This document shows, one piece after another, positions 1 to 64,000 of a stretch of DNA of 64,000 nucleotides. The notes below the pieces were generated by a model that had not been told where the DNA came from, searched no databases, and saw nothing but the letters and a program-made list of their open reading frames with translations. The DNA is from a bacterium. Lineage in GTDB: Bacteria; Pseudomonadota; Alphaproteobacteria; Acetobacterales; Acetobacteraceae. The stretch covers positions 1-64,000 of the forward strand of contig JAMFRO010000069.1 in assembly GCA_026224825.1 (NCBI GenBank), given 5' to 3'. The first letter of the stretch is position 1; every line of letters starts with the position of its first letter. A program made the position numbers and the translations under genes.

Positions 1-33
1 CAATCCTCGGTTTTTGGACAGCAACAAGACGTC

Positions 34-129
34 ATGGAATTTTTGAGGAACCTCTCGCAACGACCTCCGGTGCCCGCAGTGGCGGCCGGAGTTTGCTCGC
101 GACCTCAAAATGCGCACAAGAAAGGCTAG
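34..129 (+). CDS. Putative proline-rich leader peptide of an attenuator
   Basis: A 31-codon reading frame runs from ATG at 34 to TAG at 127-129. It contains Pro codons CCT-CCG-GTG-CCC at 64-75, giving RPPVP. These codons lie on the 5' arm of a hairpin upstream of an intrinsic terminator and a prolyl-tRNA-synthetase-like gene, the arrangement expected when ribosome stalling at uncharged tRNA-Pro controls transcription. The ribosome binding site is weak (only purines near 26-31), and the promoter must lie near or beyond the left edge. Translation is inferred; the frame and codons are seen directly. A fortuitous ORF cannot be excluded. Confidence 0.5.
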   Translation: MEFLRNLSQRPPVPAVAAGVCSRPQNAHKKG

Positions 130-190
130 TCGCCTGCGCCTTGCGTGAGACTGAACGATCCGGACGCCCCCTGTGGGCGTTTTTTATTTT
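61..190 (+). promoter_or_regulatory. Transcription attenuator of the ProRS-like gene
   Basis: Three mutually exclusive pairings can be drawn. Hairpin 1:2 is CTCCGG (65-70) with CCGGAG (86-91). Antiterminator 2:3 is GGCGGCCGG (81-89) with CCGGACGCC (160-168), 8 of 9 pairs. Terminator 3:4 is ACGCCC (164-169) with GGGCGT (175-180), then a T run. Leader Pro codons occupy segment 1. Stalling there would free segment 2 to pair with 3 and prevent termination. This is the logic of amino-acid attenuators such as those of his, leu and pheS. The pairings are visible; the function is inferred. Confidence 0.6.
164..190 (+). terminator. Intrinsic terminator of the attenuator
   Basis: ACGCCC and GGGCGT form a 6-bp G+C-rich stem around a CCTGT loop, followed by six T, an A and four T. 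It lies 40 nt before the start codon of the ProRS-like gene and after the leader ORF, so it can only act as a regulatory terminator for the downstream gene. Confidence 0.75.
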
Positions 191-230
191 CAGGCCAATT
201 TTTTCGCTGAATTTAAATCCGGAGCACATC

Positions 231-1379
231 ATGAAGTTCTCACAGCAATTTTTCTCGAACAGCTTTTTTGAGCAGGACAACGCCAAGCTTGAACTCACGG
301 ACCTCGCTCGCAAGTCCTGCCTTATCCACCAGGACGCCGCAGGGCTTTACTCCTGGATGTCACTGGGATTAAGGACCCAGCGCCGCGTCGAAAGCATCGT
401 GCGCGAGGAAATGGACCGAGCCGGCTTTTGCGAAATGCAGATGAGCCTGCTGCAGGATGCCGACCTGTGGCGTCAAAGTGGGCGGATAGATGTCTATGGC
501 GACGAGCTGATGAGGTTAACCAACCGGGCCGGCCGTCTATTTTGCCTGGGTGCGACGTGCGAGGAACTGGCCACCAACATGGTCAAGACTCACTACAACA
601 AGACAGACATGAGCCTGGGCCTCTATCAGTTCGGCAACAAGTACCGTGACGAGTTAAGGACGCGAGGCGGATTGGCGCGGGCCAAAGAATTCATCATGAA
701 AGACGCCTACACATTCAACGCCACGGAAGGAGGCGCACGAAAAGCTTATGAGGCCGTTCGCGAGGCCTATATCCGTATCTTCCACCGCCTGCAGTTGGAC
801 GTCATCGTAAAGTCCTCCGATAACGGGGAAATCGGCGGTCGAAGTTCGGAGGAGTTTCACGTTCTGAGCGAGCTGGGTGAGGACGAAACCGACGGCCACA
901 AATCGCTTGAGTGTGCTCACATTTTCGACCTTGGCGACCGCTACTCGAAGGCGATGGGGTTAGTCAACGCCAAAGGCGAGTTCGTCAAAATGGGCTGCTT
1001 CGGAGTGGGTATCTCGCGTCTGGCAATGCTCCTGCTCAACCGTCAGCGCGACGAGAGAGGATTCTGGGGCAGTGAGTCCTTCAATACGTTCGATGTCGTG
1101 CTTACGGTCATCGATTGGGAACGCCAGGCGCACCAGGAAGCAGCCGAGGCAATGCGGCGCGACCTGCAGGTGAGAGGACTGAGCGTGCTCGTGGACGACC
1201 GCCTGGCGCAAGCTGGTAAAAAGCTCGCGGACGCTGAGCTGATCGCGTGCCGGCAACGCATAGTAATTGGCAAAAACGCAATCACGTCAGGTCGCTTCGA
1301 GTGGATGAACCGACGAACGATGGCGCGCGAAACCGCGACGGCTCAAGAGGTCGTGGATCGTTGCGCGAGACAGATCTAG
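231..1379 (+). CDS. Prolyl-tRNA synthetase paralog lacking the editing domain
   Basis: A class II aminoacyl-tRNA synthetase-like protein of 382 aa resembling ProRS: motif 2 region YRDELRTRGGLARAKEFIMK followed by DAYTFN (about residues 137-162), motif 3 with GVGISR (about residue 256), and a C-terminal anticodon-binding-type domain (about 285-382). Ordinary bacterial ProRS is about 570 aa with an INS editing domain between motifs 2 and 3; here they are joined directly. The usual LGPTxEE segment reads CLGATCEE (Pro to Ala, and a Cys in place of the usual His). Start at 231 is chosen for GGAG at 220-223; the frame is open further upstream but overlaps the attenuator. It could charge tRNA-Pro as an inhibitor-tolerant spare enzyme or activate proline for another purpose; its product is unproven. 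It converges with the lipoprotein gene and shares CTAG at the two stops. Confidence 0.85.
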   Translation: MKFSQQFFSNSFFEQDNAKLELTDLARKSCLIHQDAAGLYSWMSLGLRTQRRVESIVREEMDRAGFCEMQMSLLQDADLWRQSGRIDVYGDELMRLTNRAGRLFCLGATCEELATNMVKTHYNKTDMSLGLYQFGNKYRDELRTRGGLARAKEFIMKDAYTFNATEGGARKAYEAVREAYIRIFHRLQLDVIVKSSDNGEIGGRSSEEFHVLSELGEDETDGHKSLECAHIFDLGDRYSKAMGLVNAKGEFVKMGCFGVGISRLAMLLLNRQRDERGFWGSESFNTFDVVLTVIDWERQAHQEAAEAMRRDLQVRGLSVLVDDRLAQAGKKLADAELIACRQRIVIGKNAITSGRFEWMNRRTMARETATAQEVVDRCARQI

Positions 1380-2086
1380 CAACACGAGCAGTGAATCGCT
1401 AACAACGTCGCTTCCATGAACTGGCGGAAGTCCTCATGGACGAATCGGGAAATAAACAAGCCGTCGGGCAAACCCCGCGGGCGAAACGAATATTCCCAAC
1501 GTACGTGCGTGCCGCGGTCGCTTCCTGAGAAGCGAAAATCGGAAAGCGCGTACGTGATGTATCGACCCGTATCGTTCGTGAGATTCCATATCTCGAACTG
1601 GAAACGCTGTGGCAATTGATCGCTTGTAATCTCTTCAAGCGCGCTGGAACCATCGGCAAAGACGACTCGTCGACGATCGCCAACGTTGCTCCACGAGCCG
1701 ATCAGCGCATCACTGTGCACCTCGCCTGGCACTGCAGAGGATGAAGAGCGAAGAGAAGGAAGCGGAAACAGAGACGAGGTGCCGTTCGTGAACACCGAAA
1801 ATTCGGGAGCGCCCTTCTCCGCAAACCATTTGGCAAATTGGTCAAGCGGAACTGGAAGATCGGATTCAACGATCACAGTCTCGTACGACTCATCCAACCT
1901 TGCAGGTGGGCGCGTGGCTTCTCGTTGTGCCTGGTCACGTTGCTCGGTCGTGAGCGATGGATTACTGCCAACCGGTGCTGAACTGCAGCCCCCTAGTGCC
2001 ATCACAAGACCGGTCAGCGCAGCGGCAAGCAAGCGCCGCTGAACACCCTGTCCACGGAGAGCTCCCATGTTTTTTTGCCGGGCCAT
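1376..2086 (-). CDS. SRPBCC-like lipoprotein
   Basis: About 236 aa. The N terminus has basic residues, a hydrophobic stretch and lipobox ALGGC at about residues 30-34, so the mature protein should be a lipid-anchored envelope protein. The remainder (WSNVGDRRRVVFADGS, then a strand-rich segment ending near RWEYSFRPRG) resembles the polyketide-cyclase/SRPBCC fold, which binds hydrophobic ligands; this fold call is tentative. Start at 2086 (MARQKN) is preferred; the internal ATG at 2068 is an alternative. It lies 26 nt downstream of an SDR on the same strand, suggesting one transcript. Function unknown. Confidence 0.7.
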   Translation of the reverse strand: MARQKNMGALRGQGVQRRLLAAALTGLVMALGGCSSAPVGSNPSLTTEQRDQAQREATRPPARLDESYETVIVESDLPVPLDQFAKWFAEKGAPEFSVFTNGTSSLFPLPSLRSSSSAVPGEVHSDALIGSWSNVGDRRRVVFADGSSALEEITSDQLPQRFQFEIWNLTNDTGRYITYALSDFRFSGSDRGTHVRWEYSFRPRGLPDGLFISRFVHEDFRQFMEATLLAIHCSCC

Positions 2087-2112
2087 GTATTGGTTTCGCC
2101 ATCCTGAAGGTT

Positions 2113-2997
2113 TTATGCCGGCCTCGAAAGACCTACCATGCGTGCGCTGTCGCACCAGAGGCCGTTCATCGCATCATCCTGGCGCGCAAGCTCCGATGGC
2201 TCTGGCCACGTGAGCCGGCGGTTAACAAGCGAGGCATACAGACGTCCGGCGGGTGGCGTAATCCGGCCGAGCGCCAGGTCCGCGAGGTTTTGCCCAGCCT
2301 GGTCCACGGTAGCGAGACGTGTTATCGGACGGATCAACCCGACGGTACCCATTGCAAATCGGGCCCAGAGCGGCCATGCGCGAAACAGAGATGTCCCGAC
2401 GGTGAGACCTGGATTATAGGCAACCACGGTGAAGCGTTTCGCCTTCGCCTCGTCAGATGTGGCCAACCCGCGGGCCATGAGCAGATCGCACAGCTTCGAT
2501 GCTGCATAGGCGCGAAATCCCGCCGAGAATCCCGTCGGACGGCTCCGGGCTTGAGGATAAGCAAGCAATTCCGGATCGAGTTCCTTCGGCCCCATTGGAT
2601 TGGCCTTCGGGTCATGTGTATCGCTGGTCGTGATAACGACCAGCGCACCTTGATCCAGCCTGGGCAGCAGCAACTGAAGCAACAGGTAGTGCGCCAGATG
2701 GTTGACGGCGAACGTGGTCTCAAACCCATCCTCCGTCCGCTGGTCGATATTCGGAAACTGTATCCCCGCATTCAGCACCAGCCCATTGATCAACCTGTCC
2801 CCAAGTTCCTGCATGACGCCTTGCGCAAACTCGCGGACGCTGGCAAGACGGGTAAGGTCGAGCGGCAATGTCTCGATTGTTGACGGCCTCCCTCGACGGG
2901 CTCCAAGCACAAGACGTGTGTCCGGATTCCTGGCGATCTGTCGTGCGGCCACTTCGCCCAGGCCCGACGTACCGCCGGTCATTACTATGGTTTTCAA
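2113..2997 (-). CDS. Short-chain dehydrogenase/reductase
   Basis: NAD(P)-dependent oxidoreductase of about 294 aa. Rossmann motif TGGTSGLG lies at residues 7-14, an LNAG segment near residue 74, and the catalytic Tyr-Lys in YAASK near residue 170. The chosen TTG start at 2997 gives MKTIVMTGGTSG and has GAGGGTG just upstream; ATG at 3030 in the same frame is the alternative. The substrate cannot be told; the long insertion after the TSD segment resembles the WW-domain-oxidoreductase/protochlorophyllide-reductase-like SDR branch. It is divergent from an AraC-type regulator that probably controls it, and is followed by the lipoprotein gene. Confidence 0.85.
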   Translation of the reverse strand: MKTIVMTGGTSGLGEVAARQIARNPDTRLVLGARRGRPSTIETLPLDLTRLASVREFAQGVMQELGDRLINGLVLNAGIQFPNIDQRTEDGFETTFAVNHLAHYLLLQLLLPRLDQGALVVITTSDTHDPKANPMGPKELDPELLAYPQARSRPTGFSAGFRAYAASKLCDLLMARGLATSDEAKAKRFTVVAYNPGLTVGTSLFRAWPLWARFAMGTVGLIRPITRLATVDQAGQNLADLALGRITPPAGRLYASLVNRRLTWPEPSELARQDDAMNGLWCDSARMVGLSRPA

Positions 2998-3072
2998 TGG
3001 ATCACCCTCGTCCGTGTGTTTGAAATACATGCCAAGAATTATGGGCTGAAGGGACTGCGGCCCGCACGCCGG

Positions 3073-3099
3073 AATCCTCAAATATTTTGCACAATCCTC
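3073..3099 (+). promoter_or_regulatory. Direct-repeat operator candidate for the AraC regulator
   Basis: AATCCTC occurs at 3073-3079 and again at 3093-3099, each followed by AAAT or CAAAT. The 20-bp period equals two helical turns, the spacing AraC-family proteins use for tandem half-sites. It lies between the divergent SDR and AraC genes. Binding is inferred. Confidence 0.4.
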
Positions 3100-3192
3100 C
3101 AAATTCAATTTCTGTCTCGAGATGTAGGGCTAAAATTGCCCACAACGCTATGGACCGCATTGAACTCCTCTCATCCGCTCTGGAGGTCTCGC

Positions 3193-4080
3193 ATGTCGCC
3201 GACCCTGATAGCCGCCCTGAATCGATACATGGACAGCAACGGCGGGGACGACGGAGCGCTTGTCACTCCGATCGAAGGATTGTTTCTGATGCGTTCGACG
3301 TGCGAGAGGCTCCCACACCATGTCATGTACAAGCCCGCGCTCTGCATCACTGTGCAGGGAGCCAAACAGGTACTGTTCGGCGACAAGCTGTTTGACTATG
3401 GCGAGATGCAAGCCCTCGCGGTCGGCGTAGAGCTACCTGGCGTCGGTAGAGTGACCCGAGCGAGCAAACACGAGCCCTATCTGGGCATCGTCCTGCAACT
3501 CGACCTCGGCATCTTGCGGGAAGTCACTGCACAACTCTCCCCACCTCCCAAACCGAATGGCAGTGCCCGCATGGGAGTCTTCTCGATGAATGTCGACGGG
3601 CCACTGGCCGAATGCATCGGCCGGATGATCCAGGTGCTTGAGACGCCCCAGGCTTTGCCGATTCTTTTCCCGGCAATCATGCGGGAAATATCGTATTGGC
3701 TGCTGACCGGCGAGAGTGCCGGCGAAATCTGCAAGCTCGCGGCCCCTAACGGCCGCACGCAACGCATTGCCGAAGCGATCTGCCTTTTGCGCGGGGACAT
3801 CGCTCGCCCTGTCCGAATCGGGCAACTTGCTGATACGGCTCAGATGAGTCCGTCGTCCTTTTATCAGCACTTCAAGTTGCTCACGTCCATGACTCCAATC
3901 CAGTATCAAAAGCAACTGCGTCTGCTCGAGGCACGCCGCCTGATGATAGAAAACGGAGTCAACGTAACGGGCGCCGCTTATCGAGTGGGATATGAGAGCA
4001 TCTCGCAGTTCAGTCGCGAATACGCGAGGATGTTCGGAACACCGCCCAAACGCGACATCGCCGTCTTGCAGGCAGTGTAG
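3193..4080 (+). CDS. AraC-family transcriptional regulator
   Basis: DNA-binding regulator of 295 aa with an AraC_N-type sensor half (residues about 20-175; includes CERLPHHVMYKPALCITVQG) and a C-terminal double helix-turn-helix (about 190-290; IGQLADTAQMSPSSFYQHFK and GYESISQFSREYARMFG). ATG at 3193 is preceded by GGAGG at ideal spacing; the open frame extends further upstream without a comparable site. This subgroup usually activates a divergent aldehyde reductase or SDR gene, matching its neighbour. The inducer is unknown. Confidence 0.9.
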   Translation: MSPTLIAALNRYMDSNGGDDGALVTPIEGLFLMRSTCERLPHHVMYKPALCITVQGAKQVLFGDKLFDYGEMQALAVGVELPGVGRVTRASKHEPYLGIVLQLDLGILREVTAQLSPPPKPNGSARMGVFSMNVDGPLAECIGRMIQVLETPQALPILFPAIMREISYWLLTGESAGEICKLAAPNGRTQRIAEAICLLRGDIARPVRIGQLADTAQMSPSSFYQHFKLLTSMTPIQYQKQLRLLEARRLMIENGVNVTGAAYRVGYESISQFSREYARMFGTPPKRDIAVLQAV

Positions 4081-4220
4081 GCATAGCAACGGCTGCCGGA
4101 AGCGGCCGGCGAGTACAGCGGGCGATGAGCCCCCAGTGCCGAACGCCACTGTCACGGGACACGCGTTGCTCCATGAAGGCCATCTGCCGATTGCATTGTC
4201 GAAACAACAAATGACAACCG

Positions 4221-5105
4221 CTATCTCAATCGCAAATCCCACAACACATCAAGTACGTGCTGCGTGGAACGCTCGACATACCCCGCACGATGTGCAATGC
4301 CGAGCCGGCGCCACAACGCAGGGCGCAGAGGACGCATGACGACGCGCACGTCGGGCAATGGGGTAGTAGCCTCATGGGGCAACAGCGCTGCGCCGTAACC
4401 CGCTGCGACCAGACTCTTGATTGCGTCGTTGTAGTTAAGCTGAATGCGCGGCGCAGGATGGTGACCGGCGCTCGCGAACCACTCGGCACTCAGCCGCGAG
4501 AGACGCGTGGTGCTGTCATTGAGAATGAGCGGCTGAGCGGCAAGCCATTCAGGCGTGACGCGAGCCGGACAGCGCCAATGCGCCGGCATGAACGCCATGA
4601 CAGGGTCGCGGCGCCAAGGCTTTATCACGAGTCCAGCCATCGGGGGCTGAGGCAGTGCGACCAGTCCAACATCCAGTGTTCCTCCCGCCAATCGGGTTAG
4701 CGTTTCATGCGAAGTGAGGACTGCGACCTGAATGTCGATAGCGGGATGGTCCTGCCGCAGCACATCCAGGGCTTGCGGCAACAGATGCGCGATCGCGCCA
4801 GTCGACGCACCGAGTCGCACGCGTCCGGCGAGCCCCTGCACCTGACGTTGAACATCGTCCAATGCCTGCTCCGTATCGGCGAGCAGTCGACGCGCGCGCT
4901 CTACCAGCACCTCGCCGATCGCCGACGGCCTTATGTTTCCGCGCTTGCGTGACAGGAGCGGCGCCCCAATGCGGTCTTCGAGCTCCGCGATGTGCAGGCT
5001 GACTGTCGGCGGTGCCAGGTGCAACGCGCGCGCCGCATCGGCAAATGAGCCGCGGTCGGCAATCGCAACCAGGGTGCGCAAACGGTCCAGACTGATCTCT
5101 CGCAT
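4221..5105 (-). CDS. LysR-family transcriptional regulator
   Basis: 294 aa. The N-terminal winged HTH (residues 1-60) contains RTLVAIADRGSFADAARALH, and a periplasmic-binding-like effector domain follows. The gene is divergent from a type-2 argC with a 127-bp gap that holds a perfect palindrome 13 nt from this start codon, so autorepression and control of argC are both plausible. The effector is unknown; an arginine-pathway intermediate is a guess from context only. A weak AGGA precedes the start. Confidence 0.9.
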   Translation of the reverse strand: MREISLDRLRTLVAIADRGSFADAARALHLAPPTVSLHIAELEDRIGAPLLSRKRGNIRPSAIGEVLVERARRLLADTEQALDDVQRQVQGLAGRVRLGASTGAIAHLLPQALDVLRQDHPAIDIQVAVLTSHETLTRLAGGTLDVGLVALPQPPMAGLVIKPWRRDPVMAFMPAHWRCPARVTPEWLAAQPLILNDSTTRLSRLSAEWFASAGHHPAPRIQLNYNDAIKSLVAAGYGAALLPHEATTPLPDVRVVMRPLRPALWRRLGIAHRAGYVERSTQHVLDVLWDLRLR

Positions 5106-5117
5106 AGCGGCGTCCTG

Positions 5118-5134
5118 ATTCAGAAAATCTGAAT
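5118..5134. promoter_or_regulatory. Palindromic operator between lysR and argC
   Basis: ATTCAGA-AAA-TCTGAAT is a perfect 7-bp inverted repeat with a 3-bp centre and fits the T-N11-A pattern of LysR-type sites. It lies immediately upstream of the regulator and about 100 bp before argC. Confidence 0.5.
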
Positions 5135-5232
5135 GTGTACGTTATGAAATTCAACTTTTGCTATTGTAGCGGTGCGTAGAAAATGATGGCTCGCTCTACT
5201 TGTTACGGCCCAGCCACCGGAGTATTTCACGC

Positions 5233-6162
5233 ATGAGCTCTCCCCTTGTTTTCATCGACGGCGACCAAGGCACTACCGGGTTGCAAATTCACGAACGGCT
5301 GCGCGACCGGACCGACCTGAGACTCTTTACGCTTCCCGCCGCGGAGCGCAAGGATCCTCGGCGCCGCGCCGAGGCCATCAATGCCTGCGACATTGCCATT
5401 CTTTGCCTGCCCGACGACGCCGCGCGCAAGGCAGTAGACGCCATCGTCAATCCCGCCGTCAAAGTAGTCGACGCAAGTTCCGCCCACCGCACGCACCCGG
5501 ACTGGACATACGGCTTTCCAGAAATGACTCCGGGACAGCCGGAGCGGATCGCGAGCGCACGTCGGGTCACCAATCCCGGTTGCTATCCGACCGGTGCAAT
5601 AGGTCTGCTGCGCCCCCTGGTGCAAGCCGGGCTCATACCCAGCAGTTATCCGGTCAGCATTCATGCGGTGTCCGGCTACTCGGGACGCGGGCGCGCCGGC
5701 GTGGAAGAACATGAGGGGCCGGGCGCCGTCAAAGCGCCCTCCTACCTGGTGTATGGTCTGGAACTCGCGCACAAGCACACCCCGGAGATCCAGCGACACG
5801 CGGAGCTCACGCAGCGTCCCTTCTTCGTCCCTGCGTATGGTGCGTTTCGCCAGGGCATCGTGCTGACGGTGCCCCTGGAGCTGCGGCTGCTGGCGCCCGG
5901 CGTGGACGGCGCCGCGTTACACGCATGCCTCGCGCGCCACTATGACGGCATGGCGCACGTGCGCGTCTCGCCGCTGGAGGAATCGCGCACCTTAAAGCAC
6001 CTCGATCCGCAAGTGCTGAACGGTACGAACGACATGAACTTGAGTGTATTTCCCAACCTGGAACACGGACACGTGCTGCTATCCGCCGTTTTCGATAATC
6101 TCGGCAAAGGGGCATCCGGTGCTGCGGTTCAGAACCTGAACCTGATGCTCAAACATCGATAG
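5233..6162 (+). CDS. argC: N-acetyl-gamma-glutamyl-phosphate reductase, type 2
   Basis: 309-aa NADPH-dependent reductase of arginine biosynthesis (N-acetylglutamyl phosphate to the semialdehyde). It has the short type-2 form: [15 protein letters not shown] at the N terminus, catalytic Cys in [13 protein letters not shown] (about residue 117) and [10 protein letters not shown] (about 152). Start 5233 has GGAG upstream; an earlier in-frame codon at 5200 lacks one. It is not in an arg operon but faces a LysR regulator, so it may be a second copy under special control. The family call is firm; the physiological role is inferred. Confidence 0.92.
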
Positions 6163-6197
6163 AAGCTTGTGGATATCGGCTGCTGACCCAACGTCTC

Positions 6198-6974
6198 TCA
6201 GACGCTGGACAGCTTCGGACGGCCGAGTTTTACCATTTGCCGGAACATGAAGTGCGGTGCAACGCGGCTGGCGATTTTCAATATATTGCTCACGCCTGGG
6301 CGAATTTCGAGTTTTCCCGCTTCGATACCTGCAATGGCACGCTTCGCGAGCACGCTCACATTCATGCCTTTTTCGCCTTTCATCTCCTCGGCAAACTCGC
6401 CCCGAAATAGCGGTGTTTCGGTGCCCGGAGGCGCCAATTCGACTACGGACACGCAGGTGTCGGCCAGCTGCGCCCTCAGGCACTGCGTGTAGGCATGAAG
6501 CGCGGCTTTTGACGCGCTGTATATCGGAGCCGCAGGAAAAGGAATAAACGCCAAACCTGATGACACGTTCACAATCAGGCTGTCGTTCTGCCTCAACAGC
6601 AGAGGCAGAAAAGCCTGAGTCATCCACATGGGTCCCTTCAGATTTCCGTCGACTTCAGCGGTCAGGTCGCTCAACTGACGCTGGTGCCCCAGTTTGATAT
6701 TGCGCATCGTTCCCGCGTTGTTCATCAGTGTGTTGAACGCTGGAAACCGGCCAGACACGGTTTTGTACAACGACTCGATACTCGTCGGATCGCTAACGTC
6801 ACTTTGAAAAGCATGGAGTCCCGGCACGGCTCGCCGTGCGACCTCCAGCCTGTCGAGATCCCGTCCGGTGACTATCACCGTATTACCGCGAGCAATCAAC
6901 TGCGTTGCCAACTCCAGACCAATCCCGCTGGTCCCTCCCGTAATCAATATGGTTCTTCCGGTCATCTTCATCAT
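6198..6974 (-). CDS. Short-chain dehydrogenase (DltE-like)
   Basis: About 258 aa. NAD(P)-binding TGGTSGIGLELA near residues 12-23, MNNAGTMRN near residue 86, and YSASKAALHAYTQ catalytic Tyr-Lys near residue 157. This resembles the DltE/YdfG-like SDR subgroup often annotated as an oxidoreductase of unknown substrate. GAGGGTGAG directly precedes ATGATG at 6974/6971. It is divergent from an HxlR regulator 100 bp away, a common pairing in which HxlR represses the SDR. It converges with argC. Confidence 0.88.
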   Translation of the reverse strand: MMKMTGRTILITGGTSGIGLELATQLIARGNTVIVTGRDLDRLEVARRAVPGLHAFQSDVSDPTSIESLYKTVSGRFPAFNTLMNNAGTMRNIKLGHQRQLSDLTAEVDGNLKGPMWMTQAFLPLLLRQNDSLIVNVSSGLAFIPFPAAPIYSASKAALHAYTQCLRAQLADTCVSVVELAPPGTETPLFRGEFAEEMKGEKGMNVSVLAKRAIAGIEAGKLEIRPGVSNILKIASRVAPHFMFRQMVKLGRPKLSSV

Positions 6975-7077
6975 CTCACCCTCTGTTTTGTTAGCACGAA
7001 CGTAGTTTGACCGGCATACTCTCCAAAGGGAAGAAGGCACCTGAAGGTTCTATACGCACCAAAAGGAGAGCGTGAAA

Positions 7078-7509
7078 ATGAAGCGAGTCCCAGATTTCAC
7101 CAAGGAACAGATCGCCGCCGCGCAGTACTACGCGAGCCTGACACCGCCGATCGATCTTGATCCTCGAATTGCTTCGTTAGTCACAGATCTCATCGGCCGC
7201 GTTGCAGACAAATGGACGATGTTGATTCTCGACGTACTTGCGGAGAAGTCACCGCTGCGGTTCAGCCGGCTTGCCGAACTGGTTGAGGGAATCAGTCAGA
7301 AAATGCTCACCCAGACCTTGCGCGCGATGGAGCGCGATGGTCTGGTGACACGCACGGTGTATCCGGTCGTCCCGCCGAAGGTCGAATACAAACTCACGGA
7401 CCTCGGGATCACCTTGGGCGCTGCGTTCTGTGGAGTCTGGGTCTGGGCGGCCAACAATCTGGATGCAGTAGAGAAGGCACGTGGAGATTTTGACCAACGC
7501 CCCGCGTGA
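7078..7509 (+). CDS. HxlR-family transcriptional regulator
   Basis: 143-aa winged-helix regulator with the HxlR signature: IGRVADKWTMLILDVL near residue 40, then FSRLAELVEGISQKMLTQTL and the wing RDGLVTRTVYPVVPPKVEY. The ATG at 7078 lies 9 nt after AGGAG; a GTG at 7072 is too close to that site. HxlR proteins sense reactive electrophiles or redox state and usually repress an adjacent oxidoreductase, here the divergent SDR. No Cys lies near the N terminus; the only Cys is near residue 120. Confidence 0.9.
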   Translation: MKRVPDFTKEQIAAAQYYASLTPPIDLDPRIASLVTDLIGRVADKWTMLILDVLAEKSPLRFSRLAELVEGISQKMLTQTLRAMERDGLVTRTVYPVVPPKVEYKLTDLGITLGAAFCGVWVWAANNLDAVEKARGDFDQRPA

Positions 7510-8034
7510 TAGCAGCGATTCGCCACACGGCTCACCTTGCTGCGGACTTTCGCGCATTCAGCGTGAGAGGTCCAATGGGTCGAGCGCTCAAATCCAGCTG
7601 ATCGTTTAGTCTGCTATCGAGCAAAGGCATGTCATGGCAATTTTGTATTGCCATTAATTTGACTCGCTATTTAATCAGTTGAAAAAAGGCATTCCATAGA
7701 CTAGAGTGATCGGTAACTTCTATCTGCACATATCTCGAATTTCTATCGCTCTGCGCTTACCTCGACACGCAAGGTTTACCCCGTTGCGCTGCACATGAAT
7801 CGAGCCGTTCCGACGTTGATATCGGTGTTGATGTATACGTCCCCTAATGCTTAGGATTGCTTTGCGTGGTCGCACGGTAGTGCATGTCGCGACGCTCCTG
7901 TCCATAATTCTCATGGATTCCGAAATAGCACTGCATTCCTAGTATCGGCTGCGTTTTTGTGAAAATGCATTCGGCGCGCTCACGGCCAGGCGGCCGATCG
8001 CGATCCAGGTTACGGCTCAGGGAAGGGGTTTATC
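7510..8034. other. Intergenic region without a gene
   Basis: No supported gene. The region is A+T-rich from 7600 to 7720 and holds a perfect palindrome (7634-7654) and a TTGACT that could be a -35 element at 7659-7664. The 64-codon minus-strand frame at 7720-7914 has no recognisable protein character. Promoter signals for the HAF-repeat gene probably lie here. Confidence 0.6.
7634..7654. promoter_or_regulatory. Perfect 8-bp-arm palindrome, operator candidate
   Basis: ATGGCAAT-TTTGT-ATTGCCAT is a perfect inverted repeat followed by TTGACT 5 nt later. Position and symmetry suggest a repressor site over a promoter about 380 bp before the HAF-repeat gene. No T run follows, so it is not a typical terminator. 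Confidence 0.4.
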
Positions 8035-9072
8035 ATGCGATCCGCATTCAAGGTAGTTAGCAGTGTGAACTATGTTCGCCGCGCCCTGATTGTTTTCACC
8101 ACCGTGCTCGCGGTCGCCCCATTCCAGCTTGCCTCAGCGCAAAGTCTCGTCATCAGGGATCTCGGCGCGCTCCCCGGTAGCTTTAACTCCAGCAGCGCTC
8201 TCGGGATCAACGAGCGCGCCCAGGTGGTCGGCTACTCGATCACCGCGAGCGGGAGCACGCATGCCTGCCTGTTTGAAAAAGGGGTGGTGACCGACCTGGG
8301 CACGTTCCCCGGTGGCAGCATCAGCACGGCTACCGCGATCAACAATCGTGGCCAGGTGGTCGGTTCCTCGAGCACCGCACGCGGGAACGACCACGCCTTT
8401 CTGTTTGAACACGGCGCGATGACCGACCTGGGTACGCTCCCTGGTAGCGACTTCAGCTCAGCTGCCGCGATCAACGAGCGGGGCCAGGTCGTCGGCTCCG
8501 CGTCCAACCTACGCGGATATGTGCACGCTGCCCTGTTTGAAAACGGCGTGGTGACCGACCTGGGCACACTCCCCGGGGGCACGGATAGCGGAGCTTTAGG
8601 GATCAACAATCGCGGCCAGGTGGTCGGCTATTCTTCCATCGCAGGCGGGTTTGCACACGCCTTTCTGTATGAACACGGCGTGATGACGGACCTGGGCACA
8701 CTCCAGGGTAGCGGCCTCAGCCACGCTCAGGGGATCAACGATCGCGGCCAGGTGATCGGCATATCGTCTACCGCAAGCGGGGACGTGCACGGCTTTCTGT
8801 ATGAACACGGGGTGATGACTGACCTGGGCACGCTCCCCGGTCGCAGCGACAGTAACGCTTTTGGGATCAACAATCGCGGCCAGGTGGTCGGCGAGTCGGA
8901 TACCGGAACCAGTCCGTACTTGCCGAACGCCTTCCTGTTTGAACATGGGGTAATGACCGACCTGGGCACGCTCCCCGGCGACAACTTCAGCGAAGCTGTC
9001 GGAATCAACGAGAGCGGCCAGATCGCGGGTAACTCCACGTTGCACGCTATCCTTTGGACACGAGAAAAATGA
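8035..9072 (+). CDS. HAF-repeat exported protein
   Basis: 345 aa. An N-terminal hydrophobic segment (about residues 16-36, ending LASAQS) is a likely signal peptide. The rest is seven imperfect repeats of about 43-45 aa built on xTDLGTLPGG, then GINNRGQVVG, then HAFLxEHG. This is the HAF-repeat family of extracellular proteins, predicted beta-propeller-like, of unknown function. The repeats are near-identical also at DNA level (GACCTGGGCACGCTCCCCGG recurs), so copy number may vary by recombination. No SD is obvious; GGAAGGGG lies at about -14. A complex hairpin follows at 9384. Confidence 0.85.
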   Translation: MRSAFKVVSSVNYVRRALIVFTTVLAVAPFQLASAQSLVIRDLGALPGSFNSSSALGINERAQVVGYSITASGSTHACLFEKGVVTDLGTFPGGSISTATAINNRGQVVGSSSTARGNDHAFLFEHGAMTDLGTLPGSDFSSAAAINERGQVVGSASNLRGYVHAALFENGVVTDLGTLPGGTDSGALGINNRGQVVGYSSIAGGFAHAFLYEHGVMTDLGTLQGSGLSHAQGINDRGQVIGISSTASGDVHGFLYEHGVMTDLGTLPGRSDSNAFGINNRGQVVGESDTGTSPYLPNAFLFEHGVMTDLGTLPGDNFSEAVGINESGQIAGNSTLHAILWTREK

Positions 9073-9546
9073 TTGATGATCTCCAAGTCGCAGGTTCAAA
9101 TGCGCGCGCGTGCCCGCCGAACTTGTTGACTGAAATTGCCGCGACCGTATTACCAAAGAGATTCGTCGCAGTCCTTCCCATATCTAAAAATATATCTATA
9201 CCTGCGATGATCGCGGTGGCCTAAACTGGCAGGCCGGTCACTGCCAGTACACTGGCCAATGCCACAATTTTTCCCTTCAATCTCTGAATCGCGTCGCCAG
9301 TCGCTGTTATTCGGTCATCCCAAGGGCATGCAACCAGTCGGTGTACCACAAGCCTCTTCCAGAAAGAGGCCACGGAAAAAGCAAAAGACCGCTATCCGTA
9401 AGGACAGCGGTCTTTCTTAGGACAGCAGGTGAATGACCGAGCTTAAACTGCTCACGCCCCCGTCGTCATTTGCGCGCCCATGACGCAGCTTGAAACGCTT
9501 AGTCATCTTACGCTTATTTGCGCCTGGTCACCAACCTCAACTACTA
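9073..9546. terminator. Gene-free gap with two hairpins, one probably a bidirectional terminator
   Basis: ACTGGCAG (9225-9232) pairs perfectly with CTGCCAGT (9241-9248). AAAGACCGCT (9384-9393) pairs perfectly with AGCGGTCTTT (9406-9415); on the plus strand it ends in CTTTCTT and on the minus strand in CTTTTGCTTTTT. It lies between convergent genes (HAF protein and small secreted protein), as expected for a shared terminator. No coding signal otherwise. Confidence 0.65.
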
Positions 9547-9837
9547 CTATTGGCCAGCCGGCGACACTGTGCTCGGGGTCGCCAGCGTGTTGTGACTACC
9601 GGGAGCATTGATGAGGGACGTCGAGCTATTGTTCATGCTATTCGGCAGGCTCGAATTCGCCGACCCGGAGCCCATGCCGCTATCCGAGTTAGTCACACCA
9701 GAAGTGCCGTAGCCGCTAGTTGCAGCGGCCGGCGAAACAGTGCTCGGGGTCGCCAGCGTGTTGTTCTGTGCATAAGCGCCGGCCGACAGCGTGAGTGCGG
9801 CGACGGCCGCGATTAATGCGCGGGTTGTCTTGTTCAT
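9547..9837 (-). CDS. Small secreted protein with duplicated NTLATPSTVSPA motif
   Basis: 96 aa. The start at 9837 is fixed by AAGGAGG at good spacing. The signal peptide is MNKTTRALIAAVAALTLSAG-AYAQ with a likely cut after AYA. The mature region is Ser/Asn/Gly/Thr-rich, Cys-free and low in charge, and begins and ends with NTLATPSTVSPA. The duplicated 36-bp DNA blocks (9558-9593 and 9729-9764) differ at only two or so bases. No known domain; probably a short disordered periplasmic or extracellular peptide. Confidence 0.75.
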   Translation of the reverse strand: MNKTTRALIAAVAALTLSAGAYAQNNTLATPSTVSPAAATSGYGTSGVTNSDSGMGSGSANSSLPNSMNNSSTSLINAPGSHNTLATPSTVSPAGQ

Positions 9838-10176
9838 GACTCGTCCCTCCTTGATTGGACTGGAATGTCGACGCAAACGATCCATTCGTATTTTCCACGG
9901 CGGTCGTTGTACGCTTGTCTCGTGGCGATCAAACAAACTCGCGCGACCCTCGCAGTGGCATAAGCGACGCACACCACAGATCACCGCTCAGGGCTGGCAC
10001 GAGACACGTTTCATTCCTGGCAAGAATCTACGCCTGCGAAAGGCCTAGACCCTCAGTGTAGGTAGTTGGTCGCTGATAATTAAGCGCGTTGTCCGCAAGG
10101 GTGAATTTCGATTTCCGGAATTACCCCTAATGGGTTCGGGTCCCCATACCCGCAAACCTTCCGCATATGTTGGTGC
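9838..10176. other. Intergenic region upstream of the small secreted protein
   Basis: About 340 bp between the chemoreceptor stop and the small secreted protein. No convincing reading frame on either strand; it must hold the promoter of the small gene. I see no strong palindrome in it. Confidence 0.5.
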
Positions 10177-11736
10177 TTACGTCTGCGGCACAAGCCGGAA
10201 CGAGGAGACGGCGCTTTCCAGCTGACGCGCCTGCGCCTCGAGCGAGCCCGCCGCTGCAGCGGCCTGTTCGACGAGCGCTGCGTTCTGTTGCGTCACCTGC
10301 TCCATCTGTGCGACTGCCTGGCCGATCTGCACGATACCGGTTGCCTGTTCGCCCGACTCCGCCGAAATCTCCTGCACGATTCCCGCAACGCGCCGCACCG
10401 CCACGACGGTTTCATCGATCGCGGCACCTGCCTGCGCCACCTGCGCGTTCCCAGACTGCACCCTTGTCAGCGAGTCGTTGATCAGCGTCCTGATTTCCCG
10501 TGCAGCGCCCGCGCTGCGCTGCGCCAGCGTGCGCACCTCGCCCGCAACCACGGCGAAACCCCTTCCCTGTTCGCCTGCCCGGGCCGCTTCCACCGCCGCG
10601 TTCAACGCGAGGATGTTGGTCTGGAACGCGATGCCGTCGATGGTGCCAATGATGTCGGCCATACGTGTCGCGCTTTGGTTGATATCGTTCATCGTCGACA
10701 CCACGCTACGCACTACTTCGCCACTACGGGTCGCCAGTTGCGCGGCATCGTCGGCGAGCGAGCTCGCCGCGCGCGCATTCTCCGCGTTGTTGGTCACGGT
10801 GGAGGTCAGTTCCTTCATGCTCGCGGCCGTCTCTTCGAGTGCCGCCGACTGCTGCTCGGTACGCGAGGACAGATCCAGATTCCCCGCGGCAATCTCCTGC
10901 GCGCCGACGTTCACCGAATCGGAGCTGGTCAGCACCTGCCGCACGGTGCGCGTCAGCCCTTCCTTCATCCGCGCGATCGCGACCAGCAGGCGCCCCACTT
11001 CGTTGCTGCCCGTCGCAGCGATCGATATTGTCAGGTCGCCGTCGGCGACCTTGTCGAGCAGGCTGACCGCTTCGGTCAGCGGCCTGACAACCAGCGCCCG
11101 CAGCGCGAAATGCACTGCGATGATGAGAGCCAATGCAACCAGCACGCCGAACACGACGAGTCTGACGATCAATTGATAGCGGGCGTCGCCGAGATCCGTC
11201 TCCGCCTGCGCGAGCTCATTCGCCTGCTTCTGAAACTTCTCCACCGCCACCGAGTAAGCCGTGCCCGTCGCCGTGATGTCTTTCGTGTTGATCGCCGCGT
11301 ACTTGCCGGGATCGTTCGCGCGTAACGCTTCGAGCGCGCGCTGTACCGCATCGGTGTGATCCCGCGCCAGTTGCACGATGCTTTGCCGGAGCGCGTCGTC
11401 CTGACCTTCGAAGCCCGGCGCGTCGGCGAATGCCTGTAGCTGCGCCATCGACTTGTTGATGCTGGTCTGCGCGGAGCCAATCGCGCTCGTGTTCGGAGTG
11501 GCGCCCGCCACTTCGCGCGCCGAGCTGTAAGCGCGGACCAGCGCGCTGCGCGCGCGTGTCATGTCCTTGTAGGCGTCGTTGAGCAGAATGCAGCGCGCCG
11601 AGATCGTGTGGACGCGATCGGTCGAACGGTTCGCCGCGCGCAGCGAGGCAACGCCCGCCATCCCGCCAGCGACGATCATCACGCCGAAAATCGCAAGGAT
11701 GACGAGCAACCCCGTGCGTATGCTGACGTTTTTCAT
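10177..11736 (-). CDS. Methyl-accepting chemotaxis protein (Tar type)
   Basis: 519-aa transmembrane chemoreceptor. TM1 is at about residues 8-30, followed by a four-helix-bundle periplasmic domain (about 31-185, DRVHTISARCILLNDAYKDM), TM2 (about 188-212), HAMP, and a cytoplasmic signalling tip with IDGIAFQTNILALNAAVEAA. The C terminus ends FRLVPQT, without a CheR-binding pentapeptide. Start at 11736 (MKNVSIRTG) gives a proper signal anchor; an upstream frame extension does not. It is third on the minus strand after a sugar-acid-type transporter and a lactonase, suggesting taxis toward the transported compound; the ligand is inferred from context only. Confidence 0.93.
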   Translation of the reverse strand: MKNVSIRTGLLVILAIFGVMIVAGGMAGVASLRAANRSTDRVHTISARCILLNDAYKDMTRARSALVRAYSSAREVAGATPNTSAIGSAQTSINKSMAQLQAFADAPGFEGQDDALRQSIVQLARDHTDAVQRALEALRANDPGKYAAINTKDITATGTAYSVAVEKFQKQANELAQAETDLGDARYQLIVRLVVFGVLVALALIIAVHFALRALVVRPLTEAVSLLDKVADGDLTISIAATGSNEVGRLLVAIARMKEGLTRTVRQVLTSSDSVNVGAQEIAAGNLDLSSRTEQQSAALEETAASMKELTSTVTNNAENARAASSLADDAAQLATRSGEVVRSVVSTMNDINQSATRMADIIGTIDGIAFQTNILALNAAVEAARAGEQGRGFAVVAGEVRTLAQRSAGAAREIRTLINDSLTRVQSGNAQVAQAGAAIDETVVAVRRVAGIVQEISAESGEQATGIVQIGQAVAQMEQVTQQNAALVEQAAAAAGSLEAQARQLESAVSSFRLVPQT

Positions 11737-11793
11737 GTTGTGATCCCCTGGGACGAGCGGCGCGATGCTGCCGCCCGCCACCGCAATACCGGT

Positions 11794-12873
11794 TTAATTG
11801 ACGTCGACGATCTCGACCCAAGACGGGTTCTTGCCGACAAGGTACGAGCCCTGCAGCTTGAGCGCCCCCGTGTCCGGATCGATGCGATGCACGCTCACCG
11901 CATTCGACAACTGTCCGGCGGACAGCAGATACCGTCCCGACGAATCGATCGCGAATGCACGTGGCTGCGTTTCGGTCGAATACTGACCGATCGTTGTCAG
12001 ATTGCCATCCTGCCCGTCGATCCGGTACGCGATCACCGTGCTCGAGGTGCGCTCCGAGGCGTAGAGATAGCGGCCATCGGGCGTGGTGTGAACGTCTGCC
12101 GCCCACGGTGTGCCGGTAAAACCAGCGGGAACCGCAGAGACAACCTGGCGAATCGCGAGCGTGCCACGGTCGGGATCGAAGGCCGCGCGTTCGAGCTTGC
12201 CGTCGAGCTCGTCGACGATATAGACGACGCGGCCGTTCGGCGCGAACGTGAAATGCCGTGGGCCGGCCTGATTGGCGAAATTCAGCGTGGGTGGATCATT
12301 CGGCGTGATCGCGCCGGTCGTCGCATCGAAGCGGAGCTGCATGACGATGTCGCCGCCGAGATTGGTCGCGAAGAGCCAGCGGTTCGACGGATCGGTCTTG
12401 ATGGCATGCGCCTTCGGCTTCGTGGGGATCACAATATTGGCGGGCGCCACGACGCCGTCGTCGCCAATCCGGCTCTCGCTGATCAGATTGCCGCCATAGG
12501 ACGCGGCAAACAGGAAGCGTCCGGTCTTGTCGGTCGACAGATTGGCCATGCTCTCCGGCAACGGCGAGGTTGCGACCGGCGTCAGCATGCCGTCACCCGC
12601 GCCGATGCGAAAGCTCGCGACCGAATATGGCTTTGAGCGCAGTGCCGCGAACAGATAGCGGCGATCCGGGCTCACTGTGAGCGGCATCACCATGCCCGAC
12701 ACCGGCACGTCCTGAATCGACGACAGCTTGCCGGTCTCTTCATTCAGGCGCATTACCGAGATCGTTCTGCTGTCAGCGTTCGACACGTAGACGACGGTTG
12801 TCGCATTGGCCGCCCCGGACAACGCACCCAGGGTTGCCGCAGCCGCGGCCGTCCACTTCATCATTGCATGCAC
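11794..12873 (-). CDS. Exported lactonase-family beta-propeller protein
   Basis: About 359 aa. The N-terminal signal peptide MKWTAAAAATLGALSGAANA is followed by seven propeller-type segments (YVSNADSRTISVMRLNEETG, then repeats with DPSNRWLFATNLGG and TPDGRYLYASERTS). This is the 6-phosphogluconolactonase/YbhE-type propeller family. Export means it would act on sugar lactones in the periplasm rather than on cytosolic 6-phosphogluconolactone. GTG at 12873 has GGAG 8 nt upstream; ATG at 12864 or 12861 is possible. It sits between the MFS transporter and the chemoreceptor. Confidence 0.85.
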   Translation of the reverse strand: MHAMMKWTAAAAATLGALSGAANATTVVYVSNADSRTISVMRLNEETGKLSSIQDVPVSGMVMPLTVSPDRRYLFAALRSKPYSVASFRIGAGDGMLTPVATSPLPESMANLSTDKTGRFLFAASYGGNLISESRIGDDGVVAPANIVIPTKPKAHAIKTDPSNRWLFATNLGGDIVMQLRFDATTGAITPNDPPTLNFANQAGPRHFTFAPNGRVVYIVDELDGKLERAAFDPDRGTLAIRQVVSAVPAGFTGTPWAADVHTTPDGRYLYASERTSSTVIAYRIDGQDGNLTTIGQYSTETQPRAFAIDSSGRYLLSAGQLSNAVSVHRIDPDTGALKLQGSYLVGKNPSWVEIVDVN

Positions 12874-13049
12874 CAAAGAATCTCCATTCCTTTTGGCGCA
12901 AGGGACGTGGCCTTGGCCGCTGATTGATTTGTTCACTGCCGGCCACCCGACTAGAAAGGGCCGGCAGACATTGGCAATTACGGCAAGCGGCCAAACAACT
13001 TTAATTAGGGGTAGGGATTGTCTGACATCGATTCAGCATGCGAGAGGTT

Positions 13050-14387
13050 TCACGAACGCAGTTCGATGCGCTTGAGATCCGGCACGATGACGAGATAGCA
13101 GAACACAGTGAGCAGTGCGTTGGCGCCAACGAACACGAGCGCGCCGTTGAAGGAGCCTGTCGCCCCGAGCACATAGCCGATGACGATGGGCGTGACGATG
13201 CCGGCGGTATTGCCGAACAGATTGAAGAGTGCGCCGGACAGGCCGACCGCCTCGGGCGGCGCCGTATCGGCGATGACGGCCCAGCCTAGCGCGCCGAGGC
13301 CCTTACCGAAGAACGCAAGCGCCATCAGGCTGACGACAAGCCAGTTCGCGTTGACGTAGTTGCAACCGACCATCACCACCGACAGCAGCATCCCTCCCAC
13401 GATCGGTACCTTACGCGCAACGGTCAGCGAATGGCCGCGCCGGACCATACCGTCCGACAGCACGCCGCCGAGCATGCCACCCGCGAAGCCGCAGATCGCC
13501 GGCACCGATGCGGCGAAACCCGCCTGCAGGATCGTCATGCCACGCGCCTGCACGAGGTAGAGCGGAAACCACGTCAGGAAAAAGTAGGTCAGCACGTTGA
13601 TGCAGTACTGGCCGAGATACACGCCGAGCAGCATCCGGTTAGACAGCAACTGGCGTATCGTCGCGAAGCTCGAGGCCGCCCCGCCCATGCCGGCTGGCTG
13701 CGTTTTGCCGCGCGCCTGAATCGTGCCGCCACCCTGTTCGATGTAGTCGAGTTCGGCACGGTTGACGCGGGGATGCTCGGACGGACTGCGCATCAGCTTG
13801 AGCCACAGCAGCACCAGCACAAAGCCCGCGACGCCCATCGCGAGGTAGACGTGGCGCCAGCCGAACGCATGGGTGAGCCACGCCATCAACGGTGTGAAGA
13901 CGGCGGCCGCGCAGTATTGCGCCGCATTGAAGAATGCAGATGCGGTTCCGCGTTCCGCCGTTGGGAACCAGCTTGCGACGATCTTGCCGTTGGCAGGAAA
14001 GGCGGGGGCTTCGGCGATACCCATCGCGAAGCGCAGCGCGAACAGCGTGGCAATGGCCGCGCCGCCCGCCACGATGCCGACACTGCCTTGCAGCAGCGTG
14101 AACAGCGACCAGAAGAAAATGCTGGCGGCATAGACGCGACGTGCACCGAAGCGATCGAGCAGCCAGCCGCTCGGCAACTGCGCCAGCACATAGGCCCAGC
14201 TGAATGAAGAGAAGATGTAGCCCATCTGCACCGCATCGATGCCGAACTCCTGGCGCATCGCTGTGCCGGTAACCGACAGCGTTGCGCGGTCCGCGTAATT
14301 GAACGTCGTGATGATGAAGATCATCAGCAGGATGCCGTAGCGGACGTTCGTGCGTTGAGCGACGCTCACGGCGCGGCTGATTTCCAT
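13050..14387 (-). CDS. MFS transporter, sugar-acid (GudP/ACS) type
   Basis: 445 aa with twelve predicted membrane helices. The signature TTFNYADRATLSVTG near TM1 and the motif DRFGARR between TM2 and TM3 match the anion:cation symporter branch that carries glucarate, galactarate or galactonate. Start 14387 is preceded by GGAGACACG. The promoter region 14388-14522 holds an inverted-repeat cluster resembling GntR sites. With the exported lactonase and the chemoreceptor downstream it forms a plausible uptake and sensing module for aldonic or aldaric acids or their lactones; the exact substrate is not shown. Confidence 0.9.
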   Translation of the reverse strand: MEISRAVSVAQRTNVRYGILLMIFIITTFNYADRATLSVTGTAMRQEFGIDAVQMGYIFSSFSWAYVLAQLPSGWLLDRFGARRVYAASIFFWSLFTLLQGSVGIVAGGAAIATLFALRFAMGIAEAPAFPANGKIVASWFPTAERGTASAFFNAAQYCAAAVFTPLMAWLTHAFGWRHVYLAMGVAGFVLVLLWLKLMRSPSEHPRVNRAELDYIEQGGGTIQARGKTQPAGMGGAASSFATIRQLLSNRMLLGVYLGQYCINVLTYFFLTWFPLYLVQARGMTILQAGFAASVPAICGFAGGMLGGVLSDGMVRRGHSLTVARKVPIVGGMLLSVVMVGCNYVNANWLVVSLMALAFFGKGLGALGWAVIADTAPPEAVGLSGALFNLFGNTAGIVTPIVIGYVLGATGSFNGALVFVGANALLTVFCYLVIVPDLKRIELRS

Positions 14388-14472
14388 CGTGTCTCCAGAA
14401 GCCTGCGAAGGCAGCAGGCGTGATGCATGGCGTAGCGCGGAGATGTTCGAGAAAATCTCTTGGCCACTTGTT

Positions 14473-14522
14473 AGACAAATATAACCATCAAACAATGTTG
14501 TCTGTCAACATTGGATTTGTCT
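14473..14522. promoter_or_regulatory. GntR-like operator cluster before the MFS gene
   Basis: CAATGTTG-TCTGT-CAACATTG (14493-14513) is a perfect 8-bp-arm palindrome containing TTGTCTGTCAA, close to the GntR/FadR-class consensus. It is flanked by AGACAAAT (14473-14480) and ATTTGTCT (14515-14522), themselves an inverted repeat. Three TTGTCT half-sites thus lie within 50 bp, about 85-135 bp before the transporter start. No GntR gene lies in the window. Confidence 0.55.
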
Positions 14523-14713
14523 GCCACGCGGCTGAACCGGTTTTTGTCGACTTCGTAAGACATCGATAAGGAGACCCCTTCGCGTGATGGAATCACACCA
14601 TCGGTCGGCCGCCCTGCTTGGGACAACGAAGGATCGAGCAGGCGCTGTACTTCCCCGATTGCCTCGGCCGGATCGGGGACACGACCCATGACAAAAAGAT
14701 TCGTGGTCAGAGG

Positions 14714-15070
14714 CTATCGAGCTACGTTCAGGTAACGGTTGACCTCGGACAGGAACGCAGACCGATAAGATTCTGGTACGGTGCGGTCGTCCCAGTGCGA
14801 CAGCGAAGCTTCAATCCTGTCGCGGAACGACGCGACAATGTCAGCGCGCAGTCCGTACGGCAAGTGTGTCAGTACCGAAACCAGCAGTTCGCCAACGATC
14901 GCAAGACGCGCGCCGTGCTCCACCACACTAAGACCGTTCATCTTCGACAGGGCCACGAGCGAATCAAGAAATAACTGGCTGCTGACCTGCTCATCTTCGG
15001 CGTTCCGGACTGGCGACGGTTCCGTCAGCGAAACCGCTTGGGCACGAGCACCTGCATCGTTGCTAAACAT
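14714..15070 (-). CDS. Small hypothetical protein
   Basis: 118 aa, probably cytosolic, largely helical (SQLFLDSLVALSKMNGLSVV, then ADIVASFRDRIEASLSHWDD). No family recognised. The start at 15070 has AGGA 8 nt upstream; an ATG at 15088 is the alternative. Good SD and amino-acid balance favour a real gene, but it sits next to decayed chemoreceptor DNA. It lies upstream of the MFS gene on the same strand, separated by more than 300 bp including the operator cluster. Confidence 0.5.
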   Translation of the reverse strand: MFSNDAGARAQAVSLTEPSPVRNAEDEQVSSQLFLDSLVALSKMNGLSVVEHGARLAIVGELLVSVLTHLPYGLRADIVASFRDRIEASLSHWDDRTVPESYRSAFLSEVNRYLNVAR

Positions 15071-15284
15071 TTTGAAAATCCTGGCCAAGAGCCATTAAGT
15101 GATCGGAAATTTTGCCAGTTGGAGGCCGCCGTATCGGCAGCGCTACTGGCGGGTTTGGGGGCGATGCGGGTCGGGGCAACGTTCAGCTTCGGAGACTGCG
15201 CACGACGCGCCGCTGGAGTACCGGTGCTGGCAGCGCTGGCCTCGCTCGCAGAATCGCGATGCTTGCCACAGATGGCTCCATATC

Positions 15285-15485
15285 GGCGAGCGTGAACACT
15301 GAAACGGCTTTCTGGAGATGCGTGGCCTGTTCTTCAAGTGACTGCGCTGCGGCGGCCGCCTCTTCGACCAGCGCGGCTCGCGACATCATTGAGCATGATG
15401 AGATTACGCATCGTGGAGCGAACATCCCGTACGTTGTCCTGCGCCAAGGAAATCAGAAGAGACATTCTGGGAACATCACGGCCCA
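15285..15485 (-). pseudogene. Chemoreceptor remnant with its centre deleted
   Basis: Reading on the minus strand, 15485-15372 encodes LAQDNVRDVRSTMRNLIMLN, typical of a receptor N-terminal ligand-binding helix. The next bases, 15383-15290, in another frame encode AALVEEAAAAAQSLEEQATH and then LQKAVSVFTL, the extreme C terminus of a chemoreceptor. The several hundred residues normally between them are missing and the frame is shifted at the join. This is a clear internal-deletion pseudogene. Confidence 0.75.
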
Positions 15486-15598
15486 GCGACTTCCGAAACG
15501 GATGACTATTTAACCTTACCAATTGAAATATAAGGAGTCGGTCCGCGCTGGAAGTGACGTAAGGTAATCCTTCCGCTAACTGAGACGGAGCACATCCG

Positions 15599-16263
15599 AT
15601 GACAACAACTGCAATTCCCATCGATCCGATCAACGGCATTCTTGAAGCGTTCAAAACGCATAGCGTCGTGGCACTCTGCGACGGCGGCCACGGCTGCGAA
15701 CAAGCCTATGCATTAAGAGTCGCGCTGATCCGGGACCCGCGGACATTATCCAACGTGAAGTGCTAGCCAGGCAGCGCCGCGCTTTGGTCGTCTATGGCGA
15801 TATGCACTTTTTGCGTAAGAGCCCCTACTGGCAAATGAAAGACCACGATGAAGCAGAGCGGCGATTCAGCGCGCCGGCGGATTCCATCGTTTCGTTGCTG
15901 GAAGGTCAGGGTGTCAAAGTCTATTCAGTCTGGTCCACGGTGCTTATCGATCTGGCAGCTTTATATCCCGACGTCACTTCCTGGAAGGTTCCAGGTCTCG
16001 TGCCTATTCATGACACTCCACTTGGGGGAATGAGCTTTCGATCATATTATCCGCACGCCATGATAAGGATGCGTGACGGCGTCGGAGAAGAAATTTCTGT
16101 TGATCCGATCCGCTCTCCTGTCATGCAGGAGCAGTTCGACGCCATTCTTTACTATGGGCGACCATCGGAGTTGACCTGGAGTCAAGTCTCTCCCGCGTTA
16201 GCCTCCGATCCAGAGTACGTCAAGATGCGGTCGAACAGAATCGCATGGGTGGGGCTATCTTAA
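15599..16263 (+). pseudogene. Internally deleted and frameshifted conserved gene
   Basis: ATG at 15599 opens a frame with FKTHSVVALCDGGHGCEQAY that ends at TAG 15764-15766 after 55 codons. From about 15738 another frame continues ADIIQREVLARQRRALVVYG and DMHFLRKS to a stop at 16263. The two halves look like the start and end of one soluble protein of a family I know only as hypothetical (an HSVVALxxGxHG start and a VxYGDMH segment, metal-binding-like). The middle is missing. The C-terminal 167 codons alone could be mistaken for a gene. Confidence 0.7.
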
Positions 16264-16319
16264 GTGAGCGCCAAGTACCCCGAGGAGGCAATCCACAGCT
16301 ACTGCCAAAGCCTTGGACC

Positions 16320-17573
16320 TCAAGGCCCGGAGTCTGTAATCGCGCTGTAGACCATCGTCCGCAACTGACGACGCACCGGGTGCGCGGACGACGGCAGGAG
16401 TTGAGTCAGAAACAGCACGATCAGATCCTCGCGTGGATCGACCCAGAAGAACGTACTGGCCGCGCCGCCCCAGAAAAAGTCACCCGCACTGCCCGGAATC
16501 AGGGTGGCCGCAGGTGTAACGGTGGTGGCAAAGCCAAGTCCAAAACCGACCCCTTCGTAGATTGCCTCGCTGAACATCGAGCGCGACAGGCGAGGCAGAT
16601 CAACACCGCCCGGCAGATGGTTGGCGGTCATCAGTGCCAGTGTCCTAGGGCCAAGCAAACGCACGCCATCCAGTTCGCCACCCTGGAGCAGCATGCGCGC
16701 AAAGCGCATGTAGTCGGTCGCCGTGGATACGAGGCCACCGCCGCCGGAAACAAAAGTGGGCGGATTGAGATAAGGGCTGATGCGGGGATCATCCTGCAGC
16801 GTCGGCGCTTGCGCGGATGTGATCTTCGAGCCGAGTGCACCGATGGCGTAGCACGCGCAGAAACGGGACGCCTTCTCTTGCGGCACGTAGAAGGCCGTGT
16901 CGACCATGCCCAACGGATCGAAGATCCGTTCTTTCAGAAAGACCTCGAACGAAGTTCCGCTGACCTTGCCCACGATATAACCGAGCACATCAGTGGCAAC
17001 GGAATAGTTCCACGCTTCGCCCGGCGAAAATTCGAGCGGCAACGTGGCCAGCTTCTCGATCATCTCCTCCAGCGTGCCCTCGGTCGCAAGCTCGCCGATC
17101 TTCAGCTTGCGATAGGCTGCATCGACATTGGTATTCTGTTGAAAACCGTAAGTCAAACCGGAGGTGTGGCGCAACAGGTCAACCACGAGCATCGGGCGCG
17201 CGAGCGGACGCATCTGGAAGCTTTCCATGAAGCCCCCCGCGTGAACGCCGAGCTTTTCCCATGCCGGGATGTACTTGCTGACGGGATCGTCCAGAGCGAT
17301 CTTGCACTCCTCGACCAGCATCATGACCGCCACCGACGTAACGGGCTTGGTCATCGAGTAGATACGGAAGATCGAATCCTCAGCCAGCGGCACCTGCCGC
17401 TCGCGGTCGGCGAGACCTAGTACCGAGTTCAACGCGAGTCCGCCACGCCGCCACACCTGGACCAGGGCACCGGCCAACTTGCCGGTGGCAATATAGTTGT
17501 CGTCGACGAAACGCTCGATCCGTTCCAGCCGTTCACACGACATCCCTTGCTTTTCCTTGTCTCCCACACCCAT
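16320..17573 (-). CDS. Beta-lactamase-family serine hydrolase (EstB-like)
   Basis: 417 aa, class C beta-lactamase/D-alanyl-carboxypeptidase fold used as an esterase. The S-x-x-K motif is SMTK (about residue 73), the second motif Tyr is in WNYSVATDVLG (about 182), and WGG near residue 375 stands for the third motif. No signal peptide, so it is probably cytosolic, like EstB-type esterases rather than secreted beta-lactamases. The start at 17573 has AAAGGAGG at ideal spacing. It stands alone on the minus strand; substrate unknown. Confidence 0.9.
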   Translation of the reverse strand: MGVGDKEKQGMSCERLERIERFVDDNYIATGKLAGALVQVWRRGGLALNSVLGLADRERQVPLAEDSIFRIYSMTKPVTSVAVMMLVEECKIALDDPVSKYIPAWEKLGVHAGGFMESFQMRPLARPMLVVDLLRHTSGLTYGFQQNTNVDAAYRKLKIGELATEGTLEEMIEKLATLPLEFSPGEAWNYSVATDVLGYIVGKVSGTSFEVFLKERIFDPLGMVDTAFYVPQEKASRFCACYAIGALGSKITSAQAPTLQDDPRISPYLNPPTFVSGGGGLVSTATDYMRFARMLLQGGELDGVRLLGPRTLALMTANHLPGGVDLPRLSRSMFSEAIYEGVGFGLGFATTVTPAATLIPGSAGDFFWGGAASTFFWVDPREDLIVLFLTQLLPSSAHPVRRQLRTMVYSAITDSGP

Positions 17574-17767
17574 GCCGCCTCCTTTGTTGAACGTGCCTTC
17601 CCTGACCGGGCCCGACAAAAAGGCATCTTACTCGCCACTCGCCATGAACGTGATGAACTACATGCTCGCATCGGGCGACGGAGGATCGGTCGCTTGATAT
17701 CGCGCCGGTCTTGATGCGATCATGCAGAGACGCAACCCATCGCCGACCTCAACTGCGCGAGTCCTCC

Positions 17768-17885
17768 TTGTCGACGCCCTCGAATCCGCGCCGCAAAACC
17801 AGCATGGCGGATGTCGCCAAGGCAGCCGGCGTCAGCGAGGCCACCGTCGATCGCGTCCTCAACGGTCGCGGCGTCGACGCAGCCA
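17768..17885 (+). pseudogene. Truncated LacI-family regulator (HTH only)
   Basis: The plus-strand frame gives RRKTSMADVAKAAGVSEATV then DRVLNGRG, a textbook LacI N-terminal helix-turn-helix with hinge start. After GRG the homology stops and the DNA becomes the antisense of an AraC-type gene. Only about 35 codons remain, so the regulator is destroyed. The sugar-binding domain is absent. Confidence 0.75.
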
Positions 17886-17889
17886 AACG

Positions 17890-18330
17890 CATGGCGAATG
17901 GTCTTGCGGATTTCGGCGGCGCCGCCGAGGTTCGCTGTATAGCTTGGGGCGGTTGCCCAAATGCGCGGAGAAACGCCTGACGCATGCGTTCCCGGTCGCC
18001 GAATCCGGTCTCACGGGCAATGATTTCGATCGGATGCCGTGTCGTCTCCATCATCAGCCGGGCCGCCTCGACGCGCAGACGCTCAATGGCCTTGGCGGGC
18101 GACTGGCCGGTTTCCTCACGAAACACCCGGCTGAATTGACGTGGGCTCAGCCGCGCGACTTCGGCCAAGGCCTCAACCGAGAGGTCGCGGCCAAGATTCT
18201 CCATTGCATAGGTAAGCGCCATCTGCACGCGGTCGGACTTTGCATCCAGCTCCAGCAGCGCCGAGAACTGCGACTGCCCGCCGCCACGCCGCTGATGCAA
18301 CACAAGCTTCGGGTCAACATTCCGAAAGAG
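17890..18330 (-). pseudogene. Truncated GlxA-type AraC regulator
   Basis: The minus strand encodes NVDPKLVLHQRRGGGQSQFS, LSVEALAEVARLSPRQFSRV and FLRAFGQPPQAIQR, the C-terminal double HTH of GlxA-like AraC regulators. The N-terminal DJ-1/PfpI domain is missing: upstream of about 18330 the DNA is the start of the SDR gene on the other strand. At its 3' end the frame runs on into the antisense of the LacI remnant. Both ends show recombination. A short DNA-binding product from the frame at 18303 cannot be excluded. Confidence 0.7.
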
Positions 18331-18338
18331 AAACGACC

Positions 18339-19160
18339 ATGACCTCCTCTTCCTCTAATACCTCCCCGAAAGGCACGGCGCTGATCACCGGAGCATCCGC
18401 CGGCATAGGCGCGGTGTACGCCGACCGTCTGGCCAAACGCGGTTACGACCTCATCCTGGTGGCCCGCAATGCCGATCGACTGAAGGCGCTGGCCTCCCGC
18501 TTGACAGCGGAAACCGGCCGCTCGGTGAACACCATCGCTGCCGACCTCAACGACAAGGCCGGCCTCTCGAAGATCGAGAGCGTCCTGCGCGACGACAAGA
18601 GCATCACTGTGCTCGTGAATAACGCGGGCGTCGGCTCGGTCGCCTCGGTGCTCGGTGGCAACGTCGACGAGATGGAAGCGATGATCGACCTGAACATCAC
18701 TGCGCTGACGCGCCTGACCTACGCCGTCGCGCCGGTGTTCGCCAGCAAAGGCTCGGGCACGATTATCAACATCAGCTCGGCCGTTGGCATTGCCGTCGAG
18801 CTGCTGAACGGTGTCTACAGCGCCTCGAAGTCCTATGTCCTGAGCTTTGGCCATGCGCTTCAGCGCGACCTCGCCGATAAGGGCGTGCGCATCCAGACCG
18901 TGCTGCCAGCAGCGACTGCCACCGAGTTCTGGGATGTGGCTGGCTATGCCAAGCAGAAAGAGTCCGCCAGCACGATGACAGCCGAAGACCTGGTCGACGC
19001 GGCACTCGCCGGGCTGGATCAAGGCGAACTGGTGACGATCCCCACACTGCAGGATGGGAACGACTGGACGAACTGGGAAGCGGACCGCCGTGCACTGACA
19101 CCGAAGTTCGCCAACGCCAAGGCTGCGCCGCGCTACACACTGTCGACTAACAAGGCCTAA
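18339..19160 (+). CDS. Short-chain dehydrogenase/reductase
   Basis: 273 aa. TGASAGIGAVYADRLAKRGY near residue 17, VNNAGVGSVASVLGG near residue 100, and YSASKSYVLSFGHALQ near residue 165; this is the SDR subgroup often called DltE or SDR-family oxidoreductase. ATG at 18339 follows GAAAGAGAAACGACC. The divergent GlxA-like regulator that usually accompanies such genes is truncated right at this gene's start, so its original promoter is probably lost or altered. Confidence 0.87.
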   Translation: MTSSSSNTSPKGTALITGASAGIGAVYADRLAKRGYDLILVARNADRLKALASRLTAETGRSVNTIAADLNDKAGLSKIESVLRDDKSITVLVNNAGVGSVASVLGGNVDEMEAMIDLNITALTRLTYAVAPVFASKGSGTIINISSAVGIAVELLNGVYSASKSYVLSFGHALQRDLADKGVRIQTVLPAATATEFWDVAGYAKQKESASTMTAEDLVDAALAGLDQGELVTIPTLQDGNDWTNWEADRRALTPKFANAKAAPRYTLSTNKA

Positions 19161-19331
19161 CACGGACGGCGGCCAGGGCGCCTGGTTATCGAAGACGGAG
19201 ATGCTGTCTTCGACGATTCGTCATCCTGGCCAAAGAGCTTCGTTGGAATAACCACCGCCGGGCCGCGTCAGGTTGACAATCCTCCACGTCCTGGTGCACT
19301 TTAAGCTCCCACTCGTCCATGGAGCTCTACC

Positions 19332-20324
19332 GTGCGCCCCGTCACGACCCTGCTTCTTGTGGTGTTCCTGCTAACCACGCTGCGAATTGCGTGCGCTGCC
19401 GATGTCGGTTTTCAGGAGGTCGCAATTCCCGATGGCGACGACAAACCGCTGAGCGCCGGCGTGTGGTATCCGACCGATGCGCAGGCGTCACCGCATCGGA
19501 TCGGCGGGGCGACCCAAACAGTCGCATTGAACGCGCCCATCGCGGGCCAGGGCCTGCCGCTGATCCTCATATCGCATGGCTCTGGCGGGTGGTACGGCGG
19601 TCATTACGACACGGCGCTTGCGCTCGTACAGGCTGGCTTCGTCGTCGCGGCTGTGACACACCGCGGCGACAGTTTCGATGATCACAGCCGCACCGCGCAG
19701 CTCTGGGTTCGTCCCGAGCAACTCAAGCGGCTCACGGATTACATGGTCGCCAGCTGGCCACAGCGCGCGTCGATCGATGCAAGCCGGATCGGCGTGTTCG
19801 GCTTCTCCGCTGGCGGCTTTACCGTGCTCGTCGCTGCAGGCGGCGTGCCGGATCTCAGTCTGATTGGACCATACTGCGTTGAGCACCCGGACACCGACGC
19901 CTGTACCGTCGTGCGCAGCACGCCTGGGCTAGTGGATCGTTTCGCCACGTTGCCGGCGTCGGTGTGGGTGCACGACACGCGCATTCGTGCGGCCGTCGTC
20001 GCAGCGCCGGGTGTCGGCTTCGTCTTCGGTCGGGGAGGACTCGTCGATGTTCATGTCCCCGTTCAGCTATGGAGCGCGCAGTTCGACCACGTGGAACCCG
20101 CTCCCGACTACGCGGACGCCGTGCGCGCCGCGCTGCCCGTTGCGCCGGATTTTCATCTCGTGCAGAACGCTGATCACTACGATTTTCTGCCTGCGTGCAG
20201 CGCAGCAGCCGCGCGCGAAATCCCGGAGATCTGTACGACCCGCCCGGGCTTTGATCGCGTTGAGTTTCATACGGAAATGAATCGCGATGTCGTGGCGTTT
20301 TTTGAACGCACGCTTGGGAGGTAA
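19332..20324 (+). CDS. Exported alpha/beta hydrolase (dienelactone-hydrolase-like)
   Basis: 330 aa. Signal peptide at residues 1-22 (VTTLLLVVFLLTTLRIACAA). Oxyanion segment ISHGSGGWYGGH near residue 80 and nucleophile elbow GFSAGG near residue 157. A terminal NADHYDFLPA supplies the catalytic His, and an Asp in SAQFDHVEP is likely. It resembles PAF-acetylhydrolase/dienelactone-hydrolase-like periplasmic hydrolases. GTG start at 19332 has GGAG upstream. The cysteines around PYCVEHPDTDAC may form a disulfide. Substrate unknown; it is monocistronic. Confidence 0.88.
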   Translation: MRPVTTLLLVVFLLTTLRIACAADVGFQEVAIPDGDDKPLSAGVWYPTDAQASPHRIGGATQTVALNAPIAGQGLPLILISHGSGGWYGGHYDTALALVQAGFVVAAVTHRGDSFDDHSRTAQLWVRPEQLKRLTDYMVASWPQRASIDASRIGVFGFSAGGFTVLVAAGGVPDLSLIGPYCVEHPDTDACTVVRSTPGLVDRFATLPASVWVHDTRIRAAVVAAPGVGFVFGRGGLVDVHVPVQLWSAQFDHVEPAPDYADAVRAALPVAPDFHLVQNADHYDFLPACSAAAAREIPEICTTRPGFDRVEFHTEMNRDVVAFFERTLGR

Positions 20325-20445
20325 TACGCGTCGACATTCGTTGGAGTGACAGGTGTGTTCGATAGATGCATCTCCACGTCTCCGATATATTCGAACTGCT
20401 TAATAGGTACGTGGTAACGATGGTCCATGCGAGGCGGCCTCTGAC

Positions 20446-20724
20446 TCATCCGCGATCCATGTGGCGAAAGAATAGATACATGCAGACTACCGCAGCGAGC
20501 CATAACACGGCCTTCGCAATGGTTGGGCCCTTGCCCGGCCCGAAGCGCCGTCTCCACAACACATTCAGTGTCTCAAACGCCATACCCGTAAGAAGGAATG
20601 CAATGAGGTACACCGCGATTCCAACGACACTCAACCTGCCGGTCTGATAGTACTGAATGACGAAGAAGATCAATGCAGTGGGAATCAAAAGCGATAAGGT
20701 CCGCTTGGATACTTCGGCAAGCAT
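20446..20724 (-). CDS. Small membrane protein
   Basis: 92 aa with three predicted helices: LSLLIPTALIFFVIQYY, IAVYLIAFLLTGMAFETLNV and KAVLWLAAVVCMYLFF. Start at 20724 is decided by GGAGGAAGC; the long upstream extension of the frame is not protein-like. No family recognised. It stands alone between the hydrolase and a degenerate stretch. Confidence 0.65.
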   Translation of the reverse strand: MLAEVSKRTLSLLIPTALIFFVIQYYQTGRLSVVGIAVYLIAFLLTGMAFETLNVLWRRRFGPGKGPTIAKAVLWLAAVVCMYLFFRHMDRG

Positions 20725-21221
20725 TGCTTCCTCCGGGGCTCTTGGATTTTCGCCAGATTGTACGACCAACGGTACTGTCGAAAGAAATAGTCTGCGCCCG
20801 GTCAGATCCGCGACTTGATCGTTCGTTGATCGGGGTGAACATGCGAAAGGCATAGACCGATTGCCGACCAGCCATTCGCGAACGCCCAGAGCGGACGTTC
20901 CCGAGGATGAAGAATTGCAGCCGTTTGAGAATCTGTGTAAGCTTGCCGCGCCGCACAACGACAATATTTAGGAGGTTCGTGTATGAAAGCTCTTTCGGAT
21001 GCAAGATTGGCATAGCTCATACTTGCGGTGGGGGCGCGCAACGCTCGGCTTTGACTACTATTTGCTTTCGCGCACCTGAAACTACGGGCTAATGCTCCTC
21101 GGCCGCGCAGCTTTTCGCGGCCGATCTAAGTGACCGATTCGGCCGATCCCTGTCCCACGGTGACTTTCTGTCGATGGTCCGATCGTTGGATTCCTCGCTG
21201 TCGTCCCGGGATTGCCACGGT
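20725..21221. other. Degenerate region, no intact gene
   Basis: Nearly 500 bp without a supported gene. At 20983 an ATG with a strong AGGAGG site opens a 10-codon frame (MKALSDARLA) ending in TAG at 21013. The same frame then continues hydrophobically past TAG and TGA to about 21130, as if a small membrane-protein gene had lost two Trp codons. This is suggestive only. Confidence 0.4.
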
Positions 21222-21599
21222 TCAAGGCGACGAGGTTGCAGACGGTCCAAGGTGCTCGTGAATGATTTGCCATCGTTCTCCGCCCCGTACAACGACCGTG
21301 GTACCTCGCCCCGTTCCCGATGCCGGTTGGCCCTCGATCAATCCAGACCACTCGAAGCCATACGTGCAGGCAGCGCTGTCCTCGTGGACATAGGTCCAAA
21401 CGACATCTTTGATAGCGTAGCGCTCGCTCTTTATCAAATCGAAGGTTGCTCTGACGGCAGGTTCGATTGCGGCCTTGCCTAAGTAAGTTCCTTCGCTGAA
21501 AATGAAACATGCGTCTTCGTGGATCAACGGCGCGACTTCGTCCCAACGTTGAGTCGCTAACGCATCCTTGTATGCCAAGAGCAATGTCTTGTGGTCCAT
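21222..21599 (-). CDS. SnoaL-like / NTF2-fold protein
   Basis: 125 aa with the cone-shaped NTF2-like pattern: an N-terminal helix pair (ALATQRWDEVAPLIHEDACF), EPAVRATFDLIKSERYAIKD, and strands ending WQIIHEHLGPS. Such proteins bind or transform small organic molecules; the call is by fold, without substrate. AGGAATTGC precedes the ATG at 21599. The flanks carry no partner gene. Confidence 0.8.
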   Translation of the reverse strand: MDHKTLLLAYKDALATQRWDEVAPLIHEDACFIFSEGTYLGKAAIEPAVRATFDLIKSERYAIKDVVWTYVHEDSAACTYGFEWSGLIEGQPASGTGRGTTVVVRGGERWQIIHEHLGPSATSSP

Positions 21600-21829
21600 G
21601 CAATTCCTGTCGTGCCTGCGCGTCTTGACTATCAGCGATCTAGGTCGTCATGTCTGACATCCGTTTCCGGTCGTTGCTCCTCGCGCGGTCCACCTATTGA
21701 CGCGAGTCGATACCGCGATTGTCAACGATTCAGAAGAGCATGTCGAACGCCCGCTACTGGCAGAACTACGTCTCTAGACCATCAACGACACTCGACCGGC
21801 AAGAGGTTCCCTACGACGCGAGATAGCCG

Positions 21830-22276
21830 CTATTTCAGCGGGTAGTGACGCATACGCGCGACTTCACACGGATACCCGTTGTATTGGCCTTCGAATTCCG
21901 TCTCGGTGACAAACCCGAGGCGACTATACAGTTGATAAGCGCTGACGTTTTTCTTCGCAACGTTTAGTTTCGCCTCGCCCTCAAGCACGTTTAGCATGGC
22001 CACAACTAACAGTGACGCGACTCCTTTCCTCCTATGCTCTGGATGAACAAAGAGGTACGTGATCGTTTGATTTCGATACCCACCAAACCCAGCAACTACC
22101 CCTTCGAGTTCGAATACCAGAATTTTCGATTCCTCAAATAGCGTGAGCATGGCCGGACTCGAACTCAATGGAATAATCGAATCAGTCGGAACGACGCCGC
22201 GCATCTCATCTGGCTTTGCCAGGTCGTAGATATCGCGTACGGCTTCCCAGTCATTCGGACAATATTCGCGGATCAT
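21830..22276 (-). CDS. GNAT-family acetyltransferase
   Basis: 148 aa. The acetyl-CoA site is visible as VHPEHRRKGVASLLV, followed by LNVAKKNVSAYQLYSRLGFV, both characteristic of GNAT N-acetyltransferases. The start MIREYCPND at 22276 fits the family N terminus; ATG at 22300 adds eight residues. The substrate (small molecule or peptide N terminus) is unknown. Confidence 0.87.
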   Translation of the reverse strand: MIREYCPNDWEAVRDIYDLAKPDEMRGVVPTDSIIPLSSSPAMLTLFEESKILVFELEGVVAGFGGYRNQTITYLFVHPEHRRKGVASLLVVAMLNVLEGEAKLNVAKKNVSAYQLYSRLGFVTETEFEGQYNGYPCEVARMRHYPLK

Positions 22277-22488
22277 GGTCACCCGTGCGCTGAAGTACAT
22301 AGAAGGAAAGACTGGGGCCGTAGCCGCCCCCTAGTACGTCGATTGTCGCCGATTTGACCGCTGAGGATCAACGTCCGTAGTTGGCCGGTTGCTGGCCAAT
22401 GCGTCTTACATAAGTCGACGCGGAACGACCTTCCACAGCGATGGTCGCGATCAATTTGGGTCTGGTAAGCTGGGCGCAACTCCTTTCT

Positions 22489-22893
22489 ATGAATGTCAGA
22501 ATGCTCCGCGCATCGATTGTCATTCGCACCCTATTCGCACTATGCCTTCTTGCTGCAACCTTGAATCATGCCCGTGCCATTCTGCAGCATGGCGTGCTTT
22601 GGGACTATGGCTACGGTAGCAAGATTGCCCTTACCAGCCAGATATATTGGGCTGTGCTGACTATTCTTGACCCGCTCGCCGCCGTGCTGTTGTTCGTCAA
22701 ACCGAGGGCGGGAATCTCGCTAACCGTTGCGATCATCGTGAGCGACGTAATCCATAACACGTACTATGTCGCGGCCAACAATCAATGGCTTGCGCCATTT
22801 TATTTAGCCCAAGTCGGATTCCTCGTGATTGTGCTTGGTCTCGCACCGGTCGCGGCGAGGGCGGCTCCATCTCGGCGTCAAGCGCCGGTTTGA
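22489..22893 (+). CDS. Four-helix membrane protein
   Basis: 134 aa with about four hydrophobic segments: SIVIRTLFALCLLAATLNHA, LTILDPLAAVLLFVKPRAG, ISLTVAIIVSDVIHNTYYVA and YLAQVGFLVIVLGLAPVAAR. No signature recognised. The start is uncertain: ATG at 22489 or 22501 both fit the first helix, and neither has a strong SD; the frame is open from 22441. It is isolated between GNAT and YCII genes. Confidence 0.6.
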   Translation: MNVRMLRASIVIRTLFALCLLAATLNHARAILQHGVLWDYGYGSKIALTSQIYWAVLTILDPLAAVLLFVKPRAGISLTVAIIVSDVIHNTYYVAANNQWLAPFYLAQVGFLVIVLGLAPVAARAAPSRRQAPV

Positions 22894-23134
22894 ACGACTG
22901 CCGTAAATCACTTCCTCACCATTGATTGTTCACAACGTTGGGCAGAGTGTCGAACGTCCGGACGTGGCCGACCACTGCCTCATGCGATCCGCATGTGCTG
23001 CACGAGCCCTGCGGTCGGCACCACGCGGCCCCAAAGCGGACAGGCTGGCGAGACCCGCTACAAACTCTCCAGAAGATTGTCGATTTTCGATCATCAGCTT
23101 CGTCGTCAGGGTATTCCCACCCAAAGGATCTCCC

Positions 23135-23506
23135 ATGAAATACCTCGGCTTGGCCTACTTTACCCCCGAAAAATTCGCCACGATGGCGCCAGACGACGTC
23201 AAGAAATTGGTCGGCCAATGCCCCGCATTGGACGACAGGATGCGGGCTACCGGCAAGGTACTGATTTCCGCGTCGCTTGGCGATCTGGACGCCTGGAGGA
23301 CGCTCCGCCCGCGCAATGGCAAGACGCACGTCATCGATGGGCCCTACACCGAGTCGAAGGAAGTCGTGGGCGGCCTGTTCGTCATCGAGGCGGATACCCT
23401 TGACGAGGCGTTGCGCATCGCCTCCATGCACCCGGCGGCCACGCTGGGCGAAGAAGGCGGATGGGTCGTCGAGCTTATCCCCTTGGATTTCTACCTAGCC
23501 AGATGA
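23135..23506 (+). CDS. YCII-related domain protein
   Basis: 123 aa, the DGPYTESKEVVGGLFVIEAD and LDEALRIASMHPA pattern of the YCII/DGPF family. These are dimeric alpha-beta barrel proteins, some linked to ECF sigma factors, whose function is mostly unknown. Start 23135 has AAGGA upstream and the start MKYLGLAYFTPE is typical. No ECF sigma gene follows in this window. Confidence 0.85.
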   Translation: MKYLGLAYFTPEKFATMAPDDVKKLVGQCPALDDRMRATGKVLISASLGDLDAWRTLRPRNGKTHVIDGPYTESKEVVGGLFVIEADTLDEALRIASMHPAATLGEEGGWVVELIPLDFYLAR

Positions 23507-23727
23507 GGGTTTGGGCGCGTGTCTCAAATATGCGTTGGCGCTCCTTTCTCCACAAACACATTCACGGCTTCGTGCGTCATCGTGGCTGTGCTACTTCTGG
23601 GCCGAGCGGCGACGCCTGTGATCGACCCTGAAAGGACCGTCGATTTTCTCGATAGCGGACGGTCGCGGACAACCGCCCGGATCGTTGATCAAGCGCCAGA
23701 ACCTACGGTGTGGGATAGATGGGTCGT

Positions 23728-24060
23728 TCAGCCTTGATCGAGGAAAAAAGACGAAACGTCGTGAAATGCGTCTTTCCAGTACCCCCACTGTCGCATGATG
23801 CCTTCCTCTATAAATCCCAAGCTGCGCAGAAGCCCTATAGACGCGTGGTTGTCGAGGTCGGTCGTTGCCTGAATTCGATTGATGTCCCAGCGATCGTAGG
23901 CATGGTCGACAATTGAGCTAAGAGCTTCGCGCATGAGACCTTGTCCCCAAAAGCGTCTCTCCAACTCGAAACCGATGCTCGCCGACCGGAAGGCCCCATT
24001 GATGGCGAGTCCGCAGGTACCAATAAGGCACATCTTGCCGGCAAACGGCAGGCTTGCTCA
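23728..24060 (-). pseudogene. GNAT acetyltransferase fragment (RimJ/RimL type)
   Basis: The frame carries the C-terminal half of a RimJ/RimL-like acetyltransferase: LIGTCGLAINGAFRSASIGF, GFELERRFWGQGLMREALSS, ATTDLDNHASIGLLRSLGF and EEGIMRQWGYWKDAFHDV. It is preceded by an in-frame stop at 24058-24060. The usual N-terminal 60-70 residues are absent in this frame, so the gene is truncated or frameshifted. The first usable ATG is 24031-24033. Confidence 0.6.
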
Positions 24061-24310
24061 ATCATGAGTAACTCATCCTCCATCCTATCCAGAACGAAGA
24101 ACGTATGGCGTCTGGCTGTGCGACGAAACCTTCGGCAAGGATGGAATGTGAGGTGTTCGAGCAAGCAATACCAACCATGTTTCAGGGGACTGGACCGTGT
24201 TCGTGCTCTGCTTCTTGAGCTTTCATGGCTCGCGCGATCAATAGGAAGTCCGCTTGACTGATCCGAAGGCCCCTCCCCCATCGCTGACCATTTTTCCTAA
24301 GTTCGGGCGA

Positions 24311-25201
24311 CTAAATACGCCGCGGTATAGCCTCTGCGAAAAAATCGGTGACTTGTCGCACACGCGCCGGTACAAACCGGCGTCTTGGCCAGATGAGGCT
24401 TATGTCTCTGGCGTCGCCTATAAATTCGTCGAGAACGGTGATGACGTCCGGATGTCGGAGATCATCGGCAAGAGAGATCTTGGCAAACAGGCCGATTCCC
24501 ACACCGGCTAGAACACCAGCCCGGATCGTTTCGATACTGTTGGACGTGAGATTTCCGTGCACGGACACGCTAAATCGACCTTCTGGCCCTACAAAAGGCC
24601 AATGCGTTGACTCCGTCAGGCCGCGATATAAAAGGCAATTGTGATCAACGAGCTCGACAGGAGTCTTTGGCATTCCGCGTTGCTCGAAGTAGCGACGGGA
24701 TCCGACGCAGACGAGAGGAGTGCTGGCCACGCGCCTGACGATCGCGTCAGGATCGTTCACGGGCCCCACTCGGATCGCCAGATCAATCCCATCTTCCACC
24801 ATATCTCGCACGAAGTCCGAGAGAATGAGATCCACCTGAAGACCAGGATTGAGTGATAGCAGGTCAGGAATAAGCGGCAAAATATGAAGACGGCCAAAAG
24901 TACCTGATGCAGCGATCCTGATCAGACCCGAGACATTATGCGTGCTGCTGGTCAGCTCGCCGTCGGCGTCATCCATCTCGTCAAGCAGCGGTTTTGCCCG
25001 ATCGTAGTATCTCTGCCCCTGATCCGTCAGGGTCACGCGGCGCGTACTTCGGTTAAATAACACCACGCCGAGTCGCCTCTCGAGCGCGCCGATAGCCTTA
25101 CTGATTGCCGACTGTGAATCGCCGGTTCGATGCGCGGCAGCTGTAAAACCGCCGGCTTCAACCACGGCTATGAAGGCGCTTAATTCGTGGAATCGATCCA
25201 C
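24311..25201 (-). CDS. LysR-family transcriptional regulator
   Basis: 296 aa. HTH in AFIAVVEAGGFTAAAHRTGD and SQSAISKAIGALERRLGVVL, then an effector domain ending FVPARVRQVTDFF, the AaeR/DmlR-like group. The ATG at 25207 is only two bases from AGGAGG, so GTG at 25201 is the better start. It is divergent from an SDR with a 103-bp gap holding a TTAAT-N10-ATTAA repeat, and probably regulates that SDR. Confidence 0.9.
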   Translation of the reverse strand: MDRFHELSAFIAVVEAGGFTAAAHRTGDSQSAISKAIGALERRLGVVLFNRSTRRVTLTDQGQRYYDRAKPLLDEMDDADGELTSSTHNVSGLIRIAASGTFGRLHILPLIPDLLSLNPGLQVDLILSDFVRDMVEDGIDLAIRVGPVNDPDAIVRRVASTPLVCVGSRRYFEQRGMPKTPVELVDHNCLLYRGLTESTHWPFVGPEGRFSVSVHGNLTSNSIETIRAGVLAGVGIGLFAKISLADDLRHPDVITVLDEFIGDARDISLIWPRRRFVPARVRQVTDFFAEAIPRRI

Positions 25202-25219
25202 TTCCATTCCTCCTGGGAA

Positions 25220-25239
25220 TTAATATTATGGCAAATTAA
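25220..25239. promoter_or_regulatory. LysR-type inverted repeat
   Basis: TTAAT (25220-25224) and ATTAA (25235-25239) are separated by 10 bp, so the site contains the T-N11-A motif expected of LysR regulators. It lies in the divergent promoter region between lysR and the SDR gene. Confidence 0.4.
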
Positions 25240-25304
25240 GCTATTATCATTGGTTTCGACATCACTCACAATGCAGCTCTCCCCACAGCTGAAGGAATGG
25301 TGTC

Positions 25305-26099
25305 ATGAATATTGATCTCACTGGCCGCAAGGCCGTCGTTACTGGGTCCACAGCAGGTATCGGCCGAGCCATTGCAGAAGGGCTGGGGCGCGCAGGCGCC
25401 GCGGTCGTGATCAACGGCCGCACCGAGAAGCGCGTCTCCACGGCGCTTCGGGAGCTTCGCGAACTCTTGCCAAAGGCGAAGTTTACCGGCGTCATCGCAG
25501 ATCTTGCGACCCCGAAAGGCGCGGCGGACTTGTTCGCGCAGGCGCCGGATGCGGACATTCTCGTCAACAATGTGGGTACTGGGCGTCCGAAGTCCTTCTT
25601 CGAAATTGAGGACAGCGAGTGGATCGATCTCTTCGAACTTAACGTCATGAGCGGTATTCGCGCCTCCCGCCACTATGTGCCAAACATGACGAAGCGCGGC
25701 TGGGGGCGCGTCGTCTTCATCAGTAGCGAGTCCGCGCTTGCCATCCCCAAGGACATGATCGACTACGCTACGACCAAGACCGCTCAGCTCGCCATTGCGA
25801 GGGGCTTGGCCGAGGTGGTCGGCGGAACGGGGGTCACCGTTAATTCGGTTCTCCCTGGTCCGACAAATTCGGAGATCATGGGTGGTTGGGCGCAGGCGAA
25901 CGCAGATGCGCAAGGCATTACGCGTGAGGAAGCCGAGCAGCAGTTCCTGAAAACGAATCGCCCGACCACGCTCCTCAATCGCTTCGCGACAACCGAAGAA
26001 GTCGCAAACCTAGTCGTCTATGTCTGCTCGGAGCAGGCGTCGGCGACAACAGGCACTTCCTTGCGTGTCGACGGCGGTGTCGTTCGGACAATTGCATAG
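25305..26099 (+). CDS. Short-chain dehydrogenase/reductase (FabG-like)
   Basis: 264 aa. TGSTAGIGRAIAEGLGRAG near residue 14, DILVNNVGTGRPKSF near residue 84, catalytic Ser in VVFISSESALAIPKD, Tyr-Lys in DYATTKTAQ near residue 151, and C-terminal TGTSLRVDGGVVRT typical of complete classical SDRs. AAGGAATGGTGTC precedes ATG 25305. It is paired with the divergent LysR gene. The NNVG variant for NNAG is common in this subgroup. Substrate unknown. Confidence 0.9.
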   Translation: MNIDLTGRKAVVTGSTAGIGRAIAEGLGRAGAAVVINGRTEKRVSTALRELRELLPKAKFTGVIADLATPKGAADLFAQAPDADILVNNVGTGRPKSFFEIEDSEWIDLFELNVMSGIRASRHYVPNMTKRGWGRVVFISSESALAIPKDMIDYATTKTAQLAIARGLAEVVGGTGVTVNSVLPGPTNSEIMGGWAQANADAQGITREEAEQQFLKTNRPTTLLNRFATTEEVANLVVYVCSEQASATTGTSLRVDGGVVRTIA

Positions 26100-26438
26100 G
26101 GCGCCCGCTTTTTCACTCGCTCAACGCGGCCTCGGGAAGGGCCAAACTATCGGTTCCTTCCCGGAGTAGACGACAGCCCCAAGTTGAATGTGCCTGCATT
26201 TGTACGAGTATTTCCACTCCAAAATAGCCGCCCAGAGTTGCCTTAATCGCGCCGACCGGTTGGTCCATGGTGACACGAATGTCGACGATCCTCGCCTTAG
26301 GGTCGATGGTCCGCGTCCCTTGGCCGAACTCAGCCGGATGGTGATCGGCTCAGTTCGACCCGTTGCGGCCCCTGACGAGTGGCAGCTTCGGAGCAGTCAA
26401 TTTTAGGGCACTCTCGATCAATGTTTATCCACCACCCC
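26100..26438. other. Gap without a recognisable gene
   Basis: About 340 bp between the SDR stop and the convergent LysR stop. Short frames on both strands lack protein character. I see no strong terminator; the region looks like worn accessory DNA. Confidence 0.5.
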
Positions 26439-27344
26439 TCATTCCAGATACGGCGTCAGCACAACTTCGATCCATTTCATGAATGCGCGGACTCGACGCG
26501 ACAGATTGCTCCGATGAGCTACGACGAGGGACACGGCGAGCGCCCGGCGACGAGAATCGGGCATAACCTCCACAAGCGCTCCATTCTCCAGGTATCGGCC
26601 AATCCCCAAGAGTGGCGCCTGAATCAGGCCGAGGCCGGCGAGGGCAGCGGCTTCGTAGGTCTGCGCGTTGTTGACGTGTAGCGTACCCGGCAACTGAAGC
26701 GTCGCGTAGCTGTCGCCGTCCGGATATTCCCATCCATAAGGTCTTGAGCCGAGCATCGTCGAAAAATGAATTGCTTGATGTTCGTGACGCTGGAGATCTC
26801 CTATCGATCGAGGCACGCCATAGCGCGCCAGATAGACGGGACTGGCAGCGTTGACCATGCGCAACAGGCCCAGTGGGCGGGCAATCAGCGTCTCGTCCCG
26901 TATGGGTCCAAGCCGCAACACGCAGTCGAACCCCTCTTGAACCAGATCGACTTGCCGATCCGTACTCGACACCTCCAGCTCCAACTCGGGATGAGTCGCC
27001 ATGAACTCCGGCAAGGCTGGCATGACCGTGGTGCGCGCCACCTCGGACGGAAGATCCACCCGTAGACGCCCGCGAAGTGCCACGTGCTCGCCTGCGAACA
27101 TCGAGTGCAGGTCATCGACTTCAGCAAGCAGATCGCGGGCGCGCGCATGAAACGCACGTCCGTCCTCTGTCAACTGCACGCTCCGCGTCGTCCGGTGCAG
27201 GAGTCTGACACCGACATCTTCTTCCAGCTTCCGCACCGCCGTTGAGGCCCTGCCCTTTTGGATGCCCAGGCTATCGGCCGCGTGGGTGAAGCTCCCCATT
27301 TCCGCTACCGTTATGAATATGAGGATGGGTTCGAGATTCTGCAT
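26439..27344 (-). CDS. LysR-family transcriptional regulator
   Basis: 301 aa. HTH segment LIFITVAEMGSFTHAADSLG and QKGRASTAVRKLEEDVGVRL, with an effector domain of the AaeR-like group (PVYLARYGVPRSIGDLQRHE). Start at 27344 (MQNLEP) has GAGG 7 nt upstream; an ATG at 27359 is less likely. It is divergent from a DoxX-like plus NmrA-like pair and probably controls it. Confidence 0.9.
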   Translation of the reverse strand: MQNLEPILIFITVAEMGSFTHAADSLGIQKGRASTAVRKLEEDVGVRLLHRTTRSVQLTEDGRAFHARARDLLAEVDDLHSMFAGEHVALRGRLRVDLPSEVARTTVMPALPEFMATHPELELEVSSTDRQVDLVQEGFDCVLRLGPIRDETLIARPLGLLRMVNAASPVYLARYGVPRSIGDLQRHEHQAIHFSTMLGSRPYGWEYPDGDSYATLQLPGTLHVNNAQTYEAAALAGLGLIQAPLLGIGRYLENGALVEVMPDSRRRALAVSLVVAHRSNLSRRVRAFMKWIEVVLTPYLE

Positions 27345-27378
27345 TTCGTGCCTCGGCATTGTTTACCAAAGAGAGAAC

Positions 27379-27410
27379 AGTGTGTTCATTTTATCGGTGT
27401 TTATCACACT
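27379..27410. promoter_or_regulatory. Inverted repeat in the lysR-doxX divergent region
   Basis: AGTGTG (27379-27384) and CACACT (27405-27410) form an inverted repeat around an A+T-rich centre between the divergent genes. It could hold the LysR site and overlapping promoters; the evidence is symmetry and position only. Confidence 0.3.
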
Positions 27411-27461
27411 CAAGAGAAACAGTAAGCCTCAAAATCAGATGACCCCATCGGAGAACGACAA

Positions 27462-27884
27462 ATGTTCAAAACCATGAACCTGCATCACGTGCCTGAAGCT
27501 ATAACCTTGCATCGCAGCCTGTGGGCCGGCCGGATCATGAGCGCGATTGTCGTTATCACTCTGGTGGCAGATGGGACCATTCAGCTTTTCGTGCCGGCAC
27601 AGATCGCGAGCGTGTTGCAGGAAACCGGGTTCGCGATGGACCTGACCCGTATCGTGGGTCCGATCCTACTCGCCTGCGCCATCCTTTACGCCATCCCGGC
27701 CACCACCGTCCTCGGCGCGATCCTGGTGACGGGCTATCTGGGAGGTGCCATCTGCGCCCATGTCCGCATTGGTGAGTTGGGGTCGCCGCCGGAGATCATT
27801 TCCCTGCTTCTGGGCGCGATGACATGGGGCGGCCTCTACGCGCGCGATCCCCGTATCCGGGCCATTCTGCCGCTTATTCGTTGA
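27462..27884 (+). CDS. DoxX-like membrane protein
   Basis: 140 aa, four predicted helices (ISAIVVITLVADGTIQLF-like first helix after LWAGRIM, then VGPILLACAILYAIPATTVL, GAILVTGYLGGAICAHVRIG and LLLGAMTWGGLYAR). The TGYLGGAICAHVR segment is characteristic of the DoxX-like family. GGAGAACGACAA precedes the ATG. It is followed 44 nt later by an NmrA-like gene, a frequent LysR-regulated pairing in Burkholderiaceae, possibly for electrophile or quinone stress (inference). Confidence 0.82.
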   Translation: MFKTMNLHHVPEAITLHRSLWAGRIMSAIVVITLVADGTIQLFVPAQIASVLQETGFAMDLTRIVGPILLACAILYAIPATTVLGAILVTGYLGGAICAHVRIGELGSPPEIISLLLGAMTWGGLYARDPRIRAILPLIR

Positions 27885-27928
27885 ACAAACAGGGCAGTCC
27901 TCTGTCCCTCAACATCAGGAGCAAACAC

Positions 27929-28801
27929 ATGTTTTTAGTAATGGGAATCACGGGACAAGTTGGCGGCGCAACGGCAAAACATCTGTTGGCGCACGGCAAA
28001 AAGGTGCGCGCGCTCGTCCGCAATCGCGAGAAGGCGGCTAACTGGGCGAACCAGGGCGTGGAACTGGTCGATGGCGATTGGAATGATCCGGCAGCCATCG
28101 CGCAAGCGCTCAAAGGCGTCGAAGGCGCGTTCGTCATGTTGCCTTCTGTCTGGGCGCCGTCGCCCGATTACAAAGAAGCCAAAGGCGTGATCGCAAACTA
28201 TGTCGAAGCGCTCACCAGGGCACCGCCGCCGCGCGTGGTAGCACTTTCGTCGATGGGTGCGAACAGAGCCAGCGGGCTCGGGATGATCACGGCCTTGTCG
28301 CTTCTGGAGCAAGGTTTTCGCGACCTGACATCCCCAACCGCATTTGTGCGCGCAGGCGGATTTTTCGAAAATTTTCTTTACGGCCTGCACGTCGCAAAGA
28401 GCGGCACATTGCCGGTCTACTACAATCCCACAAACCGGAAATCGACCATGGTCGCGACGAACGACATCGGCGCGGAGGTCGCAACCCTTTTGAGCGGGCC
28501 AGCCTGGTCAGGGCAGCGCGTCGTAGAGCTTGGTTCGATGGTCAGCGCGGATGAAGTCGCCGCGCAATTGGGTGAGGTCTTGAGGCTCGACGTGAAAGCC
28601 TTTGCGATCCCGCGCGAAGGGTGGGCGGGGTCGTTCGAGCAGCTTGGCATTCCGAAGGGCCACACCGGACCAGCCGAGGAAATGTATGAGGCCGTGAACG
28701 CGGGATGGATGGACCTCGGAGCTGCGCCTATGGAGCACGTAGCGGGTACGACGTCCGCACGCGATGTATTTGAGACCGTACAGAACACCGCCAAGGCGTA
28801 A
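27929..28801 (+). CDS. NmrA-like NAD(P)-binding protein
   Basis: 290 aa. The N-terminal nucleotide-binding motif VMGITGQVGGATAKHLLAHG is followed by VRALVRN, GDWNDPAAIAQALKGVEGAF and VRAGGFFENF, typical of atypical SDRs of the NmrA/QOR2 group, which sense NADP(H) or reduce quinones. AGGAGCAAACAC precedes ATG 27929; the frame is open upstream but overlaps the DoxX-like gene. It is the last recognisable gene of block A, followed by a hairpin. Confidence 0.88.
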   Translation: MFLVMGITGQVGGATAKHLLAHGKKVRALVRNREKAANWANQGVELVDGDWNDPAAIAQALKGVEGAFVMLPSVWAPSPDYKEAKGVIANYVEALTRAPPPRVVALSSMGANRASGLGMITALSLLEQGFRDLTSPTAFVRAGGFFENFLYGLHVAKSGTLPVYYNPTNRKSTMVATNDIGAEVATLLSGPAWSGQRVVELGSMVSADEVAAQLGEVLRLDVKAFAIPREGWAGSFEQLGIPKGHTGPAEEMYEAVNAGWMDLGAAPMEHVAGTTSARDVFETVQNTAKA

Positions 28802-28831
28802 GTTCGGCACGGGCCAGGCAACAAACGGAAC

Positions 28832-28873
28832 CCGCCCGCTATCCGCGTCTTTCATTCCAAAGCGGACGGGCGG
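28832..28873 (+). terminator. Hairpin after the NmrA-like gene
   Basis: CCGCCCG (28832-28838) pairs with CGGGCGG (28867-28873), and an inner CCGC (28843-28846) with GCGG (28862-28865). There is no T run, so it may be a Rho-assisted or weak terminator. It marks the right end of the block A transcript. Confidence 0.45.
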
Positions 28874-28940
28874 CTCTCGGTCCGATCCCGTCCGGGAAAA
28901 GAGAGTCATCCACCATTTTCGCGCTTTTTCAAAAACCTGC
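28874..28940. other. Junction between the two sequence blocks
   Basis: To the left, all genes look Burkholderiaceae-like; to the right, they look alphaproteobacterial, with higher G+C, shorter spacers and different dispersed repeats. These 67 bp contain no integrase site, tRNA end, insertion sequence or long repeat that I can see. The exact breakpoint cannot be placed by eye. Confidence 0.5.
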
Positions 28941-30266
28941 TTACTTCCTAAACCGCAACACTTTCCCTTCTGGCTCGCCCGGTACCGTCCCTTCAAACAT
29001 CACCACCTTGCCACGAATAATCGTAGCCATGGGCCATGCCGTGCATTGCGTACCTGCAAACGGTGTCCAACCACACTGGCTGGCGATCATCGAATTTTCG
29101 ATTTTCTTCCTGGCTTTCATATCGACCACCGAAAAATCCGCATCGTAGCCGGCGGCGATGCGCCCCTTTCCGACGGCGCCATAAATGCGCGCTGGGCCGG
29201 CGGACATGAGGTCGACGAGGCGCAGGAGCGAGAGGCGGCCGGCGTTTACCTGGGTGAGCATGAGGGGGAGCAGGGTCTGCACGCCGGTGAGGCCGGAGTG
29301 GCAGGTGGGCCAGGGGCGTTCCTTGGATTCGCGGGAGTGCGGGGCGTGGTCGGAGGCGATGGTATCGGCGGTGCCATCGGCGATGGCGGCCCAGGCGGCG
29401 TTGACATGCTCCTGGGAGCGGATGGGCGGGTTCATCACCGCGTAGCCGCCGAGGCGCTCATAGGCTTCGGGGCCGATTTGCAGCAGGTGGTTCACCAGCA
29501 CTTCGGCGGAGATGATGTCCTTGTTGTCGCGGATGAAGGCGAACTCGTCGATTGTTGAAACATGCAGTATATGCGCGCGCTTATTGGTTTTGCGCGCGAG
29601 CGTGGTAACGCGGCGGGTGCCGAGTGCGGCGCATTCCGGGTCGCGCCATTCGGCGTGGGAGGCATAGGGGTCGCCTACGGAGAAACGGGATTTGCGTTCC
29701 CGCAACCGGTATTCGTCCTCGGCGTGGAAGGCGACGAGATGGCGCGAACCGCGCAGTACACGTTCGATGCTGGCGTCGTCCTCCACCAGCAGATCGCCGG
29801 TGGAGGAGCCGGCGAAGACTTTGACCGCGCACACGCCGGGCATGTCCTCCAGCGCGCCGACACCATCTGCATTTTCCTTGGTGGCACCTACGTAAAAGCC
29901 GAAATCGCAATAGGTGTGGCCGGGGATGTAGTCGTATTTCAGTTTCACCGTTGCCTCATCCACCGTGGGCGGTTTGGTGTTGGGCATGTCCAGTGCCGTG
30001 GTCACACCGCCCAGCACCGCGGCGAGCGAGCCGGAGCGCATGTCCTCCACGCCGGGAATGCCGCCTTCGCCGCCATCGCGGAAATGCACATGCGGGTCGA
30101 TGATGCCGGGCAGCACATGCAGGCCGGCGGCGTTGAAAGCCTCCTGCGCCACCCCAAGGTTTTTACCGATGGCGGCGATCTTGCCGGCGCGTACGCCGAT
30201 ATCGGCCTCCACCTCGCCCCAGGGCAGGACGATTGTACCGTTTTCGATGATCAGATCGTAGCTCAT
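28941..30266 (-). CDS. Dihydroorotase-type amidohydrolase
   Basis: 441 aa. Metal-dependent cyclic amidohydrolase: DPHVHFRDGG (about residue 57) gives the first metal His pair, KVFAGSSTGDLL (about 150) a carboxylated-Lys site, LHVSTIDE further His, and ASDHAPHSRESK the catalytic Asp region. Class I dihydroorotase (N-carbamoyl-aspartate to dihydroorotate, pyrimidine synthesis) is the best call; allantoinase or hydantoinase relatives are alternatives. ATG at 30266 overlaps the upstream gene's stop as ATGA, so the two are translationally coupled. Confidence 0.85.
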   Translation of the reverse strand: MSYDLIIENGTIVLPWGEVEADIGVRAGKIAAIGKNLGVAQEAFNAAGLHVLPGIIDPHVHFRDGGEGGIPGVEDMRSGSLAAVLGGVTTALDMPNTKPPTVDEATVKLKYDYIPGHTYCDFGFYVGATKENADGVGALEDMPGVCAVKVFAGSSTGDLLVEDDASIERVLRGSRHLVAFHAEDEYRLRERKSRFSVGDPYASHAEWRDPECAALGTRRVTTLARKTNKRAHILHVSTIDEFAFIRDNKDIISAEVLVNHLLQIGPEAYERLGGYAVMNPPIRSQEHVNAAWAAIADGTADTIASDHAPHSRESKERPWPTCHSGLTGVQTLLPLMLTQVNAGRLSLLRLVDLMSAGPARIYGAVGKGRIAAGYDADFSVVDMKARKKIENSMIASQCGWTPFAGTQCTAWPMATIIRGKVVMFEGTVPGEPEGKVLRFRK

Positions 30267-31180
30267 GTGGTCACCTTTATATCGAGCAGAGAACACGCCG
30301 CTTCCAGCACGGCGTCAATATTCAGCCCCGCCATGGGGGCATCGCCCTCGGGGCCGGGTGCGGTGGCAATGGCGGTGCGCAAGCCGGCGGGGGCGTATTC
30401 GCTGGCCTTGGAGCGGCCGAACAGGCCGAGGGTGGGCGTGCCGGCGGCGGCGGCCAGATGCATCAGCCCGGAATCATTGCCGATGAAGATTTTTGCGCCG
30501 CGCAGGCAGGCGGCGGCCTCCGGGAGGGAGAGGTTGCCAACCAGGTTGATGGCGTCCGGGAGGGCGGCCAGCACAGGTGCCGCGCGGCGCGCTTCAGCCT
30601 CACCAGGGCCGCCGAAAATAGCAGGGCGGGCGCCGGGGATGTTTGCCGCCAGCGCGTGATAAAGTTCCACGAAACGCGCGGGCGGCCAGATCTTGCCGTC
30701 CCAATTGGCGGTGGGGCCCAGGGCGATGAGCGGGGCGATGAGCGGGGCGCCGCCGAGCAGTTCAGCCGCTTTGGCGTCATCCTCAGGGCCGGTCCAGGCC
30801 ACGGGGAGCGGTGCGGGCGTAAAACCGAAGGCATCGGCGAGCTGCACATAGCGCCGCCCCGGCCGCCGGCCGCCGCGCAGGATTTTGCGGCGCCTGGTGG
30901 CCAGAAACAGCGAAATCCCGGAGCCGCGTACATCCACCACCAGATCCCACAGATGCGGCGCGGTTTTCCCCCAGAGTTTGAGCCAGTGCAGGTCGAACCG
31001 CTCCTTCTCGAACACGATCAGCCGCTCCAGCGCCGGAAAACGGGTAAAAACCCCCTCCGCCACCGTGCCGCAGGCGATGGTGAAGCGTGCCGCCGGGTAA
31101 TCCAGCCGCAGCCGCTCTAAAATGCCGCAGGAGATCACGGCGTCGCCGATGCGGGAGGAGGTGATGAAGAGAATACGCAT
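30263..31180 (-). CDS. GT9-family heptosyltransferase-like glycosyltransferase
   Basis: 305 aa. N-terminal MRILFITSSRIGDAVISCGI, GPTANWDGKIWPPARFVEL in the middle, and C-terminal GNDSGLMHLAAAAGTPTLGL that holds the conserved D-S-G-x-x-H-x-A-A motif of ADP-heptose:LPS heptosyltransferases. It probably transfers a sugar to lipopolysaccharide core at the cytoplasmic face. The start at 31180 is preferred over 31192. The gene is divergent from ygfZ and coupled to the dihydroorotase, an unusual partner. Confidence 0.85.
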   Translation of the reverse strand: MRILFITSSRIGDAVISCGILERLRLDYPAARFTIACGTVAEGVFTRFPALERLIVFEKERFDLHWLKLWGKTAPHLWDLVVDVRGSGISLFLATRRRKILRGGRRPGRRYVQLADAFGFTPAPLPVAWTGPEDDAKAAELLGGAPLIAPLIALGPTANWDGKIWPPARFVELYHALAANIPGARPAIFGGPGEAEARRAAPVLAALPDAINLVGNLSLPEAAACLRGAKIFIGNDSGLMHLAAAAGTPTLGLFGRSKASEYAPAGLRTAIATAPGPEGDAPMAGLNIDAVLEAACSLLDIKVTT

Positions 31181-31260
31181 GCTGGGCCGCATCTAGCCGG
31201 TTTGGGGCCCTGCGCAAAACGGGCTTGCCCTGATCCGGTGTGCAGCCCATCTTCCCCGCC

Positions 31261-32064
31261 ATGACGAAACTGGCGCATCTATCCCAACGCGGTGTTATTG
31301 CTGTCACCGGTGCCGACCGTGTGGCTTTCCTGAACGGGCTTGTCAGCAATGAGGTGAGCAATGCCGCGCCGGGCCGGGCGGTCTGGGCGGCGATACTGAC
31401 GCCGCAGGGCAAATACCTCTCGGATTTCTTCATTTTCGCCACGGCGGAGGCGCTGCTGCTGGATATTCCGGCGGCGGATATCGCGGGCCTGATGCCGAAA
31501 TTGCGGCGCTTCAAATTGCGCGCGGTGGTGGAGCTGGCGGATGCCTCGGCGCAATACGGCGTGTATGCGGCATGGGACGGCGCGCCGCCGGCGGGGTTGA
31601 GTGCGCCCGATCCGCGCCTGCCCGAGGCCGGGTACCGGCTGCTGAGCGACACACCTCTTGAGACCAATGCCAGCGCCGATGAGTATGCGGCCCACCGCAT
31701 CGCCCTGGGCCTGCCCGATGGGCCGCCGGATCTGGAGGTGGATAAAACACTGCTGCTGGAGGCCGGGTTCGATGAGCTCTCGGGCGTGGCCTGGGACAAG
31801 GGCTGCTATATGGGCCAGGAACTGACGGCGCGCACAAAATATCGCGGGCTGGTCAAACGCCGGCTGGTGCCGGTGGCGCTGCGTGAGGCGGTAGCGCCCG
31901 GCACGCCGGTGCTGGCCGCCGGGGTGGAGGTGGGAAGTTTGCGCTCTACCGCGGGCCTGCTTGGCCTTGCCATGTTGCGGGTGGATGCGCTCGGCAAGGT
32001 GCTAACAGCGGGCGAAGCGCTGCTGACACCGCTTGTGCCCGGCTGGCTGCGCCTGCCGGGCTAG
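31261..32064 (+). CDS. ygfZ: Tetrahydrofolate-dependent Fe-S cluster assembly protein
   Basis: 267 aa. Belongs to the GcvT/YgfZ family: the hallmark K-G-C-Y-x-G-Q-E appears as KGCYMGQELTAR near residue 180, with N-terminal VTGADRVAFLNGLVSNEV. YgfZ binds folate and helps mature or repair Fe-S enzymes such as MiaB-type proteins. ATG at 31261 begins MTKLAHLSQRG; no clear SD is seen, so an upstream codon at 31240 or leaderless translation is possible. It is divergent from the GT9 gene. Confidence 0.88.
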   Translation: MTKLAHLSQRGVIAVTGADRVAFLNGLVSNEVSNAAPGRAVWAAILTPQGKYLSDFFIFATAEALLLDIPAADIAGLMPKLRRFKLRAVVELADASAQYGVYAAWDGAPPAGLSAPDPRLPEAGYRLLSDTPLETNASADEYAAHRIALGLPDGPPDLEVDKTLLLEAGFDELSGVAWDKGCYMGQELTARTKYRGLVKRRLVPVALREAVAPGTPVLAAGVEVGSLRSTAGLLGLAMLRVDALGKVLTAGEALLTPLVPGWLRLPG

Positions 32065-32109
32065 CGCAAATATCTAACATGCACCAATAAGATGTACACT
32101 TATTAATAT

Positions 32110-32136
32110 ATGCCCCGCTTAATATAAGCCGGGCAT
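32110..32136. terminator. Hairpin between convergent genes
   Basis: ATGCCCCGCTT pairs with AAGCCGGGCAT around AATAT, with one central mismatch. It sits between the ygfZ stop and the convergent small repeat protein, so it may terminate both. The flanks are A+T-rich. Confidence 0.45.
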
Positions 32137-32150
32137 GATACTAAGCGGCG

Positions 32151-32579
32151 TTAGCCGAGCAATGACCAGCCCTGCTTGGGCAGCCGGCCTTCGGTGAAGC
32201 CGTTGCGCTCGAAATGCTGCTGCCCGTTCTTGAAGGAACCGGATTTGATGGCGGCGGACACGTCGGGATATTCGGTCGTGTACCAGCTTTCATCCACACG
32301 TATTGGCGCCGGCAGGCGATTCTCAAAATAGCCGGCGCGGATGTAATGTTCGCGCGCGGATTTCACCGCCCCGGATTTCACTGCCGCACCAACATCCGGG
32401 TACCGTGCCAGATACCATTTTTCATCGACATTCACCCCGGTGAGGAGCGATTGCAATAATTCAAGGAGTTTGGATTCAAGCAACTCGACGTAATGCCCAT
32501 CCGGGCCGCCGGCGTCGCTGATCAGGTAATTATAGGACCGCAAAATAGACCTCGCAAAAATTGATAGACTAGCCGCCAA
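32151..32579 (-). CDS. Small protein with two YPDV repeats
   Basis: 142 aa. Two tandem units of about 42 aa: VDEKWYLARYPDVGAAVKSG and VDESWYTTEYPDVSAAIKSG, each followed by HYIRAGYFENRLP or HFERNGFTEGRLP. This repeat is met in alphaproteobacterial glycosyltransferases and calcium-binding exoproteins, where its role is unknown. It starts at TTG 32579 with AAGGA at good spacing. Divergent from the giant glycosyltransferase 200 bp away, it may act with it on surface glycans (inference). Confidence 0.7.
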   Translation of the reverse strand: MAASLSIFARSILRSYNYLISDAGGPDGHYVELLESKLLELLQSLLTGVNVDEKWYLARYPDVGAAVKSGAVKSAREHYIRAGYFENRLPAPIRVDESWYTTEYPDVSAAIKSGSFKNGQQHFERNGFTEGRLPKQGWSLLG

Positions 32580-32779
32580 GGTGTCCTTCGCAGACGCAGC
32601 ATTGTGCCATAGAGTCTGCCATTAAAGCCAGAGCCCATTGTACGCATTTAACAAAAAAATCTGTCACAATAGCTTGAGCGGATGCTGATGATGGTGAACA
32701 AATGACGTAATGTCAGCTACAATACTGTTAGTTAATGCGGTTGGCGGGCGTATACGGCGGATAACAAGCGGGGTTTTCG

Positions 32780-35700
32780 ATGGCGGTTCAGGGGCATGTC
32801 GACAATATGGAAGGTGCCTATGTGAATGGCTGGGCGATTGCCGTGCCTGACACCGGGAACTGTGCCATTACCGTAACGGATGCCCAGGGCAAGGTGCTGG
32901 CCAAGGGCCGTGCCTCGCGCCACCGGGAAGATCTGACCTCGCTCGGCTATGGCCGCTCCACGCTGGCGTTTCGCGTCGCCGTGCCGCACCAGGCCGGGCA
33001 CCGCCAGCTCTTCGTGCGGGCCAATGGCGAGGAGCTGGGGGGGGCGCCCTTCATCACCGGGCCCGGCCTGTTCGATGGCCAGGCCGAGCTGACCCAGGAC
33101 CGGGTGACTGGCTGGGTGAGCGAGCGTATCGCCGGTTTCGCCGCACCGCTCATCACCATCGTCAATCACATGGGTGTGGAGGTCGGGCGCGGGCAGAGCC
33201 AATTCAGCGCCGACGATGGCGACCCGCTGTTCAGCCCGGCGCGTTTTGCCATCATCCTGGATGATGAGTGCTTCGGCGCCGGGGAGATGCTGCTGACGTT
33301 GCGGGCCAATGGCCAGGGTTTTGCCAGCACCTCGTGCAATCTGGGCCTGGCCGGCAATGTCGAGGTCCTCTCCGCCACGCGCTGCGCCGGCTGGCTGCTC
33401 TCGCCCTCGGCGCCGGCGCGTGTTTTCAATCTGGTTTTTTACCGCAACGGCGTGGTGGCGGGGGAGACGCGCAACGATGTGGCGCGCGAGGATGTACGCC
33501 ATGTGCATACCGATTCCGTCACCCCGGGGTTCGATGTCACCCTGGCGCCCGAGGAGCTGGCGGTAACCGCGCCGGTCTCGCTCAGCGTGCGCTTTGCCGG
33601 TGGTACGCGGGAGCTGTTCGACGGGCCTTATCTGCTCACCAGCCGGGCGGCGGCGGTGAGTGCGGCGCTGCGCGTGGCGCAACTGGCCAATATCGGCCTG
33701 CCGGGCATCGGCCCGGGCGAGCGCGCGGTGCTGAACCAGGCGCTGGCCGATTACCTGGCGCGGGCGCGCATTGCCGAGGATGGGGCGGTGTTCAACCGCC
33801 AGCCCGTGGCTGCAACCACACCGCGTCTCTCGATCATCGTTCCCGTCTATCGCGGGGTGGAAATCACCCATGACTGCATCGCCTCGGTGCTGGCGCATCG
33901 CAATGCGGAGACGGACCAGTTGATCCTCATCAACGATGCCTCACCCGAGCCGATGATGGCGATGATGCTGCTCTCCTGCACCCATCTGCCCAATACGGTG
34001 GTGCTGACCAACCATGAGAACCTCGGCTTCGTGCGCACCGTAAACCGTGGCCTGCGGGTTGCCGCCGGGGCGGATGTGGTGCTGCTGAATTCCGACACCG
34101 TGCTGCATGCGGGCGGGCTGGACGAGTTGCGGCGCGTGGCGGCGGCGCATCCCGAGATCGGCACCGTTACGGCGATCTCGAACAACGCCACCATTTTCTC
34201 TTATCCCAATGCCACCATCCGGCATCAGGTGCTGGACGATATCTCCTGGGCGGAGCTGGCGGCACTGGCGCTGGAGCATAACGCCGGGCTCATCCAGGAT
34301 GTGCCCACCGGGCATGGCTTCTGCATGTTCATCAAGGGCGAGGTGCTGCGCCGGGTCGGCCTGCTGGATGAGGCGTTTGGCCGGGGTTATGGCGAGGAGA
34401 ATGATTTTTGCGCCCGTGCGGCGGTTCTGGGCTACCGCAATGTGGCCGCCGGCGGGGCGCTGGTGGTGCATAAGGAGAGCATCTCCTTTGTTAACGAGCG
34501 GGCCAGCCTGCTGGCCCAGAACCTGCCAAGGCTGAATGCGCTCTACCCGGAATATGTGCCGGTGATCATGCAGTTCGAGCGTGAGGACGGCATGCGCCGG
34601 CTGCGCTGGGCGCTGGACCGGGCGCGCCTCGCCCGCGCCGTGGCGGCGGGGGTGGAATTCGTGCTGGTGGTGAGCAATACGCTCGAAGGCGGCACGGCCA
34701 AGGCGGTGAAGGATATCGAGAAACACATCGGCTATGGCGGCGCGAAAGTGCTGACCCTGTCCGTGAGCGATACCGGGTTGGTGGAGCTGAGCGGCGATGA
34801 ACCGCTGCTGCTGGCGGGCTTCAGCCTGAAGGAGACGGCGGAGCTGTTCGCCGTGCTGGATGCGGCGGCACCCAAACGCGTGATGGTGCATCAACTGCTG
34901 GGCTTCCCGGCGGCGTTCGTCACCGCCTTCGGCCCCTGGCTGGAAGGGCGGCAGAGCACATTCTGGGCGCATGATTTCTACGCCCTCTGCCCGCGCGTGA
35001 CGATGATCGACGCCATCGGCCGCTTCTGTGGCGGGGCGGATGCCGCTACCTGCGGCCGCTGCGTGGCGATGGAGGGGGCGCATGAATCCTCGCGCCTGAC
35101 CGAGCTGGCGCCGGTGGAGCACCGCGCCTTGTTCGCCGGGCTGCTGGACAAATTCAGCCATGTGGTTGCCCCTTCGGCCAATGCGAGCGCCTATCTTGCC
35201 CGGATTTACCCCCATGCCAGATGGGAGGTGCTGCCGCATCCCGAGCCGGACCACGGCATTGCCGCCCAGGCGCGGGAGGGGGATGATCATGAGATCGTCA
35301 TGCTCGGTGCCATCGGCGGGCATAAGGGCTCGCATACGCTGCTGGACATCGCCCGGCGTGCCCGGCTCACCCACCCGCATTTGAGCTTCCGCATCATCGG
35401 CTACACCAATATCGACAAGGCGTTGCGGGCGATCGGCAATGTGACGATCACCGGCAAGTACACGCCCGAAGAGCTGCCGGCGCTGCTGGCCGCGACCACC
35501 GGGCGGCTGGCTTTGTTCCTGCCGGGCTGGCCGGAGACCTATTCCTACACGCTCTCGGAGCTGGTGAAGCATGGGTTTATCCCGATGGTGCCGGATATCG
35601 GGGCGCCGGCGGACCGGGTGCGCGAGGCCAAATTCGGCGTGGTGTTCCCCTTCCCGGCCTCGCCTGAGGCGGTGCTGGGCACGATAGACGATATCGCCAC

Positions 35701-35854
35701 CGGCCGGGTGAGGCCCGTGGCCAGGGGGGCGGTGCCGGGGCGGTTCTTCTCCAGCGCCACAGTGCTGGCCCGGCTGCAGGAGGTGACCGGCACCGCGCAA
35801 CCAAGCGCGCAAAAGGCAGCGGGGCTGGTAACCGCCTCCGCAGATGCTACGTAA
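32780..35854 (+). CDS. Large bifunctional glycosyltransferase (GT2 plus GT4-like)
   Basis: 1024 aa. Residues 1-330 form a beta-rich N-terminal region with no family I recognise. A GT-A (GT2) domain begins near residue 348 (RLSIIVPVYRGVEITHDCIA), with nucleotide-binding LLNSDTVL in the DXD position near 436 and FGRGYGEENDFCARA near 535. A segment near 745-760 has four Cys (FCGGADAATCGRC). A GT-B-like GT4 end starts near 836 (VMLGAIGGHKGSHTLLDIAR) and includes LPGWPETYSYTLSELVKHGF. Two transferases in one chain suggest polymer or O-antigen synthesis at the inner membrane. Start ATG 32780; SD weak. Confidence 0.88.
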   Translation: MAVQGHVDNMEGAYVNGWAIAVPDTGNCAITVTDAQGKVLAKGRASRHREDLTSLGYGRSTLAFRVAVPHQAGHRQLFVRANGEELGGAPFITGPGLFDGQAELTQDRVTGWVSERIAGFAAPLITIVNHMGVEVGRGQSQFSADDGDPLFSPARFAIILDDECFGAGEMLLTLRANGQGFASTSCNLGLAGNVEVLSATRCAGWLLSPSAPARVFNLVFYRNGVVAGETRNDVAREDVRHVHTDSVTPGFDVTLAPEELAVTAPVSLSVRFAGGTRELFDGPYLLTSRAAAVSAALRVAQLANIGLPGIGPGERAVLNQALADYLARARIAEDGAVFNRQPVAATTPRLSIIVPVYRGVEITHDCIASVLAHRNAETDQLILINDASPEPMMAMMLLSCTHLPNTVVLTNHENLGFVRTVNRGLRVAAGADVVLLNSDTVLHAGGLDELRRVAAAHPEIGTVTAISNNATIFSYPNATIRHQVLDDISWAELAALALEHNAGLIQDVPTGHGFCMFIKGEVLRRVGLLDEAFGRGYGEENDFCARAAVLGYRNVAAGGALVVHKESISFVNERASLLAQNLPRLNALYPEYVPVIMQFEREDGMRRLRWALDRARLARAVAAGVEFVLVVSNTLEGGTAKAVKDIEKHIGYGGAKVLTLSVSDTGLVELSGDEPLLLAGFSLKETAELFAVLDAAAPKRVMVHQLLGFPAAFVTAFGPWLEGRQSTFWAHDFYALCPRVTMIDAIGRFCGGADAATCGRCVAMEGAHESSRLTELAPVEHRALFAGLLDKFSHVVAPSANASAYLARIYPHARWEVLPHPEPDHGIAAQAREGDDHEIVMLGAIGGHKGSHTLLDIARRARLTHPHLSFRIIGYTNIDKALRAIGNVTITGKYTPEELPALLAATTGRLALFLPGWPETYSYTLSELVKHGFIPMVPDIGAPADRVREAKFGVVFPFPASPEAVLGTIDDIATGRVRPVARGAVPGRFFSSATVLARLQEVTGTAQPSAQKAAGLVTASADAT

Positions 35855-35878
35855 TCCCAGAGACATCTGGGGTTAAGC

Positions 35879-37249
35879 ATGGACTTCGATCTGTTTGTGA
35901 TTGGCGGCGGCTCCGCCGGGGTACGTTGCGCGCGGATAGCGGCCGGGCATGGCGCGCGCGTGGGTGTGGCGGAGGACCGTTTCTGGGGCGGCACCTGCGT
36001 TAACATCGGCTGCGTGCCGAAGAAGTTCCTGGTGATGGCCGCGGAATACGGCGGGCTGGTGCAGGACGCGCGCGGCTTTGGCTGGGACGCGGCCACCGGC
36101 GCGCATGACTGGCCCGCGCTGATCGCCGCCAAGGATAAGGAGATTTCCCGGCTCAACGGCATCTACCGCCGCCTGCTCGACCAGGCAGGTGCTAAAATTT
36201 TCGATGCGCGGGCCAAATTCATCGATGCGCATACGCTCGATGTCGGCGGCGCGCGCGTCACGGCCGAGCGGATCGTCATCGCCACCGGCGGGCACCCCAC
36301 GGGGCTGGACATTCCCGGTGCCGAGCATGCGATCATCTCCGATGATGCGTTTTACCTGCCGGCGTTCCCCAGGCGCGTGGCGATTGTCGGCGGCGGCTAT
36401 ATCGCCGTGGAATTCGCCGGTATTTTCGCGGGGCTGGGCGCGGAAACCCATCTCATCTACCGCCAGCCCCTGCCTTTGCGCGGGTTTGACGGGGATGTGC
36501 GCAATGCTTTGGCCGAGGCGCTGACGGACAATGGGATTGTGCTCCATCCCGACACGCTGCCTTCCTCCATCAGCCTGACCGAAACCGGTAAAGCCCTGGC
36601 GTTGAGCGACCGCACGTTGCTGGATGTGGATCTGGTGTTCTTCGCCACCGGCCGGGCCGCCAATACCAAGGGGCTGGGGCTGGAGGCTGCCGGTGTAAAA
36701 CTGGGGAGCAAGGGCGAGGTGCTGGTGGACGAGGCTTTCGCCACCTCCGTGCCGCATATTTATGCGCTGGGCGATGTGACGGACCGGCTCAACCTGACCC
36801 CCGTGGCCACGGCGGAGGGCCATGCGCTGGCCGATACCTTGTTCGGCAACAAACCGCGCAAGGTGAATTTGAACAATGTTCCAACCGCCGTGTTCTCCAT
36901 TCCGCCGCTTGCCACGGTGGGGCTGACGGAGGAGGAGGCCGCGCGGAAGGGCCCGGTGAAGGTTTTCGTGACCAAATTCACGCCCATGCGCCACCAGCTC
37001 TCCGGCCGCACCACGCGCAAGACGCTGATGAAACTGGTGGTGGATGAGGCGACGGATAAGGTTCTCGGCGCGCATATTCTGGGCGAGGACGCGCCTGAGA
37101 TGATGCAGGGCATCGCCGTTGCCATCACCGCCGGGGCCACGAAAGCGGATTTCGATGCCACCATCGGCATCCACCCCACCGCGGCGGAGGAGTTTGTGAC
37201 GTTGCGGACACAGACCAGGGTTGCCGGACCCGGCACTGGCAGCGTGTAG
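35879..37249 (+). CDS. gor: Glutathione-disulfide reductase
   Basis: 456-aa FAD flavoprotein that reduces GSSG with NADPH. FAD-binding VIGGGSAGVRCARIAAGHGA at residues 7-26; redox-active disulfide GGTCVNIGCVPKK near 38-50; NADP site IVGGGYIAVEFAGIFAGLGA near 170; C-terminal IGIHPTAAEEFVT supplies the His-Glu acid-base pair from the partner subunit. It starts 24 nt after the glycosyltransferase. With gshB later in block B it supports a glutathione-based thiol system. Mercuric and dihydrolipoamide reductases are excluded by the C-terminal pattern. Confidence 0.93.
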   Translation: MDFDLFVIGGGSAGVRCARIAAGHGARVGVAEDRFWGGTCVNIGCVPKKFLVMAAEYGGLVQDARGFGWDAATGAHDWPALIAAKDKEISRLNGIYRRLLDQAGAKIFDARAKFIDAHTLDVGGARVTAERIVIATGGHPTGLDIPGAEHAIISDDAFYLPAFPRRVAIVGGGYIAVEFAGIFAGLGAETHLIYRQPLPLRGFDGDVRNALAEALTDNGIVLHPDTLPSSISLTETGKALALSDRTLLDVDLVFFATGRAANTKGLGLEAAGVKLGSKGEVLVDEAFATSVPHIYALGDVTDRLNLTPVATAEGHALADTLFGNKPRKVNLNNVPTAVFSIPPLATVGLTEEEAARKGPVKVFVTKFTPMRHQLSGRTTRKTLMKLVVDEATDKVLGAHILGEDAPEMMQGIAVAITAGATKADFDATIGIHPTAAEEFVTLRTQTRVAGPGTGSV

Positions 37250-37293
37250 CCGGAGCCCGCATTTATTGACTATAAGGGCCGGAGACTTCGCCC

Positions 37294-37323
37294 CTGACGC
37301 GCCAGAGGCGTGCTGCGCACGAC
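37294..37323. repeat. Partial copy of the dispersed palindromic element
   Basis: This 30-bp stretch matches 24 of 30 positions of the reverse complement of 57137-57166 inside the large inverted element after gshB; GAGGCGTGCT and CGCACGAC are exact. It lies directly before the SD of the DAHP synthase gene, so it is probably in its leader RNA. Confidence 0.5.
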
Positions 37324-37332
37324 GGAGAGACC

Positions 37333-38724
37333 ATGGACACGATCATCCCAGCCGCTTTAGGCAATGGCTGGACCCCGACGAGCTGGCGCGATTGCCCGAT
37401 CAGGCAGGTGCCGAGCTACCCAGACCCGGACCGGCTGGCCGCCATGGAAGCCCGGCTGAGCCGCTTTCCGCCGCTGGTGTTTGCGGGTGAGGCGCGCAAT
37501 TTGCAGGCGCAACTGGCCCGCGCCTCCAAGGGCGAGGCCTTTGTGCTGCAGGGCGGCGATTGCGCCGAGAGCTTTGGCGATTTCACGGCCAACGTCATCC
37601 GCGACACCTTCCGCGTGCTGCTGCAGATGGCGGTGGTGCTGACCTATGGCGGCGCGCTGCCGGTGGTAAAACTCGGCCGCATGGCAGGCCAGTTCGCCAA
37701 GCCGCGCTCCTCCGATAACGAGACGCTGGACGGGGTCACACTCCCCAGCTATCGCGGCGACATCATCAACGGCCCGGAATTCTCGGCCGAGGCGCGCATC
37801 CCCGACCCCACCCGCATGGAGTTCGGCTATTTCCAATCCGCCGGCACGCTCAACCTGCTGCGCGCCTTCGCCACGGGCGGCTATGCGGATCTGCACCGGG
37901 TGCACCGCTGGAATCTGGATTTCGTGAAAAGCTCGCCGCTGGCGGCGCGCTACCAGGATCTCTCCACGCGCATCGACGAGACCCTGCGCTTCATGGCCGC
38001 CTGCGGGCTGGACAGCGGCACCACGCCGCAAATCCGCGAGACGGAGTTTTACACCAGCCATGAGGCGCTGCTGCTGCCCTATGAGCAGGCGCTCACCCGT
38101 GAGGATTCCACCAGCGGCGATTTCTACGCCTGCTCGGCGCATTTCCTGTGGATCGGTGACCGCACCCGCCAGCTCGACGGCGCGCATGTGGAGTTTATGC
38201 GGGGGATTAAAAACCCCATCGGCATGAAGGTCGGCCCCACCATGGAGGTGGACGATCTGCTGCGCATAATGGACGTGCTGGACCCCGAGAATGAGCCGGG
38301 GCGGTTGACGCTGATCGCCCGCATGGGCGCCGGGAAAGTGGCGGAGAAGCTGCCGGCTTTGCTGCGTGCCGTGAAGCGCGCGGGGCGGACCCCGGTATGG
38401 CTGTGCGATGCCATGCATGGCAACGGCATCACCACCGCCGCCAAAATCAAAACCCGCCGCTTCGATGACGTCGTCGCCGAATTGCGCGGCTTCTTCGACG
38501 CGCATGAGGCCGAGGGCACGGTTGCCGGGGGCGCGCATCTGGAGATGACCGGGCAGAATGTGACCGAATGCGTCGGCGGCGCGCGCGGGCTCTCCGAGGA
38601 TGATCTGGGTGCCCGCTACGAGACCTTCTGCGACCCACGCCTCAACGCCGAGCAATCGCTGGAGGTCGCGTTCTACCTCGCCGAGGAGCTGAAAGCCCGC
38701 CGCGCCTTGCGAGCCGAAGCGTGA
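37333..38724 (+). CDS. aroG: Class II 3-deoxy-7-phosphoheptulonate synthase
   Basis: 463 aa. The first shikimate-pathway step, condensing PEP with erythrose 4-phosphate. The class II (plant/Mycobacterium) signature is present: [15 protein letters not shown] near residue 70, [14 protein letters not shown] near 116, [20 protein letters not shown] near 278, and [12 protein letters not shown] near 357 with metal-binding residues. GGAGAGACC precedes ATG 37333. The next gene starts inside its stop (GTGA). Confidence 0.94.
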
Positions 38725-39857
38725 CGCCCACGCCGCTCGGTGATGCCGATATAGCGGCGCGTACCGACACGTATTTCAACCGCACCCGCGCCATTGTCGA
38801 AACATTCGGCGATGCGCGGGTGACCTACGCCATCTTCCTCCGCCGCCCTGTGGTGTCCGCGCCCGGGTTGCTGGTGGAATGGCTGCAGGCCGTGGCGCGG
38901 GAGCGGGGGCAGGTGTTCGATATCGAGTTGCTGCACCCCGAGGGCGACTGGGTGGGGGCGGGCGAGCCGTTGGTGTATGTCACCGGCTCCTTCGCGGCAC
39001 TGGCGGATTTGGAAACGCTGGCGCTGCAGAAAATAGGTGCGGCCTGTGTGGCGGCACACAACGCCTACCAGATGTGCGCCGCTCTCCCCAAAGCCGCCTT
39101 CCTCGCCATGGATGCCCGCCACTGCGCCGGTGCCGAAATGCAGGAGATCATGGCCTACGCCGCCGCCGTCGGCTCCCGCGCCGCCCAGAAGGAAGGCGCG
39201 CGCGGCTTCATCGGCAACGCCAACGACTGGACCGCGCATTATTTCGGCGCCCCCGTGGGCTACGGCACCATGCCCCACGCCCTCATCGGCTACGCCGGCT
39301 CCACTTTGCGCGCGGCCGAGATGTTCGTGGAACGCTTCCCGCATGACGACCTAACCGTGCTGGTGGATTATTTCGGCCGCGAGGTGACGGACGCGCTGGA
39401 AGTCTGCACCCGTTTTGCGGACATGGCCGCCGCCGGCCGCCTCGCCGTGCGGCTGGACACCCACGGCGGCCGCTTCCTCGAAGGCCTCGACCCGCAGGAA
39501 AGCTACGCCGTGCTGGAACGCCGCGTACCAGGCGCGCTCCGCCGCTACCGCAGCCAGGCCGAACTGCGCTATCTCATCGGCACCGGCGTCTCCGCCGCCG
39601 CCATCTGGCGCATGCGCGAAGCCCTGGACGAAGCCGATTTCCCCGCCGTCCGCATCGTGGCTTCGTCGGGCTTCGGCGTGGAAAAATGCTCCGTCATGGC
39701 CGACGCCAAAGCCCCCATAGACGTCGTGGGAACGGGGAGTTTTATTCCCGAAAGCTGGAGCGAAACCTACGCCACGGCGGACATCATCGCCTATGACGGC
39801 AAGCCCATGGTAAAAATCGGCCGCGAATTTTTGCTCCGCAATGCTGGAAAAGTATAA
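38721..39857 (+). CDS. pncB: Nicotinate phosphoribosyltransferase
   Basis: 378 aa. NAD salvage: nicotinate plus PRPP to nicotinate mononucleotide. Family features: [20 protein letters not shown]-like start, [29 protein letters not shown] near 132, [14 protein letters not shown] near 213, and [13 protein letters not shown] start overlaps the aroG stop as GTGA. NAD synthetase follows two genes later, so the locus links salvage to the last NAD step. It is a shorter form than E. coli PncB. Confidence 0.85.
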
Positions 39858-40014
39858 AAAGGCCAGGGCTCTGCCCTGGACCCGCTGGGGCCATCACGCC
39901 GGAGGCGTGCCGATCCAACTAACCGGCGGCCCTTTGGGCCGACGGCCCCAAACCCCCATTACTTGGGGCACCGGCCCATCCACCGTCATGCCCGCGAATG
40001 CGGGCATCTACGCC
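39855..40014. repeat. Cluster of dispersed palindromic repeats
   Basis: CCAGGGC-TCT-GCCCTGG at 39863-39879 follows TAAAAAGG and repeats the edge of the element at 57090-57364. CACGCC-GGA-GGCGTG at 39896-39910 is the same inner palindrome in the other orientation. At 39983-40008 a second family appears, matching 46153-46178 with compensating stem changes (ATGCCCGC with GCGGGCAT). The first hairpin may also terminate pncB. Confidence 0.6.
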
Positions 40015-40060
40015 TTTTGTTCCAATGCCCGGTAGCGCACTTCCGAAAAAACGGAGGCCC

Positions 40061-40447
40061 ATGACCATCATCATCGGTCTGCTGCTGATGGTTGCCGTCG
40101 TCGTTGCTCCAATCGTCTTTGCGCCACATATCGGGGGCGTGACCTTTTACCCTGGACCGCAAAATAACGCTGCCGAAAACAGGGCAATTGCGTCTGTCCT
40201 GGCGATACTTCAGTCGTACATCGACGCCCTATTGCTCCTCCCCATTGCTGCCCTCGTCTGGTTTCGCTTTGGCTGGGCGCGGTACGTGTTCGCCGTGCTA
40301 GTCCTGCTCAGCATCGCCGAAAATGCGGTGGCGCTGGATCTCTTCCATCCCGAAGAGCTTGCACTCGCTCTCGCCTCCCTCCTATCTGCCGGGCTGCTGT
40401 TTGCGCCCAGTTCAAATCTTTGGCTCAAAGACAAGCAGAATGACTGA
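40061..40447 (+). CDS. Small inner-membrane protein
   Basis: 128 aa with about four hydrophobic segments: IIIGLLLMVAVVVAPIVFA, a middle pair around YIDALLLLPIAALVWFRFGW and YVFAVLVLLSIAENAVAL, and ALALASLLSAGLLFAPSS. Start 40061 is fixed by CGGAGGCCC. The stop overlaps the nadE start by 8 bp, so expression is probably coupled. Family not recognised. Confidence 0.65.
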   Translation: MTIIIGLLLMVAVVVAPIVFAPHIGGVTFYPGPQNNAAENRAIASVLAILQSYIDALLLLPIAALVWFRFGWARYVFAVLVLLSIAENAVALDLFHPEELALALASLLSAGLLFAPSSNLWLKDKQND

Positions 40448-42104
40448 CAAAATCCGCATCGCCATCGCCCAGATCAACCTGCATCTCGGCGCCATCGACA
40501 AAAACGTCGCCGCCATCCGCGCGGCCCGGGCAGAAGCCGCGCGCCTCGGCGCCGACCTAGTCGTAACCCCCGAACTCTCCATCTCAGGCTACCCGCCCGA
40601 AGACCTGGTATTAAAACCAGCCTTCGTCGCCGCCTGCGAGGCCGCGGCCGAAGCCTTGGCACAGGACACAGCAGACGGCGGCCCCGGCCTCATCATCGGC
40701 ACCCCTTGGCGCGACGGCGCCAACCTCTACAACGCCGCCTTCCTGCTCGAAGGCGGCAAAATAACCGCCCGCCGCGCCAAGGTGGAACTGCCCAATTACG
40801 GCGTATTTGACGAAAAGCGCGTGTTCAACGCCGGCCCATGCCCCGGCCCCGTCCCCTTCCGTGGCTTCCGCATCGGGCTGATGATTTGCGAAGATTGGTG
40901 GCTTCCCACCGTCTCCGAAACCCTGGCCGAAACCGGCGCGGAAATCCTCCTCTCCATCAATGGCTCCCCCTTCGAGGACGGCAAACAAACCCGCCGCGTC
41001 ACCCTCGCCGTCGAGCGCGTGGTCGAAACCGGCCTGCCCTACGTCTTCGCCGCCATGGTGTGCGGTCAGGATGAAATCGTCTTCGACGGCGCCTCCTTCA
41101 TCCTCAATGCCGACCGCACATTGGCCGTACAACTCCCGCATTTCGCCGAATCCATAACCCTCACCACATGGACCCGCACCGAAAAAGGCTTGCGTTGCAC
41201 CCCGCAAAAACTCACCCCCGAGCCGGACCGGCTGGAGCTGATCTACCAGGCGATGATGTGGGGCCTGCGCGACTACGTGAACAAAAACGGCTTCCCCGGC
41301 GTGGTCCTCGGCCTCTCCGGCGGCATCGATTCCGCCATTTCCGCCGCCGTGGCCGCTGATGCTCTGGGCCCGGAGCGCGTGCGCGCGGTGATGCTGCCCA
41401 GCCCCTATACCTCCACCGACTCCCTGGAAGATGCCGCCGCCTGTGCCGAGATGCTGGGCATCCCCTACGAGACCATCCCCATCTCCGGTGCCATGGCAGC
41501 CTTCGAATCCGCCCTCGGCCCCGCTTTTGCCGAGTCCCAGGCGGACATCACGGAAGAAAACATCCAGTCCCGTTCGCGCGGCCTCATCCTCATGGCTTTG
41601 TCCAACAAATTCGGCCCGATGCTGCTCACCACCGGCAATAAATCCGAGATGTCGGTAGGCTACGCCACCCTCTATGGCGACATGTGCGGCGGCTACTCGG
41701 TGTTGAAAGACATCTACAAAATGACGGTGTTCGCGCTTTCGAGCTGGCGCAACGCCCACCACCCGGCCGGTGCCCTCACAAAACCCGGCCCGGCCATGCC
41801 CGAGCGCATCATCACCAAACCACCCAGCGCGGAACTGCGCCCCAACCAGACGGACCAGGACTCGCTGCCCCCCTACGAGGTGCTGGACGCCATCCTCGCC
41901 CATCTCATCGAAGGCGAAAAATCCCCGGATGAGATCGTAGCAGCCGGCTTCGACCGCCCCACCGTACTGCGCGTGCAAAAACTGCTGGACAGGGCGGAGT
42001 ACAAACGCCGCCAGGCCCCGCCGGGGGTGAAAATCACGTCGCGGGCGTTTGGGCGGGATCGGCGCTACCCGCTCACCAACGGGTTTACGGCGTTGTTAAA
42101 ATAG
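40440..42104 (+). CDS. nadE: Glutamine-dependent NAD+ synthetase
   Basis: 554 aa. An N-terminal nitrilase-fold glutaminase has the Glu-Lys-Cys triad in TPELSISGYPPEDL (about residue 43), KVELPNYGVFDEKR (about 110) and MICEDWWLP (about 148). The C-terminal ATP-pyrophosphatase domain has GLSGGIDSAISAAVAADALG near 292 and TTGNKSEMSVGYATLYGDMC near 400. It converts deamido-NAD to NAD using glutamine. ATG 40440 overlaps the previous gene; the longer upstream frame belongs to another reading. It shares a locus with pncB. Confidence 0.94.
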   Translation: MTDKIRIAIAQINLHLGAIDKNVAAIRAARAEAARLGADLVVTPELSISGYPPEDLVLKPAFVAACEAAAEALAQDTADGGPGLIIGTPWRDGANLYNAAFLLEGGKITARRAKVELPNYGVFDEKRVFNAGPCPGPVPFRGFRIGLMICEDWWLPTVSETLAETGAEILLSINGSPFEDGKQTRRVTLAVERVVETGLPYVFAAMVCGQDEIVFDGASFILNADRTLAVQLPHFAESITLTTWTRTEKGLRCTPQKLTPEPDRLELIYQAMMWGLRDYVNKNGFPGVVLGLSGGIDSAISAAVAADALGPERVRAVMLPSPYTSTDSLEDAAACAEMLGIPYETIPISGAMAAFESALGPAFAESQADITEENIQSRSRGLILMALSNKFGPMLLTTGNKSEMSVGYATLYGDMCGGYSVLKDIYKMTVFALSSWRNAHHPAGALTKPGPAMPERIITKPPSAELRPNQTDQDSLPPYEVLDAILAHLIEGEKSPDEIVAAGFDRPTVLRVQKLLDRAEYKRRQAPPGVKITSRAFGRDRRYPLTNGFTALLK

Positions 42105-42106
42105 CC

Positions 42107-42415
42107 ATGTATCCTCTGTCTAATTCCGACAAGAGCAGTTGGACGCAATGGCATTGGGCGATGCGAGACCTTCTGAATGTAGAATGGGACCCGCTCGGTG
42201 TTGCGATTCCAGGCGGTGTTGACGATGAATACGACAGCTATGTCAATGGTATAGCCGTTTTAATGAAAGCGCGCGGGACTGACTTTCAGAGCGAATTGAT
42301 GGCCTATCTAACTTATGTAGAAACCGAACGGATGGGCATAGGGCCGAGTGATTCGCGCCATGACCGCCTGCGGGGTGTGGTTCCAAAACTCATGGGGCTC
42401 GGCGCGCCGCCATAG
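42107..42415 (+). CDS. Small conserved hypothetical protein
   Basis: 102 aa, soluble, acidic. The core WDPLGVAIPGGVDDEYDSYV and YLTYVETERMGIG pattern recurs in a small family of unknown function in many proteobacteria (DUF1871-like resemblance, uncertain). It starts 2 nt after nadE, so it is probably translated from the same mRNA. Base composition here is lower in G+C than in its neighbours, hinting at a more recent arrival. Confidence 0.65.
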   Translation: MYPLSNSDKSSWTQWHWAMRDLLNVEWDPLGVAIPGGVDDEYDSYVNGIAVLMKARGTDFQSELMAYLTYVETERMGIGPSDSRHDRLRGVVPKLMGLGAPP

Positions 42416-42554
42416 CAGCCATTCGCCAAGCAAAAAATCACGGTTTTCCTCTCGCCTTTTGTGGCGGATAGGGTATTACACCCGTTGGCCCCGGTTTATC
42501 CGGGGTGTTTTGTCGGGCGCGGCCCGGATCGAATGTTTGGAGCGAGTGTAGACT

Positions 42555-45272
42555 ATGCCGGTGCCGTTTTCCGCCGAGGATTTTGACCGGGTTTTTGACG
42601 CGACCGTGGTCCGACGGGCCCAGAGCGTTATTGCGCTTGGCTTCGTGAAGGATGTGGCGCTGCAGGGCGACACCATCGAGGGTGCGGTTGAGGATATGGA
42701 CGGCACGCGCCGGACCTGTTCGATCACCCCGGAGCAGAAGGGCAGCCGGATCTCCTTTGCCGAGCGTGAATGCAGTTGCGGCGAGCGCGCCTGCCGGCAT
42801 CTGGCGGCGACGGCTCTGGCGGCGCTGGCTAAATTCCCGGAACTGCGCAAGCCCGAGCCGAAGAGCATGATCGACACGATCATCCCCGCGCGCGACCGCC
42901 CGCCGGGCCCGCCGCCGCCGCAGCGCATCCGCGCCACCGGCCGCCGCCCGCGCCCCGCCGCTATTCTCACCCCCGCCCCCACGGATGTGCCGGAGGAGGG
43001 GGCGACCGTGCTGGAACGCACACTCATACCGGTGCTGCATCTGCGCCGCGTGCATGGGCCGGATGAGCATAACCGCCAGCGCATGATCGACGTGCTGACC
43101 CTGGATTACGACTACGGCGGCGTGCGTGTGGACGGCGCCGATGAAAACCCGTTCGTGCGGGTGCGTTCGGCGGGGCAGATCGCCTTTATCCGCCGCGATG
43201 TCGCGGCCGAGGTCGAGGCGCTCGACCAACTCCGCCCGGATGGTTTTGTGCAGATGCGCGTGGCCGACGGCAAATCCGCGCGCGGCCAGCGTGTGCTCAC
43301 CTTCCGTGGCCAGGAAGCGGCGGCCAAATGGCACCATTTCGTAGCTGTCCGCATCCCCGAGCTCACGGGCCAGGGCTGGCAGAGCCATATCGACGCGAAT
43401 TTCGGCCCGCAACTGGCTGAGAACGTCGGCAATATCGACGTCACGGTCGAGGATGGCGACAAGGGCACGTTCAGCCTGGAATTCGGCATCGAGATCGATG
43501 GCGAGCGCCACCCGCTGCTGCCGATTCTGGAACATCTGCTGGCGCGCGGCGGCATCGAGGCGGCGCAGATCGTCGAAGGCGAGATCATCACCAGCCTCGA
43601 AGACGGCCGCGTGATCAAACTCCCCGCCGAACGCATCAAACGCCTGCTGGCGGTGATGGGCGACCTCATCGAAGCCGCAGGGCGCACGGCGGAAAAAGCC
43701 TTGATCCTGCCCATGGGCGCTGCCGCCACCGTGTTGGAGCTGGAGGATGTGCTCACCACATCCTGGGCCAATGCGGCGGATATCGAAGCCTATGTCGAGC
43801 GCTTTCGCGGCGAGCCGGATATCATCCCGGTGGAAGTGCCCGAAGAGTTCAAAGGCTCGTTGCGCCCCTATCAGCAGCAGGGCGTGGATTGGCTCCAGCA
43901 TCTCGCCAGCCACGGCCTCGGCGGCTTCCTGGCCGACGACATGGGCCTCGGCAAAACCGCGCAGACCATCGCCAACATCTGCGTGGAACATGCCGAAGGC
44001 CGGCTGACCGCGCCCGCGCTGATCGTGGTCCCCACCTCGCTTGTCGCCAACTGGACCGCCGAGCTGATAAAATTCTCGCCGCATTTAAGCGTGGTGGTGC
44101 TGCACGGTCTGGAGCGGCACGAAAAGCGCGACCGGCTGGAAGACGTGCAGGTCGTCATCACCACCTATACGGTTCTTACCCGCGATATCGAGATCATGAA
44201 GCATCTGCCCTGGCACATCGTGGTGCTGGATGAGGCGCAGGCGATCAAGAGCCCCGAGGCGCGGGCGACGCGGGCCGTGTGCCAGTTGAAGACCACCAAC
44301 AAAATCTGCCTCTCCGGCACGCCCATCGAAAACAATCTCGATGAACTCTGGTCGCAATTCGCCTTCCTGATGCCGGGCCTGCTCGGCGACCGCCGTGGTT
44401 TCACCAAGCGTTTCCGCACCCCCATCGAGAAGAACGGCGACCCCGAATGCCGCGCGCAACTGGTGCAGCGCATCGCGCCCTTCATCCTGCGCCGGACCAA
44501 ATCCGAGGTGGCGACCGAACTGCCGCCGAAACATACCATCCTGCGCCGCATCACTCTGGCGCCGGACCAGCGCGAACTCTACGAGACCATTCGCGGTACA
44601 TTATACGAGACCGTGCGCGAACAGATGGCCGAACGCACTCTGGCGCAAAGCCGCGTCATCGTGCTGGACGCATTGCTGAAACTCCGCCAGGCCTGCTGCG
44701 ACCCGCGTTTGGTGAAGCTTGGCAATGCGCGCGGCACCGAGAGTTCGGCTAAGCTCGATGATCTGATGGAGATGATCTCCGAGCTGATCCCGGAAGGGCG
44801 GCGCATTCTGGTGTTCTCGCAATTCACCTCGATGCTCGACCTCATCAAACCGCGCTTGAATGAGCTGGGCATACCCTTCGTGGAATTGCGCGGCGATACG
44901 CGCGACCGCGCCACACCGGTGGAAACCTTCGAGGCCGGCAAGGTGCCGCTGTTCCTCATCTCGCTGAAGGCCGGCGGGCGCGGGTTGAACCTCACCTCCG
45001 CCGATACGGTTATTCATTACGACCCCTGGTGGAATCCAGCCGTTGAAGCGCAGGCCTCGGACCGGGCGCATCGTATCGGCCAGACGAAGTCGGTGTTCGT
45101 GTACAAGCTCATCGCCACGGATACGGTTGAAGAACGTATTTTGGAATTGCAGCAGCGCAAGGCCGAGCTGGCTTCCATCGCCTTCCAGGAAGGCGGCGGG
45201 CTCGCTTTCAATGCCGAGGATATCGATTATCTGTTCGGTGGGGAGCGCACGGCGGCGGCGGAGGCGGCTTAA
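42555..45272 (+). CDS. SNF2-family DEAD/DEAH helicase with SWIM zinc finger
   Basis: 905 aa. The N-terminal SWIM-type C-x-C-x4-C-x-H motif is CSCGERACRH near residue 74. The motor has Walker A DDMGLGKTAQT near 463, motif II VLDEAQAIKSPEAR near 557, FILRRTKSEVATELPPKHTI in lobe 2, and motif VI QASDRAHRIGQTKSVFVYKL near 837. Such bacterial Snf2 proteins translocate on duplex DNA and remodel protein-DNA complexes (RapA/HepA relatives). Start ATG 42555. The sulfotransferase frame begins right after the stop. Confidence 0.92.
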   Translation: MPVPFSAEDFDRVFDATVVRRAQSVIALGFVKDVALQGDTIEGAVEDMDGTRRTCSITPEQKGSRISFAERECSCGERACRHLAATALAALAKFPELRKPEPKSMIDTIIPARDRPPGPPPPQRIRATGRRPRPAAILTPAPTDVPEEGATVLERTLIPVLHLRRVHGPDEHNRQRMIDVLTLDYDYGGVRVDGADENPFVRVRSAGQIAFIRRDVAAEVEALDQLRPDGFVQMRVADGKSARGQRVLTFRGQEAAAKWHHFVAVRIPELTGQGWQSHIDANFGPQLAENVGNIDVTVEDGDKGTFSLEFGIEIDGERHPLLPILEHLLARGGIEAAQIVEGEIITSLEDGRVIKLPAERIKRLLAVMGDLIEAAGRTAEKALILPMGAAATVLELEDVLTTSWANAADIEAYVERFRGEPDIIPVEVPEEFKGSLRPYQQQGVDWLQHLASHGLGGFLADDMGLGKTAQTIANICVEHAEGRLTAPALIVVPTSLVANWTAELIKFSPHLSVVVLHGLERHEKRDRLEDVQVVITTYTVLTRDIEIMKHLPWHIVVLDEAQAIKSPEARATRAVCQLKTTNKICLSGTPIENNLDELWSQFAFLMPGLLGDRRGFTKRFRTPIEKNGDPECRAQLVQRIAPFILRRTKSEVATELPPKHTILRRITLAPDQRELYETIRGTLYETVREQMAERTLAQSRVIVLDALLKLRQACCDPRLVKLGNARGTESSAKLDDLMEMISELIPEGRRILVFSQFTSMLDLIKPRLNELGIPFVELRGDTRDRATPVETFEAGKVPLFLISLKAGGRGLNLTSADTVIHYDPWWNPAVEAQASDRAHRIGQTKSVFVYKLIATDTVEERILELQQRKAELASIAFQEGGGLAFNAEDIDYLFGGERTAAAEAA

Positions 45273-46088
45273 TTGGGCAAAATCGTCTGGCTGGCCTCCT
45301 ACCCTAAATCCGGCAACACCTGGGTACGGGCGTTTCTGCATAATTACATCGTCAATGCGGATACGCCGCATAGCATCAACAGCCTGGTGGATTTTTCCGT
45401 GGTGGAAAGTGCCGCCGCGTTCTTCGGGCAAAATGCAGCGGGTTTGAGCACGCAGGAGGTGCAGCGCCTGCGCCCGGCGGTGCATGAGCGGTTGACGCTT
45501 CTGCATGATGATCTGGTGTTCGTGAAGACGCATAATGCCCATGTGGCGCTGCATGATGTGCCGCTCTGCACCCCGGCGGTAACGGCGGGGGCGGTGTATA
45601 TCGTGCGCGATCCGCGAGATGTGGCGCTGTCCTACGCCGCCTTCGCGCGCAAAAATATTGATGAGATCATCGAATTCATGAATGCGACGGGGGCATCCAA
45701 TGCGCCCGATTCCGCGCAGGTGTTCGAGCTGCTGGGCTCATGGTCCGAACATGCGCTGTCCTGGGTGGCAGCACCCAAACGTCTGCTGGTGCGTTATGAG
45801 GATCTGCTGGCTGAGCCCGCACGTTATTTCGCCCGCATCATAAAATTTCTGGGCACGGGCGAGGTGGATGCGGCGCGGCTGGAACGCGCCATCGGTTTCA
45901 GCAGTTTTGGCACGCTCGCAGGCCAGGAGGCGGCGGAGGGCTACCGCGCCGGGGGTGGTGCTAAAAATTTTTTCCGGGCGGGCAAAGCGGGGCAGTGGCG
46001 TGGGCGCCTGACCGCTGAACAGGTGCGGCGGATCGAGACGGCGCATGGGGCGGTGATGCAGAAATTCGGCTACGGACTGAGCGCGTAG
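45273..46088 (+). CDS. PAPS-dependent sulfotransferase
   Basis: 271 aa. 5'-phosphosulfate loop LASYPKSGNTWVRAFL near residues 7-22 and 3'-phosphate motif YIVRDPRDVALSYA near 109-122; this is the Sulfotransfer_1 cytosolic-type fold, with YEDLLAEP near 173. The acceptor could be a glycan, lipid or small molecule and is unknown. It starts with TTG directly after the helicase stop (TAA-TTG), with no own spacer, so it is probably translationally coupled. The next ATG is far inside the domain, which supports the TTG. Confidence 0.87.
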   Translation: MGKIVWLASYPKSGNTWVRAFLHNYIVNADTPHSINSLVDFSVVESAAAFFGQNAAGLSTQEVQRLRPAVHERLTLLHDDLVFVKTHNAHVALHDVPLCTPAVTAGAVYIVRDPRDVALSYAAFARKNIDEIIEFMNATGASNAPDSAQVFELLGSWSEHALSWVAAPKRLLVRYEDLLAEPARYFARIIKFLGTGEVDAARLERAIGFSSFGTLAGQEAAEGYRAGGGAKNFFRAGKAGQWRGRLTAEQVRRIETAHGAVMQKFGYGLSA

Positions 46089-46150
46089 TACGCTGTTTCG
46101 AAAGAAAAAATCTCCAACGCCAAGCCGCCCCATCCCCAACCCCCGACCGC

Positions 46151-46242
46151 CCACAACCGTCATTCCCGCGAAAGCGGGAATCTGTCACTCCCGGTACATG
46201 GGCGCGAGGAGATTCCCGCTTGCGCGGGAATGACGGTTGTGG
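46151..46242. repeat. Inverted pair of REP-like repeats
   Basis: A 32-bp unit at 46151-46182 and its reverse complement at 46211-46242 differ at one position. Each unit contains its own hairpin, ATTCCCGC with GCGGGAAT. The 28-bp centre is not symmetric. The structure lies between convergent genes and resembles a BIME (paired REP); it may also stop transcription from both sides. A related single unit is at 39983-40008. Confidence 0.75.
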
Positions 46243-46254
46243 CGAGAGCCAGGC

Positions 46255-47022
46255 CTAACGCGAACTGGTATGATTCCGCATCCAGGCAAAATCCGGCTCC
46301 GCCGCGAAATACTCGGCTCCGATCCAGCCTTCATAAGGAAGATGCGAGATCGTTTTGAAGAATTTGGCGAAATCCAGCGTGCCCGTGCCCGGCGCGCCAC
46401 GGCCGGGAAAATCGGAAATCTGAATATGGCCGATCTGCCCGATGTACCGTGCAAGCTGCGCGCAAACATCCTCGCCCGCAGCGGCGCTATGGTAGAGGTC
46501 GAACTGCAGCGCCACATTGCGCCGGGCCACGGCGGTGATGAGGTCCAGTACATGCCGGCTTCCCTCCAGCACGAAGCGTGGATTATCGGCACGGTTCAGC
46601 GGCTCGATCAGCAATTCAATGTTGTGCATGGCAAAAGCATCGGCGGCGTCTCGCAAATTCGCCACGAGCACATCCCAGCAGGCATTCGCATCCATGCCTT
46701 CCGGCACATTGCCGGCCAGGCAGTTTACGCGCGGGCAGTGCAACGCCGTGGCATAGGCAATGGCCTGGGTGATGCCGGCGGAAAATTCAGCCTCGCGGCC
46801 GGGGATACAGGCGATGCCACGCTCGCCGGCGGCAAAATCCCCGGCGGGCAGGTTGATGAGCACGATCTCCACGCCCGCCGCCGCCGCGACAAGCTCGGAA
46901 GGTTTGTGGCTGTAGGGGAACTGCATTTCCACGGCGGCAAACCCGGCGGCCGACGCGGCGGCGAAACGGTCGAGGAACGGGAGTGCAGTGAACAGCGTGG
47001 AAATATTCGCGGAGAAGCGCAT
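46255..47022 (-). CDS. hyi: Hydroxypyruvate isomerase family protein
   Basis: 255 aa TIM-barrel of the xylose-isomerase-like group. Start [20 protein letters not shown], then VNCLAGNVPEG near residue 100, LIEPLNRADNPRFVLEG near 137 (metal-binding Glu), LQFDLYHSAAAGED, and C-terminal GWIGAEYFA. It probably interconverts hydroxypyruvate and tartronate semialdehyde or acts on a related keto sugar (OtnI is the alternative). Its ATG overlaps the SDR stop by one base (TGATG), so the pair is an operon. Confidence 0.85.
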   Translation of the reverse strand: MRFSANISTLFTALPFLDRFAAASAAGFAAVEMQFPYSHKPSELVAAAAGVEIVLINLPAGDFAAGERGIACIPGREAEFSAGITQAIAYATALHCPRVNCLAGNVPEGMDANACWDVLVANLRDAADAFAMHNIELLIEPLNRADNPRFVLEGSRHVLDLITAVARRNVALQFDLYHSAAAGEDVCAQLARYIGQIGHIQISDFPGRGAPGTGTLDFAKFFKTISHLPYEGWIGAEYFAAEPDFAWMRNHTSSR

Positions 47023-47759
47023 CAGCCGCGCCCGATGAACGGCATATTGGTGGCCATTACGGTGAGGAACTGCACATTGGCGGAAAGCGGCAGGCTGGCC
47101 ATATGCAGCACCGAGGCGGCGGCATGTTCCACATCCATCATCGGCTCCGCCGCCACGGCGCCGCTTGCCTGCAAGGAACCCTTGGCCAAACCGGCGGAAA
47201 GTTCCGTCACCGCATTGCCGATATCGATCTGACCGCAGGCGATGTCAAAAGCGCGCCCCTCCAGCGAGATGCTGCGCGTTAAGCCCGTGATGGCATGTTT
47301 GGACACGGTGTAGGCAACTGCCTGCGGGCGCGGCACATGCGCCGAGATGGAGCCATTATTGATAATCCGTCCGCCGCGCGGATTTTGCCCCGCCATGATG
47401 CGGAAGGCCGCGCGGGCGCAGAGGAATGAGCCGGTGACATTAACATCGAGCGAGGCGCGAAACGCCGCAAGCTCCGTCTGGCCGAAGGGTGCGCCTTGCG
47501 TAAAAACCCCGGCATTATTGAACAACAGATCCAGCCGCCCAAAGCGCTGCACAATCTCCCCAAACAAAGCCCGGACAGACCCCTCATCCGTTACATCCGC
47601 CGCGATGGGCGTCAAATTCGCATGCGCAGCCGCCGCCTCTTCCAGGAGCAAAAGCCGCCGCCCGGCCAGCACCACGCGCCAGCCCGCCTGCGCCAGTTTC
47701 ATCCCCGCCGCCTTGCCAATGCCGCTGCCGCCGCCGGTGATGAGCGCGATTTGTTCCAT
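47022..47759 (-). CDS. Short-chain dehydrogenase/reductase
   Basis: 245 aa. [20 protein letters not shown] at residues 8-27, [11 protein letters not shown] near 80, and [16 protein letters not shown] near 150 give a complete classical SDR core. Coupling to the hydroxypyruvate isomerase suggests a hydroxy-acid or sugar-alcohol substrate, perhaps in glyoxylate or tartronate metabolism; this is context inference. It is divergent from dapF with only 78 bp between. Confidence 0.87.
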
Positions 47760-47837
47760 GGGGTCACGTTTCTGGACCCTATCAGCCCTGCGGGCAACAA
47801 GTTTGCCGCGCTGGCGGCGGCAGGCTATTTTGCCGCC

Positions 47838-48659
47838 ATGTCACTCCCTTTCCTTAAAATGCACGGCGCCGGTAATGATTTCGTGGTGCTCGATGGCCGT
47901 GCCACCCCCGTCCATCTGCCATCCGCCACAATCCGCCACATCGCGGACCGTAGGCGTGGCGTGGGCTGCGACCAGCTCGTCATCATCGAGCCCGATGAGG
48001 GCGGGGCCGATGCGTTCATGCGCATCCTGAATGCCGATGGCTCTGAATCCGGCGCCTGCGGCAATGCCACCCGCTGTGTCGCGGCACTTCTGGCCGAGGA
48101 GAGCGGGGCGCGGGTGGTGACAATCCGCACCATCTCCGGCCTGCTGCGGGCCGAGATTCTCGGGCCAGGGCTGGTCGAGGTGGATATGGGCACGCCGCAG
48201 CTCGAATGGGGCGATATCCCGCTCGCGGGCCCAGCGGACACGCTGCATCTCTCACTGGCCTTGGGCCCGGTGTCAGACCCCGCCGCCTGCTCCATGGGCA
48301 ACCCGCATGCCACCTTCTTCATCGATGATTTTACACACCTCCCCATCGAGCTGATCGGACCGAAACTGGAAACGCACCGCCTGTTCCCCGAACGCGCCAA
48401 CATCGGCTTCGCCAAAATCGAAAGCCCGTCCCGCATCCGCCTGCGCGTATGGGAGCGCGGCGCGGGCCTGACACTCGCCTGCGGCTCCGGCGCCTGCGCG
48501 GCTTTGGTGAACGCGCACCGGCGCGGCCTCACCGGGCGCCAGGCGCATGTGGTGATGGATGGCGGCGAGCTTCTTATAAGCTGGACAGCGGATGGCCGCG
48601 TGCTGATGCGCGGCCCGGCCGAAACCGCCTTCGCCGGCGCGCTACCGGAGCTGGTGTAG
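47838..48659 (+). CDS. dapF: Diaminopimelate epimerase
   Basis: 273 aa. Converts LL- to meso-diaminopimelate for lysine and peptidoglycan. The two catalytic Cys are in GACGNATRC near residue 75 and [10 protein letters not shown] near 217; [14 protein letters not shown] at the N terminus is typical. ATG 47838 begins [10 protein letters not shown]; the open frame upstream overlaps the SDR promoter and is not used. ftsY starts 2 nt after the stop. Confidence 0.94.
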
Positions 48660-48661
48660 TC

Positions 48662-49582
48662 ATGGCTGTTTCAGGTTTTTTCGCCCGGCTCAAATCCGGG
48701 CTGTCCCGCTCTGCTTCCAAACTCACCGAGAGCATCACCGCCACCTTCACCAAGCGCAAGCTGGATGACGAGGCGCTGGAGGAGCTGGAGGAGCAGTTGA
48801 TCGCGGCGGACCTGGGTGCAGCCGTGGCGGCACGGATCATCAAAGGCTTTCGCTCCACGCGCTTTGGTAAAGAGGTGACCTCGGAAGAGATCCGCGAAAC
48901 CCTGGGCGAGGAGATCGGTAAGATCCTCGGCCCCGTGGCGCTGCCTCTGGAGATAGACCGGAGCCGCAAGCCGTTTGTGATTTTGATGACCGGCGTAAAC
49001 GGCGCCGGCAAAACCACCACCATCGGCAAACTGGCAGCGGTTTATAAGGAAGCCGGCCTCACCTCCGTGCTGGCGGCGGGCGATACGTTCCGCGCCGCCG
49101 CGGTGGAGCAGCTACAGGTCTGGGGCAGCCGCTCCGGCGTGGAGGTCGTCACCGCCCCGGCCAATACAGACCCCGCCTCCCTCGCCCATGACGCTTTGGC
49201 CCGCGCCCAGAAATCCGGCGCGGACGTCCTGCTCATCGACACCGCCGGCCGCCTGCACAACAAAACCGCGCTGATGGAAGAGCTGCGCAAAATCATCCGC
49301 GTCCTGCGCAAGCTGGACCCCACGGCGCCGCACGCCACTTTGCTCACACTGGACGCCACCACCGGCCAGAACGCGGTAACGCAGGTGGGCATCTTCAAAG
49401 AGATGGTCGACCTCACCGGCCTGATCGTAACCAAGCTGGACGGCTCGGCACGCGGCGGCATCGTGGTGGCGCTGGCGGAGAAATACGGCCTGCCGATCCA
49501 TGCCGTGGGAATCGGCGAGCAGATCGCGGATTTGCGCGCGTTCGATCCGGTGGAGTTTGGCAAGGCTTTGGTGGGGGAGTAG
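48662..49582 (+). CDS. ftsY: Signal recognition particle receptor
   Basis: 306 aa. SRP GTPase: short N domain, then G1 TGVNGAGKTTTIGKLAAVY near residue 107, DTFRAAAVEQLQVW near 142, DTAGRLHNKTALMEEL near 194, TKLDGSARGG near 257, and C-terminal GIGEQIADLRAF. The acidic A domain found in E. coli is almost absent, as in many alphaproteobacteria. It docks SRP-ribosome complexes at the inner membrane. Probably co-transcribed with dapF. Confidence 0.95.
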   Translation: MAVSGFFARLKSGLSRSASKLTESITATFTKRKLDDEALEELEEQLIAADLGAAVAARIIKGFRSTRFGKEVTSEEIRETLGEEIGKILGPVALPLEIDRSRKPFVILMTGVNGAGKTTTIGKLAAVYKEAGLTSVLAAGDTFRAAAVEQLQVWGSRSGVEVVTAPANTDPASLAHDALARAQKSGADVLLIDTAGRLHNKTALMEELRKIIRVLRKLDPTAPHATLLTLDATTGQNAVTQVGIFKEMVDLTGLIVTKLDGSARGGIVVALAEKYGLPIHAVGIGEQIADLRAFDPVEFGKALVGE

Positions 49583-49587
49583 GCGGA

Positions 49588-50433
49588 TTAACGGGCCGCC
49601 CCGCCTTCCCGCTGCAACACCACCCGCATCAGCGTCTCAAACTCCGCCACACTCAGCGTCTCCGCCCGGCGGGTCGGCTCAATCCCCGCCAGCGCCAGCA
49701 GTGCCTCACCCCCCAGCCCCTTCAGCGAGCCGCGCAGCATCTTGCGCCGCTGCCCGAACGCCGCCGCCGTCAGCCGTTCCATCGCGCGTATTTCCACCCC
49801 CGATGGCTGCACCGCGCGCGGCACCAGCCGCACCAGCGCCGAATCCACCTTCGGCGGCGGGGCAAAGGCGCTCGCCGGGATGTGCATTTGCAGGGAGACC
49901 TCGCACAGCCATTGGCTCAGCACGGAAATCCGGCCGTAGGCGCTGGTATCCGGTGCTGCGGCAATGCGCTCGGCCACCTCCTGCTGGAACATAAGAGTAA
50001 GAGACACATAGGCCGAAGCCTCGTGCAGCCAGCGCACCAGCAGCGGCGTGCCTATATTATAAGGCAGGTTCGCCACAATCGCCCTTGGCCCCGGCACCAA
50101 AGCGGGAATATCCGCCTGCATCGCATCGCCCTGCAATACCGTCAGCCGCGCACTCAACCCCGCCAGCGCGGTAACCGCCGCCACGGCGCGCGGGTCGTAT
50201 TCTATGGCCGTCACATGCGCCGCCCCGGTTTCCAGCAGCGCGCGCGTCAACCCGCCCGGTCCCGGCCCCACCTCCACCACATTCAGCCCGGTTAAATCCC
50301 CCGCCGCCGCGGCAATGCGCCCCAGCAACCCCGGCTCCAGCAAAAAATGCTGGCCGAGAGATTTATCCGCCCGCAGGTTGAAGCTGGTGATGACATCGCG
50401 CAGCGGCGGGGGGGCAGAGGTGAAAACTGACAT
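49588..50433 (-). CDS. rsmA: 16S rRNA dimethyladenosine transferase
   Basis: 281 aa. Dimethylates the two adjacent adenines in the 3'-terminal hairpin of 16S rRNA. SAM motif VVEVGPGPGGLTRALLETGA near residues 53-72, catalytic NLPYN near 122, and LMFQQEVAERI near 148. N-terminal RADKSLGQHFLLEP is typical. It converges with ftsY at a 5-bp distance and is divergent from the ClC-like gene. Confidence 0.94.
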   Translation of the reverse strand: MSVFTSAPPPLRDVITSFNLRADKSLGQHFLLEPGLLGRIAAAAGDLTGLNVVEVGPGPGGLTRALLETGAAHVTAIEYDPRAVAAVTALAGLSARLTVLQGDAMQADIPALVPGPRAIVANLPYNIGTPLLVRWLHEASAYVSLTLMFQQEVAERIAAAPDTSAYGRISVLSQWLCEVSLQMHIPASAFAPPPKVDSALVRLVPRAVQPSGVEIRAMERLTAAAFGQRRKMLRGSLKGLGGEALLALAGIEPTRRAETLSVAEFETLMRVVLQREGGAAR

Positions 50434-50476
50434 TGCCGCTTGTTAGCGCAACGCCGGCCATGGCAACAGTGAGCCC

Positions 50477-52240
50477 GTGAGCGAGCCCAAAAACCTCTCC
50501 ACGATTTTGCCGGCGCTGCGCAGCTTGATGCGTATGGACGAGGTATGGCTTGCCGTGCTCGCCACCATCATGGGCGTGGGCGGCGGGCTCGGCGTGGTGG
50601 TCATCAACAGCATCACCGTCTGGATGCACACGTTCCTCTTTGCCTTGCCCCCGGGCCAGGGTCTCTCCGAATCGCCGGTGCTCAACCCGGTGCTCGCCGT
50701 CGCCGTGCCCAGCCTGGGCGGGTTGGCGCTTGGCCTCTCCACCTGGGCGCTGGCCCGGCTGCGCCCCAGCAATCTGGTGGACCCCATCGAGGCCAATGCC
50801 ATGTACGGCGGGCGCATGTCGCTGCGGGACTCGCTCATCGTCGCGGCGCAGACCGCCTGGTCCAACGGCGTCGGCGCTTCGGTGGGGATGGAGGCGGGCT
50901 ATGCCCAGTTCGGCGCCGGCATTGCCAGTTGGGCCGGGCAAAAACTGCGGCTGCGGCGCAATGACCTGCGGGTGCTGGTGGGCTGTGGTGCCGCGGCAGC
51001 CATCGGCGGCGCCTTCAACGCCCCGCTTTGCGGCGCGTTCTACGGCATCGAGCTGATCATCGGCGTGTATTCCGTCGCCACTTTGCCCTTTGTGGTGTTG
51101 GCGGCCCTCGCCGGCACGCTCACGGTGCAGATCTGCGGCATGGCCTCGCCGCCGCTCATCGTCACCCTGCCCGCCACCGTGCCGCACGACGCCTACGCAC
51201 TTATTATAATAGAGGGCATCGCCTGCGGCCTGGCCGGTATCGCCATCATGCGCGGGGTTACCGCCATCGAGGCCGCCTTCCGCCGGAGCAATATCTCGCT
51301 CTGGGCACGGCCGCTGCTGGGCGGGCTGGTGGTGGGGGTGCTGGGCTGCCTCACGCCCAAGGCCATGTCCTCCGGCCATTCGGCGCTGCACTCTTATATA
51401 AACGTGTCTTTCCCGTTCTGGGTCGTGTTCGGCATATTGCTGGCCAAGGCCGTCGCCTCGGCCTTTTCCATCGGCTCCGGCTTCCGCGGCGGGCTGTTCT
51501 TCGCCTCGCTGTTTCTGGGGGCCATGTTCGGCAAGGTATTCGCAGGCGTGGTCGGCATCATGCCCTTCGTCCCCGCTCTGCCCTCCGGCCTCTACGCCGT
51601 GGTGGGCATGAGCGGGCTGGCGGCCGCCATCGTCGGCGGCCCTTTGACCATGACCTTCCTGGCGCTGGAGAGCACCGGGAATTTTTCCGTCACCATGGCC
51701 GTGCTGGCTGCCGCCATGGCCGCCACCATCACCGTGCGCCGGCTGTTCGGCTATTCCTTCGCCACCTGGCGCTTCCACCTGCGCGGCGAGCAGATCCGCT
51801 CGGCCGTGGATGTGGGCTGGATAAGGGCGCTGACGGTGGGGCGGATGATGCGCCCCGTGCCGCTCACGGTGCGGGCCGGCGCCAGCCTGGAGGCGTTCCG
51901 CCAGGATGTGCCGCTGGGCGCCGCGCAGCGCGTGGTGGTAACCGGCTCCACCGGCCGCTACGCCGGCATCGCCTACCCGGCCGAGGCCGCCGCCATGGTG
52001 GGTGCCAAAGTGAGCGAGGGCATCGTGGAGTCGATTCTGCACCTGCGGGACCAGTTCCTGCTGCCGGGGATGAGCGTGAAAGAGGCGCTGAGGATATTCG
52101 AATCGGCCCAGGCCGATGCGCTGGTGGTGCTCGATGGGCCCGAGTCCCGCGCAATACTGGGGCTGCTGACGGAGCAATACGCGCTGCGGCGCTATACTGA
52201 GGCGTTGGACCGCCGCCGCAAGGAAATATCGGGAGAGTAA
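50477..52240 (+). CDS. ClC-type chloride channel/antiporter with CBS-like tail
   Basis: 587 aa, about ten to eleven membrane helices (residues 20-425), then a cytosolic CBS-like pair (about 450-575). ClC hallmarks are partly divergent: the GREGP motif appears as GMEAG in GASVGMEAGYAQ (gating Glu kept), the GSGFRGGLFF segment corresponds to the later helix-N region, but the first GSGIP motif is not recognisable (DPIEANAMYGG lies there). Likely moves chloride or another anion, perhaps in acid resistance. GTG start 50477 with no clear SD. Confidence 0.82.
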   Translation: MSEPKNLSTILPALRSLMRMDEVWLAVLATIMGVGGGLGVVVINSITVWMHTFLFALPPGQGLSESPVLNPVLAVAVPSLGGLALGLSTWALARLRPSNLVDPIEANAMYGGRMSLRDSLIVAAQTAWSNGVGASVGMEAGYAQFGAGIASWAGQKLRLRRNDLRVLVGCGAAAAIGGAFNAPLCGAFYGIELIIGVYSVATLPFVVLAALAGTLTVQICGMASPPLIVTLPATVPHDAYALIIIEGIACGLAGIAIMRGVTAIEAAFRRSNISLWARPLLGGLVVGVLGCLTPKAMSSGHSALHSYINVSFPFWVVFGILLAKAVASAFSIGSGFRGGLFFASLFLGAMFGKVFAGVVGIMPFVPALPSGLYAVVGMSGLAAAIVGGPLTMTFLALESTGNFSVTMAVLAAAMAATITVRRLFGYSFATWRFHLRGEQIRSAVDVGWIRALTVGRMMRPVPLTVRAGASLEAFRQDVPLGAAQRVVVTGSTGRYAGIAYPAEAAAMVGAKVSEGIVESILHLRDQFLLPGMSVKEALRIFESAQADALVVLDGPESRAILGLLTEQYALRRYTEALDRRRKEISGE

Positions 52241-52634
52241 AGGGAAGTGAAAATATTCCGGAAACTCTTCTTATTTCCAGTATGGATGTAACGTAATATT
52301 GATGGTTGGGCCGAATCCAGGGGTAAACGGAGAAACTCACGGAAAAGTGTTAAAAAATTTCAATAAACCCATCAAACTACGACAGCATCTATAACATAGC
52401 TTCGCTTTTCGAGTCAAAGCCGCTGTGGTCTTTGTTTTTTATATACATACAAGACGATATTTATTCTATAAAATGAGACCTTCATGCGTATTTAACAGAA
52501 GATATCTAAGGAATATCACGCGAGCGCGATTTCTGAAGAAGATTTTAGATTTTTGTTAATCTCTTTTTTCTTGATTCTACCGCAGTGCAACGGTAAAGAT
52601 ATTTTAACGGTGGAATTTAAATAGGGGTTTCCGG
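52241..52634. promoter_or_regulatory. A+T-rich upstream region of the surface-type protein gene
   Basis: About 390 bp, much richer in A+T than the rest of block B, with no reading frame. TACCG (52578-52582) and CGGTA (52591-52595) form a small hairpin, and AGGGG lies 9 bp before the ATG at 52635. The length and composition suggest a long untranslated leader and strong promoter. I cannot place the -35 and -10 with confidence. Confidence 0.45.
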
Positions 52635-54050
52635 ATGAGCTCGACAGTATTAACGATTGGTGGCGCGTTTAACGGTGCAACCGGCATAGTAAGCGTTCCT
52701 TCCTCGCTTCTGTTTGGGCAGGCGTCCGTTGGCGGCACACTGAACGCACAGATCCAGGCTTATCTCGGCACCATCACCGATGGCCTCGCGAACGGCACGG
52801 TCGACTTCCAGAACAGCGATCTGGCGGCCGGCACGGGCGGCATTCTTGCCGGCAGCGTCGGCGGCGGCGGCAGCTTCGAAGAATTCACCAACGTGACGGC
52901 TGACAGCACTGGCGCCAGCTCCGCCGGCTCCGGCAGCTATCCTGGCGAAGTCGTCACCAACGGTGTGACCAGCCTCGTTGTCCAGGCCCCCGGCAATGTC
53001 ACGCTGACCGGTGTCGCCACCACCACCAACGCGATCTTCGGCGCCGACAGCAACGTCAACTACACGGTGTCTGCCGACACGACGCCCGGCACCATCTACC
53101 TGGCGGGCGGTGCCAACTCCATCTCGCTGCTCAGCGTGGGCACGGATGTAAACCAGGAAAGCATCTATTCCGCCGGTCAGGACACCATCAACCTCTTTGG
53201 CCAGGGCACGGATTTTGTGACCGTTCTGGGCAACGCCACCATCCAGGATTTCTCCGCCAACGCCACGGTTACGGCTGAGGGCAACGCCACCACCAGCCTC
53301 TCCTGGGATGGTGCCAACGCCGGCGGTTCGCTGGTGTTCATCAATAATTCCACGGCTGCCGGCAAAATCGAAATCGGCATCTTCAACGGCGTGGCTTCCA
53401 AGACCAGCGTGACCGTAAGCGGCGGCGCCGGCGGCGGTTTCTACGTGGGCGGCTCCTCGGGCCACAACTCCCTCATCGGCGGCACGGGTGCTGTCACCCT
53501 GGTCGGCGGCGGTTCCGGCGACATTCTGGAAGCCAGCTCCAGCGGCTCTAACTTCCTGGCCCAGGGCCAAGGCCCGGAGACGCTGCTTGCCGCCTCCAGC
53601 ACGGTCGACAACCTCTTCGGTGCCGGCCTGATCTATCCTGGCCTGGGCAACCCGGCCGTTAGCGGCGTCATCAGCACGGCAGGCAGCGGCAACCAGACCT
53701 TCTTCCTCGGCAACGTGCCGGGCGGCGAGACCATCTATGGTTCCACCGCCTCCACGGCTAACAACGGTTACTTCATCGTCAGCGGCACCGTTGGTGGCTC
53801 TGTGGTGGGTGGTGGTCTGTACAGCATCTACAACTTCACGGGTGCCAACTCCACCATTCTCCTGAGCAACGGCTTCGGTGGTGCGGGTAGTGCGAGCGTC
53901 TCCGGCGCGGGCGTCGATCAGTTCGACTCTACGCAGTTCGACATCCACCTGAGCGATGGCACGCTCATCGAACTGAAGGGCCTCTCCACCAGCCAGATTG
54001 CTGGTATCCACGCCTTCCAGCAGGGTTCGGTCACCGGCATCGCCGGCTAA
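52635..54050 (+). CDS. Gly/Ser/Ala/Thr-rich putative secreted or S-layer-like protein
   Basis: 471 aa, almost no Lys, Arg, Cys or Met, and no classical N-terminal signal peptide (MSSTVLTIGGAFNGATGIVS). Low-complexity beta-repeat character with GGTGAVTLVGGGSGDILEAS and FLAQGQGPETLLAASSTVDN, reminiscent of RTX/hemolysin-type secretion and S-layer proteins. The C-terminal 60 residues (VDQFDSTQFDIHLSDGTLIE) may be a type I secretion signal. Codon use is strongly biased (AAC, GGC, ACC, GCC), and a long leader plus perfect terminator point to high expression. No transporter gene is adjacent. Family unrecognised; surface role inferred. Confidence 0.7.
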   Translation: MSSTVLTIGGAFNGATGIVSVPSSLLFGQASVGGTLNAQIQAYLGTITDGLANGTVDFQNSDLAAGTGGILAGSVGGGGSFEEFTNVTADSTGASSAGSGSYPGEVVTNGVTSLVVQAPGNVTLTGVATTTNAIFGADSNVNYTVSADTTPGTIYLAGGANSISLLSVGTDVNQESIYSAGQDTINLFGQGTDFVTVLGNATIQDFSANATVTAEGNATTSLSWDGANAGGSLVFINNSTAAGKIEIGIFNGVASKTSVTVSGGAGGGFYVGGSSGHNSLIGGTGAVTLVGGGSGDILEASSSGSNFLAQGQGPETLLAASSTVDNLFGAGLIYPGLGNPAVSGVISTAGSGNQTFFLGNVPGGETIYGSTASTANNGYFIVSGTVGGSVVGGGLYSIYNFTGANSTILLSNGFGGAGSASVSGAGVDQFDSTQFDIHLSDGTLIELKGLSTSQIAGIHAFQQGSVTGIAG

Positions 54051-54075
54051 TACCCCAGCCCGAACGGGTTCCATT

Positions 54076-54111
54076 AAAAAACCTGCCCTGGGATACCAGG
54101 GCAGGTTTTTT
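54076..54111 (+). terminator. Strong intrinsic terminator after the surface-type gene
   Basis: AAAAAACCTGCCCTGG pairs perfectly over 16 bp with CCAGGGCAGGTTTTTT around GATA, with a further T-rich tail. It lies 25 bp after the stop and works in both orientations. Confidence 0.92.
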
Positions 54112-54129
54112 GTTGTCGTTTTTTTGTCC

Positions 54130-54164
54130 CTGTTCCAGGGCCGCCGGCGGCAGCCCTGGAACAG
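54130..54164. terminator. Second hairpin, probably for msrB
   Basis: CTGTTCCAGGGC and GCCCTGGAACAG form a perfect 12-bp stem with an 11-nt G+C loop, just beyond the msrB stop on the minus strand. Read on that strand the arm is followed by GGGACAAAAAAA, so its T run is lacking there; on the plus strand none follows either. A Rho-assisted or stabilising role is likely. Confidence 0.5.
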
Positions 54165-54178
54165 CAGTACGCGGGATC

Positions 54179-54589
54179 TCAGGCGGGGGTAAAATTCATC
54201 GCCACGCCGTTGATGCAATAGCGCAGGCCGGTGGGGGGCGGGCCGTCTTGGAACACGTGGCCGAGATGGCCGCCGCAAGTGTTGCAATGCACCTCCATGC
54301 GGATCATCCCAAGGCTGCGGTCGAGCGTGGTGCCCACCGCACCTTCCACCGGATCGTTGAAGCTCGGCCAGCCCGTGCCGCTCTCGAATTTCTTGCCGCC
54401 GATGAACAGCACCTGGTCACATCCGGCGCAGGCGAAATGCCCCGCCCGCTTCTCGTAATTCAGGGCGCAGCTACCGGGCTGCTCAGTGCCATGCCCGCGC
54501 AATACGGCGAATTGCTCCCGCGTCAGCAGGCGGCGCCATTCTTCATCCGTATGGGCTACAGCAAATCCCGTTTGGGCATCGGCACTCAT
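54179..54589 (-). CDS. msrB: Peptide-methionine (R)-S-oxide reductase
   Basis: 136 aa. Reduces R-methionine sulfoxide. Zinc-binding Cys pairs in FACAGCDQVLF and EVHCNTCGGHLGH, substrate loop GTGWPSFNDPV, and catalytic Cys in RYCINGVAMNF near residue 127. No signal peptide, so it is cytosolic. It is divergent from an msrA that does carry a signal peptide, so the pair would act in different compartments. Confidence 0.94.
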   Translation of the reverse strand: MSADAQTGFAVAHTDEEWRRLLTREQFAVLRGHGTEQPGSCALNYEKRAGHFACAGCDQVLFIGGKKFESGTGWPSFNDPVEGAVGTTLDRSLGMIRMEVHCNTCGGHLGHVFQDGPPPTGLRYCINGVAMNFTPA

Positions 54590-54674
54590 ATCATTCTCCC
54601 TTGTCTACGGGCGCGCCAGCGCCAGATGGTCTCTATATAGGGGCCAGACCACGCCGTATCAAAGTGAGGATTCG

Positions 54675-55355
54675 ATGAGATATTTTTGCGCCACCGCTTT
54701 CGCAATCGCTTTCGCTGCCGCAGTCTTCGCCCAAGCAGGCGCGGCCATAGCCGCCCCCGCACCGCAGTTCGACCCACGCATCAACGCCACCCAGGAGCAG
54801 GCCGTCCTCTCCGGCGGTTGTTTCTGGGGCATGCAGGGCGTGTTCGAGCATGTAAAAGGTGTTACGCGCGTGGTCGCCGGCTATACGGGCGGGGCAGCCG
54901 ATACGGCACAATACGAGATCGTATCCACCGGCAGCACCGGCCATGCCGAATCCGTACAGATCGATTTCGACCCACGCGTGATCAGCTACGGGCAAATATT
55001 ACAGATATTCGTGACAGTGGCGGCCGACCCCACCCAACTGAACTACCAGGGGCCGGACAGCGGCACACAATACCGCTCGGAAATCTGGTACGCGCCCTCG
55101 GATCAACAGCAGAAAATCGCCAGCGCCTATATCGCGCAGCTCACCGGAGCAAAGACGTTCTCCGGCCCCATCGTGGTCCGCCTGGACCCCGCCCGGGCTT
55201 TCTACCCGGCCGAGGCCTATCATCAGGATTTCATGATCCTCAACCCGGACAATCCCTACATCGCCTATAACGACATTCCGAAACTACAGGCGCTGCAGGC
55301 GCAATTTCCGCAATTCTATGCGGCGCGGCCGGTAAGGGTTACGGCCGCCAATTAG
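54675..55355 (+). CDS. msrA: Exported peptide-methionine (S)-S-oxide reductase
   Basis: 226 aa. Catalytic SGGCFWGMQGVFEHVKGV near residues 47-64, YTGGAADTAQYEIVSTGSTG, and FYPAEAYHQDF near 180, a complete MsrA. Residues 1-27 (FCATAFAIAFAAAVFAQAGA then AIA) form a signal peptide, so the enzyme should act in the periplasm; most MsrA proteins are cytosolic. GTGAGGA precedes ATG 54675; the longer frame upstream overlaps msrB antisense. Resolving Cys near the C terminus are not present. Confidence 0.92.
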   Translation: MRYFCATAFAIAFAAAVFAQAGAAIAAPAPQFDPRINATQEQAVLSGGCFWGMQGVFEHVKGVTRVVAGYTGGAADTAQYEIVSTGSTGHAESVQIDFDPRVISYGQILQIFVTVAADPTQLNYQGPDSGTQYRSEIWYAPSDQQQKIASAYIAQLTGAKTFSGPIVVRLDPARAFYPAEAYHQDFMILNPDNPYIAYNDIPKLQALQAQFPQFYAARPVRVTAAN

Positions 55356-55510
55356 GCGCCAGGCTGCACAGCGGATTTTCTGTCCAAAGCGCGCCAGCGT
55401 TCCAGCGTCGCCTCGCGGGCGGGCTTGCCTTCACTGAGGGAGGCGGCAATCAGCCGGTCGATCACCGCGTGGCGCAATTCGGCTTCAGTCTTGAGCGGGT
55501 TAGCGGGCAT
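55352..55510 (-). CDS. Small hypothetical protein (52 aa)
   Basis: Minus-strand frame MPANPLKTEAELRHAVIDRL through EATLERWRALDRKS to a stop that overlaps the msrA stop. GGAG lies 8 nt before the ATG at 55510. The peptide is charged and helical with no Cys, as expected of a small cytosolic protein; the composition is not that of a shadow. Convergent with msrA. Family not recognised. Confidence 0.6.
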   Translation of the reverse strand: MPANPLKTEAELRHAVIDRLIAASLSEGKPAREATLERWRALDRKSAVQPGA

Positions 55511-55734
55511 ATCAGACACTCCATTAGCTGGACTCTAGGACGTAACATCCTATGCGGTTAAAGATCGTCTGCAACAAAGGCATCAATATGGCGCCCCGCT
55601 GAAATCATTAAGACAATATGGAGTATTTTTGCGCAGCGCAGCAATAAAATATTGGATAATTCGCGTTAACCCCATGGCAATAAATTTGTGGTTTGATATA
55701 CCGGATTGAGAGCACCCCTCGTTTCAGAGTTTGT

Positions 55735-56112
55735 ATGGCCGGCCAAGTTTTTTTCCGATTTTTAGCGCTTGGTTTCGGGCTCGCCGGTCTTACCGCTTGC
55801 GCTGTTGCTCCAACGTCCGTCACATCCGCCACGCCTGACGCTCCCGTCAGCGCGCAGGCGCTCGTCGGCTCCACCCCGCAGGTGCTGAATGCCGATTTCG
55901 GCCCGCCCATGCTGCGCCGGGTCGATGGCCCGGCCCAGGTCTGGGTGTATGAATCCGCCGTGTGCGGGCTGCAGGTGTTTCTGTACCCCGATGCCGGAGG
56001 CACCCCCCGCGTCGCCGCCGCGGTGCCCGATAACGGCAACCCCGCGAGCTGCATGCAAAGCTTCGCGCATAGCATAACCGCCGCGGCACTGGAGCGCCAA
56101 GCCTCCTCCTGA
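55735..56112 (+). CDS. Small lipoprotein
   Basis: 125 aa. Signal MAGQVFFRFLALGFGLAGLT with lipobox LTAC near residues 19-22, then a Pro/Ala/Thr-rich stretch and a compact end with Cys pairs (VWVYESAVCGLQVFLYPDAG, NPASCMQSF). Lipid-anchored envelope protein of unknown function. ATG 55735 gives the correct signal; SD weak. It is 30 nt before gshB and might share its transcript. Confidence 0.7.
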   Translation: MAGQVFFRFLALGFGLAGLTACAVAPTSVTSATPDAPVSAQALVGSTPQVLNADFGPPMLRRVDGPAQVWVYESAVCGLQVFLYPDAGGTPRVAAAVPDNGNPASCMQSFAHSITAAALERQASS

Positions 56113-56142
56113 TAGCCTGTCCTCGCTAGATAAGAGGACGGT

Positions 56143-57090
56143 ATGACAGCTCTGAAAATCGCCGTGCAGATGGACCCGCTGCACAGCATCGATATCACCG
56201 GCGACTCCACTTTTGCCCTGATGCTGGAAGCGCAATCGCGCGGCCACAAGCTCTGGCACTACGAGGTCCACCACATGTGGCTGGACGGCAACCGCCTGTT
56301 CGCCCGGGTGCAGCCCGTCACCGTACAGAACGTGCCAGGCCAGCATTACACATTCGGCCCCGAAACCCTGGTCAACCTCGCCGATATGGACGTGGTGCTG
56401 ATGCGCCAGGACCCGCCCTTCGACATGGCCTACATCACCGCCACCCACATGCTCGAACACATCCACCCCAAAACCCTGGTGGTGAACAACCCAGCCGCCG
56501 TGCGCAACGCCCCGGAAAAACTGCTGGTAACGCACTTCCCCGAGCTGATGCCCCCCACAATCGTCACCTGGGACCGTCAATCCATCCGCGACTTCCGCGC
56601 AAAACACAAAGACATCATCGTCAAACCCCTCTTCGGCAACGGCGGCATAGGCGTCTTCCGCATCAAGCAAGATGACGAAAACCTGGGCTCCCTGCTCGAC
56701 ATGTTCTTCGCCGCCTCCCGCGAACCCCTCATGGTCCAGCGCTACGAAGCCGCCGTCCGCAAAGGCGACAAACGCATCATCCTCATCGACGGCGAACCCC
56801 TGGGCGCCATCAACCGCGTGCCGGCCGAAGGCGACTCCCGCTCCAACATGCACGCCGGCGGCCGGCCAGAACCCACAAAACTAACCGAGCGCGAACACCA
56901 AATCTGCGCCGCCATAGGCCCCACCCTGAAACAACAAGGCCTGCTCTTCACCGGCATAGACGTCATCGGCGACTACCTGACCGAAATAAACGTGACGAGC
57001 CCCACCGGCCTCCAACAAATATCCCGCTTCGACAACCTAAACCTCGCCGCCCAAATCTGGACGAAGATCGAAGCCCAACGCGCTGGTTGA
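56143..57090 (+). CDS. gshB: Glutathione synthetase
   Basis: 315 aa. Joins gamma-glutamylcysteine and glycine with ATP. ATP-grasp features: [20 protein letters not shown] at the N terminus, [16 protein letters not shown] near 163-178, [20 protein letters not shown] near 224, and [13 protein letters not shown] near 282. AGAGGACGGT precedes ATG 56143. gshA is not in the window. Followed by a large palindromic element that includes a terminator. Confidence 0.95.
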
Positions 57091-57364
57091 GGCTTAGGGT
57101 CTTGGGGGTTGAGGGTAAAAAGGCCAGGGCTCTGCCGTCGTGCGAAGCACGCCTCCGGCGTGACGACCCGCCAAGGGCCGAAAGGCCCTTGGATCCCGCT
57201 ACTTAAGACTTAAAAAAGAGGCCTGCCTCCAAGGTGTTTCAAACACCAGGGTGGCAGGCCTCTTTTTTAAGTCTTCAACTAATGGGGGTCAGGGGCCTCA
57301 GGCCCCTGCGGGGTCAGGGGCGGAGCCCCAGCCTTTTTACCCTCAACCCCAAGAACCTACGCCT
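57090..57364. repeat. Large imperfect inverted-repeat element
   Basis: The left arm 57090-57136 and the right arm 57319-57364 are inverted repeats differing at about six positions; the shared core is GAGGGTAAAAAGGC. Inside lie CACGCC-TCC-GGCGTG (57149-57163), GGGCC-GAAA-GGCCC (57175-57188) and the nested terminator at 57205-57275. No ORF of note, so it is non-autonomous. Pieces recur at 37294 and 39855. The left edge touches the gshB stop and the right arm covers the end of the bactofilin gene. Confidence 0.7.
57205..57275. terminator. Bidirectional double-hairpin terminator
   Basis: A perfect 23-bp stem (57205-57227 with 57253-57275) contains AAAAAAGAGGCC on one side and GGCCTCTTTTTT on the other, so it terminates in both directions. 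The loop itself holds GGTGTTT-C-AAACACC. It lies between convergent gshB and the bactofilin gene. Confidence 0.9.
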
Positions 57365-57956
57365 CAGCCACCGAGCCGGCTTCGGTCATCATCTCGATGC
57401 GGCCCGTGATTTGGCCGCCGTCTTCTACTTGCAGGCGGCGGCAGCGGGCCACGCCGAGCACGCGGCCGGTTGAGCGCACCACGAGTGTTTGGCGGGCGAT
57501 GAGTGTGCCGTCGATGGTACCGGCGATTTCGGCTTCCTCGACTTCCACTTCGCCTTTGAACACGCCGCCATGGGCGATGGAGAGTTCGGCCAGCCCGTTG
57601 ATGCTGTTGGCTTCAACGGTGCCTTCCACGACCAGGCGTTCGGCATCCTGCACGGTGCCTTGCACGCTTATACCGCGGCCGACGACCAGGGTGCGGCGTT
57701 CGGTGGTATCGCGCGTGGCGGGGGTGCTGGTAACCGTGGCGCGGGCGGGCACGCTGGCCGGGGCGGAGGGGATGGGGGGCGGGGCGAATGGCGAGCGGGC
57801 CATGGGGGTCTCCTTCAGGCTTGGGACATAGGGGGCATCGGCCGGCGTTGGGTCATCCGCGGGCGGAGCCGTCGCCTGAATTTCAGGTGTGGGCTCGGCT
57901 GGCTGCGGTTTTGGCAGTGCCGTTGTGGGTTCATCGCTTTTGCGTTTACCGAACAC
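57357..57956 (-). CDS. Bactofilin-family cytoskeletal protein
   Basis: 199 aa. A Pro-rich disordered N terminus (residues 1-85) is followed by the bactofilin beta-helix: VVGRGISVQGTVQDAERLVV, EGTVEANSINGLAELSIAHG, GGVFKGEVEVEEAEIAGTID and a last turn GQITGRIEMM. Bactofilins polymerise without nucleotide and organise cell-wall or stalk machinery. GTG start at 57956 has GGAGGATTTT upstream. The gene is near the elongasome operon but not part of it. Confidence 0.9.
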   Translation of the reverse strand: MFGKRKSDEPTTALPKPQPAEPTPEIQATAPPADDPTPADAPYVPSLKETPMARSPFAPPPIPSAPASVPARATVTSTPATRDTTERRTLVVGRGISVQGTVQDAERLVVEGTVEANSINGLAELSIAHGGVFKGEVEVEEAEIAGTIDGTLIARQTLVVRSTGRVLGVARCRRLQVEDGGQITGRIEMMTEAGSVAEA

Positions 57957-58094
57957 AAAATCCTCCGAGGCTCATCCGTTGCATCCGCCACGGCGTAGCA
58001 CGTTGCATTGCAGCGCCACAACACAAGGCCGGTTTGCCGAGAAGGATGCGGGATGCTAACGGCTGCGGCACTTGGATAAGGAGAGTTTGCAGGC

Positions 58095-59072
58095 ATGGCC
58101 GTCACCCGTTTTGATATTACAGGCATTGGCAATGCGATTGTCGATTATCTATTGCAGACCGATGACAGTTTTTTAAGCCGCCATGACATGCCAAAAGGCG
58201 CGATGTCGCTGATTGACGCCGATACGGCCACCAGGCTGACGGCGGCGATGGGGGGCGGGCTGACGGCCTCGGGCGGGTCTGTGGCCAATAGCTGCGCGGT
58301 GGCGGCGGCTTTGGGGGCGCGGGTGGCGTTTCTCGGCAAGGTAGGTGCGGATGACATGGGCGAGGTCTTCCGCGAGGAGATCGGGAACGCCGGGGTGCAT
58401 TATGCGACCAAGCCGTTGACGGCCCCGATTCCCACGGGGCGCTGCCTCATCCTCGTCACACCGGACGGCCAGCGTACGATGAACACCTATCTGGGTGCCG
58501 GCGGCGAGTTTTCGTTGGGCGATCTGGATGAGACGATCATCGCCGCCTCTGCTGTCACCTATCTGGAGGGCTATCTGTTCGACCCGCCGGCAGCGCAGGC
58601 CGCCTTTGCCGAGGCGGCGCGCATGGCTCGTGCCTTCGGGCAGAAGACCGCGCTCTCCCTCTCGGATGCCTTCTGCGTGGACCGCCACCGCGATGGTTTC
58701 CGCCGGCTGATCGCCGAGGGTATCGACATTCTCTTCGCCAATGAGGTGGAGGTGTGCAGCCTGTATCAGTGCAATGATTTCGAGGATGCGGCAGCGCAGG
58801 CCGCGCAGCATGTGCCGCTCGCCGTGCTCACGCGCAGCGAAGACGGCGCGATCATCCTGCAAGGCGGCAAACGGATCGAGATCTCGGCGGTGCCGACCGA
58901 GGTGGTGGATACGACCGGTGCGGGCGATGCCTTTGCCGCCGGGTTTCTGGCTGGCTATACCCGCAATGCGGGGCTGGAGGCGGCGGGCGTGCTGGGCGCC
59001 AAGGCGGCGGCTCTCGCCATCAGCCGTATCGGCGCGCGCCCACCGGAAGCGGATTTGTGGAAACTCATCTGA
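58095..59072 (+). CDS. PfkB-family carbohydrate/adenosine kinase
   Basis: 325 aa ribokinase fold. GGSVANSCAVAAALGARVAF near residues 57-76, GKVGADDMGEVF, TYLGAGGEF, and the anion-hole and catalytic base segment VVDTTGAGDAFAAGFLAGYT near 270-290. This subgroup is usually annotated adenosine kinase; sugar kinase activity is possible. AAGGAGAGTTTGCAGGC precedes ATG 58095. The stop region overlaps the next gene by 16 bp. Confidence 0.88.
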   Translation: MAVTRFDITGIGNAIVDYLLQTDDSFLSRHDMPKGAMSLIDADTATRLTAAMGGGLTASGGSVANSCAVAAALGARVAFLGKVGADDMGEVFREEIGNAGVHYATKPLTAPIPTGRCLILVTPDGQRTMNTYLGAGGEFSLGDLDETIIAASAVTYLEGYLFDPPAAQAAFAEAARMARAFGQKTALSLSDAFCVDRHRDGFRRLIAEGIDILFANEVEVCSLYQCNDFEDAAAQAAQHVPLAVLTRSEDGAIILQGGKRIEISAVPTEVVDTTGAGDAFAAGFLAGYTRNAGLEAAGVLGAKAAALAISRIGARPPEADLWKLI

Positions 59073-59818
59073 CGCTGGGGTATATTCTGGTCGGCCTGGC
59101 GGGGTTTCTCGCCGGCGCCCAGAATGCCATTGCCGGCGGCGGCTCCTTCCTCACCTTCCCCGCGCTTCTGTTCGCGGGGCTGGACCCGCGCGCGGCCAAC
59201 ATCAACTCCACCATCGCGTTGTTTCCGGCACAGCTCACCATGGGCTGGGCCGGGCGCGGCCTGGCGCAAGGCGCGTCGGGCCTCAGCTTGCGTACGCTCA
59301 TCGTCATCAGCATCATCGGCGGCGCCATAGGGGCGGTGCTGCTGCTGGCCACACCGGTTTCGGTCTTCACCCATCTGGTGCCCTGGCTCATTCTGTTCGC
59401 CACACTCGTCTTCATCTGGGGCAATTTTTGCGCGCGCAAGCGGGGTGAGCATGAGGCCCCGATGCTGCCGGCCAAGGCGGCGATGGTGCTGCAATTCATC
59501 ATCGCCATTTACGGCGGGTATTTCGGCGGCGGCATCGGCATTCTCATGCTGGCGGCCCTCACCGCCGCGGGGCTCGCCGTGCGCCATGCGGGGGCGACCA
59601 AGAATGTGCTGGCGGGCATCATGAATGTTGCCGCCGTGGTGATTTTTGTGGTGCGCGGCCATGTCGCCTGGGGGCTGGTGGCGGACCAATGTGTGACCGC
59701 GATTATCGGTGGTTATATCGGTGTCGTCATATTGCGCCGGGCGCCGCTCAACGTGCTGCGCATCGCGGTCGCCTGCATCGGCATCGTGCTTACCATTGGA
59801 ATGTTTCTGCGCGCGTAA
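59057..59818 (+). CDS. TauE/SafE-family permease
   Basis: 253 aa with about seven or eight membrane helices. Start METHLTLGYILVGLAGFLAG and NAIAGGGSFLTFPALLFAGL carry the hallmark G-G-G-S-F/L pattern of TauE/SafE, and a second half GGYFGGGIGILMLAALTAAG repeats it. These are sulfite, sulfoacetate or related anion exporters; specificity not shown. GTG start 59057 lies inside the kinase gene. Its 3' end overlaps the convergent murI end by 29 bp. Confidence 0.88.
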   Translation: METHLTLGYILVGLAGFLAGAQNAIAGGGSFLTFPALLFAGLDPRAANINSTIALFPAQLTMGWAGRGLAQGASGLSLRTLIVISIIGGAIGAVLLLATPVSVFTHLVPWLILFATLVFIWGNFCARKRGEHEAPMLPAKAAMVLQFIIAIYGGYFGGGIGILMLAALTAAGLAVRHAGATKNVLAGIMNVAAVVIFVVRGHVAWGLVADQCVTAIIGGYIGVVILRRAPLNVLRIAVACIGIVLTIGMFLRA

Positions 59819-60554
59819 AGCCGTAAGGGGCGAGCAGGGCAGGGGATAAACATTCGCCTGTAAAATACGCTGTCTGCGCCTGCATGTTTTCATCCACCGG
59901 CAAATCCACCGTAACTTTCAACGTCTGCCGTGCCACGGGCAAAGCCGGATCGAACCAGGCAACCCCAGGATAAAGTGCCGAGAATTCCGGCACCAGAAAA
60001 CTGTAATGGGTGCAGCCCAGCGCGATGGCATCAATCGCCGCACCACCCGCTTGCGCGAACAATGGCGCAACAGCGGGGCCGACATCCACCACCGCCCCCC
60101 GAAATTTCTGCTCGGCCAGCTCGGCCAGCGTCGGCGTCCCCAGCGAAAGCACGCTGCAATCCGGCGCGAATTTTTCGATGAGATCGCTCAAATAAGGCCG
60201 CCGCACCGTGGCAGCCGTGGCCAGCACGCCGATGGTCTTGCGCGCACTCGCGGCGGCGGCGGGTTTTATCGGCGGCACGCAGCCGATGATGGGCAGCGAA
60301 AACGCAGCCCGCAGGCTGGGCAAAGCGATGGTGCTGGCGGTATTGCACGCCACCACCAAAGCCTGTGGCTTGAAAACCTTGATGGCGTTTCCCAGCAACG
60401 CCACAATGCGCGGCACCAGCACCGCATCGCTTTTCTCGCCATACGGAAAAAACCCGTTATCGGCGAGATAGGTGAGGGGGCGCTCCGGCGCCAGTGCCCG
60501 CAACTGCGCCACAACACCCAATCCACCAATGCCGGAGTCAAAAACCAGAAACAT
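59790..60554 (-). CDS. murI: Glutamate racemase
   Basis: 254 aa. Supplies D-glutamate for peptidoglycan. FDSGIGGLGVVAQLRALAPE at the N terminus with the first acid, VVACNTASTIALPSLR near 65 with one catalytic Cys, and AIALGCTHYSFLVPEFSALY near 178 with the other Cys and His. It starts 2 nt after the rodA stop on the minus strand and completes the mreD-mrdA-rodA-murI cell-wall string. The longer upstream frame overlaps rodA and is not used. Confidence 0.93.
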   Translation of the reverse strand: MFLVFDSGIGGLGVVAQLRALAPERPLTYLADNGFFPYGEKSDAVLVPRIVALLGNAIKVFKPQALVVACNTASTIALPSLRAAFSLPIIGCVPPIKPAAAASARKTIGVLATAATVRRPYLSDLIEKFAPDCSVLSLGTPTLAELAEQKFRGAVVDVGPAVAPLFAQAGGAAIDAIALGCTHYSFLVPEFSALYPGVAWFDPALPVARQTLKVTVDLPVDENMQAQTAYFTGECLSPALLAPYGFTRAETFQW

Positions 60555-60556
60555 GG

Positions 60557-61717
60557 TTAAAAATCGTGGCCGTCGCCGAATTCCACGTCGCGATGCACAT
60601 GGATGGATTGCAGCACACCAAAGCCGAGCATCACCGCCGTGAGCGCGGAACCGCCATAAGAGATCAACGGCAGCGGCACGCCACCCACGGGAATAAGCCC
60701 CATCACCATCGACAGATTGACGAAGCAATACAGAAAGAAATTCGTCCCGATCCCCAGCGCCACGAGCCGCCCATAAACATGGTTGCAGGTCATGGCGGTA
60801 TAAAACGCCAACGTCACGATGGTGAACAACAGCGCCAGCACCACCATGGAACCGAAATAACCAAACTCCTCGGCGATGATGGTGAACACAAAATCCGTCT
60901 GCTTCTCAGGCAAAAAATTGAGCTGGTTCTGCGTACCATGCAAATACCCCTGCCCAAAAAACCCGCCCGACCCCAGCGCGATTTTCGACTGGATAATATT
61001 ATACCCCGCCCCCAGCGGATCGGACCCCGGATTGAGAAAAGTGATGATCCGCGCCTTCTGATAGGCATGCAGATGCTCATACAGCACCGGCGCCGAGACC
61101 GCGATAATGACGATGACGATGGCGAACCACCACCAGCGCACCCCCGCCGCCAGCATCACCACAGCGCCGATGGCGGCCAGGATCACCGCCGTACCCAGGT
61201 TTGGTTCCTTCAATATCAGCGCGAAAGGAATCGCAATCGCCACCACCGCCGGCAGGACATAAAGGATATTGCCCGTCTGCTCCGGCGTGGCGCGTTTGAA
61301 ATAGGCGGCCAGCGCCATGGCGAGAAATAATTTCATCAACTCGCTCGGCTGCAGCTCAATCCCGCCTATCGTGACCCAGCGTTTCGCGCCCAGCCCGGTA
61401 TGGCCGAATTTCATCACCACCAGCAGCAGCGCAATCCCAACCACATAGCTGGGCCATGAGAGTTTGGCGATGATCCGGATATCGACCATGGCGATGCAAA
61501 GCACCAGCACCATCATGCCGGCAAAACGGATGATCTGCCCCTGCGCATAAGGCTGCGGGCTGCCCCCGGCGGCGGAGTAAAGTGCGGCATACCCCACCCC
61601 CGCCAGCAGGCCGATGCACAGCATGAACAACCAGTTAATGCGCAGGAATTTGGCCGCCAGCCCAAAGGAGCGCTCACGGAACGGCCGGCGCAGCGAGAGC
61701 GAGGATTCGATCATCAT
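60557..61717 (-). CDS. rodA: Rod-shape peptidoglycan polymerase RodA
   Basis: 386 aa SEDS-family glycosyltransferase with ten membrane helices. KRWVTIGGIELQPSELMKLF near residue 125, LPEKQTDFVFTIIAEEFGYF near 275, and C-terminal GLIPVGGVPLPLISYGGSAL near 330 are typical of RodA/FtsW. It works with PBP2 (mrdA upstream) in lateral wall growth. ATGATG at 61717/61714 lies in the last copy of a 26-bp tandem repeat. Confidence 0.94.
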   Translation of the reverse strand: MMIESSLSLRRPFRERSFGLAAKFLRINWLFMLCIGLLAGVGYAALYSAAGGSPQPYAQGQIIRFAGMMVLVLCIAMVDIRIIAKLSWPSYVVGIALLLVVMKFGHTGLGAKRWVTIGGIELQPSELMKLFLAMALAAYFKRATPEQTGNILYVLPAVVAIAIPFALILKEPNLGTAVILAAIGAVVMLAAGVRWWWFAIVIVIIAVSAPVLYEHLHAYQKARIITFLNPGSDPLGAGYNIIQSKIALGSGGFFGQGYLHGTQNQLNFLPEKQTDFVFTIIAEEFGYFGSMVVLALLFTIVTLAFYTAMTCNHVYGRLVALGIGTNFFLYCFVNLSMVMGLIPVGGVPLPLISYGGSALTAVMLGFGVLQSIHVHRDVEFGDGHDF

Positions 61718-61781
61718 GTGCCGTTCACCGATTCCATCATCATGTGCCGTTAACCGTTTCGCTTATCATGTGCCGTTAACC
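61704..61781. repeat. Three 26-bp tandem repeats across the mrdA-rodA junction
   Basis: Copies at 61704-61729, 61730-61755 and 61756-61781 share ATCATGTGCCGTT and most of the remaining bases. On the minus strand each contains a would-be mrdA end (GTTAACGGCACATGA) and ATG codons. The actual mrdA stop is in the third copy and the rodA start in the first. Confidence 0.85.
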
Positions 61782-63649
61782 GGCAACGCGGCGGTGCCCG
61801 ATTGCAGCGGCACACTCAGCGGCGCATCGCGCCCGGAGGGGTCGTTCTGTATCGCATAGGTCATCATCGCCTTGGCAATAGGTGCCGCGGATTGCGCGCC
61901 GAAATTGCCATGCTCCACCACCACGGCAATGGCGTAGCGCGGATTATCGAACGGCGCGTAACCGATGAACAGCGCATTCGGCCGGTCCTCCCAGGCCATG
62001 GTCATGTCATTAAAATTCTTCTGCTTCTGTGCCGCGGTATTGTTATGCACCTGCGCCGTCCCGGTCTTGCCCGCCATCTGCACGCCATCGATGGTCAGGC
62101 GCGACGCATAGGCCGTACCGGAAGGCGTGTTCACCACCTCGAACAACCCCTGGCGGATGGTGGCGAGATAGCGGTCATCCACATCCAGCGCCGGCCAGTC
62201 GGTGGTGGCGGCCCCAATTTGCAGCTCGCCGCCCACGCGCCTTGTAACATGCGGCCCCACGGCGGTACCGGTCGCCACCCGCGCGATCATGGTGGCCAGC
62301 GCCATCGGGGTAAGCTGGGTGTAGCCCTGGCCTATGCCCTGCACCACCGTGCTGCCCTCCGCCCAATGAATCCCGCGCCCATGCGCCCATGCCAGCGTCG
62401 GCACCAGCCCAGGTGCCGCATTGGGCAGATCCGCACCCAGATCCACGCCCAGCCCGAGCTGGCTCGCCATCGCCGCCATGCGGTCTATCCCGGCCAGCAG
62501 CGCCACCTGGTAGAAGAACACGTCGCAGCTCACCTGCAAGGCGGTGGTGAGGTTGATCGAGCCATGCGCCACATGGTTGTCGCACCAGAACACATGGTCG
62601 CCCAGGGTAAACGAGCCCGTGCAGGTGAGGATGCTATCCCCGGTGAGCAGCCCCGCCTGCATGGCGGAGAGCGCCACGGTGGGTTTGAACGTGGAGCCAG
62701 GCGCGAACAGCCCGGCGATGGCCTTGTTCTGCAACGGGTCCTTGGCATCGCTCATCCAGCCGTTCCACACGGCCGAGGGCACGCCCTTGTCGAATAATCC
62801 CGGATCAAAACCCGGCGTGCTGGCCATGGCCAGAATCTCGCCATTGGTGGCATCGAGCATCACCACGGCACCGGTATTATCGGCCAGGCTCGCAATCGCG
62901 AGCTGCTGCAACCCGGCATCCAGGCTCAGCGCCACCGTCTGCCCCGGCGTCCCGGCATCATGCGCCACCTCGCGCACCAGCGCGCCATGTACATTGGTTT
63001 CCGTCTGCACAAAGCCGGGCTGGCCACGCAGCGCACCGTCCTGCACATCCTCCACCCCCGTCCGCCCCACCCGCATGCCGGGCAGGGAGAGCACGGTATC
63101 GGCACTCGCCTCCTTGCGGTTGGGCCGGGCGACATAACCCACCGCATGCGCCGCCACCGGCCCCAGCGGATACACCCGGCTGGCCCCCACCTCCACCACC
63201 ACACCGGGCAAATTCGGCGTGTTCACCTCAATCGCCGCCATATCCTGCCAGTTGAGGAAATCCTTCAGCATCACCGGAATATACCCCGGCCGGCTCGCCA
63301 GATCCTGGGCAATACGCGCCTGCTCGTCAGGCGATACATTCACCAAAGTGAAAAAATTCTGCAGCACCGCCTGCGGCTCCGGCGCCATGGCCTGCATGAA
63401 CAGAGCGCGCCAATGCTGCTGGTTGCCCGCCAGAATCACCCCAAACCGGTCGGTAATCAGCCCGCGCTCCGGCGCCACCAGCCGCTCCGAGATGGAATTC
63501 TGCCGCGCCAGCAGCGCATATTTGCCATGGTCGGTAATCTGCAGATTATACAGCCGCGCCGCGATGCCGCCGAACACCAGCGCCTCGCCCGCACCGATCA
63601 GCGCCGCCCGCCGCGTAAACGCCGATCTCTCCTTGGCCAACCTGCTCAT
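61766..63649 (-). CDS. mrdA: Penicillin-binding protein 2
   Basis: 627 aa. One N-terminal membrane helix (about residues 12-32), a pedestal domain, then the transpeptidase with S-x-x-K in APGSTFKPTVALS near residue 320, S-x-N-type VSCDVFFYQ near 376, and K-T-G in MAGKTGTAQVHNN near 525. It crosslinks peptidoglycan in the elongasome and is the target of mecillinam-type drugs. It lies between mreD and rodA. The C terminus ends VNGT, the sequence duplicated in the following tandem repeat. Confidence 0.94.
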   Translation of the reverse strand: MSRLAKERSAFTRRAALIGAGEALVFGGIAARLYNLQITDHGKYALLARQNSISERLVAPERGLITDRFGVILAGNQQHWRALFMQAMAPEPQAVLQNFFTLVNVSPDEQARIAQDLASRPGYIPVMLKDFLNWQDMAAIEVNTPNLPGVVVEVGASRVYPLGPVAAHAVGYVARPNRKEASADTVLSLPGMRVGRTGVEDVQDGALRGQPGFVQTETNVHGALVREVAHDAGTPGQTVALSLDAGLQQLAIASLADNTGAVVMLDATNGEILAMASTPGFDPGLFDKGVPSAVWNGWMSDAKDPLQNKAIAGLFAPGSTFKPTVALSAMQAGLLTGDSILTCTGSFTLGDHVFWCDNHVAHGSINLTTALQVSCDVFFYQVALLAGIDRMAAMASQLGLGVDLGADLPNAAPGLVPTLAWAHGRGIHWAEGSTVVQGIGQGYTQLTPMALATMIARVATGTAVGPHVTRRVGGELQIGAATTDWPALDVDDRYLATIRQGLFEVVNTPSGTAYASRLTIDGVQMAGKTGTAQVHNNTAAQKQKNFNDMTMAWEDRPNALFIGYAPFDNPRYAIAVVVEHGNFGAQSAAPIAKAMMTYAIQNDPSGRDAPLSVPLQSGTAALPVNGT

Positions 63650-63669
63650 CTAAGCCTTATCGCCTTCGC

Positions 63670-64000
63670 TCATGAAAGCTCCACCGCCGCGGCGCCGCGA
63701 TGCACCCGCACCAGCACCGCCGCCAAAGCCGGGTATAAAGCCGCCGAAATAAGAATTTCCAGCCCCGAAGGCCAGAGCGGCAGGAGCGAAAACCCCAGGC
63801 CCGATTGCATCCCCCAGGCCAGCAGCGAGGTGCCGGCGGCAAATCCGGTAAACGCGGCCCAGGTGAACAGGAAGCGCCGGGGTGCCAGGCGCCGGCGGGC
63901 GAGAAGTGTCGCCGATTGCAGCAATATCAGCAGCACGGCCCATAGTCCCGGCGGCGTCACCCCCATTAAATCCAGCAGCAGTCCTATCAGCCCGGTGAGC
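63670..64000 (-). CDS. mreD: Rod-shape-determining protein MreD (partial)
   Basis: The C-terminal 109 codons are visible; the gene continues beyond the right edge. Hydrophobic segments include LTGLIGLLLDLMGVTPPGLW, AVLLILLQSATLLARRR, FLFTWAAFTGFAAGTSLLAW and ALYPALAAVLVRVHRGAAAV, as expected of the MreD membrane subunit. Its stop is 20 bp before mrdA. A competing frame at 63650-63943 is a shadow with Gly/Arg-rich, non-membrane character. Confidence 0.85.
   Translation of the reverse strand, partial: LTGLIGLLLDLMGVTPPGLWAVLLILLQSATLLARRRLAPRRFLFTWAAFTGFAAGTSLLAWGMQSGLGFSLLPLWPSGLEILISAALYPALAAVLVRVHRGAAAVELS

Follow-up and report, generated by a model that had tools for sequence, protein, structure and literature searches.

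A conserved leader with the anatomy of a ribosome-mediated transcription attenuator, in which proline codons lie on the first arm, precedes a second, divergent prolyl-tRNA synthetase gene (here referred to as ProRS2) at the start of the analysed DNA (64,000 nucleotides, hereafter the window). The anatomy itself is confirmed to be present and conserved, the switching between its structures is predicted by modelling, and we infer that the leader is translated and that proline is its signal, as well as the enzyme activity and purpose of ProRS2. With a probability of roughly 0.68, the arrangement represents attenuation of an auxiliary ProRS that is sensitive to tRNA charging. According to this mechanism, a ribosome that finishes the leader would let segment 1 of the RNA fold on segment 2, so that segment 3 would be free to form a terminator with segment 4 and transcription would end upstream of ProRS2. 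If charged proline tRNA runs short, e.g., at low proline or upon inhibition of the housekeeping ProRS, the ribosome would wait with Pro11 or Pro12 in its A site and cover segment 1, and segment 2 would then capture segment 3 in a long antiterminator, allowing transcription of ProRS2. Its product, an auxiliary prolyl-tRNA synthetase without editing domain, would restore charging. The enzyme encoded downstream corresponds to the amino acid of the leader codons, as is usual for attenuation.

The leader ORF and its proline codons

The leader ORF, MEFLRNLSQRPPVPAVAAGVCSRPQNAHKKG, was read from the sequence at positions 34 to 129 of the + strand and comprises 31 codons, from ATG to TAG. In an alignment of ten sequences (the window and nine relatives, among them Paraburkholderia sp. 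BL9I2N2 (G061) and its congener G128), the leader start of one, G062, is truncated by the contig end; the nine complete leaders all have 31 codons plus a stop, with no indel inside the ORF and with indels downstream of it. The proposed stall codons are CGA-CCT-CCG-GTG-CCC (61 to 75, + strand), encoding Arg10-Pro11-Pro12-Val13-Pro14; direct reading of the window gives CCT at 64-66, CCG at 67-69, GTG at 70-72, and CCC at 73-75. Arg10 (CGA), Pro12 (CCG), and Pro14 (CCC) are identical at the codon level in all ten leaders, and Pro11 is encoded by CCT in eight and by CCA in two (G062 and G257), a synonymous change that retains proline and costs one pair of hairpin 1:2. All three prolines are invariant. 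For the CGA codon of Arg10 (61-63), found in 10/10 leaders, slow decoding and pairing are both conceivable roles. The majority core of the peptide is QRPPxPAxAAGVCS; G257 has H in place of Q, G062 and G257 both have R in place of C, and G171 differs at two positions. In simulations of random 31-codon ORFs, three proline codons within four consecutive ones occurred in 0.9-1.5% of cases, assuming a proline frequency of 5-6%. Because the conserved proline codons overlap segment 1, codon and pairing constraints are confounded and invariance cannot separate them.

The same attenuator may instead respond to a stall caused by nascent Arg-Pro-Pro and the status of EF-P, or by another nascent-peptide arrest, rather than to tRNA charging. 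Arg10-Pro11-Pro12 is invariant in all ten leaders, always with CGA, as are A15, A18, G19, and S22, and RPPP acts as a strong pauser in an E. coli hisL reporter (PMC8129111, in the text available). As the leader contains Arg-Pro-Pro, such a pause may sharpen or even replace the charging signal. However, the conserved neighbouring residues overlap segment 1, segment 2, or the antiterminator extension, so RNA pairing may account for them, and a ProRS gene downstream suits a charging signal; a purely peptide-driven stall is thus considered improbable.

The coding signature of the leader is weak. Its pN/pS is 0.78 in frame versus 0.73 in frame +1, and over codons 10-31 it is not below that of column shuffles (790 of 2000 equally low); codons 10-22, with a value of 0.39, are the sole part that appears constrained. 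The codon-position and pN/pS tests have too little power to prove coding. At the leader start, no Shine-Dalgarno sequence above background was detected in any of seven leaders (-3.0 to +0.4 kcal/mol for duplexes with the anti-Shine-Dalgarno), in a weak test in which random 17-mers had a mean of -3.0 and a best tenth of -6.6, and in which the gene's own site, at -5.8, is likewise unexceptional. That site is GGAG at 221 to 224 (+ strand), with -5.8 kcal/mol in the window and -5.8 or -6.2 kcal/mol across the leaders tested. The absent leader Shine-Dalgarno is the chief gap in the attenuator anatomy; translation can, however, initiate without one. Since the window starts at base 1 of its contig, the sequence upstream of the leader is unreadable, and promoter evidence comes solely from the relatives: a candidate promoter, TTG[CT][AG][AG], a spacer of 16-17 bases, and CA[AG][AG]GT, lies 78-114 bases upstream of the leader ATG in 8/8 relatives with enough sequence, its pattern having been composed from those same sequences.

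Alternative RNA structures and ribosome position

Four segments on the + strand, delimited by pair counts, give either hairpin 1:2 plus terminator 3:4, or the antiterminator 2:3. Segment 1 (64 to 77), the protector arm, pairs through 65-70 (CTCCGG) with 86-91 (CCGGAG), 6/6 in the window, and through 72-74 with 81-83. Segment 2 (81 to 91) pairs alternatively with segment 3 (160 to 169): 81-89, GGCGGCCGG, is complementary to 160-168, CCGGACGCC, at 8/9 positions, with a G85-A164 mismatch. An extension of this pairing (94 to 157), derived from the RNAalifold consensus fold and pair counts, consists of 94-100/152-157, 104-107/146-149, and an inner hairpin, 112-116/135-139. The predicted intrinsic terminator (164 to 185), identified by terminator scan and alignment, combines 164-169 (ACGCCC) with segment 4, 175-180 (GGGCGT), and has six T at 180-185. 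The coordinates in the original prediction, i.e., those of the 65-70/86-91, 81-89/160-168 (8/9), and 164-169/175-180 pairings, all proved accurate, and its CCT-CCG-GTG-CCC codons and T run were likewise confirmed.

RNAalifold also nested a 1:4 pairing outside the extended 2:3 structure, and in the window 71-77 of segment 1 pairs with 173-179, overlapping segment 4, in this position of the consensus fold. This pairing could be a lock on the readthrough RNA or a by-product of the four-segment design. Two further pairings were observed near the gene start. A small hairpin, TTCAG/CTGAA, lies at 189-211 between terminator and Shine-Dalgarno, its stem kept and its loop shorter in G062 and G257. In addition, CTCCGG of segment 1 (65-70) can pair with CCGGAG (219-224) over the gene's Shine-Dalgarno, with a weaker match in G062 and G257, and to judge from the sequence this would allow translational control as well.

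Among the ten sequences, the terminator stem has zero mispaired cells and the six T are present in 10/10; two sequences carry an alignment gap here and fold the same stem with a 4-base loop. The combination of 1:2 and 3:4 is paired in 93.7% of 158 cells (5/500 shuffles as high; slid versions 32-53%), and the antiterminator in 94.5% of 238 cells (87/500 shuffles as high; slid versions 27-41%), percentages that are favoured in that both structures were derived from the very sequences counted. Two antiterminator pairs changed on both sides, with a covariation score matched by 74/500 shuffles, and neither two-sided changes nor covariation were found in 1:2 or 3:4 across the ten sequences. Hairpin 1:2 is imperfect, as alignment-column pair 33:57 is broken in 2/10 and 37:53 in 5/10 without compensation. 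In the window and in G128, three base pairs of the 94-100 part of the extension are lost as well. Covariation thus appears to give little independent support for the structures, the main evidence being invariance.

These comparisons bear on the original description of a textbook attenuator with all elements present. The ribosome-stalling anatomy, in which arm 1 carries proline codons, recurs in nine relatives, and both the proline codons and the alternative stems were present in the orthologous leaders, so that nothing spoke against the prediction there. The pairings, the terminator, and the proline codons stand, whereas "textbook" overstates a leader without Shine-Dalgarno in seven of seven cases, with a 1:2 hairpin broken in some relatives, and with weak covariation, two-sided changes being limited to two pairs of the antiterminator. 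The window by itself is unremarkable: its overall folding energy did not discriminate (200-nt fold, z = -0.51, 59/200 shuffles as stable), positions 1-1500 contain two terminator-like sites versus a shuffled mean of 1.7, and scans for consensus promoters and terminators were equally uninformative. It is conservation in the ten aligned sequences, i.e., of ORF length, proline codons, pairings, and terminator, that places the leader above chance.

The effect of ribosome position was modelled by masking the ribosome footprint at each codon and folding the RNA (partition function) up to just before segment 4, either with 12 bases of upstream flank for seven leaders (scan A) or with no flank and three footprints for nine leaders (scan B). 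G062, which has an intact gene and shares its segment 1 with G257, was outside the scans. With codon 11 or 12 in the A site, antitermination is predicted throughout, the probability of pairing 2:3 being 0.64-0.99 in 9/9 leaders in scan B and 0.62-0.99 in scan A. It is predicted to fall to 0.02 or less at codon 15 (scan A) and, once the ribosome has reached codon 18 or 20, to 0.00 in 9/9 leaders (scan B). With the ribosome at the stop codon, scan B gave 0.00-0.04 in six of nine leaders (the window, G181, G061, G133, G227, and G267), 0.00-0.36 in G128, and 0.97-0.99 in G257 and G171, which would still antiterminate; scan A gave 0.00 in 5/7, 0.67 in G128, and 0.99 in G257. The ribosome-free RNA had values of 0.00-0.05 in five of nine leaders, 0.36-0.37 in G267 and G128, and 0.97-0.98 in G171 and G257. 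In the two leaders that fail at the stop codon, G257 and G171, the gene behind is frameshifted and absent, respectively, which fits decay of the switch, a coincidence noticed post hoc.

Several features of the model qualify this picture. Pro14 lies at the edge of the permissive region (0.48-0.98 with a short footprint; 0.00-0.12 with a long one, except 0.98 in G257). Earlier stalls, at codons 5-10, are mostly predicted to antiterminate too in most leaders, so position by itself does not single out proline. When the upstream part was dinucleotide-shuffled 100 times per leader, the contrast between stall and stop was matched by none of the shuffles for G061 and G227, one for G133, four for G181, 12 for the window, 42 for G128, and 85 for G257; thus, at most 4/100 were as good in four of seven leaders. 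Pairing 81-84/165-168 overlaps the terminator arm, yet in full-length equilibrium folds including segment 4 the terminator is often favoured and forms in many stalled cases. The mechanism would therefore need kinetic folding, in which the antiterminator, formed first, must persist.

Alternatively, the terminator may act constitutively or answer to a protein or a ligand, with no part for translation of the leader ORF. The missing Shine-Dalgarno, the weak coding signature, and the ordinary folding energy of the window all favour this reading. It leaves unexplained, however, an ORF of exactly 31 codons that is free of indels in the nine complete leaders despite indels further on, and the placement of the proline codons inside the region whose stall is predicted to give antitermination; moreover, the window had 0 Rfam matches at gathering scores, i.e., no T-box or other known riboswitch that could supply ligand control. 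We regard a leader without a role for translation as unlikely.

The ProRS2 gene, its distribution and its losses

The gene behind the leader (231 to 1379, + strand) encodes 382 amino acids. The original prediction called it ProRS-like, and it is a true ProRS paralog: it contains both the class II core and an anticodon domain (Pfam tRNA-synt_2b and HGTP_anticodon) and scores 349.8 bits against TIGR00409, above the cut-off of 306.7; the stricter NF006625 was not reached (365.1 versus 558). Aligned to solved ProRS chains, ProRS2 has no counterpart of residues 231-412 of 8w8j, which, lying between motifs 2 and 3, we take to be the INS editing domain; ProRS enzymes without INS exist. In the same alignment, YRDE, GVGISR, and GATCEE presumably represent motif 2, motif 3, and the T-x-E loop. 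A structure prediction from three sequences was uninformative (mean pLDDT 39.8). Compared with the housekeeping enzymes of G062 and G061, ProRS2 is 42-43% identical over residues 7-219 and 33-36% over 218-366. All seven ProRS2 rows form one group in the tree, on a branch of 3.42 changes per column with 100/100 support; ProRS2 is thus no recent duplicate of the host's own gene. Placement of the group is unsure, as the long ProRS2 branch may be falsely attracted, three long end branches were flagged, and start codons were chosen by script.

This divergence raises the idea that ProRS2 resembles ProRSx and, under leader control, charges an odd tRNA for deliberate mistranslation. Besides the long branch, the differing anticodon-domain motifs (GKKLAD and ACRQR in ProRS2 versus GVKFAD and GIPHR) are in line with it. 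ProRSx is, however, reported to be co-encoded with tRNA-ProX (PMC11415595, in the part available), and no such tRNA was seen in G061: this one genome has 68 tRNA-model hits, including three proline tRNAs with anticodons CGG, GGG, and TGG, and, sorted by anticodon with ARAGORN over 66 stretches covering the hits, no A34 tRNA except Arg-ACG. Nor was a tRNA gene found in the window and the nine loci scanned. On the evidence of this genome and these ten sequences, a role in mistranslation is very unlikely.

At a threshold of E <= 1e-70, the gene is present in 4 of 144 genomes of the genus of G061 and in 3 of 65 of the genus of G062; a sample of 398 genomes from the family added none, its three occurrences being among those seven. 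Among genome contigs, the protein has two close matches, in Paraburkholderia sp. BL9I2N2 (86%) and Burkholderia multivorans WS-FJ9 (79%), and the best segments of other relatives among the best 80 of 287 reach 33-47%. Viral contigs contained no relative of the protein, relatives in phage and plasmid records were all below 60% identity, and at the DNA level four plasmid records matched 11-14% of the query with 67-69% identity.

The leader was found in the window and in all seven gene-bearing genomes. Two further genomes hold the leader and have lost ProRS2 wholly or mostly: in G171, the ORFs that come after leader and terminator are unrelated, and in G267 only the gene end remains (read by eye). 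At these two loci, L149 (4340-4491, - strand; G171) and L154 (5202-5353, + strand; G267), leader and terminator are intact. Together with G257, in which the gene is frameshifted, three losses were counted. A covariance model built from eight leaders gave five strong hits in the 144 genomes (E 1.3e-39 or better), four in the 65, and four in the 398 (all repeats), solely beside a ProRS2 gene or where the gene has been lost. Eight weak matches in the 144 genomes (19.8-23.3 bits) were taken as chance; at E 0.1, 11 of the 144 genomes had a match.

According to the ORF lists, the flanking ORFs occur in at least four settings, namely, those of the window and G128; of G061, G181, and G133; of G227; and of G257. 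Leader and gene are thus a constant unit amid differing flanks. A fortuitous combination of an upstream gene's terminator and a chance ORF, for which it could be said that terminator-like sites in positions 1-1500 are no commoner than in shuffles, is hardly credible given that leader, terminator, and gene stay together in these differing surroundings and that ORF and proline codons are conserved.

The window is the start of a contig of 69,045 bases (C5) in assembly G000. Its positions 5000-16000 match G128 at 94% over 2.7 kb, and match three congeners of G000 in short stretches only (at most 109 bits). The tree places the ProRS encoded on C47, another contig of this assembly, with a congener of G000. 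Since C5 is Paraburkholderia-like and the ProRS of C47 goes with the congener, C5 is, on sequence grounds, probably a stray contig of Paraburkholderia-like DNA.

Relation to known systems and biological meaning

The auxiliary tryptophanyl-tRNA synthetase TrpRS1 of Streptomyces coelicolor was reportedly found by Vecchione and Sello in 2010 to be under ribosome-mediated attenuation. Like ProRS2, it is encoded by a spare synthetase gene with ribosome-mediated transcriptional attenuation, and unlike ProRS2 it concerns tryptophan and Actinobacteria. We know of no inhibitor of ProRS2. For TrpRS1, resistance to indolmycin is described in the accessible part of PMC9437257. Paralogous hisS genes of bacilli are likewise preceded by leader peptides with codons for the synthetase's own amino acid; according to the text available, these involve histidine and Firmicutes and are a prediction in that paper (PMC2965389). 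Classical attenuators precede trpS and leuS in Streptomyces and pheST in gamma-proteobacteria, again for other amino acids (PMC1262725, as far as available). Proline codons in leaders also have a precedent: those of mgtP and of the mgtA leader ORF in Salmonella respond to conditions under which the level of charged proline tRNA is predicted to drop, whereas the targets there are the mgtCBR operon and mgtA (Mg2+ transporters), and mgtP has a Shine-Dalgarno-like site (PMC3641672, in the portion consulted). ProRSx, too, is a divergent bacterial-type ProRS copy beside a housekeeping one (PMC11415595, same part), but it is known from Streptomyces (PMC9437257, same part) and its partner tRNA was not found in G061.

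No report of a proline leader before a ProRS gene was found in the text available from the literature searched, outside which most subscription journals lie. The novelty originally suggested thus holds for the combination of proline leader and ProRS, as far as these sources go, and not for its components, since leader attenuators of other synthetases and proline leaders have already been published.

A more specific role is conceivable, in which the proline-stalling attenuator induces the divergent, editing-less ProRS as a bypass of ProRS inhibitors from soil or plants, i.e., as a resistance switch. The patchy presence of the gene and its three independent-looking losses are compatible with an accessory defence gene, and we put this role forward tentatively. 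In the same partly available literature, most subscription journals again lying outside it, no natural resistance switch for proline or ProRS was found.

If charging-sensitive attenuation of ProRS2 is true, ProRS, with proline as its amino acid, would join the synthetase genes governed by leader peptides, here in beta-proteobacteria. It would also suggest that some agent in the environment blocks ProRS or drains the pool of charged proline tRNA. The leader may also serve as a natural system for telling Arg-Pro-Pro pausing from codon-specific starvation. For some Paraburkholderia and Burkholderia, the conserved set of leader, terminator, and extra ProRS resembles a switch by which a spare enzyme may be called upon.
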